A program made the position numbers and the translations under genes. Below are positions 1-64,000 of a DNA stretch of 64,000 nucleotides, piece after piece (position 1 is the first letter of the stretch; each line of letters opens with the position of its first letter). The DNA is from Nitrososphaerota archaeon (GTDB lineage: Archaea > Thermoproteota > Nitrososphaeria > Nitrososphaerales > Gagatemarchaeaceae). The stretch covers positions 2,629 through 66,628 of the forward strand of contig JAFLZH010000001.1 in assembly GCA_029785615.1 (NCBI GenBank). Reading direction: 5' to 3'. Under the pieces are notes generated by a model that made no database searches, was not told the origin of the DNA, and saw only the letters and a list, made by a program, of their open reading frames with translations.

Positions 1-7
1 GATCTTC

Positions 8-622
8 ATGCGGGCCAACGACAAGTTCCTGCTCGTCCCCAAAGGCCTCGCCCAGACGAAGTCCGACAGGCTCTGTGAAAACCTCCGGGTATCGGCCGTC
101 CCCACCTCGATCGGGGAGTCCAGGCTGCTGGGGGCCCTCTCCGCCATGAACGGCAACGGCGTCCTGGTGTCGAGGCTGGCCGAAGAAGCCGAGATCAGGG
201 AGATCAGGGACGCAACCGGCCTCAACGTCTCACGCCTCGAGTCGAAGCTTACTGCTGTGGGGAACCTCGTCGTGGCCAACGACAAGAGGGCCCTCGCCTC
301 CCCAGCCCTCGACCCCAGGGCTCTGTCCCAGGTCAGGGACGTGCTGGGGACCGAGGTCCAACAGGACGCCATAGGGGAGTACTACCAGGTGGGCTCATTG
401 GCGGTGACGACCAACCGCGGAGCGGCCGTGTACCCTGGCCTGGACGAGGCCGAGGTCGCCCGCATAGGCTCGGCGCTGGGGGTGGACGCCTATCCTACGT
501 CCATCAACGGCGGCGTCCCCTACGTCTCCTCAGGCCTGGTGGCGAACTCGCGTAACGCCGTCGCCGGGAGCCAGACGACCGGACCTGAGCTTGTGTTTAT
601 AACGCGGGCTCTGAGCGTTTGA
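8..622 (+). CDS. eif6: Translation initiation factor 6 (aIF6); true start may lie at or upstream of the window edge
   Basis: Translation with LVANDKRALASP, AVTTNRGAAVYPG repeats typical of the aIF6 pentein fold; followed by pfdA and ftsY. Confidence 0.9.
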   Translation: MRANDKFLLVPKGLAQTKSDRLCENLRVSAVPTSIGESRLLGALSAMNGNGVLVSRLAEEAEIREIRDATGLNVSRLESKLTAVGNLVVANDKRALASPALDPRALSQVRDVLGTEVQQDAIGEYYQVGSLAVTTNRGAAVYPGLDEAEVARIGSALGVDAYPTSINGGVPYVSSGLVANSRNAVAGSQTTGPELVFITRALSV

Positions 623-637
623 ATAAGTGTCACTGAA

Positions 638-1069
638 ATGAGCGAACTGACCACGGCCGAAGACACGGTCAACGCCCTGGTGGTCGAGATAAGGGTCCTC
701 GAGGGGACCTACAACGAGCTCTCGGCGAGGCAGAACCTGCTAGAGAGGGCGATGCTCGAAGGGCGCGCCGCCCTCGACGCCATAGGGGGACTGTCCGGCC
801 AGAGCTCCGGCGAGGTGCTCACCCAGGTAGGCGGAGGCATCATGCTCAGGTCGAGCCCTCCTGAGACTGACCGGGTGCTCGTGAGCATCGGCGCCAATGT
901 GGTGGTGGAGAAAGCAAGGGACGAGGCGGTGGCGATCCTCGAAGAGAGGGGGAGGGAGATCGAGAAGACCCTCGTCTCACTTGTGAGCCAGAGGAACGAG
1001 ATAGCCCAGAGGCTGAACTCTGACAGGGACGTGCTGAACAACTTCATGGCCCGAAACCAGCAGGGGTAG
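638..1069 (+). CDS. pfdA: Prefoldin alpha subunit
   Basis: Coiled-coil ends with central beta segment (GGGIMLRSS...VLVSIGANVVVEKARDEAV); between aIF6 and ftsY. Confidence 0.85.
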   Translation: MSELTTAEDTVNALVVEIRVLEGTYNELSARQNLLERAMLEGRAALDAIGGLSGQSSGEVLTQVGGGIMLRSSPPETDRVLVSIGANVVVEKARDEAVAILEERGREIEKTLVSLVSQRNEIAQRLNSDRDVLNNFMARNQQG

Positions 1070-1073
1070 CACC

Positions 1074-1982
1074 TTGTTCGACCGGCTGAAGCAGGCATTC
1101 TCCTCCATAACCAGCGCCGTAAGGGAGAAGCAGCTCAGCGGCCAGGACCTCGACAGCGCGGTCTTCGACTTTCAAATCTCGCTCATCGAGAGCGACGTAG
1201 CCCAGAGCGTCGCCGAAGCCCTCACCACCGAGGTCCAGAAGACCCTGGAAGGGACCAGGGTGGACCGCTCCGTCGACATGGCGGAGGTGGTCGGGGAGAG
1301 GCTGAACGCCTCCCTGGAGGCCGCTTTCGCGCGGGCGGGGTCCGTCGACATCGTGTCCAACGTCAGGGAGAAGGCGAAGGCGGGGGAGCCCTACGTCATC
1401 CTCTTCCTGGGGATAAACGGCACGGGGAAGACGACAACCGTGGCCAAGTTCGCCAACTTCCTGAAGAAGAACGGGCTGTCCGTCGTCTGCGCGGCCGGGG
1501 ACACCCACAGGCCGGGGGCCATCGAGCAGCTTTCGGAGCACGCCGAAAGGCTCTCACTCAAGGTCGTCTCCCAGCGCTACGGCGCGGACCCGGCGGCGGT
1601 GGGCCGCGACGGCGTCCTCTACGCCAAGGCGCACCACGTGGACTGCCTCCTGATCGACACGGCCGGGAGGATGCAGACAAACCAGAACCTGATGGAGGAG
1701 ATGTCGAAGATAGCCAGGGTGGTCAGGCCTGACTTCCGCATCTTCGTGGCGGACGCACTGACGGGGAACGACGCAGTCTCTCAGGCCGCGCTCTTCAACC
1801 AGCACGTCGGCTTCGACGGTGCCATCCTGACAAAGGCCGACGCAGACGTCAGGGGCGGGGCAGCCCTGTCCATAGTCTACACGACAGGCAAGCCCGTCCT
1901 CTTCTTGGGGGTTGGCCAGGGATACGACGACCTGTCCCCCTTCGACGCCAAGGCGTTCCTGGGTTCCATCACGGCCCGCTAG
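1074..1982 (+). CDS. ftsY: Signal recognition particle receptor FtsY
   Basis: GINGTGKTTTVAKFA, DTHRPGAIEQL, DTAGRMQTNQNLMEE, TKADADVRGGAALS SRP-GTPase motifs. Confidence 0.95.
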   Translation: MFDRLKQAFSSITSAVREKQLSGQDLDSAVFDFQISLIESDVAQSVAEALTTEVQKTLEGTRVDRSVDMAEVVGERLNASLEAAFARAGSVDIVSNVREKAKAGEPYVILFLGINGTGKTTTVAKFANFLKKNGLSVVCAAGDTHRPGAIEQLSEHAERLSLKVVSQRYGADPAAVGRDGVLYAKAHHVDCLLIDTAGRMQTNQNLMEEMSKIARVVRPDFRIFVADALTGNDAVSQAALFNQHVGFDGAILTKADADVRGGAALSIVYTTGKPVLFLGVGQGYDDLSPFDAKAFLGSITAR

Positions 1983-2172
1983 TCCGGCCCCCGAAGGAGC
2001 CTCTGGGGTACGTCCCCTTCCCCGTCCTCGCCCTCTCCATGTCCGCCCCCACGGCGGCGAATGGCCCGTCGCCGGTCGCCAGCCCGAGGACCTCGCCGTC
2101 CGGGGCCACGACCAACCCCCTCCCCCCGAACTCCGACCTCTCCTCAGGCATCTCGCAGACCGTGACCTTCAT
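1969..2172 (-). pseudogene. Possible C-terminal remnant of a nitrilase-superfamily gene
   Basis: FGGRGLVVAPDGEVLGLATGDGPFAAVGADMERAR resembles the nitrilase C-terminal strand pattern; only 67 aa and no N-terminal catalytic portion. Confidence 0.35.
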
Positions 2173-2209
2173 GGCAGCGGCGTCCTGTCCCCTAGCAGTA
2201 TCTATCTCC

Positions 2210-2881
2210 TCAGTCTCCGCCCTCGCCCAGCCTTCTCCTCTCTTCGCCCACCAGTTCGGTCATCGCCTCGAAGGCCCTGCTGGCGTCCTTCATCCCGACC
2301 ACCATGATGGTGTCGGTGAAGCAGCTGACCGTGTCCTCGACGTTCACCTTCTTCCTGAACAGCTGGTTGTAGAGGGCGCTGACGCATCCCGGGGTGGTGA
2401 CTATCTCCACGGGGCTGTGGACGGTTATGGCCGCCCCCTCCTCCCCCTCATCAAGTATCTCGGCGCTCCCCAGGGCCCTCTTGACCATCCGGTGGAGCCT
2501 CTGGTCGAAGATGAGGGTGATGGACGAAAGCGACTCTGACACCTGGATGAAGTCTTCATGGTTGGCGGAGAGCAGCGTCCCCACGATCTGAAGGGTCCTC
2601 TTTGTCTTCTCCACGGATACCCTGGAGACGTGGGTCCTCACGTTGACGACGCTCCCCGCGAGCACCCTGCTCACCCTCGGCGGGGCCGGTGAGTAGGAGC
2701 CTCGGAGCCGCTTGAGGGAGGTGGCCACGCCCACCTCGCTCACCCCCCTGACCCCCTTCCCCGTCCTCGCCGCCACCCTGGGGACCAGCATCCTGGCGAG
2801 GGCGCTGAGGTTCACGTAGTCCCTTGCCAGGGCGTCCTGGACGGAGAGGTCCGAGTCCACCTCGTCCCTGACCGCCTTCAT
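2210..2881 (-). CDS. Conserved protein with apparent C-terminal ACT-like region; start at internal ATG 2881 or upstream TTG 2923
   Basis: Clean 220+ aa frame; C-terminus VSCFTDTIMVVGMKDASRAFEAMTELV is ACT-like. Confidence 0.6.
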   Translation of the reverse strand: MKAVRDEVDSDLSVQDALARDYVNLSALARMLVPRVAARTGKGVRGVSEVGVATSLKRLRGSYSPAPPRVSRVLAGSVVNVRTHVSRVSVEKTKRTLQIVGTLLSANHEDFIQVSESLSSITLIFDQRLHRMVKRALGSAEILDEGEEGAAITVHSPVEIVTTPGCVSALYNQLFRKKVNVEDTVSCFTDTIMVVGMKDASRAFEAMTELVGEERRRLGEGGD

Positions 2882-2895
2882 GACTGAAGCTGTTT

Positions 2896-2921
2896 TGACC
2901 AGTTTTGGGTCATGTTTGACC
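2896..2921. promoter_or_regulatory. Three alternating-orientation TGACC/GGTCA half-sites between divergent genes
   Basis: TGACC 2896-2900, GGTCA 2908-2912, TGACC 2917-2921 read directly, between the ACT-like gene and argG. Confidence 0.4.
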
Positions 2922-2947
2922 AAAACGCCGTTTTCCTGTCCAAAATC

Positions 2948-2954
2948 TATAAAA
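2948..2954 (+). promoter_or_regulatory. Putative TATA box for argG
   Basis: TATAAAA about 29-35 nt upstream of the argG start. Confidence 0.5.
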
Positions 2955-2982
2955 GCATTGTTGAGGCCGTCCGGTCCGAAGT

Positions 2983-4227
2983 TTGCGCCGAACCGTTGCC
3001 CTCGCGTTCTCCGGCGGCCTAGACACCTCAGTGTGCGTCAAGTGGCTCCAGGAGAAGTACGACGCTGAGGTGGTCACGGTCACCCTCGATTTGGGCCAGA
3101 GGGACGACATGGATGAGATTGAGAAGCGCTCCAGGCAGATCGGCGCCAGGAACCATTACACCATAGACGCCAAGGAAGAGTTCATCCACGACTACGTCTT
3201 CCCATCGATCAAGGCGAACGCCCTCTACGAAGGGAAGTACCCTCTCAGCACAGCCTTGGGGAGGCCCCTCATCGGGAAGAAGCTCGTCGAAGTGGCTGAG
3301 AAGGAGGGTGCTGACGCGGTCGCCCACGGCTGCACGGGCAAGGGGAACGACCAGGTCAGGATCGACGTCACCGTGAGGGCGATGAACCCGTCCCTGCAGG
3401 TCATAGCCCCGGTCCGCGAGTGGAACATGAGCAGGGACGAGGAGATCGCCTACGCCCAGGAGCGCGGGCTCCCGGTCAAGCCCTCGAAGTCGATATTCAG
3501 CGTCGACCAGAACATCTGGGGGAGGTCCGTGGAGAGCGGGCCCCTCGAGAACCCTGGGACCGAGCCCCCCGAGGACGCCTTCGAGTGGACCGCTTCCCCC
3601 GAGGAGGCGCCGGACGAGCCCCGATACCTGGAACTCGGCTTCCAGGAAGGAGTCCCCGCCAGGGTTGACGGCAAGGCCATGGATCCCCTCGAGCTGGTAA
3701 GCTACGTGAACGAGGTCGCAGGGGCGCACGGCGTCGGCAGGATCGACCACATAGAGGACAGGCTCGTGGGGATAAAGTCACGGGAGGTCTACGAATGCCC
3801 GGCGGCGTCCGTCGTCATCGACGCCCATAGAGACCTGGAGAAGCTGGTCCTGACCCGCCACGAGCTCGACTTCAAGGCCCACGTGGAGAGGGAGTGGGCG
3901 TGGCTGGTCTACTCAGGGCTCTGGCTGGAGCCGCTCAGGCCGGCCCTGGACCGCTTCATCGCCGCCACCCAGCACAGGGTGACCGGCTCGGTGAAGGTGA
4001 AGCTCTACAAGGGGACCTCCCGGGTCGTCGGCAGGTCGTCGGACTACTCCATCTACGACATCGGCCTGTCCACCTACGGCCGCGGTTCGACCTTTGACCA
4101 GAAGAGCGCGGTAGGCTTCATAGAGCTCTGGGGGCTCCAGTCTAGGGTCGCTTCCGGGCTCAGCTCTCAAGCCGAGGAAAAAGAAAAGAATGGACATCAG
4201 GGGACCAAGGCTAAGGAAGCCCAGTGA
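2983..4227 (+). CDS. argG: Argininosuccinate synthase (TTG start)
   Basis: ALAFSGGLDTSVCVKWL, AHGCTGKGNDQVR, DQNIWGRSVE motifs. Confidence 0.95.
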   Translation: MRRTVALAFSGGLDTSVCVKWLQEKYDAEVVTVTLDLGQRDDMDEIEKRSRQIGARNHYTIDAKEEFIHDYVFPSIKANALYEGKYPLSTALGRPLIGKKLVEVAEKEGADAVAHGCTGKGNDQVRIDVTVRAMNPSLQVIAPVREWNMSRDEEIAYAQERGLPVKPSKSIFSVDQNIWGRSVESGPLENPGTEPPEDAFEWTASPEEAPDEPRYLELGFQEGVPARVDGKAMDPLELVSYVNEVAGAHGVGRIDHIEDRLVGIKSREVYECPAASVVIDAHRDLEKLVLTRHELDFKAHVEREWAWLVYSGLWLEPLRPALDRFIAATQHRVTGSVKVKLYKGTSRVVGRSSDYSIYDIGLSTYGRGSTFDQKSAVGFIELWGLQSRVASGLSSQAEEKEKNGHQGTKAKEAQ

Positions 4228-5674
4228 CGAGGCCCTCGCCTTCACCTCCTCGATGGCCGACGACGGGCGCATCGCCCGCCAGGTCATCTTGGTGAATTTG
4301 GCCCACATGGCAGCCCTCGTCAGGGCAGGAGAAGTGGACCGAAAGCTGGGCGCGAAGTGCGTGAAGTTCCTGGTCGGCGCCTCCGCCGAGATACCCCCCG
4401 GCGCGAAGTCCGAGGACTTCCATCAGCAGCTCGAGCAGGCCGCGGTCGACTCCCTCGGCGTGGAGACAGCCGGGTTCCTCAACTACGGCAAGAGCAGGAA
4501 CGACCAGGTCGCCACCGCCATACGGATGGAGCTGAGGGGCTCGGTTCTCGCCCTCGTCGGCTCCGTCGTGGGGCTCCAGTCGGCGCTGCTGAGCCAGGCG
4601 AGCAAGAATGGCGCAGTCCTGGTCCCAGGATACACCCACCTGCAGAGGGCGCAGCCCGCGACCTTCGCCCACCACCTATTCGCCCACTTCGACGCCTTCC
4701 AGCGCGACGCTGAGAGGGCCCTCCAGCTCTACGCCCGCGTCAACCTGTCCCCCATGGGGTCGGCCGCCATGGCGGGGACGTCGGTGAAGCTCGACAGGAG
4801 GTACGTCGCCGGGCTCCTCGGCTTCCACGGTCTGGTCAGAAACGCAATGGACGCGGTCTCTTCGAGGGACGTAGCCGTCGAGGCCCTTTCCTGCGCCACC
4901 ATCGCAGCCCTCGACGCCAGCAGGCTGGCCGAGGAGCTGATACTATGGAGCTCGGCGGAGTTCGGGTTCGTCGAGCTCGCCGACGCCTACGCCGCGTCAA
5001 GCAGCATAATGCCACAGAAGAAGAACGCGGTGGCCGCAGAGATGGCCCGGGCCAAGGCAGGGTCAGTCATGGGGGGCCTGGTCGCCGCCTGCGCCATCCT
5101 GAAGGCCCTCCCCTACTCTTACAACCTCGACCTCCAGGAGGTCACCCCTCACCTCTGGCGGGCCATGGACGACGTGACCGCCACCCTCGGCGTGCTCGCG
5201 GGCATGGTCGCCTCGGCCTCGCTCAGGAAGGGGCGCCTGGACTCGGCTGTCCACGGCGACGGCTCTACAGCCGTTGCCCTCGCCAACTACCTCGTCAGAG
5301 AGCGCGGCGTCTCCTTCCGCCAGGCCCATGCCATGGTGGGGGCGCTCGTGCGGGCCTCGGCTGACACGGGAGCGCCGCTTCAGGAAGTGGCGGCGTCCAG
5401 GCTCGCGCACGTCTCCGCAGGCTTCGGGAAGAAGGTATCAGTGGACAGGGGCACCATCGAGGGCCTCCTTGACCCCGCCCGGTTCCTCGAGGGGGTCGCG
5501 ACCGAAGGAGGGGCAAACCCCCGATCCATAGCGAAGGAGCTCAGGCTGCGCGAGGGCGACATCGCCTCTACGCGGTCCTCGCTCTCCGAGCTGAAGGCGA
5601 GGCTGGCCGCATCAGAGCGGAGGCTGCGCGCCACTACACTGGGACTGGCACGGGAGGTGAAATCAGGAGATTGA
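4190..5674 (+). CDS. argH: Argininosuccinate lyase
   Basis: NYGKSRNDQVATA, SSSIMPQKKNAVAAE fumarase-superfamily signature; overlaps the argG end. Confidence 0.93.
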   Translation: MDIRGPRLRKPSDEALAFTSSMADDGRIARQVILVNLAHMAALVRAGEVDRKLGAKCVKFLVGASAEIPPGAKSEDFHQQLEQAAVDSLGVETAGFLNYGKSRNDQVATAIRMELRGSVLALVGSVVGLQSALLSQASKNGAVLVPGYTHLQRAQPATFAHHLFAHFDAFQRDAERALQLYARVNLSPMGSAAMAGTSVKLDRRYVAGLLGFHGLVRNAMDAVSSRDVAVEALSCATIAALDASRLAEELILWSSAEFGFVELADAYAASSSIMPQKKNAVAAEMARAKAGSVMGGLVAACAILKALPYSYNLDLQEVTPHLWRAMDDVTATLGVLAGMVASASLRKGRLDSAVHGDGSTAVALANYLVRERGVSFRQAHAMVGALVRASADTGAPLQEVAASRLAHVSAGFGKKVSVDRGTIEGLLDPARFLEGVATEGGANPRSIAKELRLREGDIASTRSSLSELKARLAASERRLRATTLGLAREVKSGD

Positions 5675-5844
5675 ACACGAGTTGCAACGAATGCGGAGCC
5701 GCGCTGACCGTCCCCGACGACGCCATAATCGGGGAGCTTGTCTCTTGCAGGGACTGCTCTTCGGAATACGAGGTGGCGGAGATATCCAACGGCAGCGTCC
5801 TCCTCAAAGCCGCTGAGAAGGTCGGAGAGGACTGGGGAGAATAG
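5671..5844 (+). CDS. lysW: LysW/ArgW amino-group carrier protein (57 aa, missing from the ORF track)
   Basis: TTG start; LNTSCNECGAALTVPDDAIIGELVSCRDCSSEYEVAEISNGSVLLKAAEKVGEDWGE; two CxxC knuckles and C-terminal EDWGE; stop overlaps the lysX start. Confidence 0.93.
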   Translation: MNTSCNECGAALTVPDDAIIGELVSCRDCSSEYEVAEISNGSVLLKAAEKVGEDWGE

Positions 5845-6695
5845 TGAAGCTCACCATAACTTTCGACAGGCTCAGGTGGGAGGAGAAGGCGCTCAGCGAA
5901 GCCGCCGAAGCCGCGGGGATCGAGGTGTCCCTGGTCGACGTCAAGGGGCTGGTCTTCGAGGTCCCCAAGAAGCGCCCGGAGTTCGGGGACGTGGTGCTCC
6001 AGCGGTGCATCAGCCACTACAGGTCGTCGCTCCTCACCCGGGCCCTGGAGGGGGCAGGGATGCAGGTCATCAACAGCCAGGCGGTGGCCGAGGTCTGCAG
6101 CAACAAGCTCGCCACCAGCATCGCGCTTTCGAACGCCGGCGTGCCTACCCCGCGCACCTTCCTCGCCCTCACCTCAGACGCCGCCGAGGAGGCCGCCGAG
6201 AAACTCGGCTACCCCCTGGTGCTGAAGCCGTTCACTGGGAGCTGGGGGCGCATGGTGACTGTCGTCCGTGACAGGGCGACCCTGGAGTCGCTCATCGAGT
6301 ACAAGGAGGAGCTCGCGAACCCGCAGGAGCAGCACATGTACTACCTCCAGGAGTACGTCAACAGGCCCCCAAGGGACGTCAGGGCCATAGTTGCCGGGGA
6401 CAGCATAGTCGCCTGCGTCCACAGGATCGCGCCACCGGGGGAGTGGAGGACCAACGTCGCCCGGGGAGCGACGTCCGAGGCGTTCAAGCCCGACGCCGAG
6501 CTGGCGGAGGTCATACTGAAGGCAGCCGAGGCCGTGGGGGGCGGGATCCTCGGGGTCGACGCCATGGAGCCGGAGTCAGGCTACGTGGTCCACGAAGTCA
6601 ACAACACCGTCGAATTCAAGGGGGCCCAGTCCGCCGTGGGGTTCGACATCCCCTCCAGGCTGATCAGCTATGTCGCAGGGTCGGCGAGGCGATAG
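5844..6695 (+). CDS. lysX: LysW ligase (LysX/ArgX, ATP-grasp)
   Basis: ATP-grasp pattern; ...VHEVNNTVEFKGAQSAVGFDIPSRLISYV; directly downstream of lysW. Confidence 0.9.
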   Translation: MKLTITFDRLRWEEKALSEAAEAAGIEVSLVDVKGLVFEVPKKRPEFGDVVLQRCISHYRSSLLTRALEGAGMQVINSQAVAEVCSNKLATSIALSNAGVPTPRTFLALTSDAAEEAAEKLGYPLVLKPFTGSWGRMVTVVRDRATLESLIEYKEELANPQEQHMYYLQEYVNRPPRDVRAIVAGDSIVACVHRIAPPGEWRTNVARGATSEAFKPDAELAEVILKAAEAVGGGILGVDAMEPESGYVVHEVNNTVEFKGAQSAVGFDIPSRLISYVAGSARR

Positions 6696-6696
6696 C

Positions 6697-7758
6697 ATGG
6701 TCCGCGTGGGCGTGCTCGCGGGCTCCGGGTACATAGGAGGGGAGCTGCTCCGGCTGCTCCTCCAGCACCCCGAGGCCGAGGTGGCCTACGCCACCTCGAG
6801 GAGGTACGCCGGGGAGTACGTGTTCAGGGTGCACCCCAACCTCAGAGGGGTCACGGACCTGAAGTTCGTCCCCTTCGACGCGTCAAAGCTCGCAGGGTCG
6901 GCCGACGTCGTGTTCGCGGCCCTCCCCCACGGCGAGTCGGTGAAGGTGGTCCCACAGCTCGCAGACGCCGGGCTCAGGATCGTAGACCTCAGCGCTGACT
7001 TTAGGCTCGGGGACAGCTCTCAGTACCCAGTCTGGTACGGCTACGACCACCCCCGCCCCGACCTGCTGGGGAAGTTCGTGCTCTCGATCCCCGAGCTGAA
7101 CCGGGAGCAGGTCAAGGGGGCGAGGCTGGTGGCTTCCCCGGGGTGCACCGCGATCACCACAATCCTCGCCCTAGCCCCTCTCATCAGGATGAAGTCCCTG
7201 GGGGTGGACACGGAACACGTCGTGGTCGACGCCAAGGTCGGCTCCTCAGGGTCAGGCGGCAAGCCATCCCTCGCGACGCACTTCTCGGAGAGGTTCAACG
7301 TGGTGAGGCCCTACAAGCCCGCGGGGCACAGGCACGCCGCCGAGATAGAGCAGGTCCTATCATCCGTCGCCGGCGTCCGGGTCAGAGTCTCGATGTCGGC
7401 CCACGGCGTGAACATGGTGAGGGGTATCCTGAGCACCTCTCATGTCTTCGCGTCCGGGGAACTGAAGTCCATCGACATATGGAAGGCGTACCGCGAAGCA
7501 TACTCAGGGAGCCACTTCGTCAGGATAGTCAGGGACAGGCAGGGGCCCTTCAGGCTCCCGGACCCGAAGCTCGTCATAGGCTCCAACTTCTGCGACGTGG
7601 GCTTCGAGATAGAAGAGAGGACGGGGAGGATAGTCGCCTTCGGCGCCACTGACAACCTGATCAAGGGGGCAGCGGGGAACGCGATCCAGTCGATGAATCT
7701 CATGCTAGGATTCGACGAGAAGGCGGGGCTGGCGATGGCGCCCCTCCATCCGGTGTAG
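6697..7758 (+). CDS. argC: [LysW]-aminoadipyl/glutamyl phosphate reductase
   Basis: VGVLAGSGYIGGELLRLL, ASPGCTAITT, SGSGGKPS motifs. Confidence 0.93.
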   Translation: MVRVGVLAGSGYIGGELLRLLLQHPEAEVAYATSRRYAGEYVFRVHPNLRGVTDLKFVPFDASKLAGSADVVFAALPHGESVKVVPQLADAGLRIVDLSADFRLGDSSQYPVWYGYDHPRPDLLGKFVLSIPELNREQVKGARLVASPGCTAITTILALAPLIRMKSLGVDTEHVVVDAKVGSSGSGGKPSLATHFSERFNVVRPYKPAGHRHAAEIEQVLSSVAGVRVRVSMSAHGVNMVRGILSTSHVFASGELKSIDIWKAYREAYSGSHFVRIVRDRQGPFRLPDPKLVIGSNFCDVGFEIEERTGRIVAFGATDNLIKGAAGNAIQSMNLMLGFDEKAGLAMAPLHPV

Positions 7759-7762
7759 CGAG

Positions 7763-8569
7763 TTGAAGGTGGTCGTGAAGATCGGCGGGAGCCTCATGAA
7801 GGCCGGCGTCCCCGAGGCCCTGGTCCAGGATGCGGCGAAGCTTTCCCCCTCCCACCAACTCGTCTTCGTGCACGGAGGGGGGGACGTGGTGACGGAGTAC
7901 GCGAACAGGCTTGGGAAGGAGCAACGCTTCGTCGTCTCTCCAGAAGGGATCAGGAGCAGGTACACGGACAGAGAGACGGTGGAGATCTACCAGATGGTGA
8001 TGAGCGGTCTCCTCGCCAAGCGCCTGGTGCAGTCCTTCCACAGGGCGGGGCTGAAGGGGGTCTCCCTCGCGGGGGAGGACGGGGCCCTCATCACGGCCGC
8101 ACGGAAGTCAAAGCTGGTGATTGTGGACGAGAGGGGCCGCAGGGTGGCCATCGAAGGGGGGTACACAGGCAGGGTCAGCGGTGTCAACTCGTCCCTCCTG
8201 GACCTCCTCCTCGGCCAAGGGTACATCCCCGTAGTCTCCCCCGTGGCCGTAGGGGAGGAGGGAGAGCCGCTCAACATAGACGGAGACAAGGCCGCTGCCT
8301 CCATTGCCGCGGGGGCAGGGGCGGACGCAGTGGTGTTCGCGACCAACGTCGAGGGGCTGAGCCTCGACGGCTCCCTCGTCAGGCGCCTCTCAGCGGAGGA
8401 GGCTAGGGCGAGCCTCCCGAAGGTCGGGTTCGGCATGCAGAAGAAGGTCATGGCCGCGGTGGACGCGGTGAAGGCGGGAGTCAAGGAGGCTGTGATCTGC
8501 TCTGGTACGAAGGAGGCCCCCCTGTCAAAGGCCCTCGCGCACGAGGGGTGCACGGTGGTGACGCCATGA
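7763..8569 (+). CDS. argB: [LysW]-aminoadipate/glutamate kinase
   Basis: VVKIGGSLMKAG, VFVHGGGDVV amino-acid kinase motifs. Confidence 0.92.
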   Translation: MKVVVKIGGSLMKAGVPEALVQDAAKLSPSHQLVFVHGGGDVVTEYANRLGKEQRFVVSPEGIRSRYTDRETVEIYQMVMSGLLAKRLVQSFHRAGLKGVSLAGEDGALITAARKSKLVIVDERGRRVAIEGGYTGRVSGVNSSLLDLLLGQGYIPVVSPVAVGEEGEPLNIDGDKAAASIAAGAGADAVVFATNVEGLSLDGSLVRRLSAEEARASLPKVGFGMQKKVMAAVDAVKAGVKEAVICSGTKEAPLSKALAHEGCTVVTP

Positions 8570-9756
8570 CCGAGCTGATCCGCAGTCTGGAGGACTCCTA
8601 CGAGGCCCATGCCTTCAACAAATTCCCGCTGGCTATCGTGAGGGGGAAGGGGTCGCTCGTCTGGGACTCGGAGGGGAAGGAGTACATCGACTTCATGTCA
8701 GGGATTGGGGTCGCCCTGGTCGGCCACTGCAACGACTCCGTGATCGACGCGGTGAGAGAGCAGGTTGGGAGGTTGATCACCTGCCACGGCTCCTACTACA
8801 ACGACGCCAGGGCAGGCTTCGTAGAGCGCCTGGCGAAGGCCGCACCGAAGGGGCTGGGGAGGGTCCTCCTCACCAGCACCGGGACCGAGTCCGTGGAGGC
8901 GGCCATCAAGCTGGCAAGGCGGCACACCGCGAGGAAGAAGGTCGTGGCGATGAAGGGCGCCTTCCATGGCAAGACCTACGGATCCCTCTCGGCCACCTGG
9001 AGCAAGAAGTACAGGGATCCCTTCGGCCCGCTCCTCGAAGGGTTCGGGTTCGCAGAGTACGCCGACGCGAAGTCGCTGGAGTCCCTGGTCGACGGAGATA
9101 CCGCTGCAGTGATCGCGGAACCGATCCAGGGAGAGAGCGGGATCATCGTCCCCCCCGACGGCTACTTCAGGGAGGTCAGGGAGATATGCGACAGGAACGG
9201 GGCCCTGCTGATCTTCGACGAGATCCAGTCCGGCCTGGGGCGGACAGGAAAGATGTGGGCATCGGAGCATTGGGGTGTCGTCCCGGACATAATGACGGTG
9301 TCCAAGGGGCTCGGAGGGGGCCTACCCATAGGCGCCGCCATCGCCACCGACGAGGTCGCCGGGAGCCTGAAGGGTGGCGAGCACACAAGCACCTTCGCAG
9401 GCAACCCGCTCTCCTGCGCCGCTGGCTCGGCCACCCTCGACTACATCGCCAGGAACGACCTCCCCGCCAGGGCGAGGGAGAAGGGGGAGGCGCTGAAATC
9501 AGGGCTCGCCAAGGTCGCATCTGCCCACAGACTCGTCAAGGAAGTGCGGGGGCTGGGGCTCATGCTGGCACTTCAGACCCGGGTGGACATCCATTCCATG
9601 CTCCTGGCAGCACAGTCCCGGGGGGTCATCACAGCCTACTCCGGGAGGGACACGTTCAGGCTCCTGCCTCCGCTCGTGGTCGAGGACGCTCAGATGGCCA
9701 GGGGGCTCGAGGTCCTAGACAGGGTCATGGCCGAAGCGGAGGCGGGGCGGTTCTGA
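8566..9756 (+). CDS. argD: Aminotransferase class III (LysJ/ArgD)
   Basis: DFMSGIGVALVGHC, IFDEIQSGLGRTGKMWASEHWGVVPDIMTVSKGLGGGLPIGA PLP motif. Confidence 0.93.
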   Translation: MTELIRSLEDSYEAHAFNKFPLAIVRGKGSLVWDSEGKEYIDFMSGIGVALVGHCNDSVIDAVREQVGRLITCHGSYYNDARAGFVERLAKAAPKGLGRVLLTSTGTESVEAAIKLARRHTARKKVVAMKGAFHGKTYGSLSATWSKKYRDPFGPLLEGFGFAEYADAKSLESLVDGDTAAVIAEPIQGESGIIVPPDGYFREVREICDRNGALLIFDEIQSGLGRTGKMWASEHWGVVPDIMTVSKGLGGGLPIGAAIATDEVAGSLKGGEHTSTFAGNPLSCAAGSATLDYIARNDLPARAREKGEALKSGLAKVASAHRLVKEVRGLGLMLALQTRVDIHSMLLAAQSRGVITAYSGRDTFRLLPPLVVEDAQMARGLEVLDRVMAEAEAGRF

Positions 9757-9811
9757 CTGCGCGAAGCGCGTCATGGGCTTCCCCTCGTCGGCGCCGGCCC
9801 GCCGGAGAGAG

Positions 9812-10909
9812 ATGAGCGGCTCTGACGACGAGGCCCTCAAGCTCCTCGTCGACTCTCTGAAGATTTACTCCCCCACGAAGGAGGAGGGGGAGCTGGCGGC
9901 CTTCCTCGCGGACGGCATGCGGCGCCTCGGGTATTCCAGGGTGAGGACAGACGGGGCAGGGAACGTGACCGGGGAGGTGGGGAAGGGCAAGCCCAGACTC
10001 CTTCTCTGCGGCCACATGGACACCGTGCCGGGGAAGCTCCGGGTGAGGAGGACCAGGGACGCGGTCTACGGCAGGGGAGCAGCCGACGCCAAGTCCCCCC
10101 TGTGCGCCCTCCTCCTGGCGGGGGTCAGGGCCGCGGACTCCGGAGTCAGGATAACCTTCGCCGGGGCCACGGAGGAGGAGGGGGACGGCGCCGGGGTGGA
10201 GGCGCTCGCCAAGCGCGGCTCGACCTACGACTACGCGGTGTTCGGCGAGCCCAGCGGGGCAGAGAGGATCACCATAGGATACAGGGGCAGGATGGGGCTT
10301 CGGGTCGTCGTCCGGACACCGGGAGGGCACGCGGGCTCACCCTGGGCCCACCGGAGCGCTTTCGACGAGTTCGCCTCTGTCCTCGGCAGGCTGAGGGAGT
10401 ACGAGGCCGCGCACCAGGTGCAGGGGGACCACTTCAGGTCGGTGTCCGTCTCCCCTACGCTGGTGAGCGCAGGCTCCTACCAGAACGTCGTCCCCGGGCT
10501 CTGTGACGCGACCTTTGACGTCCGTCTCCCGCCTGGCCTCCTATCGGCCAAAGTCCTGGGCGACATCCGGTCCATGGTGGAGGGCTCCAGGGACGGTGTC
10601 GAAGTGGAGGTCTTCCCCGGTCCCCCAACGGAAGCCTACGAAGCGGACCCCGGGTCGAGGCTGGTCAGGGCGTTCCAGAGGGCCATCCTTCTCCGCCTCG
10701 GCAAGAGGCCCTCCCTAGTCAGGAAGACAGGGACAGGAGACATGAACACCTTCGCACGCAAGAAAGGGGCAGCCTGCGTGACCTATGGCCCGGGGCCCTC
10801 GGGGACGAGCCATACCGACGGCGAGGTCGTCCTGGTCAGGGACTACCTGGACAGCATCGAGGTGGCGGGGGAAGCCATAGGACAGCTCGTCTCCATGAGC
10901 GGTGGCTGA
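9812..10909 (+). CDS. lysK: [LysW]-lysine/ornithine hydrolase (M20 family, LysK)
   Basis: LLCGHMDTVPGKL, GRGAADAKSPL, GATEEEGDGAG metal-site motifs in LysW cluster context. Confidence 0.9.
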   Translation: MSGSDDEALKLLVDSLKIYSPTKEEGELAAFLADGMRRLGYSRVRTDGAGNVTGEVGKGKPRLLLCGHMDTVPGKLRVRRTRDAVYGRGAADAKSPLCALLLAGVRAADSGVRITFAGATEEEGDGAGVEALAKRGSTYDYAVFGEPSGAERITIGYRGRMGLRVVVRTPGGHAGSPWAHRSAFDEFASVLGRLREYEAAHQVQGDHFRSVSVSPTLVSAGSYQNVVPGLCDATFDVRLPPGLLSAKVLGDIRSMVEGSRDGVEVEVFPGPPTEAYEADPGSRLVRAFQRAILLRLGKRPSLVRKTGTGDMNTFARKKGAACVTYGPGPSGTSHTDGEVVLVRDYLDSIEVAGEAIGQLVSMSGG

Positions 10910-10912
10910 CAG

Positions 10913-11818
10913 TCAGACCCTTATCTCTTCCAGGCCGAACTGCTTCACGAGCCCCACTATCTTCTCCTTGTAGGGCCCCAGCCCCTTCCAGTCGAGGACG
11001 GCGTATCTGACGGGCGAGGTGCTCCTCTGGAGCATCTGTCCCACCATCCGCTCGTCCACGTGCCCCAGGGCGTACTTGGGCGCGACATACGGGATCGCCA
11101 GGTCCTCCTCGAGGAGCAGCCTGGTGAACTTCTCGGAGTAGTGGGTCCCGCCGAACCCGAGGGCAACCCTCTCCCAAATCCGCCTATGTGACAGGCTCTC
11201 CATCAGCGACTTCGCGACCACCCCTGCCGCCTTCTTGTCACCCCAGAACTCCTCGGACGAGCCGAGCTCGACGAAAAGGACCGGCTTCTGGAGCGAAGTG
11301 GGCCCGTGATGCGTCGCCTCCATCGTGATCTCGTAGCTGCTCACCTCCTCTCTGTGGCCCCAGAGGGCGATCAGGTAGTTCTTGAGCAGCGACGGGTCAG
11401 CCCTCCCGAGCTCCCTCCCGACCCCTCCGATCTCCGCCTCATCGGAGAAGTTGCCCGTCGTGTGCGCCGTCAGGGACGCGATCCCCGACTCCGCGCTGTG
11501 CCTCGACAGGAAGATGTATGCCTGGGGGTTGAAGTATTCGTCCAGGTTCGGAGGGGTGACGATCATCCCCTCGAACCGGGCAAGGAGAAACGACCCCTTC
11601 TGGTAGACCGTCTCGCCAAGGAAGTTCACCCCGGTGGATGCGAACCCCTCGCCCTCGACCAAAGCAGCGGCAAGGGTACTCGATGCCAGGTCTGTGGAGG
11701 ATGCCAGGATGACGGTGGCGGGCTCTCCCTGGGGGGTCATGGCGGCACGGCCCAGAAGCGGGGTATTAACGCTGGGGCGGCGGCGCGCTCCCTGGCGACC
11801 AGGGCCCCGGAGGGCCAT
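10913..11818 (-). CDS. dtdA: Archaeal D-aminoacyl-tRNA deacylase (DtdA)
   Basis: SRHSAESGIASLTAHTTGNF, TMEATHHGPTSLQKPVLFVELGSSEEFW, GFGGTHYSEKFTRL. Confidence 0.9.
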   Translation of the reverse strand: MALRGPGRQGARRRPSVNTPLLGRAAMTPQGEPATVILASSTDLASSTLAAALVEGEGFASTGVNFLGETVYQKGSFLLARFEGMIVTPPNLDEYFNPQAYIFLSRHSAESGIASLTAHTTGNFSDEAEIGGVGRELGRADPSLLKNYLIALWGHREEVSSYEITMEATHHGPTSLQKPVLFVELGSSEEFWGDKKAAGVVAKSLMESLSHRRIWERVALGFGGTHYSEKFTRLLLEEDLAIPYVAPKYALGHVDERMVGQMLQRSTSPVRYAVLDWKGLGPYKEKIVGLVKQFGLEEIRV

Positions 11819-11857
11819 TAGACATATAAGCCGACCAGGTCTGCCGATTCAGGTACC

Positions 11858-12025
11858 ATGGGGTTCCGCGACTTCCTGAGGTCGTCTCAGGCCATATTCA
11901 GGCTGGCCCACAAGAGCGACAGGGACGAGTTCACCCTCTACCTCAAGCTGGTCGGGCTTGGGATCGCGGTGGTCGGGACCATAGGCTTCCTCATCAAGTT
12001 GGTGGGGACCATCTTCTTCGGCTAA
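11858..12025 (+). CDS. secE: Preprotein translocase subunit SecE (missing from the ORF track)
   Basis: MGFRDFLRSSQAIFRLAHKSDRDEFTLYLKLVGLGIAVVGTIGFLIKLVGTIFFG; SecE amphipathic helix plus one TM. Confidence 0.9.
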   Translation: MGFRDFLRSSQAIFRLAHKSDRDEFTLYLKLVGLGIAVVGTIGFLIKLVGTIFFG

Positions 12026-12274
12026 ATGACATCACTGCAATAGGCAACCGCGACTCCCTGCAAGCGAAGGCGCTTGCCTGCAAACCTGCGCTCCCCTCCT
12101 CTGCCGAAGAGACTCAAGGAGCGGGGCACCCTGTCAAGCACCTGGCCGAACAAGTCGTTCCCAGGGCTGAGCCCCACGACCGCCTACGGCCTCGTCTTCG
12201 AGCTCCAACTTCCGACCCTACATGTGTCGCTCTTGATAGCGGCGGGGGATACGGATGGGGGATTGTTCCTGCAG

Positions 12275-12514
12275 CTACCAGGGCCGCTGCTTAGTGACGT
12301 ACTCGACCCATCTATGGCCGCATAGGCCGCACTCGTGCTCCACTTCGTATGAGTATATCCAAACCTGGTATGGCTCCTTGATCTGGACCCCTCGTCCAGT
12401 CACCCAGCTCCCCCTCGACAGCTCAACCTTCTCGGCGGACGTCCTCTCATTCCGCAGGACGCGCTTTCGGGACTTTGCGTGGCACTTCGGGCACGTGTGG
12501 TTGTACCACACCAT
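12275..12514 (-). CDS. Small zinc-ribbon-like hypothetical protein between secE and spt5
   Basis: CPKC...CGLC spacing in a 79-aa frame antisense to the ribosomal block. Confidence 0.5.
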   Translation of the reverse strand: MVWYNHTCPKCHAKSRKRVLRNERTSAEKVELSRGSWVTGRGVQIKEPYQVWIYSYEVEHECGLCGHRWVEYVTKQRPW

Positions 12515-12980
12515 GAGTCCATACTCGGCGTCGCGCTCCCTTCAACCTTCCGCCCTGACTGCCCCCAGGTGTGCCCGCTGAGGGACCTGCGCTTTCGCAC
12601 GTTTGAGGGACTCCATCCTCTTCCCAATGCACGCGACCGTAACCGCGTGCAGGGGGCCGAACGGCACCTAGGCCGGCTCGGCAGGAAGTCGTCCCAGTCC
12701 CGGGGCTCCTCTGTGCTGACCTAACGCTTGAACATCTCGAGCTGCATGGCGTAGGATGCCTCCGCCCCCGCCTTTCATCCCCGGCGAGGAACGCCTGGAC
12801 CACCCTGGACTGGCCTGCCCCTCTGGGAACCATTTCGGCCCTATCTCATTCCTTTCATCTGCCGGCCTGTTGGCCGCCATGGAACAAGGCGGCCTCTGGC
12901 TATATGACGGCGGCCTGCGCGGAGAACCGTCCGCCGCGCCTAAAGGTTATTAGGCCAACGAAACTCGGGGTTTTTTCACC

Positions 12981-13466
12981 GTGTCGGTACTGAGCGACCA
13001 GGAGCGGAACAGTTCCATTTATCCGGTCAAGACCACCGGAGGTCAGGAGAGGACGGTGGCGACCTTCGTGGCCAACAGGGCGGTCCAGAAGGGGAAGCCC
13101 ATCTACTCGGTCCTGGCCCTGGACACCTGGAAGGGGTACGTCCTCTTCGAGGCTCCCAACAGCCAGGTGGTGGACGAGAGCATCCAGGGGTTCAAGCACG
13201 TCAGGAGCAAGATCCCCGGAATGATGCAATACTCTGACATTGAGAAGTTCCTGGTCACAAAGTCCATGGTGGCGGAGCTCAACGCCGAAGACACCATCGA
13301 GATAGTCGCCGGCCCGTTCAAGGGGATGCGGGCAAAGATCTCCAGAGTGGAGAAAGAGAAGCAAGAGATCACAGTCTCCCTGCTGGACACGGCGTTCGCC
13401 ATGCCCATCACCATAGACGCCGCCTACGCCAAGCTTGTGGCCAGGGCCAAGCCGGAGCAAAAGTGA
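12981..13466 (+). CDS. spt5: Transcription elongation factor Spt5 (NusG)
   Basis: NGN domain plus KOW (DTIEIVAGPFKGMRAKISRVEKEKQEITVSL); upstream of rpl11. Confidence 0.92.
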   Translation: MSVLSDQERNSSIYPVKTTGGQERTVATFVANRAVQKGKPIYSVLALDTWKGYVLFEAPNSQVVDESIQGFKHVRSKIPGMMQYSDIEKFLVTKSMVAELNAEDTIEIVAGPFKGMRAKISRVEKEKQEITVSLLDTAFAMPITIDAAYAKLVARAKPEQK

Positions 13467-13472
13467 CCCCGA

Positions 13473-13955
13473 ATGGGTGAAAAACAGGTCATCAACGTGC
13501 TGGTAACCGGCGGCGAGGCGAGCGCCGGCCCTCCCCTTGGCCCCGCGCTGGGCCCGCTGGGGGTGAACGTCCTCGGCGTAGTCAACGAGATCAACAAGCA
13601 GACCGGCGACTTCAAGGGGATGAGGGTCCCCGTGAAGGTGGAGGTCGACAAGGAGACCAAGCAGTTCGCCGTATCAGTCGGTACGCCCACCACTTCCGCC
13701 CTGGTCGCCAAGGAGTCGGGCATCCCCAAGGGCTCAGGGAAGCCCAACGTCGACTTCGTCGGGGAGTTGACCGTGGACAAGGTCGTCACCATCGCCAGGA
13801 ACAAGATAGGCGGCTCCTATGCCGCTACCACCAAGTCGGCCGTGAAGGAGGTCGTGGGGAGCTGTGTCAGCATGGGGGTCAAAATCGAAGGGAAGGACGC
13901 CAGGGAGTTCATGAAAGAGATAGACGAAGGCAAGTGGGACCCCAAGTTCCAGTGA
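13473..13955 (+). CDS. rpl11: 50S ribosomal protein L11
   Basis: GGEASAGPPLGPALGPLGVNV signature. Confidence 0.96.
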   Translation: MGEKQVINVLVTGGEASAGPPLGPALGPLGVNVLGVVNEINKQTGDFKGMRVPVKVEVDKETKQFAVSVGTPTTSALVAKESGIPKGSGKPNVDFVGELTVDKVVTIARNKIGGSYAATTKSAVKEVVGSCVSMGVKIEGKDAREFMKEIDEGKWDPKFQ

Positions 13956-14013
13956 CGGGCAGAAGGCTTTTATCCGGTGTCTGAAGGCTCGGCAAGGAAT
14001 TCGTGAATAATGT

Positions 14014-14664
14014 TTGCTCTCGAACCAGCAGCTCGCGGAACTGGTCAAGAAGGGTAAGGGCCAGTCCAAGGAGACCAAGTTCACCCAGTCGGTCGAAGTA
14101 CTGATCTCGCTGAAGGAAGTCGACCCAAAGAAGACCGACCTGAACATCAACGAGATAGTCTACCTGCCCCACCCCGCCACGAAGCAGGCCAAGATCTGCT
14201 ACATAGGGTCCGGGGACCTCGCGGTCAGGGCGAAGAACGCAAAGGCGAACCTTGTCATAGAGCCGGCCCAGCTGGAGAACTACGGAGGGAGCAAGAGGGA
14301 CGCCAAGAAGCTGGCCAGGTCATACGAATTCTTCCTAGCAGACACCGCCCTCATGCCGAGGGTCGGCAAGGTCCTGGGGCAGGCGCTCGGCCCCAAGGGG
14401 AAGATACCGTCACCTGTCCCGCCGAACTCCCCCATCGAGGCCATGATCAACAGGATGAGGACGGCGATCAGGGTCAGGAGCAGGGGGTCCCTCGGCGTGA
14501 TGGCTAAGGTGGGAGACAGCGGGCTGTCCGAGGCCGACCTGGCCGAGAACATACTGGCCGTGGTCAACGCCGTGACCAAGAAGCTCCCCAACGGCGACAG
14601 GAACATCAAGACGGTTATGGTCAAGACGACCATGGGCAAGCCTGCGAAGCAGGCGGTGGAGTAG
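14014..14664 (+). CDS. rpl1: 50S ribosomal protein L1
   Basis: LPRVGKVLGQALGPKGKIPSPVPP L1 motif. Confidence 0.94.
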   Translation: MLSNQQLAELVKKGKGQSKETKFTQSVEVLISLKEVDPKKTDLNINEIVYLPHPATKQAKICYIGSGDLAVRAKNAKANLVIEPAQLENYGGSKRDAKKLARSYEFFLADTALMPRVGKVLGQALGPKGKIPSPVPPNSPIEAMINRMRTAIRVRSRGSLGVMAKVGDSGLSEADLAENILAVVNAVTKKLPNGDRNIKTVMVKTTMGKPAKQAVE

Positions 14665-15537
14665 ATGAGCGAGACAGTCCAGGTCCACAGGCACAACCCG
14701 AAGAAGGTCGAGACAGTCGAGCGCGTGGCCTCACTCGCGCAGAAGTACCCCGTCCTCGCGGTGACCAGCCTCTCGAAGGTGAGGGCGAGCCAGCTGATGG
14801 CCGTGCGCAAGGCGCTGAGGCAGCACGCGGAGGTCTACGTCGTCAAGAACAAGCTCGCCATACGGGGGCTGCAGAAGGCCGGGATCAAGAACGCCGACCA
14901 GCTCCTCTCGCACCTCACGGGACAGAACGCGCTGATCTTCTCGACCTACGACCCGTTCAAGCTCTTCCTCACCCTGGACAAGAACAAGGTCTACCTCCCG
15001 GCCAGGGCCGGGGACAAGGCACCCGACGACATCATCGTCCCGGCGGGCAACACCAGCCTCCCCGCGGGCCCGGTCCTGAGCGAATTCAGGGAAGCGGGCA
15101 TCCAGACCAAGATCGAAGGAGGGAGCATCTGGATTAACAAGGACTCGGTGGCGGTGAAGAAGGGCGGGGAGATCACCCCCAAGCTTGCCAGCCTCCTCGC
15201 CAAACTGAACATCAAGCCGATCCGGGCGGGTCTGGCGATAGCCCTCGCCTACGAAAGCGGGCTGATCTACGCCGGAGATGTGGTCGCAATCGACCTCGAC
15301 GAGTACAGGAAGAGCCTCGTCAACGCCTACGCGTCCTCCAGGGGGCTTGCCATAGTCATAGGCTACGTCACCAAGGAGACCGCGCCAGACATACTCTCAA
15401 GGGCTTACAGGGAGGCCCTGAGCCTGCAGGTCGAGGCAGGGTTCCTCGACAAGGAGACCGCTCCTCTGATACTCGGAAGGGCCGAGGCTGAAGCCGCAGC
15501 TCTGGAAGCAAAAGCCAGGGAAAAGGGCCTCCAATAG
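14665..15537 (+). CDS. rpl10: 50S ribosomal protein L10 (P0)
   Basis: Archaeal P0 sequence; LFLTLDKNKVYLPARAGDKAPDDIIVPAGNTSLPAGPVLSEF. Confidence 0.93.
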   Translation: MSETVQVHRHNPKKVETVERVASLAQKYPVLAVTSLSKVRASQLMAVRKALRQHAEVYVVKNKLAIRGLQKAGIKNADQLLSHLTGQNALIFSTYDPFKLFLTLDKNKVYLPARAGDKAPDDIIVPAGNTSLPAGPVLSEFREAGIQTKIEGGSIWINKDSVAVKKGGEITPKLASLLAKLNIKPIRAGLAIALAYESGLIYAGDVVAIDLDEYRKSLVNAYASSRGLAIVIGYVTKETAPDILSRAYREALSLQVEAGFLDKETAPLILGRAEAEAAALEAKAREKGLQ

Positions 15538-15762
15538 TCGCTGGATCACGCGGCCAGACACAGCTACTTCAGGAAGAGCCCCTTGGGACGCCTTCGCCCG
15601 ACTCCATGAACGGAAGAAATCGTCGCGGATTCTGACAGCCTACGCGGGGCGCTGGGCGGGCAACACCAGGATGCCTTGGGAAGACAGGCAGTGCCGAACA
15701 GACAGCCCGCAGGCGGGGACAGCTCACGCTGGCCTAGATGCGGCACGAAGAGCGTGTTTGGC

Positions 15763-16068
15763 TTAGCCGAAGAGTGAAGCGAGACCCTGTAGAGCCTCTT
15801 CTTCCTTCTTCTCCTCTTCCTTCGGCTTCTCCTCTGCCTTCGCCGCGGGTGCGCCAGGGGCTGCGGCAGAGGCCGCGGGCGCGGCAGCCATCGTCGCGGC
15901 GTTCTTCAGCGCCTCGTCGATGTTCACCTCGCTCAGGGCAGAAGCCAGTGCCTTGATCTTCACCGTGTCGGGGGCCGAGCCAGTCGCCTTCACCACGCTG
16001 GTCAGGTTCTCTTCGCTGACCGGCTTCCCTAGCTTGTGAAGCAGGAGAGCTGCGTAAACGTACTCCAT
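15763..16068 (-). CDS. rpl12: 50S ribosomal protein P1 (L12)
   Basis: [16 protein letters not shown]-terminus, Ala-rich hinge, acidic KEEEKKEEE...GLASLFG C-terminus. Confidence 0.95.
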
Positions 16069-16102
16069 CTTAATTCGCGGACAGGCGACCTCGGTTCCGT
16101 AT

Positions 16103-16603
16103 TTAAGAGTTTGAAGTTGAAACCGGCCCCTGCTCGTTCCGACTCATCACCACATACTCGGGGTAGAAACCCAGCTTCTCGTACAGGGAGTAGGCGACCC
16201 TGTTGTTCGCCCTCACCATAAGCCCCGCGAGCCTGAACCCCTTCCTCCTGCTCACGTCCAGGGCGTGCTTCAGCAGCGCCTCTCCGACCCCCTTCCCCCT
16301 CTCTGCCGGGACGACCTGGATGTCGTAGATCCAGCCGACCTTCATCTGACTGAACGGCCTGTCTGACACCCCGAACCAGACGTACCCAGCGACCTCCGGC
16401 CCGCCCCCGACCAGAGCCACGTAGACCTCGCTCCCCTCCTTCCTGAGGAGGGCTTCCATGGTCCTCGCGAACGCCTTCTTGGCCTCCTCCGCCTGGGGGC
16501 GCTCCAACTCGTTGAGCTCGTCGGGGAGCTCGTCCACGGAGAGGCGCTTTACGAGCGCAATCTCGTCCCCCCTCGCCTCCCTGATGATTATCTCAGCAGG
16601 CAT
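16103..16603 (-). CDS. GNAT-family N-acetyltransferase
   Basis: [50 protein letters not shown]. Confidence 0.85.
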
Positions 16604-16706
16604 GGATGAGAGGCCCCGCCGCACCCGTTAAGCCTTCCCTCGGCCGGCATCCCAAGTTTATCTACTTCAGGGCAAGGACTCGTGAAAAGACAGTGGAGCA
16701 GCCCAG

Positions 16707-19436
16707 TTGAACGAAAAGAAGCAGGCCCTGAAGGCCAAGTTCTCCTCCGGCTACAAAAAGTACTACGTCGTGGACCTGTTCAAGAGGGAGGGGTACGTCA
16801 GGAAGAAGTGCGAGAGCTGCGGCAAGCACTTCTGGACGCTGCGGCCGGAAAGGACCAGGTGCGACGACCAGCCCTGCTCTCCTTACACGTTCATCGGCGA
16901 CCCGCCCGCCTCCAGGAGGCTCAGCTACGTCGAGACCTGGAAGGCCGTCGAGTCCTTCTTCAAGAGGAACGGGCATGCCGTAGTCAAGCGCTACCCTGTG
17001 GTAAGCAGGTGGCGCCCCGACCTCTACTTCACCGTCGCGTCGATAATCGACTTCCAGAGGGTGGAAGGCGGGAAGGTGGTCTTCACTCTTCCGGCCAACC
17101 CCCTCGTGGTCCCGCAGATGTGCCTGAGGTTCAACGACGTCCCCACGGTCGGGGTCAACGGGAAGCACGGCACCTCCTTCTGCATGGTCGGCCAGACCGC
17201 CCTGGCGAACAGGGAGGGGTACTGGAAGGACAGGACCATCGACCTCGACTTCGAGCTCCTCACGAAGGTCTTCGGCATACCCAAGGAGGAGGTGTCCTTC
17301 GACGAGGACGTCTGGATGGGGTATGGGGCCTTCGGCTACTCGCTCCAGTACAACGTCAGGGGGCTTGAAACCGGGAACGCTGTCTTCACGGCCTTCGAAG
17401 GCAGCCCAGAGAAGTACGTCCAGCTCAAGGAAGGGGTCGTAGACATGGGGGCGGGGCTCGAGCGCCTTACCTGGCTCACCCAGGGCACCCCTACGGCCTA
17501 CGACTCGTACTTCGCCCCAGTCCTGAGGAAGATGCGGGAGGAGAATGCCGTCGAGTACGACGAACGCCTCTTCAGGAGATACTCCGCCCTCGCAGGCGAG
17601 ATCAACCTGGACGAGTACCGGAACCTCGACGAGGCGAGGCTGAAGATCGCCGGAGCCCTGGGCGACGACGTTTCGCACCTGGCAAAGCAGTTCGGCGCCC
17701 TGGAGGCCATGTACGCCATCGCCGACCACACACGGTCGCTCCTCTTCGCCATCGCCGACGGCATGCTCCCGAGCAACTCGGGTGGAGGCTACAACCTGAG
17801 GATGATCTACAGGCGGGCGCGGAACTTCATCAACTACTACAAGTTCAGGCTGACTGTCCCTGACCTCGTCGACTGGCACATCGACCAGCTCAGGGGGATG
17901 TACCCGGAGCTTGCAGGACACCACTCTGATGTGAAGAAGGTGCTGGAAGTCGAGGAGTCCAGGTACCTGTCTTCCGCCGAGAGGGCGGCCAAGATAGTGG
18001 CTTCCATCTCGTCCGGCGGGAGGGAGCTGGGGACCGACGACCTGGTGAGGCTCTACGACTCGGACGGGGTCACCCCGGAGCAGCTCATCGAGGCCGGCGC
18101 GAGGGTAAGCCCGCCCGAGGGATTCTACGAGAAGGTCCAGGCAAGGCACCTTACCCGCGAGATCGAGCAGCCGACGCTCCAGTTCGACACACGGGGGGTC
18201 CCGCCGACGAGGCTATGGTACTACGAGGAGGGGGCCCCCATGGACTTTACCGCCAAGGTCCTGAAGGTCTTCCAGGGGAACCACGTCGTCCTAGACAGGA
18301 CGGTCTTCTACCCGCGCGGCGGAGGCCAGGAGCCCGACCGGGGGCTTCTCGGCGGAGCGAAGGTGGTGGACATCGAGAAATATGGCGAAGTGGTGATCCA
18401 CAAAGTGGAGGGGAAGGCTCCCAGAGCCGGGACGAGGGTGGAGTGCCACGTCGACCAGAGGCGGCGGCGGAGGGTCACCCAGGTCCACACTGCGACCCAC
18501 ATACTCAACGGCTCTTCCAGGGAAGTGCTCGGGCCCTGGGTCTGGCAGCATTCAGCCTTCAAGGAGGAGGACTATGGGAGGATAGACATCACCCACTTCT
18601 CACACCTGACCGAGGCCGAGGTGCAAAAGATCGAAGACCTGGCCAACGACGTCGTCAGGCGAGACCTGGCGGTGAAGAACACCTTCATGCCGCGGAAGGA
18701 GGCGGAGGAGAAGTACGGCTTCAGGCTCTACCAGGGAGGGGTTGTCCCAGGCAAGCTCGTCAGGGTGGTCGACATAGGGGGGTGGGACATAGAGGCGTGC
18801 GGGGGGACCCACGCCAGGTCCACCGGCGAGGTGGGGCTCATCAAGGTCACGAAGGCCGAAAGGGTCCAGGACGGTGTCGAGAGGCTCGAGTTCGTAGCCG
18901 GAGAGGCGGCCATAGAGTACATGCACAGGATGGACTCCGAGCTCGGCGAGCTCTCGGCCGTGCTTAACACCCAGAGGGAGAACCTCCCCAAGGTGGCGAG
19001 GGGTCTCCTCAAGGACCTCGAAGAGTCCAGGGCCCGCGAGAAGCGCCTCGGGCAGACCATGGTCGAGATGTCCACAACCGGCGTAGCCGCCGAAGCCAAG
19101 ACGGTGGGCAACGCAAAGCTATACGTCTCGACGAATCCTCCCCTGGGGGAGGAACAGATTATAGTCCAGGGGCAGAAGAGCGTATCGTCCGAGCCGTCGC
19201 TGATCTACATCGCAGTATTCTCAGCGGGCAAGTCCGCCCGCATCGTCTGCTTCGTCGGCCAAGCCGCCGTCAAGGCAGGCTTCTCCGCCACCGAGATCGT
19301 TAGGAAGCTGGCCCCCGCCCTCGGGGGTTCCGGTGGGGGTTCCCAGTCATTCGCCCAGGGCGGCGGTCCGCTCGTGGCCAAGATAGACGAAACATCTTCG
19401 CTCGCCCAGAGCCTCCTCCCGCCCGCCACGAGTTGA
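16707..19436 (+). CDS. alaS: Alanyl-tRNA synthetase (archaeal type)
   Basis: C-terminal editing motifs HTATHILNGSSREVLG and CGGTHARSTGEVG; archaeal N-terminus CESCGKHFWTL. Confidence 0.95.
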   Translation: MNEKKQALKAKFSSGYKKYYVVDLFKREGYVRKKCESCGKHFWTLRPERTRCDDQPCSPYTFIGDPPASRRLSYVETWKAVESFFKRNGHAVVKRYPVVSRWRPDLYFTVASIIDFQRVEGGKVVFTLPANPLVVPQMCLRFNDVPTVGVNGKHGTSFCMVGQTALANREGYWKDRTIDLDFELLTKVFGIPKEEVSFDEDVWMGYGAFGYSLQYNVRGLETGNAVFTAFEGSPEKYVQLKEGVVDMGAGLERLTWLTQGTPTAYDSYFAPVLRKMREENAVEYDERLFRRYSALAGEINLDEYRNLDEARLKIAGALGDDVSHLAKQFGALEAMYAIADHTRSLLFAIADGMLPSNSGGGYNLRMIYRRARNFINYYKFRLTVPDLVDWHIDQLRGMYPELAGHHSDVKKVLEVEESRYLSSAERAAKIVASISSGGRELGTDDLVRLYDSDGVTPEQLIEAGARVSPPEGFYEKVQARHLTREIEQPTLQFDTRGVPPTRLWYYEEGAPMDFTAKVLKVFQGNHVVLDRTVFYPRGGGQEPDRGLLGGAKVVDIEKYGEVVIHKVEGKAPRAGTRVECHVDQRRRRRVTQVHTATHILNGSSREVLGPWVWQHSAFKEEDYGRIDITHFSHLTEAEVQKIEDLANDVVRRDLAVKNTFMPRKEAEEKYGFRLYQGGVVPGKLVRVVDIGGWDIEACGGTHARSTGEVGLIKVTKAERVQDGVERLEFVAGEAAIEYMHRMDSELGELSAVLNTQRENLPKVARGLLKDLEESRAREKRLGQTMVEMSTTGVAAEAKTVGNAKLYVSTNPPLGEEQIIVQGQKSVSSEPSLIYIAVFSAGKSARIVCFVGQAAVKAGFSATEIVRKLAPALGGSGGGSQSFAQGGGPLVAKIDETSSLAQSLLPPATS

Positions 19437-22270
19437 CTGGCATGTCGGCGCGAGAGAAGTACTGGCTGAAGGTCTGGAACGACAGGCGCGTCTTCGAGCC
19501 TGACCCTGTGCAGGGAAAGAAGAAGGCGTTCGTGACCTTCCCCTTCCCCTACATGAACGCCGCGGTCCACGTGGGGACTGCGTTCACCGCCTCCAGGGTC
19601 GAGTTCTATGCCCGGTTCAGGCGCCTGCAGGGATACAACGTCCTCTTCCCCTGGGCCTGGCACTGGACCGGCAAGACTATCGTGGGGATGAGCCAGAGGC
19701 TCAAGCAGGGGGACGCCGCGGCCCGCCGCGCCTTCGTCGAGGCGGACGGCATCCCCGCGAAGGAGGTGGAGAAGTTCACCGACCCGGAGTACCTGGCATC
19801 CTACTACACCAAGGCAAGCCGCCAGGTAGTGAAAGACACCGGCTTCTCGATAGACTGGCGGCGGGAGTTCAGGACCATCGACCCGGCGTTCAGGAAGTTC
19901 GTGGAGTGGCAGTACCTCCGCCTCCGCGAGCTCGGCTATGTCGTCCAGGGGACCCACCCAGTGGTGTGGTGCCCCAACGACAAGAGCCCGACGGGGGACC
20001 ACGACAGGATGGAGGGGGAGGGGGTCTCTCCCCAGGAGTTCACCTTGATCAAGTTCCACCTCGGGGAGTGGGCGCTGGTCGCCGCCACCCTCCGTCCCGA
20101 GACGATCTACGGAGCGACCAACCTCTGGGTGAACCCCGAAGCCGAGTACAGCGAAGCCAGGGTAGACGGCGAGCTGTGGGTGGTGAGCTCGAGCGCACTG
20201 GGGAGGCTTGTGGAGCAGAAGCACGATGTCGTCCCCATCCGCTCCTTCAAGGGCGCGGACCTCGTCGCGCGGTACGCCATGGCCCCGCTGACCGGGAAGT
20301 CCCTCCCCGTGCTCCCGGCCAAGTTCGTTGACGACACGCTGGGGACCGGCGTGGTGTTCAGCGTCCCTGCCCATGCCCCCTATGACTTCGCAGCCCTCAG
20401 GGACATCCAGGAGGGGAGGATCGAGACTGGGAGGCAGGTGAAGGAGATCGCAGACGCGCTGGCTCCCATCCCGATACTCACTGTCAAGGGGTACTCGCAG
20501 ATCCCCGCAAAGGACGCGGTCGAGAGGCTCGGCATCAAGGACTCCACCGACAGCCGTCTCGAGGAGGCCACGGCCGAGGTGTACAGCGCGGAGTTCCACG
20601 GCGGCGTGCTGTCCCACGCATCGGGCCCGATGGCGGGGCTTGCCGTGAGCGAAGCAAAGGCGAAGGCAGCCGACCTCCTGGCCAAGACCGAGAGGCTGGG
20701 GAATATGTACGAGCTCTCCGAGAAGGTGGTCTGCAGGTGCGGGACCAGGTGCTACGTGAAGATACTCGAGAACCAGTGGTTCCTGAACTACTCCAATCCT
20801 GAGTGGAAGGCGAAGGCCAGGCGGGTTGTCGAGCAGGCAGCCGTCTATCCCGAGGACGCGAGGCAGTGGTTCTACTCCACCATCGAATGGCTCAACGACT
20901 GGCCTTGCGCCAGGCGCTCGGGGATGGGGACCAAGATACCCTGGGACAAGGACTGGATAGTCGAGACGCTCAGCGACTCCACGATATACATGGCCTACTA
21001 CTGCGTCAGCAAGTTCGTCAACGCAGAGAAGCTCGCCCCGGAGAGCCTTACCCCCGATGTCCTAGACTACGTCTTCTTCGGAAAAGGCAACCCCCCCAGC
21101 CTGGCGAAGGCCGCCGGGACCACGGAGAAGAGACTCAGGGAGGTCAGAGAGGAGTTCTCTTACTGGTACCCCGTCGACCTGCGCAACTCCGCCAAGGAGC
21201 TCATCCCCAACCACCTCACTTTCTACGCCTTCCACCACGCCGCGCTCTTCCCAGAGCGCCAGTGGCCGAAGGGCCTCGGGATCAACGGCATGATACTCAT
21301 CGAAGGAAAGAAGATGAGCAAGACCAAGGGTAACTTCGTCACCTGGAAGGGCGCCCTCGAGAAGTACGGCGCTGACGGCTTCAGGCTCGCCCTCGCGCTC
21401 ACCGCAGACGGAATGGACGACGCCGACTGGAGGGACAGGGCGGCCGAAGATTCCAAGGGGAAGGTGGAGGCGGTCCTCCCATTCGTCAAGAAGACGCTGA
21501 AGTCAGCCAAGGACAGGAAGGCGGACGGGCTCGACTCATGGCTCATCTCCACCGTTCACAGGAGGATAGAGACGGCCACGGTGGCGATGGAGGAGCTCAG
21601 AGTGAGGCGCGCGGCTGCGACAATATTCCTCGACACCTGGAACGATATCAGGTACTACCTCCGGCGGGCAGGCTCGCCCAGGAAACAGACCCTGGTCGAC
21701 GTGTTCAGCGCCTGGGTCAGGATGATGAGCCCCTTCACCCCCTTCATGGCCGAAGACATGAACCACGAGCTGGGCGGGAGGGGGCTGGTCTGCCAGGCCG
21801 ACTGGCCCTCCCTGAAGGACTTCCCCCTGGATGAGGGGGCGGAGCTGGCTGAGGCGGTCGTCGACAGGGTGCTGGACGACGCTCGGAACGTGCTGAAGGT
21901 GGTCAAGGGGACCAGATCAAGGCTCAACGTCTATGTGTGCTCGGACGAAGCGAAGGCCTACTTCCTGGAGCTCACCGCGGCGAAGCAGAGCAAGGGAAAC
22001 GTCAGCCAGGTGTTGAAGAAATACGCGGCCCTGAAGATCCAGCCAGACAGGGTCTTCAAGCTCCTCTATGAACTGGGGGACGAACTCTTCGGCAAAATCG
22101 CCTCCTCCAAGGGCTTCGACGAGTTCAGCTCCCTTTCGGGAGCCTCCGAGTTCATGTCGAAGGAACTGGGGCTAGAGGTGGTAATCCAGAAGGCTGGCAA
22201 GCAGACCCACGACCCTGCCAACAAGGCGAGGGAAGCGTTGCCTGCGAAGCCGGCGTTTTTCCTAGAGTGA
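19433..22270 (+). CDS. leuS: Leucyl-tRNA synthetase
   Basis: FPYMNAAVHVGTAF (HIGH-like), KMSKTKGNFVTW (KMSKS). Confidence 0.95.
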   Translation: MTGMSAREKYWLKVWNDRRVFEPDPVQGKKKAFVTFPFPYMNAAVHVGTAFTASRVEFYARFRRLQGYNVLFPWAWHWTGKTIVGMSQRLKQGDAAARRAFVEADGIPAKEVEKFTDPEYLASYYTKASRQVVKDTGFSIDWRREFRTIDPAFRKFVEWQYLRLRELGYVVQGTHPVVWCPNDKSPTGDHDRMEGEGVSPQEFTLIKFHLGEWALVAATLRPETIYGATNLWVNPEAEYSEARVDGELWVVSSSALGRLVEQKHDVVPIRSFKGADLVARYAMAPLTGKSLPVLPAKFVDDTLGTGVVFSVPAHAPYDFAALRDIQEGRIETGRQVKEIADALAPIPILTVKGYSQIPAKDAVERLGIKDSTDSRLEEATAEVYSAEFHGGVLSHASGPMAGLAVSEAKAKAADLLAKTERLGNMYELSEKVVCRCGTRCYVKILENQWFLNYSNPEWKAKARRVVEQAAVYPEDARQWFYSTIEWLNDWPCARRSGMGTKIPWDKDWIVETLSDSTIYMAYYCVSKFVNAEKLAPESLTPDVLDYVFFGKGNPPSLAKAAGTTEKRLREVREEFSYWYPVDLRNSAKELIPNHLTFYAFHHAALFPERQWPKGLGINGMILIEGKKMSKTKGNFVTWKGALEKYGADGFRLALALTADGMDDADWRDRAAEDSKGKVEAVLPFVKKTLKSAKDRKADGLDSWLISTVHRRIETATVAMEELRVRRAAATIFLDTWNDIRYYLRRAGSPRKQTLVDVFSAWVRMMSPFTPFMAEDMNHELGGRGLVCQADWPSLKDFPLDEGAELAEAVVDRVLDDARNVLKVVKGTRSRLNVYVCSDEAKAYFLELTAAKQSKGNVSQVLKKYAALKIQPDRVFKLLYELGDELFGKIASSKGFDEFSSLSGASEFMSKELGLEVVIQKAGKQTHDPANKAREALPAKPAFFLE

Positions 22271-22300
22271 AGGTGCTGATGCCAGGGGCTGTGGCCGAGC

Positions 22301-22441
22301 CTAGCCGCCTATCTTGAACATCTTGGTCCCGCAGATCGGGCAGGTCCCTGATGTCGCGTGCCTACCGTTCTTCATGGTCACGCTCCGAGGGTTCTTCACC
22401 TCTCGTGATGCCTTGCATTTCACGCAGTACGCTGAAACCAT
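22301..22441 (-). CDS. Small zinc-ribbon protein, DUF5679-like (missing from the ORF track)
   Basis: MVSAYCVKCKASREVKNPRSVTMKNGRHATSGTCPICGTKMFKIGG; two CxxC pairs. Confidence 0.85.
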   Translation of the reverse strand: MVSAYCVKCKASREVKNPRSVTMKNGRHATSGTCPICGTKMFKIGG

Positions 22442-22493
22442 ATGCCCCCTTCCGCTGCGTTCCGCTATAAACTACTCCATTGGAACGCTTCGG

Positions 22494-22513
22494 ACCCTGA
22501 GCGCGCTCAGGGT
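22494..22513. promoter_or_regulatory. 20-bp perfect palindrome upstream of VIT1/CCC1-like gene
   Basis: ACCCTGAGCGCGCTCAGGGT, identical to its reverse complement. Confidence 0.5.
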
Positions 22514-22544
22514 TCAAATACGCCTGTCAAGGTCGTAGGTCTGG

Positions 22545-23450
22545 ATGCTCCCCGACGAGGAGAAGGCGCTCAAGGAGGTGGCTCGGACCCGGATGTCCGA
22601 CGAGTGGTCCGACTACACGCTCTATGAGCGACTCTCGAAGACAGTAGACCACGAAAGTCCCTTCGCGGAGATCCTCAGGACCCTATCGACCACGGAGCAC
22701 AGGCACTACGAGTTCTGGAGGAAGTACGTCCCCGGGGAGGAGCCGAGGCTCGCCAAGCTGAAACTCTACTGGGTGCTCTTCCTGAGGAAGTTCCTCGGTC
22801 TCACGTTCGCCACGCGGTACCTGGACAGGCACGAGGAGAGCGTGGTGAAGACGTACCAGGGCTTCGCGCCCCTCATCCCGGAGAAGGACAGAGCCGACTT
22901 CGACGAGATGGTGGCAGACGAGAAGGACCATGAGAAGGCCCTGGAGATGAAGGTCGAGAGCTCCGCGGTCCGCTACATCTCGTTCGTCGTGCTCGGCCTG
23001 GCCGATTCACTCGTGGAGATATCGGGCATCCACGCCGGATCTCTGGGGTTCTACGACCTGACCGAGGTCGCCGGGCTCGCCGGGGTGATCGCCGGGGCCG
23101 CCGCATCGCTGGCCATGGCTTCAGCCGCCTACGCCCAGGCGAAGCAGGGGAATTTCGAAGGCTCCGCAAGGCTGAGCGCATTCTACACGGGAGTGTCCTA
23201 CTTCCTGACCGCCATAGCCCTCGCGACCCCTTATTTCCTGACGAGGAACATGATACTAGCCTTGTCTTCATCCCTTTCGCTCGCCGTGGTGATACTCGCG
23301 GTCACCACCTGGTACAGCGTGGTAGTCCAGCAGAAGACCTTCTTCAGGGACTTCGTCGAGATACTGCTGATCCTTTTCGGTGCGACCGTGGCCCTGTACT
23401 TCTTCGGTTATGTGGTCCACGGCGTGCTCCCCAACATCCGAGTCAGCTAG
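22545..23450 (+). CDS. VIT1/CCC1-type transporter with N-terminal ferritin-like domain
   Basis: N-terminal E...EH.H four-helix pattern then GLADSLVEISGIHAGSLGF and C-terminal TMs. Confidence 0.85.
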   Translation: MLPDEEKALKEVARTRMSDEWSDYTLYERLSKTVDHESPFAEILRTLSTTEHRHYEFWRKYVPGEEPRLAKLKLYWVLFLRKFLGLTFATRYLDRHEESVVKTYQGFAPLIPEKDRADFDEMVADEKDHEKALEMKVESSAVRYISFVVLGLADSLVEISGIHAGSLGFYDLTEVAGLAGVIAGAAASLAMASAAYAQAKQGNFEGSARLSAFYTGVSYFLTAIALATPYFLTRNMILALSSSLSLAVVILAVTTWYSVVVQQKTFFRDFVEILLILFGATVALYFFGYVVHGVLPNIRVS

Positions 23451-23529
23451 GGCGCTCCTCACAGGGAATTCAGCAAGAACCAGACAAAACGTCTTATTAC
23501 CGAACCTGCCGCCGTGACCCAGTGAGCAA

Positions 23530-24378
23530 TTGCAGAGGGAAGTAGCAGGGTCGAAGGCGCCATCGAAGGCCGAACTTGTGAAGCGGGTCTGCGACTTCCT
23601 GAAGGAGAACTCCACTTCACGTGTCACCCTCGCGACCCTCGGTGAGAGGTTCTGTCTCAGTCCGTTCCACCTGCAGAGGACCTTCGCCGAGGTGATGGGT
23701 ATGTCCCCCCGCGAGTATCTAGAGGAGTGCAGGCTCAGCCTCCTCAGGTCAAGGCTGGCCAGCGGCGAGCCCGTGGTCAACGCCCTGAGGGGGACGGGCT
23801 ACTCCGCGCAGAGCTGGCTCTACGAAGACTCCCGGAGGAGGCTCGGGATGACCCCCGCGACCTACAGGAAGGGAGGGGCCGGGGCATGCGTCGGCTACGC
23901 GATCGGCGATTCGCCTATCGGCCGCATCCTCCTGGCCAGCACGGACCACGGCGTGTGCTCGGTCAAGGCAGGTCGGAGCGACGCTGAGCTTCTGAAGGCG
24001 CTTGTCGCCGAATTCCCCAGGGCCGAGATAGCAAAGTCGGACGGCGCGAAGAACTACCTCGACACTCTGCAGAATCATCTTCGCGGCCAGGAGGCGAAGT
24101 TTCCCTTGGACATAAGAGGCACCGACTTCCAGATGCGGGTCTGGACCGCATTGCGGCTCATCCCTCTTGGGGAGACGAGGTCCTATCAGGAGGTGGCAGA
24201 GATGGTAGGCAAGCCGCGCGCGGTCAGGGCAGTGGCGAACGCCTGCGGCTCCAACCCCGTCCCCCTGATAATACCATGCCACAGGGTGATCCGGAAGGAC
24301 GGGAGCCTGGGTGGCTACGGCATGGGGATCGGAAGGAAGAGGGCCCTCCTCGCGAAGGAACGGGGCCTGGCCGCATAA
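23530..24378 (+). CDS. AraC-type HTH fused to O6-alkylguanine-DNA alkyltransferase (Ada-like, lacking Ada zinc domain)
   Basis: HTH FCLSPFHLQRTFAEVMGMSPREYLEECRL; MGMT active site IIPCHRVIRKDGSLGGYGMG. Confidence 0.9.
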   Translation: MQREVAGSKAPSKAELVKRVCDFLKENSTSRVTLATLGERFCLSPFHLQRTFAEVMGMSPREYLEECRLSLLRSRLASGEPVVNALRGTGYSAQSWLYEDSRRRLGMTPATYRKGGAGACVGYAIGDSPIGRILLASTDHGVCSVKAGRSDAELLKALVAEFPRAEIAKSDGAKNYLDTLQNHLRGQEAKFPLDIRGTDFQMRVWTALRLIPLGETRSYQEVAEMVGKPRAVRAVANACGSNPVPLIIPCHRVIRKDGSLGGYGMGIGRKRALLAKERGLAA

Positions 24379-24517
24379 GGCCGCCGCGTCCCAGGAACCC
24401 AAGGCAGGGCTCCCACTCTGGATACCGGCGCCAGCGGCGAACGCCCGCCCGGGACCATCGCTCGCCTTGCAGGTTGCTGCATAACTTCATCTATGAGGCA
24501 GCCTCCGGCAGAGGTTC

Positions 24518-25450
24518 ATGATGCCACCGACGCCGAGGAGCCTGCTTTCGGTCGCCGACCTTTCACCTGAAGAAATGGAGTCGCTCGTCGCGCGATCCGG
24601 GGCGCTGAAGAGGCAGATCAGGTCGAGGCGGCCGTCGGGGGCCCTCTCGGGTTCGGCCGTAGGACTTCTGTTCGAGAAGCCTTCCACGCGGACAAGGACG
24701 AGCTTTGAGGTTGCCACGCTGAGGCTCGGGGGCGCGCCCGTCTACCTCGCGGCCAACGAACTCCAGCTCAGCCGCGGAGAGCCCGTCAAAGACACCGCCA
24801 GGATACTGGGAGGGTACCTCGACGTCATAGTGGGGCGGGTCTTCTCCCAGGACACCCTGGTCCAGCTGGCTGCCTACTCGGGGAGGCCCGTAATCAACGC
24901 GCTCAGCGACTCGGAGCACCCGACTCAGGCGATAAGCGACCTGCTGACCATCAAGGAGGCCAAGGGTAAGCTGCGGGGTACAACGCTAGCCTACGTCGGG
25001 GACGGCAACAACGTCTGCAACTCGCTGCTCCTGGCAGGGGCCCTCGCCGGGATGAACGTGTTGGCGGCCTCTCCCGAAGGATACGAGCCCGAAAGCTCGC
25101 TCGTCCGCAAGGCGAGGTCTCTGGCCAAGAAGACGGGCGGGAGCATCGAAGTGGTCAGGGACCCGAAGGACGCTGTCGCCGGAGCGGACGCGGTCTATAC
25201 CGATGTCTGGGTGAGCATGGGGGAAGAGAAGGAGCAGGCGGAGAGGCACCGGGCGTTCAAGGGGTACCAGGTCAACTCAGCCCTGATGAAGTCAGCCCCC
25301 AAGGGGGCTGTCGTCATGCACTGCCTCCCCGCCCACCGCGGCCTGGAGATCACCGACGAAGTCCTGGAAGGGAAGCAGTCGGTCGCCTGGCAGCAGGGCG
25401 AGAACAAACTCTACGGCGCGGCCGCTTCCCTCGAATTCGTGGTGCGGTAG
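24518..25450 (+). CDS. argF: Ornithine carbamoyltransferase
   Basis: EKPSTRTRTSFEVA, VINALSDSEHPTQAISDLLTI, VVMHCLPAHRGLEITDEV. Confidence 0.95.
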   Translation: MMPPTPRSLLSVADLSPEEMESLVARSGALKRQIRSRRPSGALSGSAVGLLFEKPSTRTRTSFEVATLRLGGAPVYLAANELQLSRGEPVKDTARILGGYLDVIVGRVFSQDTLVQLAAYSGRPVINALSDSEHPTQAISDLLTIKEAKGKLRGTTLAYVGDGNNVCNSLLLAGALAGMNVLAASPEGYEPESSLVRKARSLAKKTGGSIEVVRDPKDAVAGADAVYTDVWVSMGEEKEQAERHRAFKGYQVNSALMKSAPKGAVVMHCLPAHRGLEITDEVLEGKQSVAWQQGENKLYGAAASLEFVVR

Positions 25451-25853
25451 GCCGCTCAGCGGCGCCGGAAAACGATTCGAGCATGGCGTCGGCGGCCGAG
25501 CCACGAACCCACCAATGCGGGACCCTATCTCGCAAGACCGCCCCGGCTCCTGATACTCTCCACGAGTCCCTTGCACCGTGAGCCCTCACTCGCACCCTCC
25601 GGCAGCGGGGAGTAGGGCACGAGCGAAGCGAAGATCGGGCGGGTCCGTTGCCCTGTTCATGAAAGCGAGGTTGGATGCCAGTTCTCCGGGAGGTGGAAGA
25701 CGTACGCGATCTAGTCGCGGACCGCCGGAACCGCGTTGGCCTCTTCGAGCTTCTTGATGGCAAGTGGTGCGCCTTCCCCGTCTCCGACTCGCGCCACCCT
25801 CATTGCTCTCCTGGTACTAGTTTCAGGTCCAGAGTACAATGGAAGATGGTTAA

Positions 25854-25965
25854 CGGGCCCGGTGGGATTTGAACCCACGACCTCTGCGAGCCTAGGCTCC
25901 CTACAGCTTAGAAGGCTGCCACGCTATCCGTACTCCGCTCCCTCATGGATCTGCGCTACGGGCCC
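25854..25965 (-). tRNA. tRNA-Arg(TCT), 112 nt, with two apparent internal insertions
   Basis: Minus strand: acceptor GGGCCCG/CGGGCCC, anticodon arm GCAGC-CTTCTAA-GCTGT, T-arm GTGGGTTCAAATCCCAC; D-loop and variable region both overlong. Confidence 0.85.
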
Positions 25966-26040
25966 ACAGGGAGCCGCTCCATGTTTCGACATAAGCTTTA
26001 CCGCCTTGCCAGCGAGAGGCGGGAATAGGAAGGTTTTACC

Positions 26041-27432
26041 ATGTCCAGCGTCCCTCTGCGGCCGTTGGCCGCATCCCAGCCGCGGCTATTTGGAACCAAC
26101 GGGGTCAGGTTCGTGCCTGGCGTATCTCACGACCTCGATTTCGCCATCAGCCTAGCGGAAGCCATCGGGACCTACTTCGGGACTGGCGAAGTGCTGCTTG
26201 GCAGGGATGGCCGCCTCTCCGGGCCGGCCTTGGCGAACGCGGCCGCGTCCGGCCTGCTCAGCTCGGGGCGGGACGTTGCCGAGGCGGGGCTCGTGCCCAC
26301 CCCCGCGCTCCAGTATGCGGTGAAGGCCCTGGGGTACAGGGGCGGCGTGATGGTCACAGCCTCCCACAACCCGCCTCAGTACAACGGCCTGAAGGTGTCC
26401 GGGCCCGACGGCGTCGAGGTCCCGAGGCTCGACGAGCAGCGGATAGAGAAGATCTACTTCGAAAAGTCCCAGACGAAGGCCGATTGGAAGACCATCGGCG
26501 TGGCGAGACAGGAGGCGTCGGTGGTGAGGACCTACCAGAAGGGGGTCCTCTCCAGGGTTGACGCCAAGGCGATCGCGGCCAGGAAGTTCACGGTGGTCAT
26601 GGACCTGGGCAACGGGGCGCAGTCGGTCGCCGCCCCCTACATCGTCGAATCCCTCGGGTGCAAGGTGATCACCCTGAACTCGACGGTCGACGGGAACTTC
26701 CCGGGGAGGGGGCCCGAGCCCACCCCCGACACCCTGAAGGACCTCTCGGCGGCCGTGAAGGCGGTGGGGGCAGACCTGGGGGTCGCCTACGACGGGGACG
26801 GTGACAGGTCCATCTTCTGCGACGAAGACGGAAGGATCCTATGGGGGGACCAGAGCGGCTGCCTGGTGGCCGACTTCGTCCTCGACAGGCACCAGGGCGG
26901 GACCCTCGTAACTTCGGTCGCCTCCAGCCAAGCGGTGGAGGCTGTGGCAAAGAAGCATGGGGCGAAGGTTCTGCGCACAAAGGTCGGGGCCGTGGAGATC
27001 GCTCGGACGATCATCGAACGGAACGCCGTCTTCGGCTTCGAGGAGAACGGCGGGTGCCTCTATCAGCCCCACATCGCGGTCCGCGACGGCGGGATGACCA
27101 CGGCGCTGATGCTCGAATGCCTCGCTAGGAAGGGCATGTCGCTGTCCAAGGTGCTGTCGTTCGTCGTCCCGAAGTACTTCCAGGCAAAGACCAAGGTCGA
27201 GGTCGGCCCCAAGAGGGTGGATGCTGTGATGAGGGCCGTCGAGAAGCAGGCGGAGGGGGAGGTAGAGAAGGTAGACGGCCTCAAGGCATGGACCGACGCC
27301 CACTCCTGGGTCCTGGTCAGGCCCAGCGGGACGGAACCGATCGTGAGAATCTTCGCTGAGTCGGACTCCCAGGAGGGGGCAGACCAGCTGGTCAAGAGGT
27401 TCGCGAAGGTAGCAAAGTCAGCTTCTGTGTAG
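26041..27432 (+). CDS. Phosphoglucosamine/phosphomannomutase family
   Basis: GVMVTASHNPPQYNGLK, AYDGDGDRSIFCDEDG, RPSGTEPIVRIFAE. Confidence 0.92.
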   Translation: MSSVPLRPLAASQPRLFGTNGVRFVPGVSHDLDFAISLAEAIGTYFGTGEVLLGRDGRLSGPALANAAASGLLSSGRDVAEAGLVPTPALQYAVKALGYRGGVMVTASHNPPQYNGLKVSGPDGVEVPRLDEQRIEKIYFEKSQTKADWKTIGVARQEASVVRTYQKGVLSRVDAKAIAARKFTVVMDLGNGAQSVAAPYIVESLGCKVITLNSTVDGNFPGRGPEPTPDTLKDLSAAVKAVGADLGVAYDGDGDRSIFCDEDGRILWGDQSGCLVADFVLDRHQGGTLVTSVASSQAVEAVAKKHGAKVLRTKVGAVEIARTIIERNAVFGFEENGGCLYQPHIAVRDGGMTTALMLECLARKGMSLSKVLSFVVPKYFQAKTKVEVGPKRVDAVMRAVEKQAEGEVEKVDGLKAWTDAHSWVLVRPSGTEPIVRIFAESDSQEGADQLVKRFAKVAKSASV

Positions 27433-28383
27433 GTGCGTCCAGCCTCCGTCTCTGATTGCTCTTACGCCCCCGCCCTCCCTCCTCACCACCTCCCCCTTCC
27501 GGGCCGTCGCCTTCCCCACGGCGATCAGCCTTCCCCCGGCCTTCTTGGCTGCCCTCCTTGCCGCCTGGAGCTCCGACGGCTTCACCGTCCCCACTATGAC
27601 GTACTCTTCCCCGCCTTCGAGTACCATCTTGGCCCCGTCAAACCCGTTCGCGGCCGCGAACTCCATCACCCCTCCGGCTGCGGGGAGCTCCTCGACCACG
27701 AAGCCCACGCCGCTCGCCTTGGCCAGGGTGTGGAGGCTCCGGGCGAGCCCGTCGCTCGAATCCATGGACGCGGTCAGGTAGGGCGCCAGGGCGGCTCCAA
27801 CTTCAAGGTCAGGATCAGGTTCGAGCACGCTCTTCCTCGCCCTCTGAGCGAAGCGCGCCTGCGACCTGGCGCCTGCCATCAGGATCTTCAGCCCCGCAGG
27901 GGGGAGGCCGAACGGGCCCGTGACCACGGCCACGTCCCCGGGCGAGGCCCCCGCCCTGTCTACCACCTTCCGCGCGAAACCGACCATGGCGCAGCCGACG
28001 ACAAGCTCCTCGGCCTCGTTTGTATCCCCTCCGACCAGGTGGACCCCCCACCTTTCTTCGGCGTCCCTCAGGCCCTGGGCGAGCCCATCCACGTCCCCCC
28101 GGCCAATCCCGCTCCTGAGGCCGAGGGACACCATGAACGCCTCCGGCCTCACGCCCTTGGCGGCGAAGTCGCTGACGCACATTGCGACGGCCTTCCTCGC
28201 CGCCTGTCTGTATGTCATCCCAGGGGGGACGTCGGTATGCTCCACCAGCATGTCTGTCTTCAGCACCACTCGGCCAGGCCGAGATGGGACCATCGCGACG
28301 TCGTCCCCTATGACGCTGTATCCCCTCGGGGGCTTGCCAGCGGCCTTCGCCATCGCCGCTATGACCCCCAGCTCGTCTGGCAT
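27418..28383 (-). CDS. thiL: Thiamine-monophosphate kinase (ThiL/PurM-like)
   Basis: VLKTDMLVEHTDVP, VGGDTNEAEELVVG, SMDSSDGLARSL. Confidence 0.82.
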   Translation of the reverse strand: MPDELGVIAAMAKAAGKPPRGYSVIGDDVAMVPSRPGRVVLKTDMLVEHTDVPPGMTYRQAARKAVAMCVSDFAAKGVRPEAFMVSLGLRSGIGRGDVDGLAQGLRDAEERWGVHLVGGDTNEAEELVVGCAMVGFARKVVDRAGASPGDVAVVTGPFGLPPAGLKILMAGARSQARFAQRARKSVLEPDPDLEVGAALAPYLTASMDSSDGLARSLHTLAKASGVGFVVEELPAAGGVMEFAAANGFDGAKMVLEGGEEYVIVGTVKPSELQAARRAAKKAGGRLIAVGKATARKGEVVRREGGGVRAIRDGGWTHLHRS

Positions 28384-28384
28384 A

Positions 28385-29686
28385 CTACGCGCTCAGCCTC
28401 TTCAGCTTCCTGGCGAACTCCTTCGCAATCCTCTCCGCCCTGGCAGCCGACGGCGCTTCAGCGGAGACCCTGACTACATCCTCGGTCCCCGACGGGCGCA
28501 TCAGGACCCAGGCCCGCTGGGGGAGGACTATCTTCAGGCCGTCCGTAAGCTCAGAGAGCTCGTACTCCCGCGCCAGGACCCTGAGCGCCTTCTCCGCCTT
28601 CCGCTTCGGTAGCCGGAGCGCGACCCTCTCTTGGTGGTAAGCCGGGACCGACGCATACATGGCGTCGCCTTCCTCCCTCAGGGCCCTGATGATCGTCAGC
28701 GCCGCCAGCAACGAGTCCCTGCAATAGTTGAAGTCCCCGTCTATCAGCCCCCCGCTGCTCCCTTCTCCTCCGAAGCGGGCGCCCTTCTCCTTCATCGCCC
28801 GCACCACGTTGGCTTCCCCAACCTTGGACCTGAACACGCCGCAGCCCAACTCCCTGGCAACTTCGTCCACCGCCTGGGTGGTGTCCACCGAGACGACGAC
28901 CTTCTTCTCGCCCGTCTCCCGGACCAGACGCCGGAGAGCGAGGGTGAGCATGTAGTCTCCGGACCTCTTCCTCCCGGCGGAGTCCACTATCACGAGCCTG
29001 TCCCCGTCGCAGTCGAAGCCCAGGCCTATGGCGCACCCCTTCTCCTTCACAGTCCGGCGCAGGAGCCCGAGGCCGTCGGCGACGGGGTCAACGATGCGAG
29101 TGAAGACCGAGTAGCAGTCGTTCATCGAGGCGACCTCGCAACCCAGGCGTCGCAGGAGGGGGACGGCGTGCGATATGGCTGCCCCCCCTCCGAGGTCGAC
29201 CGCCACCTTGACGCCTTCACAGGAGCCCTCCCCGTACCTCTCGGCCAGGCTGTCGACGTAGCCCGGTCTCCCCGCCTCCCTCAGCCAGCCATGAGGGGGC
29301 AGCTTTCCCGGGGCCGACCTCCTGCCGACCACCTTGTCGAAGGTCTCTTTCCCGATCCCGGCTCCCCCCACGATGAACTTCAGGCCGTTGAACTCGGGTT
29401 CGTTGTGCGACGCGGTGACCATCACGGCTGGGGCGTTCTTCACCCGGCTCTCTCTGAACAGGGCGGGAGTGGAGATGATACCATAGTCGAGCACGGTCCC
29501 CCCAAGGGACATGATGCCCGCGGCCACGGCCCTACACATCGCCGGCCCGGTCTTCCTCGTGTCCCTGGCGAGGAGGAACTCGCTCCCGCCGGCGGCCTCG
29601 GCGAAGTTGGCAGCGAACCTCGCGACGTCCGGCAGTGCGATGTCCTGGTTGAGAATACCTCTGATGCCGCTCAGAGAGGCGATCAA
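28385..29686 (-). CDS. Phosphoglucosamine/phosphomannomutase family (second paralog)
   Basis: AVMVTASHNEPEFNGLKF, GFDCDGDRLVIVDSAG, MRPSGTEDVVRVSAEA. Confidence 0.92.
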   Translation of the reverse strand: MIASLSGIRGILNQDIALPDVARFAANFAEAAGGSEFLLARDTRKTGPAMCRAVAAGIMSLGGTVLDYGIISTPALFRESRVKNAPAVMVTASHNEPEFNGLKFIVGGAGIGKETFDKVVGRRSAPGKLPPHGWLREAGRPGYVDSLAERYGEGSCEGVKVAVDLGGGAAISHAVPLLRRLGCEVASMNDCYSVFTRIVDPVADGLGLLRRTVKEKGCAIGLGFDCDGDRLVIVDSAGRKRSGDYMLTLALRRLVRETGEKKVVVSVDTTQAVDEVARELGCGVFRSKVGEANVVRAMKEKGARFGGEGSSGGLIDGDFNYCRDSLLAALTIIRALREEGDAMYASVPAYHQERVALRLPKRKAEKALRVLAREYELSELTDGLKIVLPQRAWVLMRPSGTEDVVRVSAEAPSAARAERIAKEFARKLKRLSA

Positions 29687-29810
29687 TCCAGTCCCCGCTC
29701 ATCTGTCGTCAGCCGCACAACGTAAGCATATCCCCAGGGGGGGCCTGCTAGCCGTCGTGTGAACCAATCTTCACCGTGACAATACGACTTTTTGAGTTCG
29801 GAACTTTTGA

Positions 29811-30335
29811 TTGCTCGGTCGCCTTTCACATCTCAGCGTGAGATTGAGGGCATTCAGAGTACGAAGGAGCGCGGGGGTGGGGGAGTACAAGCTCTCGGAG
29901 GTCTTCTCGGGCCTCGAGACTTCCCCTGCCCTTTCAAAGGTCTTCGGTTCCAAGGCTCAGATGACCAAGATCCTGAGGCACCTGAAGATGAGGGTGGAGC
30001 GGGGAGACTCGGGGCTCTGGCTGGACAGGGACACCGGGACCATATGTATAGGCTCCAAGCACCTCGTCTCAGCAAAGACCGACTTCCTCTATCTCGACGT
30101 CATCCATGTGCTCGTGCACGTCAGGCAGTTCCTCGAAGGGAAGGAACTATACGACCAGGCCTTCGAGTATGTGGAGAGGCCCACCGAGCTGGAAGCATAC
30201 AGGACGACGGTCGCAGAGGCGAGGCGTGTTGGGATGGAGGAAGACGAGCTCTTGCGGTATCTGAGGATGGACGCCGCGGACGACTCCGAGCTGGGGAAAC
30301 TCATGGAGAAGATCGGCGTCAGAGTCCGTCGCTGA
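29811..30335 (+). CDS. Conserved hypothetical protein; exact start uncertain
   Basis: Clean 174-aa frame with charged, folded-protein composition. Confidence 0.6.
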   Translation: MLGRLSHLSVRLRAFRVRRSAGVGEYKLSEVFSGLETSPALSKVFGSKAQMTKILRHLKMRVERGDSGLWLDRDTGTICIGSKHLVSAKTDFLYLDVIHVLVHVRQFLEGKELYDQAFEYVERPTELEAYRTTVAEARRVGMEEDELLRYLRMDAADDSELGKLMEKIGVRVRR

Positions 30336-30343
30336 TGACTCTC

Positions 30344-30359
30344 GTTTTCAGCTGAAAAC
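30344..30359. terminator. 16-bp perfect palindrome between convergent genes
   Basis: GTTTTCAGCTGAAAAC, 8 nt after the + gene stop and 4 nt before the end of the - gene. Confidence 0.4.
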
Positions 30360-30362
30360 CCG

Positions 30363-31688
30363 CTAGATCTCCTTCGCCGGAATACCTGGTTTCACCAGTT
30401 TCTTCATGTCGAGGACCGAGTCTATCTCCTTGGCGCTGAATCCGAGCTGCTTGAGCGCGGTCCTGATCGGCGTCCCCTTCGCGACCTCCTTCCCGAGCGC
30501 CGACGCCTTGTCGTAGCCTATCTTCGGGGAGACAAGCGTGACGAGCGCCTGGCTCGTCTCAGCATACCCCTGCGCCCTGGACTTGACGGGCACCACGTGG
30601 TCGATCACGAGGGACGCGACCTTACGCAGTGCCTCAGAGAGCAGCTTCGCCTGGAGCACTAGGTTGTAGCCCATGAGGGGGACTCCCATGGCGAGCTCGA
30701 ACTCCCCGAGGGACGCTGCGAAGGCGTTGGCGCCATCCAGTCCCACGACCTCCGCCGAAGCCAGCAGCGCGCTCTCCACCGTGACAGGGTTGGTCTTTCC
30801 GGGCATGATGCTGCTCCCCGCGACCTCTTCCTGGGTCGGGATGTCTATCTCCCCAAGGCCGGTCAATGGCCCGGAGAACATCAGCCTGAGGTCCTGACAG
30901 AGCCTGTAGAGGCCGATGCTCACCGTCCTCATTGTCCCGCTGAGCGACGACATGTCGGTCAGCAGGCGGGTCGGCCTGAACTTGTTCCTCGCGCTCTTGA
31001 ACGGGAGCCCTGAAAGTCTGGCTATCTCAGCGGCCACCATCCCGCCGAATTTGGGGTCTGTGTTGATCCCAGTGCCTACCGCGGTCCCGCCGATGGGGAG
31101 CTCCATGAGGTATCGCATCGACTCGGAGACAAGCCGGGCATCCCTGGAGAACTCGTCGGCGTAGGCGCCGAACTCCTGCCCCATGGTGACCGGGAGAGCG
31201 TCTCGGAGGTGGGTCCTCCCTGCCTTGTACACCCCCGACGTCCTCCTGGACAGCGTCTCCAGGCTCTTGGTCATCCCCCTGAGCGCAGGGACGAGTTCGT
31301 TGTTCGCGGCCACCGCCGCGGCGATCCTCACTGCTGTCGGCCCGACGTCGTTGGACGACTGGCCCATGTTGACATGGTCGTTAGGATGGACCTTCCTCCC
31401 GAGCTCCGCCGCCGCCAGCTCGGCAAGGACCTCATTGGCGTTCATGTTCAGCCCAGTCCCAGAGCCCGTCTGAAACACGTCCACCGTGATTTCCTCGTCG
31501 TGTTTCCCTTCCATCAGGTCCTTGGCCTTCGACTGGATGGCCTTCCCGATGTCAGCGCTCAGGAGCCCCAACTCTATGTTTGACTTCGCCGCGGAGAGCT
31601 TGACCGCGCCCACCGCCCAGATGACCTCCCTCGGGAACCTCGTCCCAGTGTTGAGAAAGACCTTCTTCGAGCCCTCGACGTACTTCAA
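30363..31688 (-). CDS. fumC: Class II fumarase/aspartase-type lyase
   Basis: VDVFQTGSGTGLNMNANEVLAELA, MGQSSNDVGPTAVRI, GSSIMPGKTNPV. Confidence 0.88.
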   Translation of the reverse strand: MKYVEGSKKVFLNTGTRFPREVIWAVGAVKLSAAKSNIELGLLSADIGKAIQSKAKDLMEGKHDEEITVDVFQTGSGTGLNMNANEVLAELAAAELGRKVHPNDHVNMGQSSNDVGPTAVRIAAAVAANNELVPALRGMTKSLETLSRRTSGVYKAGRTHLRDALPVTMGQEFGAYADEFSRDARLVSESMRYLMELPIGGTAVGTGINTDPKFGGMVAAEIARLSGLPFKSARNKFRPTRLLTDMSSLSGTMRTVSIGLYRLCQDLRLMFSGPLTGLGEIDIPTQEEVAGSSIMPGKTNPVTVESALLASAEVVGLDGANAFAASLGEFELAMGVPLMGYNLVLQAKLLSEALRKVASLVIDHVVPVKSRAQGYAETSQALVTLVSPKIGYDKASALGKEVAKGTPIRTALKQLGFSAKEIDSVLDMKKLVKPGIPAKEI

Positions 31689-31732
31689 TGCGGGCTTACG
31701 AGGAGCCTTCCGCTCTTAAGCTCTTGGCCTAA

Positions 31733-32092
31733 TCAGTGTCCGCCGCAGCCGCAGGAGTCCACATGGACGTTCGGGTTCTCGATCTTGAACCCTGCCCTCT
31801 GGAGCCCGTCGATGAAGTCGATCTTGGATCCCCTGAGCAGTTCCGCGTCCCCCTTGGCGGCCATGACCTTGAGCCCTTCGACCTCTTCGACAACGTCGGT
31901 CGTCCCGGCCTGCTTCTCCAAGCTCAGGGCGTATCTGTATCCGCCGCTGCAGGCGCACCCGCCCCCCTGATAGACTTCGATCTTCAGATAGGCGTCGGTG
32001 GCCTTCTCCTTCTCCAGCACTTCGCCAAGCTTCTGTCTGGCGGTGGGTGTCATGACTACGAGCGGTTGCATCTGCTGCATGTTAACGGACAT
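31733..32092 (-). CDS. Iron-sulfur cluster A-type carrier (HesB/IscA family)
   Basis: QGGGCACSGGYRYALSLEK...FKIENPNVHVDSCGCGGH with conserved C..CGCG. Confidence 0.9.
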   Translation of the reverse strand: MSVNMQQMQPLVVMTPTARQKLGEVLEKEKATDAYLKIEVYQGGGCACSGGYRYALSLEKQAGTTDVVEEVEGLKVMAAKGDAELLRGSKIDFIDGLQRAGFKIENPNVHVDSCGCGGH

Positions 32093-32128
32093 TCGATGGC
32101 GGGTTTCTATTTAACACTTTTCTCGCGG

Positions 32129-32377
32129 TCAACCGCTCCTTCCCCTCTGAAGGCGATATACCAAGAGCAGCGTCAGCCCCACCGTCACCGCTCCGACCAG
32201 CAAAGAAGCCAGCGCCAGCGGCCATCCGGCGCTACCAGACCCGAACACGACCGGGAAGGGTCCGATGAACACAACCCCTCCCACGGACCCGCCCCCCTGC
32301 GCCAGGGAGCTGACGAACACCAGGCCGAACCCCGCGACTACCATCAGCAGGCCCACTGCGAGCAGTTTCTCTCTCAC
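32129..32377 (-). CDS. DUF131/TIGR00304-like small membrane protein
   Basis: GTG start; VGGVVFIGPFPVVFGSGSAGWPLALAS motif. Confidence 0.7.
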   Translation of the reverse strand: MREKLLAVGLLMVVAGFGLVFVSSLAQGGGSVGGVVFIGPFPVVFGSGSAGWPLALASLLVGAVTVGLTLLLVYRLQRGRSG

Positions 32378-32604
32378 CGCAGTATCCCCAGGATATAGAC
32401 AAGCATCAGGGCCGCCGCCAGGGCGATTGCCACGCTGGCCCACTTCGCGTCAGACCCAAAGACGATGGGCACCGGCCCTATCATGACAACCCCTCCTCCC
32501 CTTACCTCCTGTCTCCCTCCCTCGTCCCCCAAGAGGGCCGAAGCGAAGATCGCCGCGAGCCCCATTGCAATGAGCAAGAGCCCCACCGCGGCAAGGTCTG
32601 TCAC
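32374..32604 (-). CDS. DUF131/TIGR00304-like small membrane protein, tandem paralog
   Basis: GGGVVMIGPVPIVFGSDAKWASVAIALA, similar to its neighbour. Confidence 0.7.
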   Translation of the reverse strand: MTDLAAVGLLLIAMGLAAIFASALLGDEGGRQEVRGGGVVMIGPVPIVFGSDAKWASVAIALAAALMLVYILGILR

Positions 32605-32638
32605 GATGGCTCTTTTGCGCCCCCGCCGCTAAAGGTTT

Positions 32639-32836
32639 TTGCGGAGGCGCGTCCAGAGAGCAAAGCCCTTGGCTGAGTATCGCTGGTGCGAAAAGTGCGG
32701 GACTAGGACTGAGCACGAAGCCGTCGTCGACACCAGGGACTACAACCCGAGGGGGAGGGGCATCTACAGGTGCAAGAGATGCGGCAGGGCGAAGTCGATG
32801 CGTCACCTCCGGCCCAGCTCTGAGATCGGGTACTGA
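32639..32836 (+). CDS. Small zinc-ribbon protein; start uncertain
   Basis: WCEKCGTRTEHE...YRCKRCGRAKSM. Confidence 0.6.
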   Translation: MRRRVQRAKPLAEYRWCEKCGTRTEHEAVVDTRDYNPRGRGIYRCKRCGRAKSMRHLRPSSEIGY

Positions 32837-32913
32837 TCTTCACACGCCACGGCAAGATTCACACGTGTGTGCTAAGACTCAGTTATATACGCAGGACTTT
32901 TTATCAAGTTCCA

Positions 32914-34539
32914 ATGGGCGACAGCCAGCCCGACGAGAAGAAGCCGACGGTATTCGTCAGGGAGAGCACCGGCCTGGTGAGGAACGTCTCTTTCCTCGAC
33001 TCCATCGCCCTGAACTTCAGCAACATGTCGGTCGGTCCTTTGCTCACCACCATCGCGGGCTCCTCGGCAGCGACGCTCCTCTTTGTCAACGTGGCCGGCC
33101 TGAACCTGGTGGTCGCCTCAATGATCGCGTTCGGGCTCTCCATCCCTCAGATAGTCGTCTATACCATGATGTCCCGCCGCTACCCGAGGGCCGGAGGGGA
33201 CTACGTCTGGCTCTCAAGGAACTTCGGAGGGTTCGCCGGGAGCACCCTCTCCTTCTGGGGGTATACTATGGAGACCCTGGCCTTCATCGCCCTCGTGGTG
33301 ATACTCCTGGACTACGCGATTGGAGGGGTTGGCGCGGAGATGGGCTTCGCATACGGCTTCCCCACAACGTCTTGGACGACGCTCTTCAATTTCCCAGTCA
33401 CAGCGGGAGGTTCGTTCTGGCAGTTCGCCGTTGGCGCTCTCGCCTTCACTTTGGTCATAGCCCTCAACATCCTGAAGCCCAAGGCGGGCTACAAGTTCGT
33501 CACTGTCTTGGCCGTCTTCGGAGCGGTCACGCTGGTAATCGCCATGGCCGTCCTGCTGGCGGGGGGTCATTCGGCGCTCGTCAACTATGCCAACGGTACC
33601 GGCCCTTATGCCGGCTCCAACAACATCGCCATGAACGGCACGAACTCCTACAACGCGGTCGCTTCGACGTACCAGCCCTCAGGCTCGCCCTTTGACCTAA
33701 ACTTCGGCAACATGCTCTACATAATGCCTGTGCTGTTCGCCTTCGTATATCCGTGGCTCAACGCGGGCCCGGCCGTCGCCTCTGAGATGAAGGGGTCCCG
33801 CGCCCTGAAGTGGAACGTCCCTGCCTCAGCGATAATCACCTTCATCTTCGCGACTTCAACCTTCGCGGTCCTCTATTACGTAGGGGGGCTGCCGTACATC
33901 AACGGCCTCTTCCACGACTACGCCTATCAGTCTACCATAGGCCCTAGCTTCTTCTCCATAGCGATGGGGGTCGCGAACAACCCGTGGGTCGCCTGGGTAA
34001 TCGGGCTCGGATGGGTCGCCCTCCAGTTCGCGGTGATAGCGTACGCGGTGATCATCTTCTCGAGGTACCTGCTCGCCCAGTCCCTGGACAGGTTCCTCCC
34101 GTCCAGGCTCTCATACGTCAGCCCCAGGTTCGGTTCGCCGGTGGTAGCCATGCTGATTGACTGGGTCATCACGATCGCCCTGATAGGGGTCACAGCCTAC
34201 TACTACGGGACCATATTCGGGATATTCGGAGCCATAATCTCCTCGATGATCTACTTCATGTTCGTGGGCCTGGCCGCGATAGTCCACGCCATAAGGAAGG
34301 AGTCGGGCTCGTCCAAGGGCCTCCTCTCTCTGGCAGGGTTCCTCAACATCCTGGTGTTCGGGTACGTAGCATACCTGTTCTTGGCCAACCCTGGCTTCAC
34401 CGGCCTGAACAACGTCACCTACGCCTACTCGATAGGCACCCTGGTGGCCGGCGCCCTGATCTACCTGGCCTCGAGCTGGTACCACAAGAAGAGAGGGATG
34501 GACATCTCCATCAACTACAAGGAACTGCCACCCGAGTAA
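32914..34539 (+). CDS. APC-family amino acid permease
   Basis: ~12 hydrophobic segments; RYPRAGGDYVWLSRNFGGFAGSTLSFW. Confidence 0.85.
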   Translation: MGDSQPDEKKPTVFVRESTGLVRNVSFLDSIALNFSNMSVGPLLTTIAGSSAATLLFVNVAGLNLVVASMIAFGLSIPQIVVYTMMSRRYPRAGGDYVWLSRNFGGFAGSTLSFWGYTMETLAFIALVVILLDYAIGGVGAEMGFAYGFPTTSWTTLFNFPVTAGGSFWQFAVGALAFTLVIALNILKPKAGYKFVTVLAVFGAVTLVIAMAVLLAGGHSALVNYANGTGPYAGSNNIAMNGTNSYNAVASTYQPSGSPFDLNFGNMLYIMPVLFAFVYPWLNAGPAVASEMKGSRALKWNVPASAIITFIFATSTFAVLYYVGGLPYINGLFHDYAYQSTIGPSFFSIAMGVANNPWVAWVIGLGWVALQFAVIAYAVIIFSRYLLAQSLDRFLPSRLSYVSPRFGSPVVAMLIDWVITIALIGVTAYYYGTIFGIFGAIISSMIYFMFVGLAAIVHAIRKESGSSKGLLSLAGFLNILVFGYVAYLFLANPGFTGLNNVTYAYSIGTLVAGALIYLASSWYHKKRGMDISINYKELPPE

Positions 34540-34549
34540 GCCGACCGCC

Positions 34550-35519
34550 ATGATAGAGGATCCCATCCTCGTTAACGACTGGCACCCCATCGCCAGGTCC
34601 TCGGACCTCAACGAGGCTTCGATCCTGCCACTCAGGCTCCTCGGGGGAAGACCTCGTAGCCTGGCGGATCCACGGCGAGGTGAACGTGTGGCAGGACCTC
34701 TGCATTCACAGGGGGACGAAACTCTCCTTGGGCCACCTCAACGGCGGCCTGCTCGAGTGCGCCTACCACGGCTGGACCTACAACCAGGCAGGCGAGTGCG
34801 TCAAGATGCCTGCCCACCCGGGGCAGAAGCCTCCGCCGAAGGCGAAGGTGAAGACATACTTCTGCACGGAGCGCTACGGCCTGGTCTGGGCTTGCCTCGG
34901 GGAGCCTGCCCGCGACGTACCTGGGTTCGAGGAATGGGGCTCCTCGTCGTTCAGAAAGGTCCCCTGCGGGCCCTATCGCTACCGGGCGAGCGGCCCGAGG
35001 GCGGTTGAGAACTTCCTCGACGTTGCCCACCTCCCATTCGTTCACGAGGGGATTCTGGGGGAGAGGGCCCACGCGGAGATACAGGACTACGAAGTTCAGG
35101 CTTCTGATGACGGGATCGTCGCACGCAACGTCAGGATCTGGCAGCCGGACCCGGACGGGACGGGCGTCGGGAAGGAAGTCAACTACACCTACAAGGTCCT
35201 GCGCCCCCTTACCATGTACCTCTCGAAAGAGACAACAGACGGGACCTTCTCGATCTTCGCCACGGTCTGCCCAATCGACGAGTTCGAGTCTAGGGCATGG
35301 TTCTGGATCGCCATGGACTACGGGCACGACATCCCGGAGGGGGACGTAGTCGCGCGCCAGGACGAGATAACCAGCCAGGATATCCCCGTGGTGGAGTCGC
35401 AGAGGCCGGAGAGGCTCCCCCTCGACCTGCAGGCCGAGCTTCACCTGAAGTCAGACAGGATCGCCGTGGCATACAGGAAGTGGCTGGGTCAGCTGGGGCT
35501 TTCCTTCGGCACTGCATAG
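34550..35519 (+). pseudogene. Rieske non-heme iron oxygenase alpha-type gene, split by an apparent +1 frameshift at a G5 run (34643-34647)
   Basis: Rieske CIHRGT...CAYHGW; catalytic ENFLDVAHLPFVHEG; removing one G joins MIEDPILVNDWHPIARSSDL...LRLLG to EDLVAWRIHGEVNVWQDLCIHRG. Confidence 0.85.
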
Positions 35520-35682
35520 AGGGGGCTTCGAATCCCCTCCCTCCGGGCCATTCTTTCAAGAAGGGACTTCGGCTCAAGATGCGCCTGACGACCCCGGGAT
35601 TCGCAGACCGGATGCCTTCCGAGCAGTGCGGGGCGGTGTAGCTACGAAGTCGGTCGGTCCCTCGGCAACCAAGACTGGGACG

Positions 35683-35756
35683 AGCCAGCGGCGAGCATCG
35701 ATCTCGCGACCTTTCGCTTACGAGGCGAACGCTCTACCAGGCTGAGCTACGCTGGC
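35683..35756 (-). tRNA. tRNA-Thr(CGT)
   Basis: Acceptor GCCAGCG/CGCTGGC, D-arm GCTC..GAGC, anticodon arm TTCGC-CTCGTAA-GCGAA, T-arm GCGAG-ATCGATG-CTCGC. Confidence 0.9.
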
Positions 35757-35775
35757 TCAAGTTCGGCCCTGCTTG

Positions 35776-36966
35776 TCATACAATAAAGCCTTGACGCGAG
35801 TTCGGCGTTCTCCGAACCAGGTCGAGGTACTTGAGGCCGGTCCCAGTGTTGTAGAGCAGGACCTTCTCTGACCTGGCTATGCTTCCAGCGTCGAGGAGCC
35901 TTTGATATCCAGCTAGGGTCGCCGCGCCCTCCGGGCAGGCGAACACCCCTTCCCCTGCGAGGGCCTTCATGGCCCCGAGTATCTCAGAGTCGGAGACGCT
36001 GATTGCCCCTCCCTTGCTTGCGCGCAGCACAGAAACCATCTGCCTGCCGGCGAAGGGCCTCGGCACCCTAAGGCCCACCGCGACGGTGGTGCCGTCAGGG
36101 TAGTCGGGATCGGGGACATCCTTCCCAGCGGCGAAGGAGGCTACGATGGGCGCGCACGCCTCCGACTGGACCGAGAACATCCTTGGCCGCTCGTTCCCTA
36201 TCAGGCCGAGCTTCTCCAGCTCGTCGAAGGCCTTCCACATGCCCAGGAGGCCCGTCCCTCCTCCCGTCGGGTAGACTATAGCCCCAGGGAGCTCGAAGCC
36301 AGTCTGCTCGGCAATCTCGTAGCCCATCGTCTTCTTCCCCTCGAGCCGGTAGGGCTCCTTGAGTGTGGACATGTCGAAATAGCCGTCAATCTGCGTCCTC
36401 ATCCTCGCCCCCGCATCACCAATGTTCCCATCCACCTGGACGACCTCTGCACCGAACTGGACGCACTCCTTCACTATCGATTGCGGGGTCTCAGTGGGCA
36501 TGAAGACCCGGGCTGCCAGGCCTCCCCGGGCCGCATAGCATGCCAGGGCAGCACCGGCGTTTCCAGCGGACGGCACAACCAGTTTCGTCAGGCCGAGGTC
36601 CTTCGCCTTGGACACCGCGACCGCCATGCCCCTGGCCTTGAACGTGCCGGTGGGGATGAGGCCGTCGTCCTTGAGAAGCAGCCCGGACATCAGGGTCACG
36701 ATAGGGGTCATCCCCTCCCCCAGCGTCACAACGTTCGGAGGTGCGATATCGGGGAGGACTTCGCGGTACCTCCAGAGGCTTTTCTGTCTACCCCTGAGAC
36801 CTTCCCGCGTAAGCGTCTCCTTGGCCTTCTCGTAATCATACCTGCAGCTCAGGATCGACCCGCAGTCGGGGCAGGTGCCGAGCGGCTTGCCTGACGAGAA
36901 GCCCTTTCCGCACGAGACGCATCTGACCTCCAGGATGGTAGTGGTAGCCTCCGTTGCCCGCTCCAT
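35776..36966 (-). CDS. thrC: Threonine synthase
   Basis: LIPTGTFKARGMAVAVSKA, VPSAGNAGAALACYAARGG, YPTGGGTGLLGMWKAF; N-terminal zinc ribbon. Confidence 0.92.
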   Translation of the reverse strand: MERATEATTTILEVRCVSCGKGFSSGKPLGTCPDCGSILSCRYDYEKAKETLTREGLRGRQKSLWRYREVLPDIAPPNVVTLGEGMTPIVTLMSGLLLKDDGLIPTGTFKARGMAVAVSKAKDLGLTKLVVPSAGNAGAALACYAARGGLAARVFMPTETPQSIVKECVQFGAEVVQVDGNIGDAGARMRTQIDGYFDMSTLKEPYRLEGKKTMGYEIAEQTGFELPGAIVYPTGGGTGLLGMWKAFDELEKLGLIGNERPRMFSVQSEACAPIVASFAAGKDVPDPDYPDGTTVAVGLRVPRPFAGRQMVSVLRASKGGAISVSDSEILGAMKALAGEGVFACPEGAATLAGYQRLLDAGSIARSEKVLLYNTGTGLKYLDLVRRTPNSRQGFIV

Positions 36967-37048
36967 CTGTTCTCACTCGCTCGAGCTGAGATTCCCGTCC
37001 TTAACCCTTCGCAGGCTTTTTAGAACGTCGGCCGGGGGTGGGCCTTGT

Positions 37049-37133
37049 GCGGGGGTCGCCCAGCATGGTCAACGGCGTGGGACTGAGGCTCCCATCCCTT
37101 AGGGGTTCGAGGGTTCGAATCCCTCCCCCCGCA
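37049..37133 (+). tRNA. tRNA-Leu(GAG)
   Basis: GCGGGGG acceptor, anticodon arm TGGGA-CTGAGGC-TCCCA, long variable arm, T-arm GAGGGTTCGAATCCCTC, CCCCCGC+A. Confidence 0.93.
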
Positions 37134-37867
37134 TTCTGCTAAATCGGTCAGAATACCCCGGTCTCTCAGATGGAGATGACGGATATCGTGAAGAGAGTGG
37201 GATTCAGGAGACAGAGGATAGTGAAATCACCGCCTCCCAACTTCGCGGTCGTCGTGGGCGAGAAGTGAAAAGCTGGATGTGAACCAGCGATAATGGCGGT
37301 ATTGGACATGTCCGCGTTACGTCGAGACGAAGTGGTCACAACCACATCCCTTCATGCCACACCCGTCTTTCGACAAACGACCCCCTCCAGCATGTGAGGA
37401 CCGGGGATGCCCGCAACGAGAGCAGATGTCTTCGCTGTATGCCACGAATCTGGTGTGGGAATGGTCCCCGCTTTCAGCCTTTCTCTATTTTACGAGGATG
37501 TGAACGAGTGGATGGCGCTAAAACGGAATGCCAAACACAAACGCCGTTGAGCCGTGCGGAGTGAATCCGACTTCCAATGCCTTGGTCTTTGGTTCCTGGA
37601 CGTGGAAAAGTGCTACACGCCTATGTTCAGTCGAAGGAGAGTAATCTGCGACCAATCAGAGGGATAGAGAATCTTGGGAAGAGAAGGGAAGAAGAGAGGC
37701 AAACGCGAAGAGGGACGCAGCGCTCTTGAACGTCAAACCAAACGAAAAACAGGAAAGCGATTCGTCATAACTGCCCATGGAATTACTACGGCCGACTGCA
37801 GCTGCCCGCATCGGCTGTGACCTGCCATGGGCATCCTTAATTCACCAATCACACCGTTCATCCGGCG

Positions 37868-38338
37868 TTGGGCGCTCCGTTCTATCCGTCGTCTCCACTT
37901 ACAATCGAGAAAATGCTCACGTTGGCGGGCGTAACTTCCGAGTCGATCGTCTACGACCTAGGATGCGGAAATGGAGACATCGTTGTCTCGGCCGCCCGCG
38001 ATTACAACGCCAGAAAGGCAGTGGGCATTGAGCAGAACAAGAGGCTCTGTTCCATCGCACTCAGAAGGACACGGCATCTCAAAAATGCTATCATAACGAA
38101 TGCGAACTATGATGACGTGAACCTATCTGAGGCCAACATTGTAACACTCTACCAGAGCGCGAGCGAGAATGCGAGACTGAAGCGGAAGCTCCTCGAAGAA
38201 CTGTCGGAAGGGTCCAAGGTAGTCTCGCACGACTTCGGGATTCCCGGGTGGCGCCCCATGGAGTTCCAGACCTTCAAAGAGGGCCACCACAGTGCAAGAG
38301 TCATCGTCTATGTCATAGGTTCCCACACACCATTGTAG
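37868..38338 (+). CDS. SAM-dependent methyltransferase (class I, DOT1-like fold)
   Basis: SIVYDLGCGNGDIVVSAA motif I, KAVGIEQNKRLC motif II. Confidence 0.8.
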   Translation: MGAPFYPSSPLTIEKMLTLAGVTSESIVYDLGCGNGDIVVSAARDYNARKAVGIEQNKRLCSIALRRTRHLKNAIITNANYDDVNLSEANIVTLYQSASENARLKRKLLEELSEGSKVVSHDFGIPGWRPMEFQTFKEGHHSARVIVYVIGSHTPL

Positions 38339-38858
38339 CCCTGCTGATTGCCGGGTCACTCAATCGGTCTGCGTTGCAACCCAACTCTCAAAGGGGTTAT
38401 CGTCGACCGGTCAACTGACTTGGTCTGCTCTAGTTTTGGGCTGACATCCGGGTGATAAATGTCTCCCAAACCGAGGCCAGCCGCTTGAGGATTAGTACCG
38501 CCGCAACGCGAAGAGCCGTGGACAGGTGGAAGGAAAGAGCAAGCTCTGAAGCGTCCCGATTTTACGACTCGACTGCAGCCATCTTCGCGCCCTTCTTTTC
38601 AGCTCCTGTGCGAGGGAGGTTCTTCTTTGCCCAGCCCCCCCGTCTCGGCAATGATGGTCAATTTCGCGTTCTCTGAACTCGCTTTGCTCACCTTTCTCTG
38701 TGTCCTCACTGCAAATTTGTACCGCCATAGTCTCGTCAACTCATTCCTGAAGTCCGTGCCCTCCCTACGGTGACGCCGAGATCCCCTTGAATGGGTGCTC
38801 GCCGTCGTCTGGCCTTCTCTGAAAGACATAACTACGTCGGTGCGATTTTACGTCGAAG

Positions 38859-39020
38859 TTGTCTGACTACGCTGCAGAAGAAGAGAAACTGAGGAAGTTG
38901 TACGATCAGGCACGCACACAAGGAAACAAGAAGAAGAAAAAGGAGTACAGAGACAAGATCGCAGAACTGAATCGAATCCGCAAGTCCGCTGAGCGGGAGA
39001 GCAACAAGTCGAAGAGCTGA
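38859..39020 (+). CDS. Small highly charged hypothetical protein (53 aa, TTG start; missing from the ORF track)
   Basis: LSDYAAEEEKLRKLYDQARTQGNKKKKKEYRDKIAELNRIRKSAERESNKSKS. Confidence 0.4.
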   Translation: MSDYAAEEEKLRKLYDQARTQGNKKKKKEYRDKIAELNRIRKSAERESNKSKS

Positions 39021-39608
39021 GTTCTTCGCATCGAATCTTTGTACATTGATGTCCCGGACAGGTGGTCTCGACGCATCCAATCCTCATTTCAGGGTAATCT
39101 CAGCAGTCGCGTGGACAAAATCGCTGCGAAAGAATGCCCGTAAGAGGAGAAGTAAAGGAAAGACACCCTAAGGAACTCGAGCCTCAATAGAGGCCGTGAT
39201 ACTCATCGCCGGAATTCTTGTAGAGCCTCTCGTGGACTAGGTCTGTGTCCTAAGAACGGCTATCTCGGCCTCCTACCTCCTGCAGGCGCCCTCTTCGAAT
39301 GAGAACGCGCCAATCAACTCCTGGATCGCCCAAACACGATGCGGACCTCTGTGACATCGACAGCAGTTGAACAATGCCGGGGGAACGGCAGGGTCTCGAG
39401 ACCGACTCCATATATACTCGCCAGGGAACAAAAGTAACAATGACATTCGCACGCAGGAAAAAGTGGGAAGCAATTCGCAAGCGCAGGCACGCCTCTCACC
39501 AACACGCTCTAGAACAGCGCGCGTCCCGTCCATCGAAAGCCGCCTAAGGTACCCAGACCATAGGCGCCTGGGCGTGACTGCAAGGCATATTGTGCACAGA
39601 TTGTCTAT

Positions 39609-39634
39609 GGAAGGTTCGAATCCTGGCCGCCCCT
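39609..39634 (+). other. tRNA 3'-end remnant, tRNA-Gly-like
   Basis: GGAAGGTTCGAATCCTGGCCGCCCCT: T-loop plus acceptor-like 3' end, no credible 5' portion. Confidence 0.5.
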
Positions 39635-39972
39635 AGGGTCTCGTACAGCTGGTTCTGGAACATAACATAGGCCTCCCAATACCTCTGATAGGACTGGCTG
39701 AATGAATCGAATATCTCCTCCAGTTTACTCAGGTCGGCGTTCCCCATGTTGTTCAAAGTAAGGTGGTGCCCCTCTGGCGTACTATGGCCTTTGCCACCCT
39801 TAATAGTGAGCAACTACGAAGAAGAATGTGAACCAAACCCAAAATGAGCAATGCGTGATTCACAGAATAAGACCCACGCAGGACGAAACAAACCGCCGTC
39901 TCATCTGCCCGGTTTGTATGCAGGTGAGTACTCAAGAGCAGCTCAGAAGGCGTTCAAGGCGACGTTGAGCTC

Positions 39973-40128
39973 TTGGAACAACTTACCGTGCATCCGGCAC
40001 AACAGCCGTCCCCAGTAAAGCCCTGCCCAGGTTGTGGGGCACTCCGTCGACTCTACCGGAACCCTGCCGGGCTTGGATGCGAGGAATGTGTGAAGAAGAT
40101 GGACTCGAGCGGCCTGAGCTTCAGGTAG
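39973..40128 (+). CDS. Possible small zinc-ribbon ORF upstream of the TFB gene
   Basis: In-frame ...VKPCPGCGALRRLYRNPAGLGCEECVKKMDSSGLSFR with CxxC...CxxC spacing. Confidence 0.35.
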   Translation: MEQLTVHPAQQPSPVKPCPGCGALRRLYRNPAGLGCEECVKKMDSSGLSFR

Positions 40129-40186
40129 GTGACGTGAAATATCCTACGAGACAAACTATTCGAGGCTACTGAAGCAGGAAAGGACA

Positions 40187-41077
40187 ATTGAAAGATGCCC
40201 CAAGTGTGGGAAGAACCTCATCTTAACAGACGGACCCGCAGGTGAGCTCTGTTGCGGGAACTGTGGGATGGTGCTGAAGGATAAGATTGTCGAGACTGGA
40301 CCTGAGTGGAGACAATTCTCTGAGGATGGGAAGGAGAGCCGTAGCAGGACCGGGATTCCCACCTCCATCGCGCAGCACGACATGGGGCTTGCCACGGTAA
40401 TAGGGGTCTCCGACAGGGACGCGTCAGGACGGTCTCTGTCAGGACCAATGAAATCCACAGTGGGGAGACTAAGAACGTGGGACAGGAGGAGCCAGGTCCA
40501 CGAGTCCACGGACAGGAACCTAAGACAGGCATTTTCCGAATTGCGGAGGCTCTCGGACAAACTCGTCGTCTCAGAGGCAGTTGCCGAAAGGGCGGCCTAC
40601 TTCTACCGGAAAGCCCTCGAAAGGGGCCTGGTCAGAGGCAGGTCAATCAGCTCGATCATCGGGGCGTCACTGTATGCTGCCTGCCGTGACGGGCAGATAC
40701 CCAGGTCTCTAAAGGATGTAGCTGCGGTCAGCAATGTCAAGAAGAAGGACCTCGCGCGGTCCTATAGGATGCTCTATAGGGAAATGGAGCTTACAATGCC
40801 GGTTGCCGACCCTGTACGGTGCGTATCTGGCATCGCTTCTCGGGCAGGGATGAAAGAGAAGACGCAAAGGAGGGCGTGCGAGATACTGAGGATGGCACAG
40901 GCAGCCAGGATATCCGCAGGCAAAGACCCGATGGGTCTAGCGGCTTCGGCTCTCTATGTGGCGTGCTCTCTGGAGGGAGAGCAGAAGACACAGAAGGATG
41001 TCGCGGAGGCTGCGAGGGTGACTGAGGTCACCATCAGGAACAGATACAAGAGTCTCAGGCAAGCTCTCGGCATTTGA
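40187..41077 (+). CDS. tfb: Transcription initiation factor B (TFB) paralog; non-canonical or uncertain start
   Basis: CPKCGKNLILTDGPAGELCCGNCGMVL zinc ribbon, SRTGIPTSIAQHDMGLATVIG, two cyclin repeats; track ORF begins at 40268 inside the ribbon. Confidence 0.9.
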   Translation: MERCPKCGKNLILTDGPAGELCCGNCGMVLKDKIVETGPEWRQFSEDGKESRSRTGIPTSIAQHDMGLATVIGVSDRDASGRSLSGPMKSTVGRLRTWDRRSQVHESTDRNLRQAFSELRRLSDKLVVSEAVAERAAYFYRKALERGLVRGRSISSIIGASLYAACRDGQIPRSLKDVAAVSNVKKKDLARSYRMLYREMELTMPVADPVRCVSGIASRAGMKEKTQRRACEILRMAQAARISAGKDPMGLAASALYVACSLEGEQKTQKDVAEAARVTEVTIRNRYKSLRQALGI

Positions 41078-41169
41078 GTGCTGTCACGTGCTAATGCTGT
41101 GAACATGAAAAAGGAATGGTTGACCCTTCTTGGATCAACTTGCATCATCACTGCAACGCATCTGACCGA

Positions 41170-41442
41170 CTAATTACCGGTCTTACCGGAAGACTCTGAG
41201 GTAGGTGCTGTCGACGTGTCCGAAGTCTGCGCGACCTGCCCGGTAGCAAACCTATCTGAGACTTGAGTGACCTTTATCCTTACATTCTGGCCTTGCTTTG
41301 TTCCAGGTACAAAGACGACAAATCCTTCTATCCTGGTAAGACCATCACCACGTCCGCTGACTTCGGAGATGCTGACGTTGTACTCCTTTGCCCACTTCAA
41401 CTGGTTTGTTGAAGGAATCGGAGCGACTTCTGTACCCCCCAC
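41170..41442 (-). CDS. TRAM-domain protein
   Basis: GDGLTRIEGFVVFVPGTKQGQNVRIKVTQVSDRFATGQV. Confidence 0.85.
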   Translation of the reverse strand: MGGTEVAPIPSTNQLKWAKEYNVSISEVSGRGDGLTRIEGFVVFVPGTKQGQNVRIKVTQVSDRFATGQVAQTSDTSTAPTSESSGKTGN

Positions 41443-42058
41443 GACTGCCGTATCCTCCTCGCTGTCCGAAACTCGTTTTTCCTCACATCCTACCGTTGTT
41501 CCATCGAGATAGCAAACGCGCTCGCAATGACCTGGTTAAGGGTCACAATCGCCGCAGTGAGAGTAGTTGCACAGGACACAGGCCGGGGTTGGTCAGGTTG
41601 ACTTTTTCTTACTGGGCTCACCGCCATCGACAATCTGGGATGTTAGCCACTCCTCATAGGAATCCGTTGGCAGGTCCGCCTTCTCGCCTTTAGGTGACTA
41701 TCTCATCAGGTCCCGGTTAATGGGGCGATTTAAGGCCTGGAGCAAGATTGCTGCTCACATTCAACAAGCTCTGAGACGAAAGGTTTGGAGAAGGCCCCCA
41801 CCATATCTGAGAGCCCGCACCCCCCATGAAGGTCGTGTGAGATCCCTGCGAGTGAACCACATCCATCCGGTTTGTTGTTCACGGTGTTAGATGTCGAGTC
41901 GAAGCAAACCCATCGGAAGGAGTACAATTCGGAACTCGCCGTCGCTCTCGTCGATGTCGTCACCCTCGAGGCTACCGGTCCCTAGGGCCCGCGGCGGGAC
42001 AAGGGTATCTGGCCCTGACGGTCAAGGTTTAAGCCGTTCAGAGGGCAATCCTTGGAGG

Positions 42059-42928
42059 TTGGAGCGCAGAGAAGGGTACGCCTCAGTCCTCGGGTTCGAC
42101 CTCTTCTATCGCCAGTTCGGCGACCCCACGAAGGGGGATGTCCTCGGCCTTCACGGAGGCCCAGGCGCCACCCACGACTACCTGCTTCCCCTGGCCGACC
42201 TGGCGAGCCACGGCTACCGGGTGACGCTCTACGACCAGCTAGGATGCGGCAGGTCGCAGGTCCCGAAAGATCCGGCCCTCTTCGTGCCGGAGCATTACGT
42301 GGAGGAGGTGGAAGAGTTCCGGAGGGAGATGAACCTGGGGCGGCCGCACCTCATAGGCTCAAGCTGGGGCGGGCTGCTCGCGATAGCCTATGCTCTGAAG
42401 TACCAGCGTAACATGTCGACGCTGACCACAGTCGGGGGCCTCCACAGCGTCCCCCTGACGGTAAGGGAGATGCAGCGGATGAAGAAGAAGCTCCCTGCGG
42501 GCGTCCAGAAGGCATTGGTGAAGTATGAAACCCTGGGGGAGTACGAGAACCCCGAGTACGCCGACGCGGTGATGGTATACTACAAGAAGCACCTGTGCAG
42601 GCTGGACCCCTGGCCCGCCGAAGTAAGCTATTCCTTGGAACACATCAGCAAGCCTGTGTACGGGACAATGAACGGGCCAAACGAATTCACCATAATAGGC
42701 AACATCCGCTACTGGGACGTCACCAGCCGGCTTCGCACGATAAGGGTCCCTGCCCTGATCCTGGGCGGGCGGTACGACGAGGTCTCGCCCGTAGTCGCCA
42801 GGGAGCTCCACCGGCACATCAGGGGCTCAGAGTTGACCATCTTTCCGAAGAGTTCCCACCTCGCCTTCTGGGAGGAGAGGAGCGCCTTTATGAAGCGCGT
42901 CGTCCGCTTCCTTGGTGAGCACAGCTAG
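42059..42928 (+). CDS. Proline iminopeptidase-like alpha/beta hydrolase (TTG start likely)
   Basis: LGLHGGPGATHDYLLPL, YDQLGCGRSQ, LIGSSWGGLLAIAYA nucleophile elbow. Confidence 0.88.
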   Translation: MERREGYASVLGFDLFYRQFGDPTKGDVLGLHGGPGATHDYLLPLADLASHGYRVTLYDQLGCGRSQVPKDPALFVPEHYVEEVEEFRREMNLGRPHLIGSSWGGLLAIAYALKYQRNMSTLTTVGGLHSVPLTVREMQRMKKKLPAGVQKALVKYETLGEYENPEYADAVMVYYKKHLCRLDPWPAEVSYSLEHISKPVYGTMNGPNEFTIIGNIRYWDVTSRLRTIRVPALILGGRYDEVSPVVARELHRHIRGSELTIFPKSSHLAFWEERSAFMKRVVRFLGEHS

Positions 42929-42967
42929 GCACGGCGACCTCCTCAGGGAGCCGGTCGCCATAGGACA

Positions 42968-43020
42968 GACCTGCTCCCAGGGTGTGATCCCGGGAGCCGC
43001 TCCCCTTGAAGGGGCAGGTC
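42968..43020. terminator. Nested inverted repeats between convergent genes
   Basis: Outer GACCTGC 42968-42974 / GCAGGTC 43014-43020; inner CCCCTTGAAGGGG 43002-43014. Confidence 0.4.
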
Positions 43021-43021
43021 G

Positions 43022-43552
43022 TCAGGCCCGTGGGCGTTCGGGGGCCGCACCAACCGCCAGGCCTTCTCCCGAGGCGAATCCACGGACCGCCCCCTCCTGG
43101 CCGTGCTCGATGAACTCCTGCTTCAGTGAGCGCAGGGTCGCCATGGCTCCATCGGCTCCCATGCGGCGCGTCCGGATGAGATAGGCCGCGAGCACACATC
43201 CGGTCCTCCCCTCCCCCGCGAGGCAGTGCACTAGGACCGCCTTTCCCTCCTTCCTGCGGCTCAAGATGTACTCCACCGCCTTCTCCATGGAGTCGGCGTC
43301 GGGGGACTGATGGTCATGCATGGGCACGTGGCCCAGGCCCAATGCGAACCCAGACGTCCACGCTCCCGGGAGCGGCTCTTCCGTGAGCGTTAAGATGCTC
43401 CCTATCCCTCTCTTGACCAGCCATCCCACCTGCCCCCTGGAAGCCGGGTAGCCAGACCCTGCGAGGGATCCGGTTTCCACCCAGACGAAACCCGTCGGGC
43501 TGTCAGACACCAAAGCCCTGAGCCTTCTGAGGAGTACGCCACCGGTGCCCAA
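43022..43552 (-). CDS. Dual-specificity/tyrosine phosphatase family protein
   Basis: AVLVHCLAGEGRTGCVLAAYLI (HCxxGxxRT). Confidence 0.88.
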   Translation of the reverse strand: MGTGGVLLRRLRALVSDSPTGFVWVETGSLAGSGYPASRGQVGWLVKRGIGSILTLTEEPLPGAWTSGFALGLGHVPMHDHQSPDADSMEKAVEYILSRRKEGKAVLVHCLAGEGRTGCVLAAYLIRTRRMGADGAMATLRSLKQEFIEHGQEGAVRGFASGEGLAVGAAPERPRA

Positions 43553-43590
43553 TTCGGAGCTTTCCGGCCTCCTGCCGTTTTAGAACCTTT

Positions 43591-43920
43591 TCAGGCCTCG
43601 AGGACTTCGAGCTTGCCGTAGCGGCCGACGTTCAGCCGCAGTTCCCCGCGGAAGCTGTTCGTGTAGCCGTTGGTGATCCTCACCTTGGAGCCCTGTTTCA
43701 CCATGTCTATCTGATCGTCCCAGAGCGAGAGCTTAATCTGACCAGTTTCGTCCTTTAGCATGCAGTCCGCCACCCTCGCTTCCCCCCCGGTCCTCAGGTT
43801 GACGCTCCTCGGTTCGGCCATCTCGACGATCTCACCCTCTGCGTCGACTCTCCTCATGCCGTCGCGCAGATCGTGTATGTTCATGTGAGTCGTTGGGCGC
43901 GGGAAAGCATTATTTAACAT
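43591..43920 (-). CDS. OB-fold single-stranded-DNA-binding/RPA-like protein
   Basis: VADCMLKDETGQIKLSLWDDQIDMVKQGSKVRITNGYTNSFRGELRLNVGRYGKLEVLE. Confidence 0.85.
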   Translation of the reverse strand: MLNNAFPRPTTHMNIHDLRDGMRRVDAEGEIVEMAEPRSVNLRTGGEARVADCMLKDETGQIKLSLWDDQIDMVKQGSKVRITNGYTNSFRGELRLNVGRYGKLEVLEA

Positions 43921-43981
43921 TGAAGCGCTTGAAGGGGCTTCGGAAACCGTTTAATGAGAAAGAGTTCGGCTGGCCCAGCCG

Positions 43982-45013
43982 TTGATTACATGGCTTGAGG
44001 GCGCCGCCTTCATCCTGGCGCTCGCCGCCCCCTTCTTCCTCCTCCTGGGGCTCTTCCCTTCGTACCTCAGAGCCCTCACCAGGCTGGGGCGCGTAGCTGA
44101 GGACGCCCACAAGAGCCCGCCGACCAAGGTCCCCATGCCCGCCGGGCCTCTCCTCTTCGCAGGCCTGGTCGTCGGAGAGTTCGCAGTAGCTTTAGGATTC
44201 AGGACCCTGGTCCCCGTTGCCGTGGCGGCGGGGGCTGGCGTGGCCTTCGCCATCGGGCTCGTCGATGACCTCTACGTCCTGGGGGGGAAGACCAAACCAC
44301 TCCTGCTGCTCCTCGCCGGCCTCGCCTTCGTCTCAATGGCTGTCCTGCAGCCCACGCTCTATCGGGCCGACATCTACTTCCCAATCCTCGGGGATACGGC
44401 CCCTCACTTCATCATCTACACAATCCTGGCGGTGGCAGCATTCCCGGTGGTGGCCAACGCGTTCAATATGATGGACGCGTTCAACGGCGAGATATCCTGG
44501 TTCACTCTTCTCACCTCGCTGGCGCTTCTGGCCGGCGTGACCCTCCGCGCCCTCTTCCAGAGTGGGTTCTCAGTCTCCAGGGTCGCCTCCACCCTCCCCC
44601 TGGTCGGGGTCGCTGGCGCCTTCCTGGCCTACAACCGCTTCCCTTCGAAGGCCTTCGACGGGGACAGCGGCAGCCTCATGTTCGGCGCCGCCTTCGCTGG
44701 GCTCGCAGTCACAGGAGGGGTCGAGATCGCCGCCATCATAGCCATCGTCCCGGCGATACTGAACTCGTTCTACACCCTCTCCAGCGTCAGGGGGTTCGTC
44801 GAGAGAAGAAAGATGGCTTCAAGGCCTACATACATAGGCGAAGACGGGCTTCTCCACGCTTCCGTGGAGAAGGACGCGCCTAACACCCTTGTGCGGCTTG
44901 TCCTCCTGACTTCGTCGATGACCGAGTTGGAGCTAGTGGCGAGCATCGTCGCCCTGACCGCTGTGGCCTGCGTGTTCTCTGTGGCCACTTCCGTGCTGAC
45001 CTGGGTGTTCTAG
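43982..45013 (+). CDS. Glycosyltransferase family 4 (UDP-GlcNAc-1-P transferase/MraY-like)
   Basis: Multi-TM; GLVDDLYVLGGKTKP, NAFNMMDAFNGEI, DGDSGSLMFGAAFAGLAV. Confidence 0.85.
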   Translation: MITWLEGAAFILALAAPFFLLLGLFPSYLRALTRLGRVAEDAHKSPPTKVPMPAGPLLFAGLVVGEFAVALGFRTLVPVAVAAGAGVAFAIGLVDDLYVLGGKTKPLLLLLAGLAFVSMAVLQPTLYRADIYFPILGDTAPHFIIYTILAVAAFPVVANAFNMMDAFNGEISWFTLLTSLALLAGVTLRALFQSGFSVSRVASTLPLVGVAGAFLAYNRFPSKAFDGDSGSLMFGAAFAGLAVTGGVEIAAIIAIVPAILNSFYTLSSVRGFVERRKMASRPTYIGEDGLLHASVEKDAPNTLVRLVLLTSSMTELELVASIVALTAVACVFSVATSVLTWVF

Positions 45014-45014
45014 C

Positions 45015-45266
45015 TTGAAGCTCTTCCCTCTCTTAATGATAGAGTTCGTGGCTTTCCTGCTCATAATCCTAGAAACCTATGTCTTCTTCACCCTCGTCGT
45101 CCCCCTCGGGCCCATACCGCACACCCTCACAGACTACACGACCCTCGCCCTGCTCAAGATGTTCCTGATCCTCGTCTTGGGGGCCCTCTGGTTCATCGTC
45201 CTAGACGGCCTGACCAGACTCTACGTGCGGTCCAGGGTCAGGAGCGCTCCCAGGCCTTCATCTTAG
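45015..45266 (+). CDS. Small membrane protein
   Basis: Two hydrophobic segments; abuts the upstream GT4 gene. Confidence 0.6.
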   Translation: MKLFPLLMIEFVAFLLIILETYVFFTLVVPLGPIPHTLTDYTTLALLKMFLILVLGALWFIVLDGLTRLYVRSRVRSAPRPSS

Positions 45267-45729
45267 CGTCGAACTCCTTCCTGCTGTACACGACCCTGGC
45301 CGGGACCCCCATCACCACTTTCTCGGGAGGCACGTCCTTGGTGACCACGGCCCCCATGGCGACCACGGCCCTCCGCCCCACAGTCACCCCCGCCTTGATG
45401 ACCGCCCTAGCGCCGATGACCGCCCCGTCCTCGATGGTCACTCCGATCATCTTCTTGCTAGGGGGGTACGGGTCATTGGTCAGGACGGCGGCGGGGCCTA
45501 TGAACACCCCCTTCCCTATCCTGGACATGGGGGGGATGTACACGCTCCCCTCGATCATCGTCCCGCTCCCCACCTTCACGTCGTAGTCTACGTGGGCCAG
45601 GGAGCCGATCTTCACATCGTCCCCTATCTCCGAACCCTTCCCGACGTACGAGAAATGCCACACGCGCACGTTCTTCCCGAGCTTCGCCTCCGGCGAGATG
45701 AAGTTGACTATCTTCGTCTTCTCACCCAA
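45238..45729 (-). CDS. Left-handed beta-helix (hexapeptide) acyltransferase
   Basis: Hexad repeats IGDDVKIGSLAHVDYDVKVGSGTMIEGSVYIPP...VVAMGAVVTKDVPP. Confidence 0.88.
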   Translation of the reverse strand: MGEKTKIVNFISPEAKLGKNVRVWHFSYVGKGSEIGDDVKIGSLAHVDYDVKVGSGTMIEGSVYIPPMSRIGKGVFIGPAAVLTNDPYPPSKKMIGVTIEDGAVIGARAVIKAGVTVGRRAVVAMGAVVTKDVPPEKVVMGVPARVVYSRKEFDAKMKAWERS

Positions 45730-46660
45730 GGTAGATCGGCGCCCCCGACGCGCTAGACGCCAGCACAGCTTCTGCCACCCTGAGGACGTTCAGACCGTCC
45801 TGGCCGGTGACTAGGGGCTGCCTCTTCTCTTCAATAGCAGAGATGAACTCCTTCAGCTCGAGGGTCAGCGGCTCCTGGACCGGCCTGGTGGGGACGGTGG
45901 TAAGGTCGCCCTCGTGGATGCTGGTCTGCTGCGTCACGAAGTCGACGTCAACTACCCCTCCAGAGAAGACGGCGCTCATGGTCCTCACCCGGTTGGGGGT
46001 GATCCAGTTGGTAACCAGGAATGCCGTCCTCTGACCCGAGAAGCCCAGCAGGATGGTCGCGAAGTCTTCGTGCTCCGGAGGGACGCGCATGGACCCTACC
46101 CTCGAGTAGACGACCTTCGGCACCTCCCCGAAGAGCCAGCAGGCGGTGTCGATATCGTGGACCGACGCGTCCTGCACGATGCCCACGTCGCTGATGCCGG
46201 CCCCCCTCCTGTTCTCCCTGTGGAACTCCAAGAGGATCGGGTCTCCAAGCTTCTTCTCGGATATCATCCGCTTGAGAGCGGCGATGGGCGGGTTGAAGCG
46301 TTCGATGAACCCCACCGTAACGGCCCTGTTTGCCCTCCGCGCCGCTTCGATTAGCGCTCCGCCGTCCTTCACCGTGGTCGACAGCGGTTTCTCGACGAAT
46401 GTGTTGAGCCCCGCGGCCAGCGTCCTGCTTGCTATCTGAAAGTGGGTCGTCGCCGGGGTGCATATCGTGACGCCGTCCAGCTGCTCCTTGCCGAGCATCG
46501 CCTCCAGCGAGCCGTAGGCAGGGACGCGGTACTTCTTCGAGAACGCCTCCGCCCTCTCTAGGTTCATGTCGCACACCGCAGCCAGGCACTGAAGCTCGTT
46601 TAGGACCCGGACGTGATTCTTCCCCCATCCCCCGGTACCAACGACGGCTATGCGCGTCAT
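45722..46660 (-). CDS. Gfo/Idh/MocA family oxidoreductase
   Basis: IAVVGTGGWGKNHVRVLNEL, VTICTPATTHF, FVEKPLSTT. Confidence 0.9.
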   Translation of the reverse strand: MTRIAVVGTGGWGKNHVRVLNELQCLAAVCDMNLERAEAFSKKYRVPAYGSLEAMLGKEQLDGVTICTPATTHFQIASRTLAAGLNTFVEKPLSTTVKDGGALIEAARRANRAVTVGFIERFNPPIAALKRMISEKKLGDPILLEFHRENRRGAGISDVGIVQDASVHDIDTACWLFGEVPKVVYSRVGSMRVPPEHEDFATILLGFSGQRTAFLVTNWITPNRVRTMSAVFSGGVVDVDFVTQQTSIHEGDLTTVPTRPVQEPLTLELKEFISAIEEKRQPLVTGQDGLNVLRVAEAVLASSASGAPIYLG

Positions 46661-46703
46661 CAGTTTCGCCGCCTTGAGGAAACAGGATTTAGGGTTATGT
46701 CGT

Positions 46704-47918
46704 TCACTCTCTTTTCAGGCCCGGGGTAGCTGAGATGATGGTGGTCTCGCCGCCCCTCATGCTCTTCCCCGACGACTTCAGCGCGTCCAGGTCGTCCTTG
46801 GAGCAGACTATCACCACGTTGTGCTTGAGCGGGTCGAAGAGCCCCGGCCCTCCCTTGGCCCTCCCTGCCACGAGCTCCACGTCTGTCACGTAGTCCCTGA
46901 GCCTCTGCTGAATGCTGTCGGCCACCTGTAATCGCTCTCCGCGCATCTCGTACCTGTCAAGCGCCCACAGCAACGAGATCTTCGTCCGGCTTGCTTTCAG
47001 CTGCTTCTCCTTCAGCGCCTCCCTTGTTTCGTCCACAACGTACCTGATGTAATTGTCGAAGCTCTTCAGCGTGGCCCCGGCCAGGTACGATATCGACTCG
47101 CCAGTCTCTTCGCTGGCCTGGATGGCCTTCAGCTCATAGAGGTACCTCGAGAACTCGTCCAGGTACACCCCCGACGTGCGCTGGAGCGAAACCTTCGCCT
47201 CTCGCGCCTTCCTGGCTACTTCGATCTCCGTCACCGAGGCCACAGCGGTCTCCATGACCGTCGCCGCATACTCGAGCTCCGCAGAGAACACGTTCTGGGA
47301 GCTCTGAGAGTAGCCCAGGCCCTGGAGGGGCCCGTTCTCCTGGGCACCGGCGAAGGCCACCACCGCCGGCTTGTTCTCCCTCGGCCTGAGGGGCATGTAA
47401 GCGTAGGTCAGCGTGGAGCCTACCTGGAGCCCGGTCTGCTTCTCCACAAGCATGATGTTCTCAGAGTTCCCTCCAGGGCCCGAGGGGAGCGCGTTGACCA
47501 GGCTGACCCCCTTGGACAGATACTTCGCCAGATCCCGCAGCTTTGAGCCGGCTTCGATGAGGGTCTCTTCCGACGGCCGCCTCAATCTGGGTGTGAAGAA
47601 GACTACCTGCGCCTCTCCTAGGACCTGCTCGAGCGGCTTGAAGCTGAGCAGGGGCTCCTCTGCCATCACCTCCTGCAGGACAGGGTTCTTCTTCATGAAT
47701 CCTGGCTCCAGTTCCATGGCCATCTGGAGCGTCTCATCCACGATCGTGACTTGTGCCTTGTCGCCGATGTCGGCAGCCAGCCTGTACGCTTCACTGGTGA
47801 GCCCGTACATCGCTACCTGTATCTTTGGCAAAGGCTCCTCCTGGCTAAGCAATGGTTCGGTATTATACTTTGAAGGGGGCGCCGCGTCTTGAAACGGGGC
47901 AAACGGATTAGTATGCAC
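46704..47918 (-). CDS. Divergent nucleotide-sugar dehydrogenase-like protein
   Basis: General UDP-sugar DH layout but no clear GxGxxG and no GxGGxCxPKD catalytic motif. Confidence 0.5.
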   Translation of the reverse strand: MHTNPFAPFQDAAPPSKYNTEPLLSQEEPLPKIQVAMYGLTSEAYRLAADIGDKAQVTIVDETLQMAMELEPGFMKKNPVLQEVMAEEPLLSFKPLEQVLGEAQVVFFTPRLRRPSEETLIEAGSKLRDLAKYLSKGVSLVNALPSGPGGNSENIMLVEKQTGLQVGSTLTYAYMPLRPRENKPAVVAFAGAQENGPLQGLGYSQSSQNVFSAELEYAATVMETAVASVTEIEVARKAREAKVSLQRTSGVYLDEFSRYLYELKAIQASEETGESISYLAGATLKSFDNYIRYVVDETREALKEKQLKASRTKISLLWALDRYEMRGERLQVADSIQQRLRDYVTDVELVAGRAKGGPGLFDPLKHNVVIVCSKDDLDALKSSGKSMRGGETTIISATPGLKRE

Positions 47919-47947
47919 CCGCCCGGTCTGTAATCGCGAGGCACGCG

Positions 47948-49000
47948 ATGAGAGTCTGGTTCGACGTTCTGACCCCCAAGCAGGTCCTGTTCTTCGGCCC
48001 TGCCATCGCCGAGCTTAGGGCCAGGGGAGCCGAGGTCCTGGCCACCTCCCGTAGGTACAGAGAGGTGGCCCCTCTCGCAGACCGGGCGCGGCTTGAGTTG
48101 ACCTTCGTAGGCGAAAGAGGGCGCAGGGGCCCGGAGGAACAGCTTCTCGCAGCCACCAAGCGGCAGGAGGAGATGATACCATTGGTGGAGCGGTTTGGAC
48201 CCCAGGTGGCAGTCTCCACAGCGTCAGCCGTGTGCGCCAGGGTCGCCTACGGGCTCGGGATCAAGCATCTGGCTGTGAACGACTCCCCACACTCCGAAGT
48301 GGCAGGAAGGCTCTCCCTCCCCTTGAGCCACCAGCTCCTGTGTCCGTGGATCATACCGTACAGCGCCTGGGCTCATTTCGGCGTCCGGAAGAACCAGGTG
48401 ACCACCTACCGGGCGCTCGACCCTGCGGCTTGGCTGAAGAGGCAGCCCATGGCGGGCCCGGTCCCCAGGCTGGACCGGTCGAAGGACACCATCACAGTCA
48501 GGGTCCAGGAGAGCGACGCACCATATCTCGCTCGGGGGGACATGGGCTGGTCAGACAGGGTGCTCGCCTCACTGGTCAACGAGTTCCCTGACGCCAACAT
48601 AGTGGCCCTCTGCAGATACGACTACCAGGTTGAGGATGTGAAGGGCAAGTTCGGGTCAAGGGTCATCGTCCCGGAGGAGGTGGTGGGGGGGCACGACCTG
48701 CTAGCGGCCACGGACCTCTTCGTCGGGATGGGAGGGACAATGAGCGCGGAGGCCGCCCTGATGGGGGTCCCGACCATTTCCGCGTTCCAGGGTTCGCTAT
48801 ACACCGACAGGTATCTCACGAGGGTCGGGCTGCTGGAGAAGGCAAGGACACCCTCGTTGATAGTCTCCAGGGCAAGGCGCCTCCTGGCCGGCCCCTCCAG
48901 GACCAGCTTCGCCAGGAGGGCGAGGCGGGTGTTAGACTCCATGGAGGACCCTGTCCCCAAGATTGCCGGGCAGATAGAGAAGGCCGCCAAGCAAGCCTAA
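47948..49000 (+). CDS. DUF354-type GT-B-like protein
   Basis: MRVWFDVLTPKQVLFFGPAIAELRARGAEVLATSR; DLFVGMGGTMSAEAALMGVPTISAF. Confidence 0.8.
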   Translation: MRVWFDVLTPKQVLFFGPAIAELRARGAEVLATSRRYREVAPLADRARLELTFVGERGRRGPEEQLLAATKRQEEMIPLVERFGPQVAVSTASAVCARVAYGLGIKHLAVNDSPHSEVAGRLSLPLSHQLLCPWIIPYSAWAHFGVRKNQVTTYRALDPAAWLKRQPMAGPVPRLDRSKDTITVRVQESDAPYLARGDMGWSDRVLASLVNEFPDANIVALCRYDYQVEDVKGKFGSRVIVPEEVVGGHDLLAATDLFVGMGGTMSAEAALMGVPTISAFQGSLYTDRYLTRVGLLEKARTPSLIVSRARRLLAGPSRTSFARRARRVLDSMEDPVPKIAGQIEKAAKQA

Positions 49001-49028
49001 ATCACCATGGGGGTGTGCGTCCACCCGC

Positions 49029-49102
49029 AGCCCGGTCGTCTAGTTGGTCAAGGATGGAGGCCTTTGGAGCCTTCGACCTAGGTTCGAATCCTAGCCGGGC
49101 TA
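49029..49102 (+). tRNA. tRNA-Gln(TTG)
   Basis: AGCCCGG/CCGGGCT acceptor, anticodon arm GAGGC-CTTTGGA-GCCTT, T-arm CTAGGTTCGAATCCTAG. Confidence 0.92.
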
Positions 49103-49332
49103 TCTGCAGAAGCCCAGAATGGGCTCGACCTGTTCAACGAAGTTTGGATCGCCTTTTGCCAGAACCCACTCGAGGCAAAGTTCTCGCAAGGCGGCCAATC
49201 CCATCGAGTACCCTGTGGACATGAAGGAAAACGGTGCCCGTGGAACTCCCACGTCCAATCGGGGAGCAGGCCTCTCTTCGAATTGGTTGGCTGTCGCATG
49301 AGGGCGGCTCACAGGCCTGAGATTGCCACTCA

Positions 49333-49346
49333 ATATATTAATATAT
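49333..49346. promoter_or_regulatory. AT-rich 14-bp palindrome upstream of arsR
   Basis: ATATATTAATATAT is self-complementary; overlaps the first possible arsR start. Confidence 0.45.
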
Positions 49347-49368
49347 GTCAATCCATATCTCTGCCACG

Positions 49369-49743
49369 ATGAAGCGCCAGACAAAGTCGGTCCAGCGGCT
49401 CATAGATCTCAACATCTGCCAACCCTCTGACATCAGACAGGCCGAGGTGGAGGCAGAGAAGCTCTCGACGCCGGACTTCGCCGCGAAGCTCCGCAGGGCG
49501 GAAAAGCTGGCCGGGGCCATCGGAGACTCGAACAGGATCAAGATCCTGCTGCTCCTTTCAAAGCGTCAGATGTGCGTCTGTGAGCTCGAGTCTGCCCTCG
49601 GACTGCCACAGCCCACGGTATCCCATCACCTTGGGATCCTAGAGCAGGCCGATCTGCTAAGGAGGAGCAGGCGGGGGAGGTTTGTCTTCTACGACGTCTT
49701 AGATTCCCCCGCCCTGGACCTCGTCAAGGGCCTGACGGCCTAG
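49369..49743 (+). CDS. arsR: ArsR-family transcriptional regulator
   Basis: [45 protein letters not shown] winged-HTH with CVCE metal site. Confidence 0.92.
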
Positions 49744-49780
49744 GGGTTGGGCGAGCGCGACAGCCAAGCCGAGGAATCGC

Positions 49781-50902
49781 CTGTCTTTCCTCAACAGGTT
49801 TCTCACCCTGTGGATATTCCTGGCGATGGGGATCGGCGTTTCTGCGGGCTACGCGCTCCCTGGCCTCGCCAACGCTCTGAACTCGCTCAGCGTCGGGACA
49901 ACATCGATCCCCATAGCAATCGGTCTGATCTGGATGATGTACCCCCCACTCGCCAGGGTCCGGTACGAGGAGCTGAGAAAGGTGGTGCACGGGAGCGGTT
50001 CCAGGAAGATGCTCTCCTGGTCCCTCGTGCTGAATTGGCTGGTGGGGCCCCTGCTGATGTTCGCCCTGGCCTGGGTGTTCCTGGCCGGCGACCCGGGCCT
50101 AAGGGACGGGCTGATCCTCATCGGCCTGGCGAGGTGCATCGCCATGGTAATAGTCTGGAATGGCCTGGCGCAGGGTGATAGCGAGTGGGCTGCGATACTG
50201 GTTGCTATCAACTCAGTCTTCCAGATACTGTTCTACAGCGTCCTGGCTTACTTTTACATCACGCTCGCCGGATCCTGGATCGCGGGACAGGGGACGGCAG
50301 TAAACATCTCCCTTCTCGCCGTGGCCCAATCCGTTGCGGTCTACCTGGGCATCCCGTTCTTTGGGGGGATGGCGACGAGGTTCTACTTCCTGAGGCGCAA
50401 GGGAAGGGAGTGGTATGAGAAGAAGCTCGTCCCGAAGCTGGCTCCAACATCGCTCCTGGCCCTGCTCTTCACCATCGTAGTCATGTTCTCGCTCAAGGGG
50501 GCGGCAATAGTGACCATACCCTACGACGTCCTTCTGGTCGCGGCCCCGCTTCTCATCTACTTCGTCATCATGTTCTTCGCATCCTTCGCACTGGGGGTAT
50601 ATTCCAAGCTAGACTATCCCAAGACAACTACGCTGGCGTTCACGGCGGCCAGCAATAACTTCGAGCTCGCCATCGCCGTCGCTGTTTCGGTCTTCGGGCT
50701 CGCTTCTGCCGAAGCCTTCGCGACGGTCATCGGGCCGCTAATCGAGGTCCCAGTTATGATCGCCCTTGTGAACGTCGCTTTCTGGCTGCGGAAGAGGTAC
50801 TTCGGCGTGGTGGCCCCCCGCGAAGTGGCTCCGTTGAGCGCAGATGGGAATCCGGGGGCCGAGCCAAGACAAGGGTTCGGCGGAGGGGAGGTGCGACCAT
50901 GA
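49781..50902 (+). CDS. arsB: Arsenite efflux permease Acr3/ArsB family; start non-canonical or uncertain (first ATG 49826)
   Basis: [24 protein letters not shown]...[41 protein letters not shown]. Confidence 0.88.
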
Positions 50903-51324
50903 GAAGTCGTCCAAACCAACTGCGCATACTCTTCGTATGCGTCGAGAACTCGGGCCGGAGCCAGATGGCCGAGGCCTTCGCCCTGCGAGAGGGGCTAATT
51001 GCGGCGAGCGCTGGGACTCTCCCCGCCGAGTCGGTAAACCCCGTGGTGGCGGAGGCGATGGCAGAGAAGGGGTTCAGCCTCTCGTTCAAGAAGCCGAAGA
51101 TGCTGACGACTCAGATGATCAACGAAGCCGACCTGGTCGTTACGATGGGGTGCTCCGTCGAAGAAGCGTGCCCCCGACCAGTGCTGGCCAGGATGCAGAA
51201 GAAACTGGTTGACTGGGCCCTGGAGGACCCGAAGGGGAAACCGCTGTCTGAAGTGAGGAGGATCAGAGATGAGATCGAGCGGCGGGTTGAGGCCCTAGCA
51301 AAGCCCGCAAGCACGGACGAGTGA
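50899..51324 (+). CDS. arsC: Arsenate reductase, LMW-phosphatase type
   Basis: [19 protein letters not shown]-loop; [17 protein letters not shown]. Confidence 0.9.
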
Positions 51325-51367
51325 CCAGACCAAGGCCATCTTCACACCCCTCTCGCTGTGCCCGGCT

Positions 51368-52126
51368 TCACAGCAGGTTGACAGCGAACCCGAGCGCGAA
51401 TCCCACGAAGACCCCCGCGTAGGCGATGCCCAGCTTGGCTGAGTCTGGCTCCGACAGCAGATGTCTGAGCATCGGGAGGATGACGTAGAGCATGGTCCCT
51501 ATGGCAAGGCCATAGAATGCCAGGTCGAACCCTGTGGCGTTGTAGAAGTACCCTGCTGCCCCTCCGAGGATCGTGGGCGCTCCCCCAATGAACAGCGCCC
51601 CTGCGATCACCCTTCCATTTCCTTCGGTCGCTCCCAAGAAAGAGGAGGCGATGGCGAGCCCTTCCGTCGAGTTCTGTAAGATGAATCCGACCAGTACGAC
51701 CACGGCCGCACCCGTGAGCCCGAAGCCCACGCTCAGGGAGCCGAAGAGGAGCCCCTCGGTCAAGTTCTGAAATGCGATCCCGAGCGCTATGACCATCGCC
51801 AGCTGGGTCGGGGTGAGGGCCGTCTTCCCCCTGCTCCCCGCCGTGAACAGAAACAAGAACCCACCCGCCATCGAGATGGCGAACACGGCGTCGGAGGCGG
51901 GTGAAGAGCCGTAGCCGTAGAGTGAGCCGTCGTACAGCATGCTGGCGGCGTCAAGAAAGACGTCCGCTATCAGAAAGATGAGGATGCCTACCGCCACGGC
52001 GTTGAGGAAGTTTATCCTCTTTCTGCCTTGGTTCTTCTGCATCACCAGCGGCAAGGATAGGAAGATCGAGAATCCGATGACCGCGGAAAGGGCCATCGCC
52101 TCCACGAAGCTGACCACATGGCCCAT
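51368..52126 (-). CDS. ZIP-family metal transporter
   Basis: Multi-TM with FQNLTEGLLFG and LQNSTEGLAIA in place of HNxxEG motifs; start at 52126 more plausible than 52228. Confidence 0.82.
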   Translation of the reverse strand: MGHVVSFVEAMALSAVIGFSIFLSLPLVMQKNQGRKRINFLNAVAVGILIFLIADVFLDAASMLYDGSLYGYGSSPASDAVFAISMAGGFLFLFTAGSRGKTALTPTQLAMVIALGIAFQNLTEGLLFGSLSVGFGLTGAAVVVLVGFILQNSTEGLAIASSFLGATEGNGRVIAGALFIGGAPTILGGAAGYFYNATGFDLAFYGLAIGTMLYVILPMLRHLLSEPDSAKLGIAYAGVFVGFALGFAVNLL

Positions 52127-52130
52127 GGAC

Positions 52131-52144
52131 ATAACATATGTTAT
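52131..52144. promoter_or_regulatory. 14-bp perfect palindrome upstream of the ZIP gene
   Basis: ATAACATATGTTAT directly upstream of the inferred ZIP start. Confidence 0.45.
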
Positions 52145-52221
52145 AACCATTTGCCATGTCTTTCTCATCGGCGCCCATCGTCTGCAAACCTTAATGCCTG
52201 GAACGCGCATTTGGAACCACA

Positions 52222-53313
52222 ATGTCACCGCAGCCGCGCCTCACGGAGCCATCTGGCAAGGCCGCGGAGCTGTATCGCAATTTACAGGGTGGGAAGGTCC
52301 AGTGCACCGCTTGCGCGAGGCTGTGCCGGATAGGGGAGGGCCAGGTGGGGCTCTGCGGCGTCAGAGGGGTGGTGGGCGGGGTGCTCTACCTCCTGGTCTA
52401 CGGCAGGGTGATGACCGGCCACATCGACCCCATCGAGAAAAAACCCGTAGTCCACTACAAGCCAGGCTCCAAGATATTCTCAATAGCCACCTCAGGGTGT
52501 AACTGGCTCTGCCGCTATTGCCAGAACTATGACATCAGCCAACGAAGGAAGGTCGAGGGGATCGCTGCCGGCCCCGAGGAGCTCGTCTCCCAGGCGGTGG
52601 CCCATGGCTGCGAAGGTATGGCCTACACTTACAACGAGCCCACGATCTTCATGGAGTACGCCCGGGACGTTGGCAGGGCGGCGCGCTCGGCGGGGCTGTT
52701 CAACGTCTTCGTCTCCAACGGCTACGGCACCCCCGAATTAGTCGCCACGATGGATGACTTCCTCGACTGCATCACCGTAGACTTCAAGGGGAGCGGCGAG
52801 ACGAAGTTCGTCCGCAGCTACATCGGCATACCAGATGCGGAGCCGGTGTTCCAGACGCTCCTCGAGATTAAGAGACGCGGGAGGGTGCACGTCGAAATCA
52901 CCGACCTGGTCGTCCCGAATGTCGGGGACTCCCTGGTCGCGGCCGAGAAGCTCTGCCGCTGGATCTACGACAACCTTGGCCCTGACACCCCCATCCACTT
53001 CCTCCGCTTCCACCCGGACTACAAGATGACTGACTTCCCTTCGACCCCCGTGGAGACGCTCGAGAAGCACGTGTCCGTCGGCAGGAGGGCCGGCCTGAAC
53101 TACGTCTACGTGGGCAACGTCCCCGGCCACAGGGATGAGAGCAGCTACTGTCCCGGGTGCGGCGCCGTCCTGGTCAAGCGATATGGTTACGAGATACTGG
53201 AGTACAACCTGGACGTTCAGAACAGGTGCAGGTCGTGCGGCTGCAAGACTCCCATAATGGGGCCCCTCAGCAGGTCCGCCTCGGAGGACAGGTTCGTCCC
53301 CGTAATCAGTTAG
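52222..53313 (+). CDS. AmmeMemoRadiSam-system radical SAM enzyme
   Basis: SIATSGCNWLCRYCQNYDISQRR; CARLCRIGEGQVGLCGVRG; C-terminal CPGC...CRSCGC. Confidence 0.9.
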   Translation: MSPQPRLTEPSGKAAELYRNLQGGKVQCTACARLCRIGEGQVGLCGVRGVVGGVLYLLVYGRVMTGHIDPIEKKPVVHYKPGSKIFSIATSGCNWLCRYCQNYDISQRRKVEGIAAGPEELVSQAVAHGCEGMAYTYNEPTIFMEYARDVGRAARSAGLFNVFVSNGYGTPELVATMDDFLDCITVDFKGSGETKFVRSYIGIPDAEPVFQTLLEIKRRGRVHVEITDLVVPNVGDSLVAAEKLCRWIYDNLGPDTPIHFLRFHPDYKMTDFPSTPVETLEKHVSVGRRAGLNYVYVGNVPGHRDESSYCPGCGAVLVKRYGYEILEYNLDVQNRCRSCGCKTPIMGPLSRSASEDRFVPVIS

Positions 53314-54247
53314 GGACCTTTACTTCGAGCTTCTGCTTGACGAACTTCTCGGCGTCAAGGAGCGCCTTGCACCCGTCCGCCGCGGCCGTTATGGCCTGCC
53401 TGTAGCGGAAGTCGTGGACGTCTCCCGCGACGAAGACCCCTGGCACGCTGCTCTCGGTCCCGTTGTGGACAGCCAGGTATCCCTTGGGGTCCAGCTCCAC
53501 TTGCCCTCTGAATATCTCCGTGTTGGGCTCGTAGCCGATGGCGACGAACAGCCCGTCCACCGGCATCTCGGTCTCAGCTCCAGTCTTCAGGTTCTTGACC
53601 CTCACCCCTTCGACCTTCGCCTGCCCGATCACCTCGGTGACCGCCGAGTCCCAGACGAAGCTGATCTTCGGGTTCTCCAGCGCCTCCTTCCTCAGGGCGG
53701 CGCTGGCCCTGAGCCCGTCCCTCCTGTGAATCACCTGCACCGACGACGCGAACTTGGCCAGGAAGGTCGCTTCCTCCATGGCAGTGTCCCCCCCGCCGAC
53801 CACCGCCACCCTCTTCCCCCTGAAGAAGAACCCGTCGCAGACTGCGCAGTTCGACACCCCCTTGCCCATCAGCCTCATCTCTGATTGGAGGTCGAGCCTC
53901 CTCGGGTTTGCTCCGGTTGCTAAGATGACCGCATGCGCCTTCGTCACACCGCCGCTGGTGTAGACCTCAAACGGGTATGTCTTGAAATTGACCTTGACCA
54001 CGTCATCCTGGACGAGCCTCGCTCCGAGCCTCTCCGCCTGTGACTTCATCCTAGATATCAGATCGGGCCCGAGGACGGGGTCGGGGAACCCTGGAAAATT
54101 CTCCACTTCGCTCGTGAGCATCAGCTGACCGCCGTACTTCGTCCCCATGAACACCAGCGGGTCGAGGTCCGCCCGGCACCCATAGATCGCTGCCGTCAGC
54201 CCGGCCGGTCCGGACCCTATGATTACCAGCTTCTCGACGCTCTCCAT
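53306..54247 (-). CDS. trxB: Thioredoxin reductase
   Basis: IIGSGPAGLTAAIYGCRA, SNCAVCDGFFFRGKRVAVVGGGDTAMEEA, VFVAGDVHDFRYRQAITAAADGC. Confidence 0.93.
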   Translation of the reverse strand: MESVEKLVIIGSGPAGLTAAIYGCRADLDPLVFMGTKYGGQLMLTSEVENFPGFPDPVLGPDLISRMKSQAERLGARLVQDDVVKVNFKTYPFEVYTSGGVTKAHAVILATGANPRRLDLQSEMRLMGKGVSNCAVCDGFFFRGKRVAVVGGGDTAMEEATFLAKFASSVQVIHRRDGLRASAALRKEALENPKISFVWDSAVTEVIGQAKVEGVRVKNLKTGAETEMPVDGLFVAIGYEPNTEIFRGQVELDPKGYLAVHNGTESSVPGVFVAGDVHDFRYRQAITAAADGCKALLDAEKFVKQKLEVKVPN

Positions 54248-54304
54248 GTCCGTGGCTTCCGGGCCCCTTCCGCTTCATAAATCTGCCCCCGGCGGCCGCC
54301 GGCG

Positions 54305-55984
54305 CTAGAGGAGTTTCGCTTCTCTCTGGACCGTGTGGAGCTCGTCCGTGAGCTGATTCAGTGCCCTTTCGAGCCTCTTGGTGTATTGCGGGAGGAGCCT
54401 GTCGTATACCTCCTTCCTCATCTGACGCAGGTAGTACTGCTGATAGAGGTTCAACTTGTCCTTCGCCGCCCTGTCGACCTCGCGCTCCGTGGTCTGAATC
54501 TGGGCCACCACCTCTGAGAACTTCTGACTGGTGGACTTCTGCTTGACCTCATTGAGCCTCTGCAGCGCCCTGTTCCGGAAGGAGTCGAGGCGGCTTCGGA
54601 CCTCGTCGAAGTAGGCCTTGTCCAGCTCGTTCGGGTCCTTGGCTGCAATCTCAGGCCATAGGCCGTTGACCAGGTTGGTCTTCTCGTCGAACGCCTGTAT
54701 CATCGTCGAGGCGAGCTCGGTGGACGTCTCCTCTTCCACGGTTTCTGCCTCTTCACCTGAGACCGTGGTCGCCCTGACAACGAACAGGCCTATCAGCAGG
54801 AGGATGAACGCGACCGAAGCGAACGGGAGCCCCGAGTCCAGGTACCATCCGAGCGAGAGGCCATATGAGAATGACGCCTGGCCGGTATGCCAGGGGGTGA
54901 CGGCGCCGAGGCTCACCGGGGTAGACTTGATGGCATTGGCCCCTTGCTTTAGCGTGAGGTTCAACGAGTACGAGCCTATGAACGCCTGGACAGGTGGCGT
55001 CTCCGGGATGCTGATCGTCACCTTCCCGCCAGATGTGGAATAGTAGCTCGTCCCCAGGGGGTACCTGTAGGTGAGGGTGAACTCCGTCCCTGTCTGGACT
55101 CCGTCAGTCGGGTACCCGACCACGAACGACCTCAGGTCGATGGCCCCTCCTGTGAGGGACATCTTGAACTGATTCTGAAGTACTGGCTCATTGGCAGTTG
55201 CAGTCAGTATCGTCACCTGAGTGGAACTGGGCGCCAGGAGCGAGACGTAGAGGTGTGCAAGAGCTACGGTACCCAGGTTCTCGAACTCAATCATGTCGGT
55301 GACCTCAGGTGTCCCGTTGGGCGCGATGGTTATCGTCCGCTGCGCGTCGACGACCTTGAGCGGGTTGAAGTCCTGCGCCGCGTTGGTCGACACTGCCCTG
55401 ACAGAGGCGTTGGCCGTGGTGGGGGTGACATCTGTCAGCTTGGAGTAGTAGGTGTTGTTGGTCCCAAGGATGCTCGCCTTCAGCCCGGAGGGGGGGGACA
55501 GGAACGAGGTCTGGACCGGCATCTGGACCACGTTCAGCAGGGTCGCTACCTTGGTGCTTATCGAAGGCGAAGACAGGACGCTCACCAAGAGACTCCCATT
55601 CTTCGCGGTCGTGACTACGTTGTTCAAGAGCGCGTTGAGGACGAAACTCGAACTCCCTCCCGCTGGGACTGACCCGCCGCTGCTGACCGTGAACGGTCCT
55701 CCTGCCGACGGCGGCGTCCCCATGGAGAACCCGCTCGTGAGATTGGTCTTCACGACGTCCGATGACAGCGCCCCGAACCCGATGGTCACCGTCGGCACCT
55801 GGACCGCCGACGTGCCGTTATTCGTGAACGTCACTGTCTCATTTATCATAGCGAAACCATACCTGTTCAGGGTGTAGACACTCTTGACGTCGACCCCCGG
55901 CGCCCCCTGAGCGTGGACAGCCCCCTGGATGGGGATGAACGCGAGCATGAGCAGGAGCAGTACGGCTAGCGCGGTGTTTCTCAA
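54305..55984 (-). CDS. Secreted/membrane-anchored protein with C-terminal coiled coil
   Basis: Signal peptide, beta-rich ectodomain, single TM (VAFILLLIGLFVV), cytoplasmic coiled coil. Confidence 0.7.
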   Translation of the reverse strand: MRNTALAVLLLLMLAFIPIQGAVHAQGAPGVDVKSVYTLNRYGFAMINETVTFTNNGTSAVQVPTVTIGFGALSSDVVKTNLTSGFSMGTPPSAGGPFTVSSGGSVPAGGSSSFVLNALLNNVVTTAKNGSLLVSVLSSPSISTKVATLLNVVQMPVQTSFLSPPSGLKASILGTNNTYYSKLTDVTPTTANASVRAVSTNAAQDFNPLKVVDAQRTITIAPNGTPEVTDMIEFENLGTVALAHLYVSLLAPSSTQVTILTATANEPVLQNQFKMSLTGGAIDLRSFVVGYPTDGVQTGTEFTLTYRYPLGTSYYSTSGGKVTISIPETPPVQAFIGSYSLNLTLKQGANAIKSTPVSLGAVTPWHTGQASFSYGLSLGWYLDSGLPFASVAFILLLIGLFVVRATTVSGEEAETVEEETSTELASTMIQAFDEKTNLVNGLWPEIAAKDPNELDKAYFDEVRSRLDSFRNRALQRLNEVKQKSTSQKFSEVVAQIQTTEREVDRAAKDKLNLYQQYYLRQMRKEVYDRLLPQYTKRLERALNQLTDELHTVQREAKLL

Positions 55985-56040
55985 GGGACTTTTCCAGCGG
56001 CGCTAGGTTCTTATTTTAAGCGTTTTTTGGCCCCTGAGGA

Positions 56041-57423
56041 ATGAGCGGCGCCCCCCGGCGGCATCCCTTCCTACCGAACCTTGACGGCGAATTCGTGGCT
56101 CGGATGCTCCGGAAGGCTGGCGTGGCCACCCTGGATGACCTCTTCTCGGACATCCCTGACGGCGTGAGGCTCAATCGGCCCCTCCGGATCCCAGAAGGCG
56201 GCTCGGAGTACCAGGTCAGGCGCGACGTTCAGGCCAGGCTCAGCCAGAACAAGACGCCTCCGGGGACCCTCTGCTTCCTGGGGGGCGGGGTCTGGCCCCA
56301 CTACGTCCCCGCGGCCGTGGAGTCCATCACTTCAAGGCAGGAGTTCTACACCAGCTACACCCCGTACCAGGCCGAGGTGAGCCAGGGGATGCTGCAGGCC
56401 CTCTTCGAGTACCAGAGCCTGATGTGCGACCTTCTGGGGATGGAGGCCTGCAACAGCTCGCTCTATGACTGGGCTTCTGCCGCCGGGGAGGCTGTGAGGA
56501 TGGCCGGGAGGGTGACGGGGCGAAGCAGGGTTCTGCTGGGGGCCAACACCGGCCCACAGAGAAGGGCGGTGATCCAGACCTACACCGAGCCGATGGGCAT
56601 GAGGCTCGAGACTGTGGCCTTCGACCGCGCAACAGGACAGGTCGACCAGGACGACCTGAAAAGGAAGCTCTCAGACGACGTCGCCTGCCTCTACTTCGAG
56701 AACCCCAACTACTTCGGGGTCATCGAGGACGAGGCCGCCGATATGGCTTCCATGGCCCGCGGCGCAGGCGCCCTGGCCGTGGCAGGGGTCGACCCCATCT
56801 CCCTGTCGCTGATCAAGGAACCCGGGGCGTACGGGATCGACATAGCTGTCGGGGAGGGGCAGCCGCTCGGCATCCCCCTGAACTACGGGGGGCCGCACCT
56901 TGGGATCTTCGCGGTCAAGGACATCAAGCTGGCCCGGAGCATGCCAGGGAGGCTCATAGGGCTCACGACACCCGCGGCCGACCAGCAGAAGAAGGCGTTC
57001 GCCATGGTCCTGCAGGCGCGCGAGCAGCACATACGACGTGAAGGCGCCATGTCCAACGTTTGCACCAACCAGTCGCTGATGGCCGTAGCCGCGGCAAGCT
57101 ACCTGTCACTTATGGGGCGGGAAGGCTTCCGGAGGCTCGGTGAGACCGTGATCGCCAACTCCCACTTCGCGGCGAAGAGGCTTTCGCGCATTGACGGTGT
57201 CGTCTCGCCACATTTCAAGGGGTCCTACTTCAAGGAGTTCGTCGTCTCATACAAGAACGCGAAGGCGGACGCGGTCTTCAGAAGGCTTGCGAAGAAGGGG
57301 GTGCTCGCGGGCTCTCCCACCCGCATGGAGGTGGGCTCCCAGTCCGGGCTCTACTGTGTCACCGAGGTCCACACCAAGGAAGACATCGAAAGGCTTGCGG
57401 GGGCCCTCGAGGAGGCTGTCTAG
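56041..57423 (+). CDS. gcvPA: Glycine dehydrogenase (decarboxylating) subunit 1
   Basis: SRQEFYTSYTPYQAEVSQGMLQALFEYQSLMCDLLGMEACNSSLYDWASAAGEA. Confidence 0.94.
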   Translation: MSGAPRRHPFLPNLDGEFVARMLRKAGVATLDDLFSDIPDGVRLNRPLRIPEGGSEYQVRRDVQARLSQNKTPPGTLCFLGGGVWPHYVPAAVESITSRQEFYTSYTPYQAEVSQGMLQALFEYQSLMCDLLGMEACNSSLYDWASAAGEAVRMAGRVTGRSRVLLGANTGPQRRAVIQTYTEPMGMRLETVAFDRATGQVDQDDLKRKLSDDVACLYFENPNYFGVIEDEAADMASMARGAGALAVAGVDPISLSLIKEPGAYGIDIAVGEGQPLGIPLNYGGPHLGIFAVKDIKLARSMPGRLIGLTTPAADQQKKAFAMVLQAREQHIRREGAMSNVCTNQSLMAVAAASYLSLMGREGFRRLGETVIANSHFAAKRLSRIDGVVSPHFKGSYFKEFVVSYKNAKADAVFRRLAKKGVLAGSPTRMEVGSQSGLYCVTEVHTKEDIERLAGALEEAV

Positions 57424-57424
57424 G

Positions 57425-58900
57425 TTGAAGAAGTTCACGCAGGCGTCCTGGGACGAGCCCCTGATCAAAGAGCTGAGCAGGCCCGGGCGGGTGGGGAACG
57501 AGGTCCCATCCGACCCTGCTGTCCGCTCGAAGTTCAAGGATCCGGCGGCCCTCGTCCCGGAGTCGATGCGGAGGGCCTCGGTCAACCTCCCCGAGCTCTC
57601 TGAGCTCCAGGTCCTGAGGCACTTCAACCGCCTCTCACAGATGAACTTCTCCGTGGAGCTCGGCATGTACCCGCTGGGGAGCTGCACCATGAAGTACAAC
57701 CCCAAGGTCTCCGAGATGATCGCCTCCTCGGACTCGATGAAGGGCGCGCACCCCCTCCAGCCACCCGAGACCGTCCAGGGGATACTCTCGATCTTCTACG
57801 ACCTCGAGCGTGCGCTCAGCGAGGTCACCGGGATGCATCGCTTCTCCCTCTCGACCGCAGCGGGAGCCCAGGGTGAGCTGGCGGGCGTCCTGATGATCCG
57901 CAAGTACCTCAGGGACCACGAGGGGGGCGCCAGGGACGAGATCCTCGTCCCGGACTCGGCCCACGGAACGAACCCTGCAAGCGCTGCCATGGCCGGCTTC
58001 AGGGTGGTGAAGGTGCCGTCGGAACCCGACGGGCAGGTACGGGCGAGCAAGGTGAAGGAACTCGCTTCCGAGAAGACGGCCGGGATGATGTTCACCGTCC
58101 CTAACACCCTCGGGCTCTTCGAGGGCGAAGTGAAGGAGGTGTGCGACGCGGTCCATGGGGCCGGGGGGTTGATGTACTACGACGGCGCCAACATGAACGC
58201 CCTGCTAGGGCGGGCCCGCCCCGGGGACATGGGGTTCGACGTCGTGCATCTGAATCTCCACAAGACCTTCGCCACCCCCCACGGAGGCGGGGGGCCCGGC
58301 GCGGGACCGGTTGGGGCGACCAGGAAGCTGACGGACTACCTCCCAGTACCCGTCGTGACGAAGGGGAAGGGGGGGTACTCCCTGGACTACGGCCTGAGGC
58401 GCTCGATAGGCCCCCTGAAGGGCTTCGTCGGGAACTCCGCGGTCCTCCTCCGCGCCTACGTCTACATCCGCCTCCTGGGCGCGTCAGGATTGAAGGACGT
58501 CTCCTCCATGGCTGTGCTCGCGGCGAATTACCTGTGGAAGAGCCTGGATCCTGAGGCATACCCGGCATCTCACGGGAAGGAGCTGCTCAGGAAGCACGAA
58601 GCCGTGGTCTCGGTCAAGGGCGAGCTCCCGGGGACCGCCATGACCGTTGCAAAGGCGGTCCTCGATCTCGGCATGCACGCGCCGACGGTCTATTTCCCCC
58701 TCATAGTCCATGAGGCGCTCATGATAGAACCCACCGAGTCCGAGCCCGAGGAGATGCTCGACGAATACGCCGCGGCCCTGAACGATATCTATGCGAAGCT
58801 TAAGGACGGTTCCTTGGGTGTCGTGCCCAGGAACACCAGCGTAGGAAGGGTGGACGAGGTCAAGGCATCTCATCCTCTCACCCTGAAAGTCCACTGGTGA
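57425..58900 (+). CDS. gcvPB: Glycine dehydrogenase (decarboxylating) subunit 2
   Basis: YPLGSCTMKYNPKV, DSAHGTNPASAAMAGF, LHKTFATPHGGGGPGAGPVG; TTG start just after the gcvPA stop. Confidence 0.94.
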   Translation: MKKFTQASWDEPLIKELSRPGRVGNEVPSDPAVRSKFKDPAALVPESMRRASVNLPELSELQVLRHFNRLSQMNFSVELGMYPLGSCTMKYNPKVSEMIASSDSMKGAHPLQPPETVQGILSIFYDLERALSEVTGMHRFSLSTAAGAQGELAGVLMIRKYLRDHEGGARDEILVPDSAHGTNPASAAMAGFRVVKVPSEPDGQVRASKVKELASEKTAGMMFTVPNTLGLFEGEVKEVCDAVHGAGGLMYYDGANMNALLGRARPGDMGFDVVHLNLHKTFATPHGGGGPGAGPVGATRKLTDYLPVPVVTKGKGGYSLDYGLRRSIGPLKGFVGNSAVLLRAYVYIRLLGASGLKDVSSMAVLAANYLWKSLDPEAYPASHGKELLRKHEAVVSVKGELPGTAMTVAKAVLDLGMHAPTVYFPLIVHEALMIEPTESEPEEMLDEYAAALNDIYAKLKDGSLGVVPRNTSVGRVDEVKASHPLTLKVHW

Positions 58901-58939
58901 GCCAAAGGCCTTATAGTCTCTAATAACCTGAGTAATTGA

Positions 58940-59230
58940 GTGCCCAGCGAACTCTCCAGGCGGGTCGAAGGCAAGCTCAACGAGCTGATAGACGAGGAGA
59001 CGAAGAGGAAGTTCGGCGAGCTCAACATCGTCACCGACGTGTCAGAGATGGCGACCGGCTCCATCAGGGTGAGATTCCAGCCTCTGTCGGCCTACAGCCC
59101 CATCGCAGTGGACATCGGCCGCAGCATAAGGACCGCGGCCCTCTCTGTTGACGGCGTCCTAACGGTGAAGATCGAGTGCTCGGGGCACATGATGGACGAG
59201 CTGGTCGACCGGCTCGTCAACCAGGACTGA
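58940..59230 (+). CDS. Small MIP18/DUF59-like protein
   Basis: GSIRVRFQPLSAYSPIAVDIGRSIRTAALSVDGVLTVKIECSGHMMDELVDRLV. Confidence 0.5.
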   Translation: MPSELSRRVEGKLNELIDEETKRKFGELNIVTDVSEMATGSIRVRFQPLSAYSPIAVDIGRSIRTAALSVDGVLTVKIECSGHMMDELVDRLVNQD

Positions 59231-59361
59231 CCGGCTCCGCGCTACAGACAGGCGGCCCTCAGAGGGGGACGGGCGCGGGGTAAACAAAAACTACACTGTC
59301 GTCAACAATGTTCAGCGATTGGCTTGTTTATGCGGAGTGTGTTGTAGGTCTGCGCTCCGAG

Positions 59362-60393
59362 ATGCTCGACCAGAAAAGCAACGACGACGTCGCCGTAATC
59401 GGTATTGGAAGCGCAGGGACTAGGATCGTTTCCCTGCTCAGCCGGAAGCCGCTGCTCGTTGACAGATACGCCTACGTGTCATGCGATGCCGAGGATTTCT
59501 CACCAGTCGACTCCAAGGACGCTATCCACATCCAGTCGCCCATCGACCAGAAGTTGACTCCATCCCTGGTCCGCGGGCTTGCGCTGTCCTACCATGGTAG
59601 GATCAGAGACGCGATAGGCGGCTCCAAGGTGGTCTTCGTGGTCGCCGGGCTCGGCGGAGCGACGGGGAGCGGGCTGGCGCCTGTGGTCGCGTCGATCGCT
59701 CAGGACTGCGGGGCGACGACCGTCGGGGTGGCCGTAATGCCATTCGAGTTCGAGAAGAAGATGAAGTTCTATGCCGGCGTTTCATTGAGGCGGCTCCGCA
59801 CCGCGTCCAGGGGGGTAGTGGTCGTGGACAATGACACCCTGATGCACTCCTCTCCGGATGAGTCGACCCTCGCCGACCTCTACGATTCGGCCAACAAGGC
59901 CGCCGTAAAGGCGCTCGGCTCGCTTCTGGCGAGCTCGACCGAGGGCTCGAAGTCGGTCGGCCTGAACAAGTTCCTCGGGGCCGTCCTCAGAGACGGGTAT
60001 TCCATTCTAGGGGTGTCAAGCAACGGTGGCGGGGAGAAGGCCGAGGACGCCCTGGCGGGGGCTGTGGTTTCGCTCGGCAGGATAGCCAACGCCAAGGAGG
60101 CGAGCAGGGCGGTCGTGAGCCTGAACGGAGACTCGAGCCTCTCGGCCCAAGAGGTAGGACTAGCCGTGGGGAGGTTCGGATCCCTCATCGACAACCAGGC
60201 GGTTGACGTCGAGTACGGCGTCGACTGCTCCGGGTCCTCTCAGCTTCAGGTCAGCGTTCTGGCTTCGGGCTTCGGTGCCACGAAGTATGATGACTACGAC
60301 CCGCTCTCAAAGATCCTGGGCGGCCGGGTGCTCGACGACGACATGGACACCTCGCTCCTGGGAGGCCTCGAGGGCCTCCCGTCCTGCGGCTGA
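59362..60393 (+). CDS. Divergent FtsZ-like (tubulin superfamily) protein
   Basis: AVIGIGSAGTRIVSLL, VVFVVAGLGGATGSGLAPVVA, VVVVDNDTL; T7 region altered. Confidence 0.82.
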   Translation: MLDQKSNDDVAVIGIGSAGTRIVSLLSRKPLLVDRYAYVSCDAEDFSPVDSKDAIHIQSPIDQKLTPSLVRGLALSYHGRIRDAIGGSKVVFVVAGLGGATGSGLAPVVASIAQDCGATTVGVAVMPFEFEKKMKFYAGVSLRRLRTASRGVVVVDNDTLMHSSPDESTLADLYDSANKAAVKALGSLLASSTEGSKSVGLNKFLGAVLRDGYSILGVSSNGGGEKAEDALAGAVVSLGRIANAKEASRAVVSLNGDSSLSAQEVGLAVGRFGSLIDNQAVDVEYGVDCSGSSQLQVSVLASGFGATKYDDYDPLSKILGGRVLDDDMDTSLLGGLEGLPSCG

Positions 60394-60397
60394 GCCT

Positions 60398-62122
<1,725 letters not shown>

Positions 62123-62141
62123 TTTCAGTTTAAACCTTAGC

Positions 62142-63371
62142 TCAAATCTCCCAGCTGTGGGCGTACTCCTTCTGTTCCTTCGTCATGACGCCTATGGAGA
62201 TGCCCATGGATTTCAGCGCCGCCCTCGCCACCTCGTCTTCGAGCTCAGCAGGGACGCCGTAGACCTTCTTCTCCATCTTCGAGTGGTCGGCGTGGATGCG
62301 GATGGCAGCCATCATCTGGTTCGCGAAGGACATCTGCATCACCTCGGGGGGATGCCCCTCCGCAGCGACCAGGTTCGCTATCCTCCCCTTCGCGACCAGG
62401 TACACCCTCTTGCCTGACGGGAGAGTCACCTCGTCCACGTTCGTCCTCACCTCTTTCACCTTCTTCGCCTTGGACAGCAGCGTCTTCACATCGATCTCGA
62501 CGTCGAAGTGGCCGGCGTTGGTCAATATGGCTCCTTCCTTCATCTTCTCAATGGCAGCGTAGGGTATCACGCCTTTCATCCCCGTGGTGGTGACGAACAG
62601 CTCCCCCCCGGGCGCCGCTTCGTCGATGCCCGACACGTCGAACCCGTCTAGGTGAGCCTCAAGCGCCTTGACCGGATCTACTTCTACGACCGTCACCCTG
62701 GCGCCCATCCCCCGGGCTCTCATGGCCACGCCCTTGCCGACCCAGCCGTAGCCCACAACCACCGTCCTGGCCCCAGCTAGGAGCAGGGCGGTTGCCCTCA
62801 TGATTCCGTCCAGGGTGCTCTGCCCCGTCCCATACCTGTTGTCGAACATGAACTTGGTCTTGGCGTCGTTGACGGCTATGACCGGATATGCCAGCCCACC
62901 CTGCGCCTCCAGCGCCTTCAACCTGACCACCCCTGTGGTGGTCTCCTCGGACCCCCCGACTATGCCCTTGACTTTCGAGCGGTGGGCTGCAACGTGGAGG
63001 TCGGCACCGTCGTCGATGAGCTGCTGAGGCCTGCTCCCCAACACCTGCTCGATGCACCACCCATACTCCTTCGTCGACTCACCCCTCCAAGCCCACACCT
63101 CTGTCCTGGTGGATAGGTACGCAGCTATGTCGTCCTGGGTCGAGAGGGGGTTGGCCGCCGCCAGCTTCACCTCCGCACCGGCGAGGAGGAGGGCATCTAT
63201 GAGCACGGACGTCTCCTTGGTAATGTGGAGACAGACCCCTATCTTCACCCCTTCCAGAGGCTTCGACTTCGCGTACTTCTCAGCCAGGTTGGTGAGTGCC
63301 CCCATGTGGGCCTTTGCCCAGAGGAAGTTCCTCTCTCCTTCGCTGCTCAGCTTCGGGTCTGCGACTTTCAC
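62142..63371 (-). CDS. ahcY: Adenosylhomocysteinase
   Basis: DNRYGTGQSTLDGIMRATALLLAG, VGYGWVGKGVAMRARGMGARVTVVEVDP. Confidence 0.95.
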   Translation of the reverse strand: MKVADPKLSSEGERNFLWAKAHMGALTNLAEKYAKSKPLEGVKIGVCLHITKETSVLIDALLLAGAEVKLAAANPLSTQDDIAAYLSTRTEVWAWRGESTKEYGWCIEQVLGSRPQQLIDDGADLHVAAHRSKVKGIVGGSEETTTGVVRLKALEAQGGLAYPVIAVNDAKTKFMFDNRYGTGQSTLDGIMRATALLLAGARTVVVGYGWVGKGVAMRARGMGARVTVVEVDPVKALEAHLDGFDVSGIDEAAPGGELFVTTTGMKGVIPYAAIEKMKEGAILTNAGHFDVEIDVKTLLSKAKKVKEVRTNVDEVTLPSGKRVYLVAKGRIANLVAAEGHPPEVMQMSFANQMMAAIRIHADHSKMEKKVYGVPAELEDEVARAALKSMGISIGVMTKEQKEYAHSWEI

Positions 63372-63991
63372 TGTTTGTATCCCGCCAGGCCCCCGACGGC
63401 CGCCTCTATCAACTGTTTCACAAGCTTCCCTGCGCCCTCCATCACCCTTGAGACTTCTTCGTGGCTCACAGCAGGCTGCAGCCCGGCCGCCCAGTTGGTT
63501 GCCACCAGCACGGACGAGTACTCCATCCGCTTCTCGTTCGCCAGGATCACCTCTGGGACCCCTGTCATCCCCACCACATCGCCGCCAAGCGCCCTGTACA
63601 TCCTGATCTCCGCGGCTGTCTCGAACCTCGGCCCCTCCACGCAGACGTACACCAAGCCGGGGTGCAACTCCATCCCCAACTGCTTCGCGGCCGACGCCAG
63701 GGCGTCGTTCACCCTCCTGCTGTAGGGGTTGGTCATGTCTGTGTGGACCACCTCATCCTCGAAGAATGTCGACTGCCTTCGCTTCGTGAAATCCAGGAAT
63801 TGTTCCGTCAGGCCCAATTTCCCCACTCCGAAGTCCTGTTTCATCGAACCCACGGCGCTGGTGGCGATCACCTCTCTCACCCCAAGGCGCTCCAGGGCCG
63901 CTATGTTGGCCCGGTAGTTGACGGCGTGGGGCGGGGTCTCGTGTCCGGCCCCATGCCTCGGGATGACCACGTACCTCTCCGAGGGGTGCAC
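63368..63991 (-). CDS. mtnP: S-methyl-5'-thioadenosine phosphorylase (runs to window edge)
   Basis: IPRHGAGHETPPHAVNYRANIAALERLGVREVIATSAVGSM; VEGPRFETAAEIRMYRALGGDVVGMTGVPEVILANE. Confidence 0.93.
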   Translation of the reverse strand: MHPSERYVVIPRHGAGHETPPHAVNYRANIAALERLGVREVIATSAVGSMKQDFGVGKLGLTEQFLDFTKRRQSTFFEDEVVHTDMTNPYSRRVNDALASAAKQLGMELHPGLVYVCVEGPRFETAAEIRMYRALGGDVVGMTGVPEVILANEKRMEYSSVLVATNWAAGLQPAVSHEEVSRVMEGAGKLVKQLIEAAVGGLAGYKQ

Positions 63992-64000
63992 ATAGACCGA

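What the first reader, a model, noticed from the sequence alone, without database searches (positions are those of the whole stretch)
25854..25965. tRNA-Arg(TCT) with two extra internal segments, in the D-loop and after the anticodon arm
Canonical acceptor, anticodon and T arms are present but the gene is 112 nt. The D-loop has extra sequence flanked by ATCC...GGAT. The anticodon-arm/variable region carries ~17-19 nt with a GAGCC-TA-GGCTC hairpin; removing TAGGGAGCCTAGGCTCG would restore a GCAGC/GCTGC stem. Two non-canonical (bulge-helix-bulge) introns in one tRNA is plausible for Thermoproteota but worth confirming.
Basis: partly seen in the sequence, partly recalled or inferred. Interest (0 to 1): 0.6.

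Follow-up and report, generated by a model that had tools for sequence, protein, structure and literature searches.

The report
Arginine tRNA gene with two introns
This is a working arginine tRNA gene of an uncultured Nitrososphaeria archaeon that is interrupted by two very short introns, a known kind of archaeal gene, and some of its close relatives carry four introns in the same gene, one more than the published maximum of three.

Summary
The gene is on the minus strand (25965→25854, 112 nt) and carries two extra segments. Removing both leaves a perfect 75-nt tRNA-Arg(UCU). No other Arg(UCU) gene turned up in the 91%-complete assembly.

Natural empty sites support this. Arg(UCU) orthologues lack both inserts exactly (L228/L229), one lacks only the D-loop insert (L035), and the genome's own Arg(CCU) gene lacks both (L121). 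Both inserts form bulge-helix-bulge-like folds, and 0 of 400 shuffles score as well. The genome encodes a catalytic EndA subunit with the crenarchaeal loop lysine and a second subunit without the catalytic histidine, as in the broad-specificity (αβ)2 enzyme.

The gene itself is a new member of a known kind. The surprise lies in its relatives: four sites (15/16, 30/31, 37/38, 45/46) are occupied in different combinations, giving 0–4 introns per gene. Nine genes in eight species carry all four; the published accounts read here give three as the maximum.

The parts
25854..25965 (-). tRNA-Arg(UCU) gene, 112 nt, two introns, no encoded CCA
   Evidence: ARAGORN and Rfam hits truncated at 25942
25951..25965 (-). 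exon 1, positions 1-15 (acceptor 5' strand GGGCCCG, U8 A9, D-stem GCGC, A14 G15)
25933..25950 (-). intron 1, 18 nt, D-loop 15/16, ATCCATGAGGGAGCGGAG: h' UCC/GGA, helix C11-G12-C13 with intron GCG, G10 opposite a purine, bulge AG^A
   Evidence: exactly absent from L035, L121, L228/L229; pair tally; unconstrained RNA fold of the precursor shows these pairs
25901..25932 (-). exon 2, positions 16-45 (TAC-GGATA-GCGT-G-GCAGC-CTTCTAA-GCTGT-AG), anticodon UCU at 25912-25910
25882..25900 (-). intron 2, 19 nt, variable loop 45/46, GGAGCCTAGGCTCGCAGAG: h' GAGC/GCUC, central helix CUGU/GCAG (4 bp), bulges AG^G
   Evidence: exactly absent from L121, L228/L229, L203, L225; pair tally
25854..25881 (-). exon 3, positions 46-73 (GTC, T-arm GTGGG-TTCAAAT-CCCAC, acceptor CGGGCCC, G73)
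25990..26000 (-). TATA-like promoter element TAAAGCTTATG, -35 to -25 from the mature 5' end
   Evidence: same element upstream of orthologues in other species; AT-rich elements at a similar distance upstream of most other tRNA genes of this genome

Best explanation
It is a functional tRNA-Arg(UCU) gene, apparently the genome's only one, whose primary transcript contains two ultrashort introns: 18 nt after position 15 in the D-loop and 19 nt after position 45 in the variable loop. Inferred mechanism: each intron folds with its 5' exon into a (relaxed) bulge-helix-bulge, the (alpha-beta)2 splicing endonuclease encoded in this genome cuts both bulges, and the exons are ligated to a 75-nt tRNA-Arg(UCU) that reads AGA. 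Shown here: sequence, borders by comparison with empty sites, folds and enzyme genes. Inferred: transcription, cleavage, ligation and aminoacylation.
For: Empty sites: Arg(TCT) orthologues of two species read GCGCAG|TACGG and GCTGTAG|GTCG without either insert (L228/L229; named MAGs L061/L062); L035 lacks only the D-loop insert; the own-genome Arg(CCT) gene lacks both (L121); an Arg(CCT) gene in another genus has no intron at all (L225, 75 nt). Exons are conserved while inserts vary in length and sequence (15-25 nt and 17-21 nt) across 24 and 30 distinct inserts. Pairing is kept: C11-G, G12-C and C13-G in 24 of 24 D-loop inserts, with U-A/C-G exchange in h'; the 45/46 inserts keep GAG/CUC and GCAG complementary to CUGU or CUGC in nearly all of 30, with C-G/U-A exchange at the fourth h' pair. 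In some relatives the insert cannot be slid, which fixes the sites at 15/16 (L037) and 45/46 (L217). Solver score 34.2 against 27.2 for the next parse and at most 24.0 in 400 shuffles. ARAGORN calls the spliced 75-mer tRNA-Arg(tct). EndA alpha keeps the catalytic Tyr, His and Lys and the loop lysine aligned with A. pernix K44 (loop described in PMC6379350); the second EndA subunit has lost the His. The DNA searches of the own genome gave no second Arg(TCT) gene, and AGA is used 18 times in 4386 codons of eight window genes.
Against: No RNA data. The assembly is 91% complete, so an intronless Arg(TCT) could sit in the missing part. The D-loop motif has only three Watson-Crick pairs in the central helix, with G10 facing A or G in 22 of 24 relatives. 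The central helix of the 45/46 intron uses positions 40-43, so it competes with the anticodon stem, and the unconstrained fold keeps the anticodon stem instead; the order of splicing or refolding is unknown.
Confidence: 0.95

Rival explanations
1. A tRNA pseudogene broken by two small insertions and not expressed.
For: Automatic tools score it poorly and truncate it.
Against: Exons are fully base-paired and conserved across more than 20 species while the inserts vary; relatives show compensatory T-stem changes (GTGGG/CCCAC against GTGCG/CGCAC); a TATA-like promoter is conserved; it is the only Arg(TCT) gene found; the same two sites are occupied in most species of the genus.
Confidence: 0.02
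2. Only the variable-loop segment is an intron; the D-loop segment stays in the mature tRNA as an enlarged D-loop.
For: The D-loop fold is the weaker of the two (three Watson-Crick pairs in the central helix); the segment lies in a loop, so keeping it would not break a stem.
Against: Exact absence of the segment in orthologues; 24 of 24 inserts keep GCG complementary to C11-C13 and A[G/A/T] at the 3' splice site; the same arrangement recurs at 15/16 in Met, Asn, Lys, Glu, Ile, Leu and other tRNAs.
Confidence: 0.03
3. A type II-like tRNA with a genuine long variable arm (the 19-nt segment is retained).
For: GAGCC-TA-GGCTC looks like a variable-arm hairpin.
Against: tRNA-Arg is class I in archaea (general knowledge); the segment is exactly absent in paralogues and orthologues that keep the 5-nt loop AGGTC.
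Confidence: 0.01

Closest known systems
Multiple-intron tRNAs of Thermoproteales (Pyrobaculum, Thermofilum)
   Same: Several BHB introns in one tRNA at non-canonical sites, including 45/46 and 30/31; (alpha-beta)2 endonuclease (PMC4090602, PMC4033280)
   Different: Other lineage; D-arm sites named in PMC4090602 are 20/21, 22/23 and 25/26, not 15/16 (that list ends in 'etc.'); published maximum is three introns per gene (PMC8450103, PMC3218864, PMC4390854), whereas relatives of this gene carry four
Caldiarchaeum subterraneum tRNA-Thr(GGU) with introns at 24/25 and 45/46
   Same: One D-arm intron and one 45/46 intron; presence or absence varies between close relatives (PMC3293823)
   Different: D-arm site 24/25 instead of 15/16; there the change came through recombination in one population, here occupancy differs among many species
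Thaumarchaeota non-canonical tRNA introns modelled in tRNAscan-SE 2.0
   Same: Same broad lineage; two or three introns per gene known, some removable only in order (PMC8450103)
   Different: This genus-level clade is not discussed there; intron load here is higher (43 introns in 23 parsed genes of G031)

Membership tests
Archaeal BHB-intron-containing tRNA | Removing the inserts gives a standard cloverleaf tRNA | tested here: met
   75-nt Arg(UCU), all stems paired; ARAGORN tRNA-Arg(tct) on the spliced sequence
Archaeal BHB-intron-containing tRNA | Strict BHB: 4-bp central helix with two 3-nt bulges at each intron | tested here: inconclusive
   Intron 2: 4 of 4 pairs (one G-U), bulges AG^G and AG^G. 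Intron 1: 3 of 4 pairs, G10 opposite G, so a relaxed form
Archaeal BHB-intron-containing tRNA | Orthologous or paralogous genes without the insert at the same site | tested here: met
   L035, L121, L228/L229, L225
Archaeal BHB-intron-containing tRNA | Cleavage and ligation in the cell | not testable with these tools
   needs RNA
(alpha-beta)2 EndA with Crenarchaea-specific loop | Catalytic subunit with Tyr, His and Lys | tested here: met
   L129 protein aligned with A. pernix 3p1z/3ajv; the mutant 3ajv marks the His position
(alpha-beta)2 EndA with Crenarchaea-specific loop | Loop lysine (A. pernix K44) | tested here: met
   K40 of the L129 protein aligns with K44 (residue role from PMC6379350)
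(alpha-beta)2 EndA with Crenarchaea-specific loop | Second, non-catalytic subunit | tested here: met
   L130 protein is an EndA homologue without the catalytic His
(alpha-beta)2 EndA with Crenarchaea-specific loop | Heterotetramer assembly and activity on relaxed BHB substrates | not testable with these tools
   needs protein

The most novel reading that the evidence does not exclude
This mesophilic or acid-environment Nitrososphaeria family carries the most disrupted tRNA genes known: tRNA-Arg(CCU) and Arg(UCU) with four spliced introns in one gene (15/16, 30/31, 37/38, 45/46), nine genes in eight species, with each site gained or lost separately, and a recurrent D-loop 15/16 intron class with a three-pair central helix and G10 facing a purine.
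Probability: 0.8. Interest if true: 0.55.

Novelty: new member of a known kind. Interest (0 to 1): 0.42.

Why it matters
Taken alone, the gene adds one more two-intron archaeal tRNA, this time in Nitrososphaeria. Its relatives offer more: one tRNA family with 0, 1, 2, 3 and 4 introns in closely related species and intact exons throughout. That is a natural series for asking how tRNA introns are gained and lost, in what order several introns are removed when their folds compete with the tRNA stems, and how relaxed a motif the (alpha-beta)2 endonuclease accepts. It also shows that standard tools truncate such genes.

Tried and rejected
Rfam tRNA search alone misses or truncates heavily disrupted genes. 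The 9-base pattern GTTCRANYC is too common to be useful. A split or permuted tRNA was rejected because all exons are in order within 112 nt. The solver fails on L044/L195 (30/31 insert without an h' pair) and mis-parses a few genes with very long introns, so its counts are approximate. A first tally of the 45/46 inserts crashed on mis-split rows and was redone. Literature searches for 'four introns' in archaeal tRNA genes and for recent intron surveys of this clade found nothing relevant, but Sugahara 2007 is not held, the 2008 and 2009 papers were not read, and GtRNAdb was not available.

Full report
Observation. The minus strand of 25854-25965 reads GGGCCCG TA GCGC AG [ATCCATGAGGGAGCGGAG] TACGGATA GCGT G GCAGC CTTCTAA GCTGT AG [GGAGCCTAGGCTCGCAGAG] GTC GTGGG TTCAAAT CCCAC CGGGCCC G, with the two inserts in brackets. 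ARAGORN and Rfam both detect a tRNA-Arg here but start it at 25942, inside the first insert, using GGG of the insert as a false acceptor. The Rfam score is only 29.6 bits.

Borders from natural empty sites. A search of 60 relatives found the gene in most species of the genus. One orthologue (L035) reads GTAGCGCAG|TACGGATAG, so the D-loop insert is simply missing. Two others (L228, L229) and the named MAGs YF1.bin121 and clean525 (L061, L062) are Arg(TCT) genes lacking both inserts and carrying a different one at the canonical site 37/38. Within the same genome, tRNA-Arg(CCT) (L121) has GCGCAG|TACGG and GCTGTAG|GTCG, again with only a 37/38 intron. An Arg(CCT) gene in another genus of the family (L225) has no intron and is 75 nt long. 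In the window gene the cut points can slide by two or three bases without changing the product. In relatives where sliding is impossible (L037 for the D-loop, L217 for the variable loop) the sites are 15/16 and 45/46.

Fold. In archaeal BHB introns the 5' exon pairs through a 4-bp helix with the 3' part of the intron, and both bulges lie 3' of that helix (PMC4090602 for the general form). For the 45/46 intron the helix is CUGU/GCAG with bulges AG^G and AG^G and an inner stem GAGC/GCUC. Across 30 distinct inserts the inner GAG/CUC never varies, the fourth pair changes C-G to U-A in two inserts, and the central helix is kept in all but single cells. For the 15/16 intron, C11-G12-C13 pair with GCG in 24 of 24 distinct inserts, and UCC/GGA forms the inner stem in the window gene; G10 faces A or G in 22 of 24, so this is a relaxed motif. 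The unconstrained RNA fold of the precursor contains the D-loop motif; it keeps the anticodon stem rather than the 45/46 central helix, because both use positions 40-43. An exhaustive solver gives the two-intron parse 34.2, the next parse 27.2, and at most 24.0 in 400 dinucleotide shuffles.

Function. The DNA searches of the assembly (90.9% complete) gave no other Arg(TCT) gene. AGA occurs 18 times in eight window genes. A TATA-like element lies at -35 to -25 and is shared with orthologues. Two EndA genes are present. One (L129) aligns over its whole length with A. pernix EndA alpha, keeps Tyr, His and Lys, and has a lysine at the place of K44 in the Crenarchaea-specific loop. The other (L130) lacks the catalytic His. 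That is the (alpha-beta)2 arrangement already ascribed to Thaumarchaeota (PMC4090602) and, with the loop, to broad specificity (PMC6379350). The most likely mechanism is therefore ordinary archaeal splicing at two non-canonical sites. Cleavage and ligation are inferred.

Lineage. The neighbouring gene at 26041-27432 is 100% identical to that of MAG YP3.bin16 and about 90% identical to MAGs titled Nitrososphaerota or Thaumarchaeota; YP3.bin16 carries the same tRNA gene letter for letter (L054).

The wider picture. Thirty-six distinct Arg(TCT) and Arg(CCT) genes from the family use four sites, 15/16, 30/31, 37/38 and 45/46, in different combinations. Nine genes in eight species have all four: L133 (TCT) and L137 (CCT) in G031, and CCT genes in G008, G011, G012, G015, G020, G027 and G030. 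Those of G008, G012 and G030 are identical, and G008 is 8% contaminated; G015 is 100% complete and holds the gene on a 1.7-Mb contig. The spliced forms are recognised as tRNA-Arg by ARAGORN. For one of them (141 nt) the solver gives 34.0, against at most 26.5 in 160 shuffles. Published accounts read here put the maximum at three introns per tRNA gene (PMC8450103, PMC4033280, PMC3218864, PMC3293823, PMC4390854). D-loop introns at 15/16 recur in other tRNAs of these genomes (Met, Asn, Lys, Glu, Ile, Leu and others). By the solver, 23 parsed tRNA genes of G031 hold 43 introns and 22 parsed genes of the window's genome hold 21; these are partial, approximate counts.

Verdict. The finding is right in kind and is a new member of a known kind. 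The four-intron relatives and the 15/16 intron class are the part a specialist would want to follow; whether they are new outside the open literature could not be checked here.

Noticed in passing
L211, L212, L216, L217, L218, L219, L052 (Arg CCT), L133 (Arg TCT), L137 (Arg CCT): tRNA genes with four predicted introns (15/16, 30/31, 37/38, 45/46); published maximum found is three.
   Followed up: yes
L015, L023, L089 (own genome); L131, L134, L139, L140, L159 (G031): D-loop introns directly after A14 G15 recur in many tRNAs; the central helix uses positions 11-13 and in several of them position G10 faces a purine of the intron.
   Followed up: partly
window 25854-25942: ARAGORN and Rfam both truncate the gene, taking bases of the D-loop intron as the 5' acceptor strand; automatic annotation of such genomes is likely wrong for many tRNAs.
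   Followed up: partly
L111 (own genome); L149, L186: tRNA-Trp genes with long introns that hold box C/D-like sequences (TGATGA, CTGA); in L149 and L186 a second intron appears in the D-arm.
   Followed up: no
window 25900-25882 with 25907-25901: The 45/46 central helix uses positions 40-43 and so excludes the anticodon stem; splicing would need refolding or a set order.
   Followed up: no
window 26041-27432 (+) and 28385-29686 (-): Two phosphoglucosamine/phosphomannomutase-like genes lie close together beside the tRNA gene (naming by eye from the translations).
   Followed up: no
window 23530-24378 (+): ORF that looks like a fusion of an AraC/Ada-type DNA-binding domain and a methylated-DNA cysteine methyltransferase (naming by eye).
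   Followed up: no
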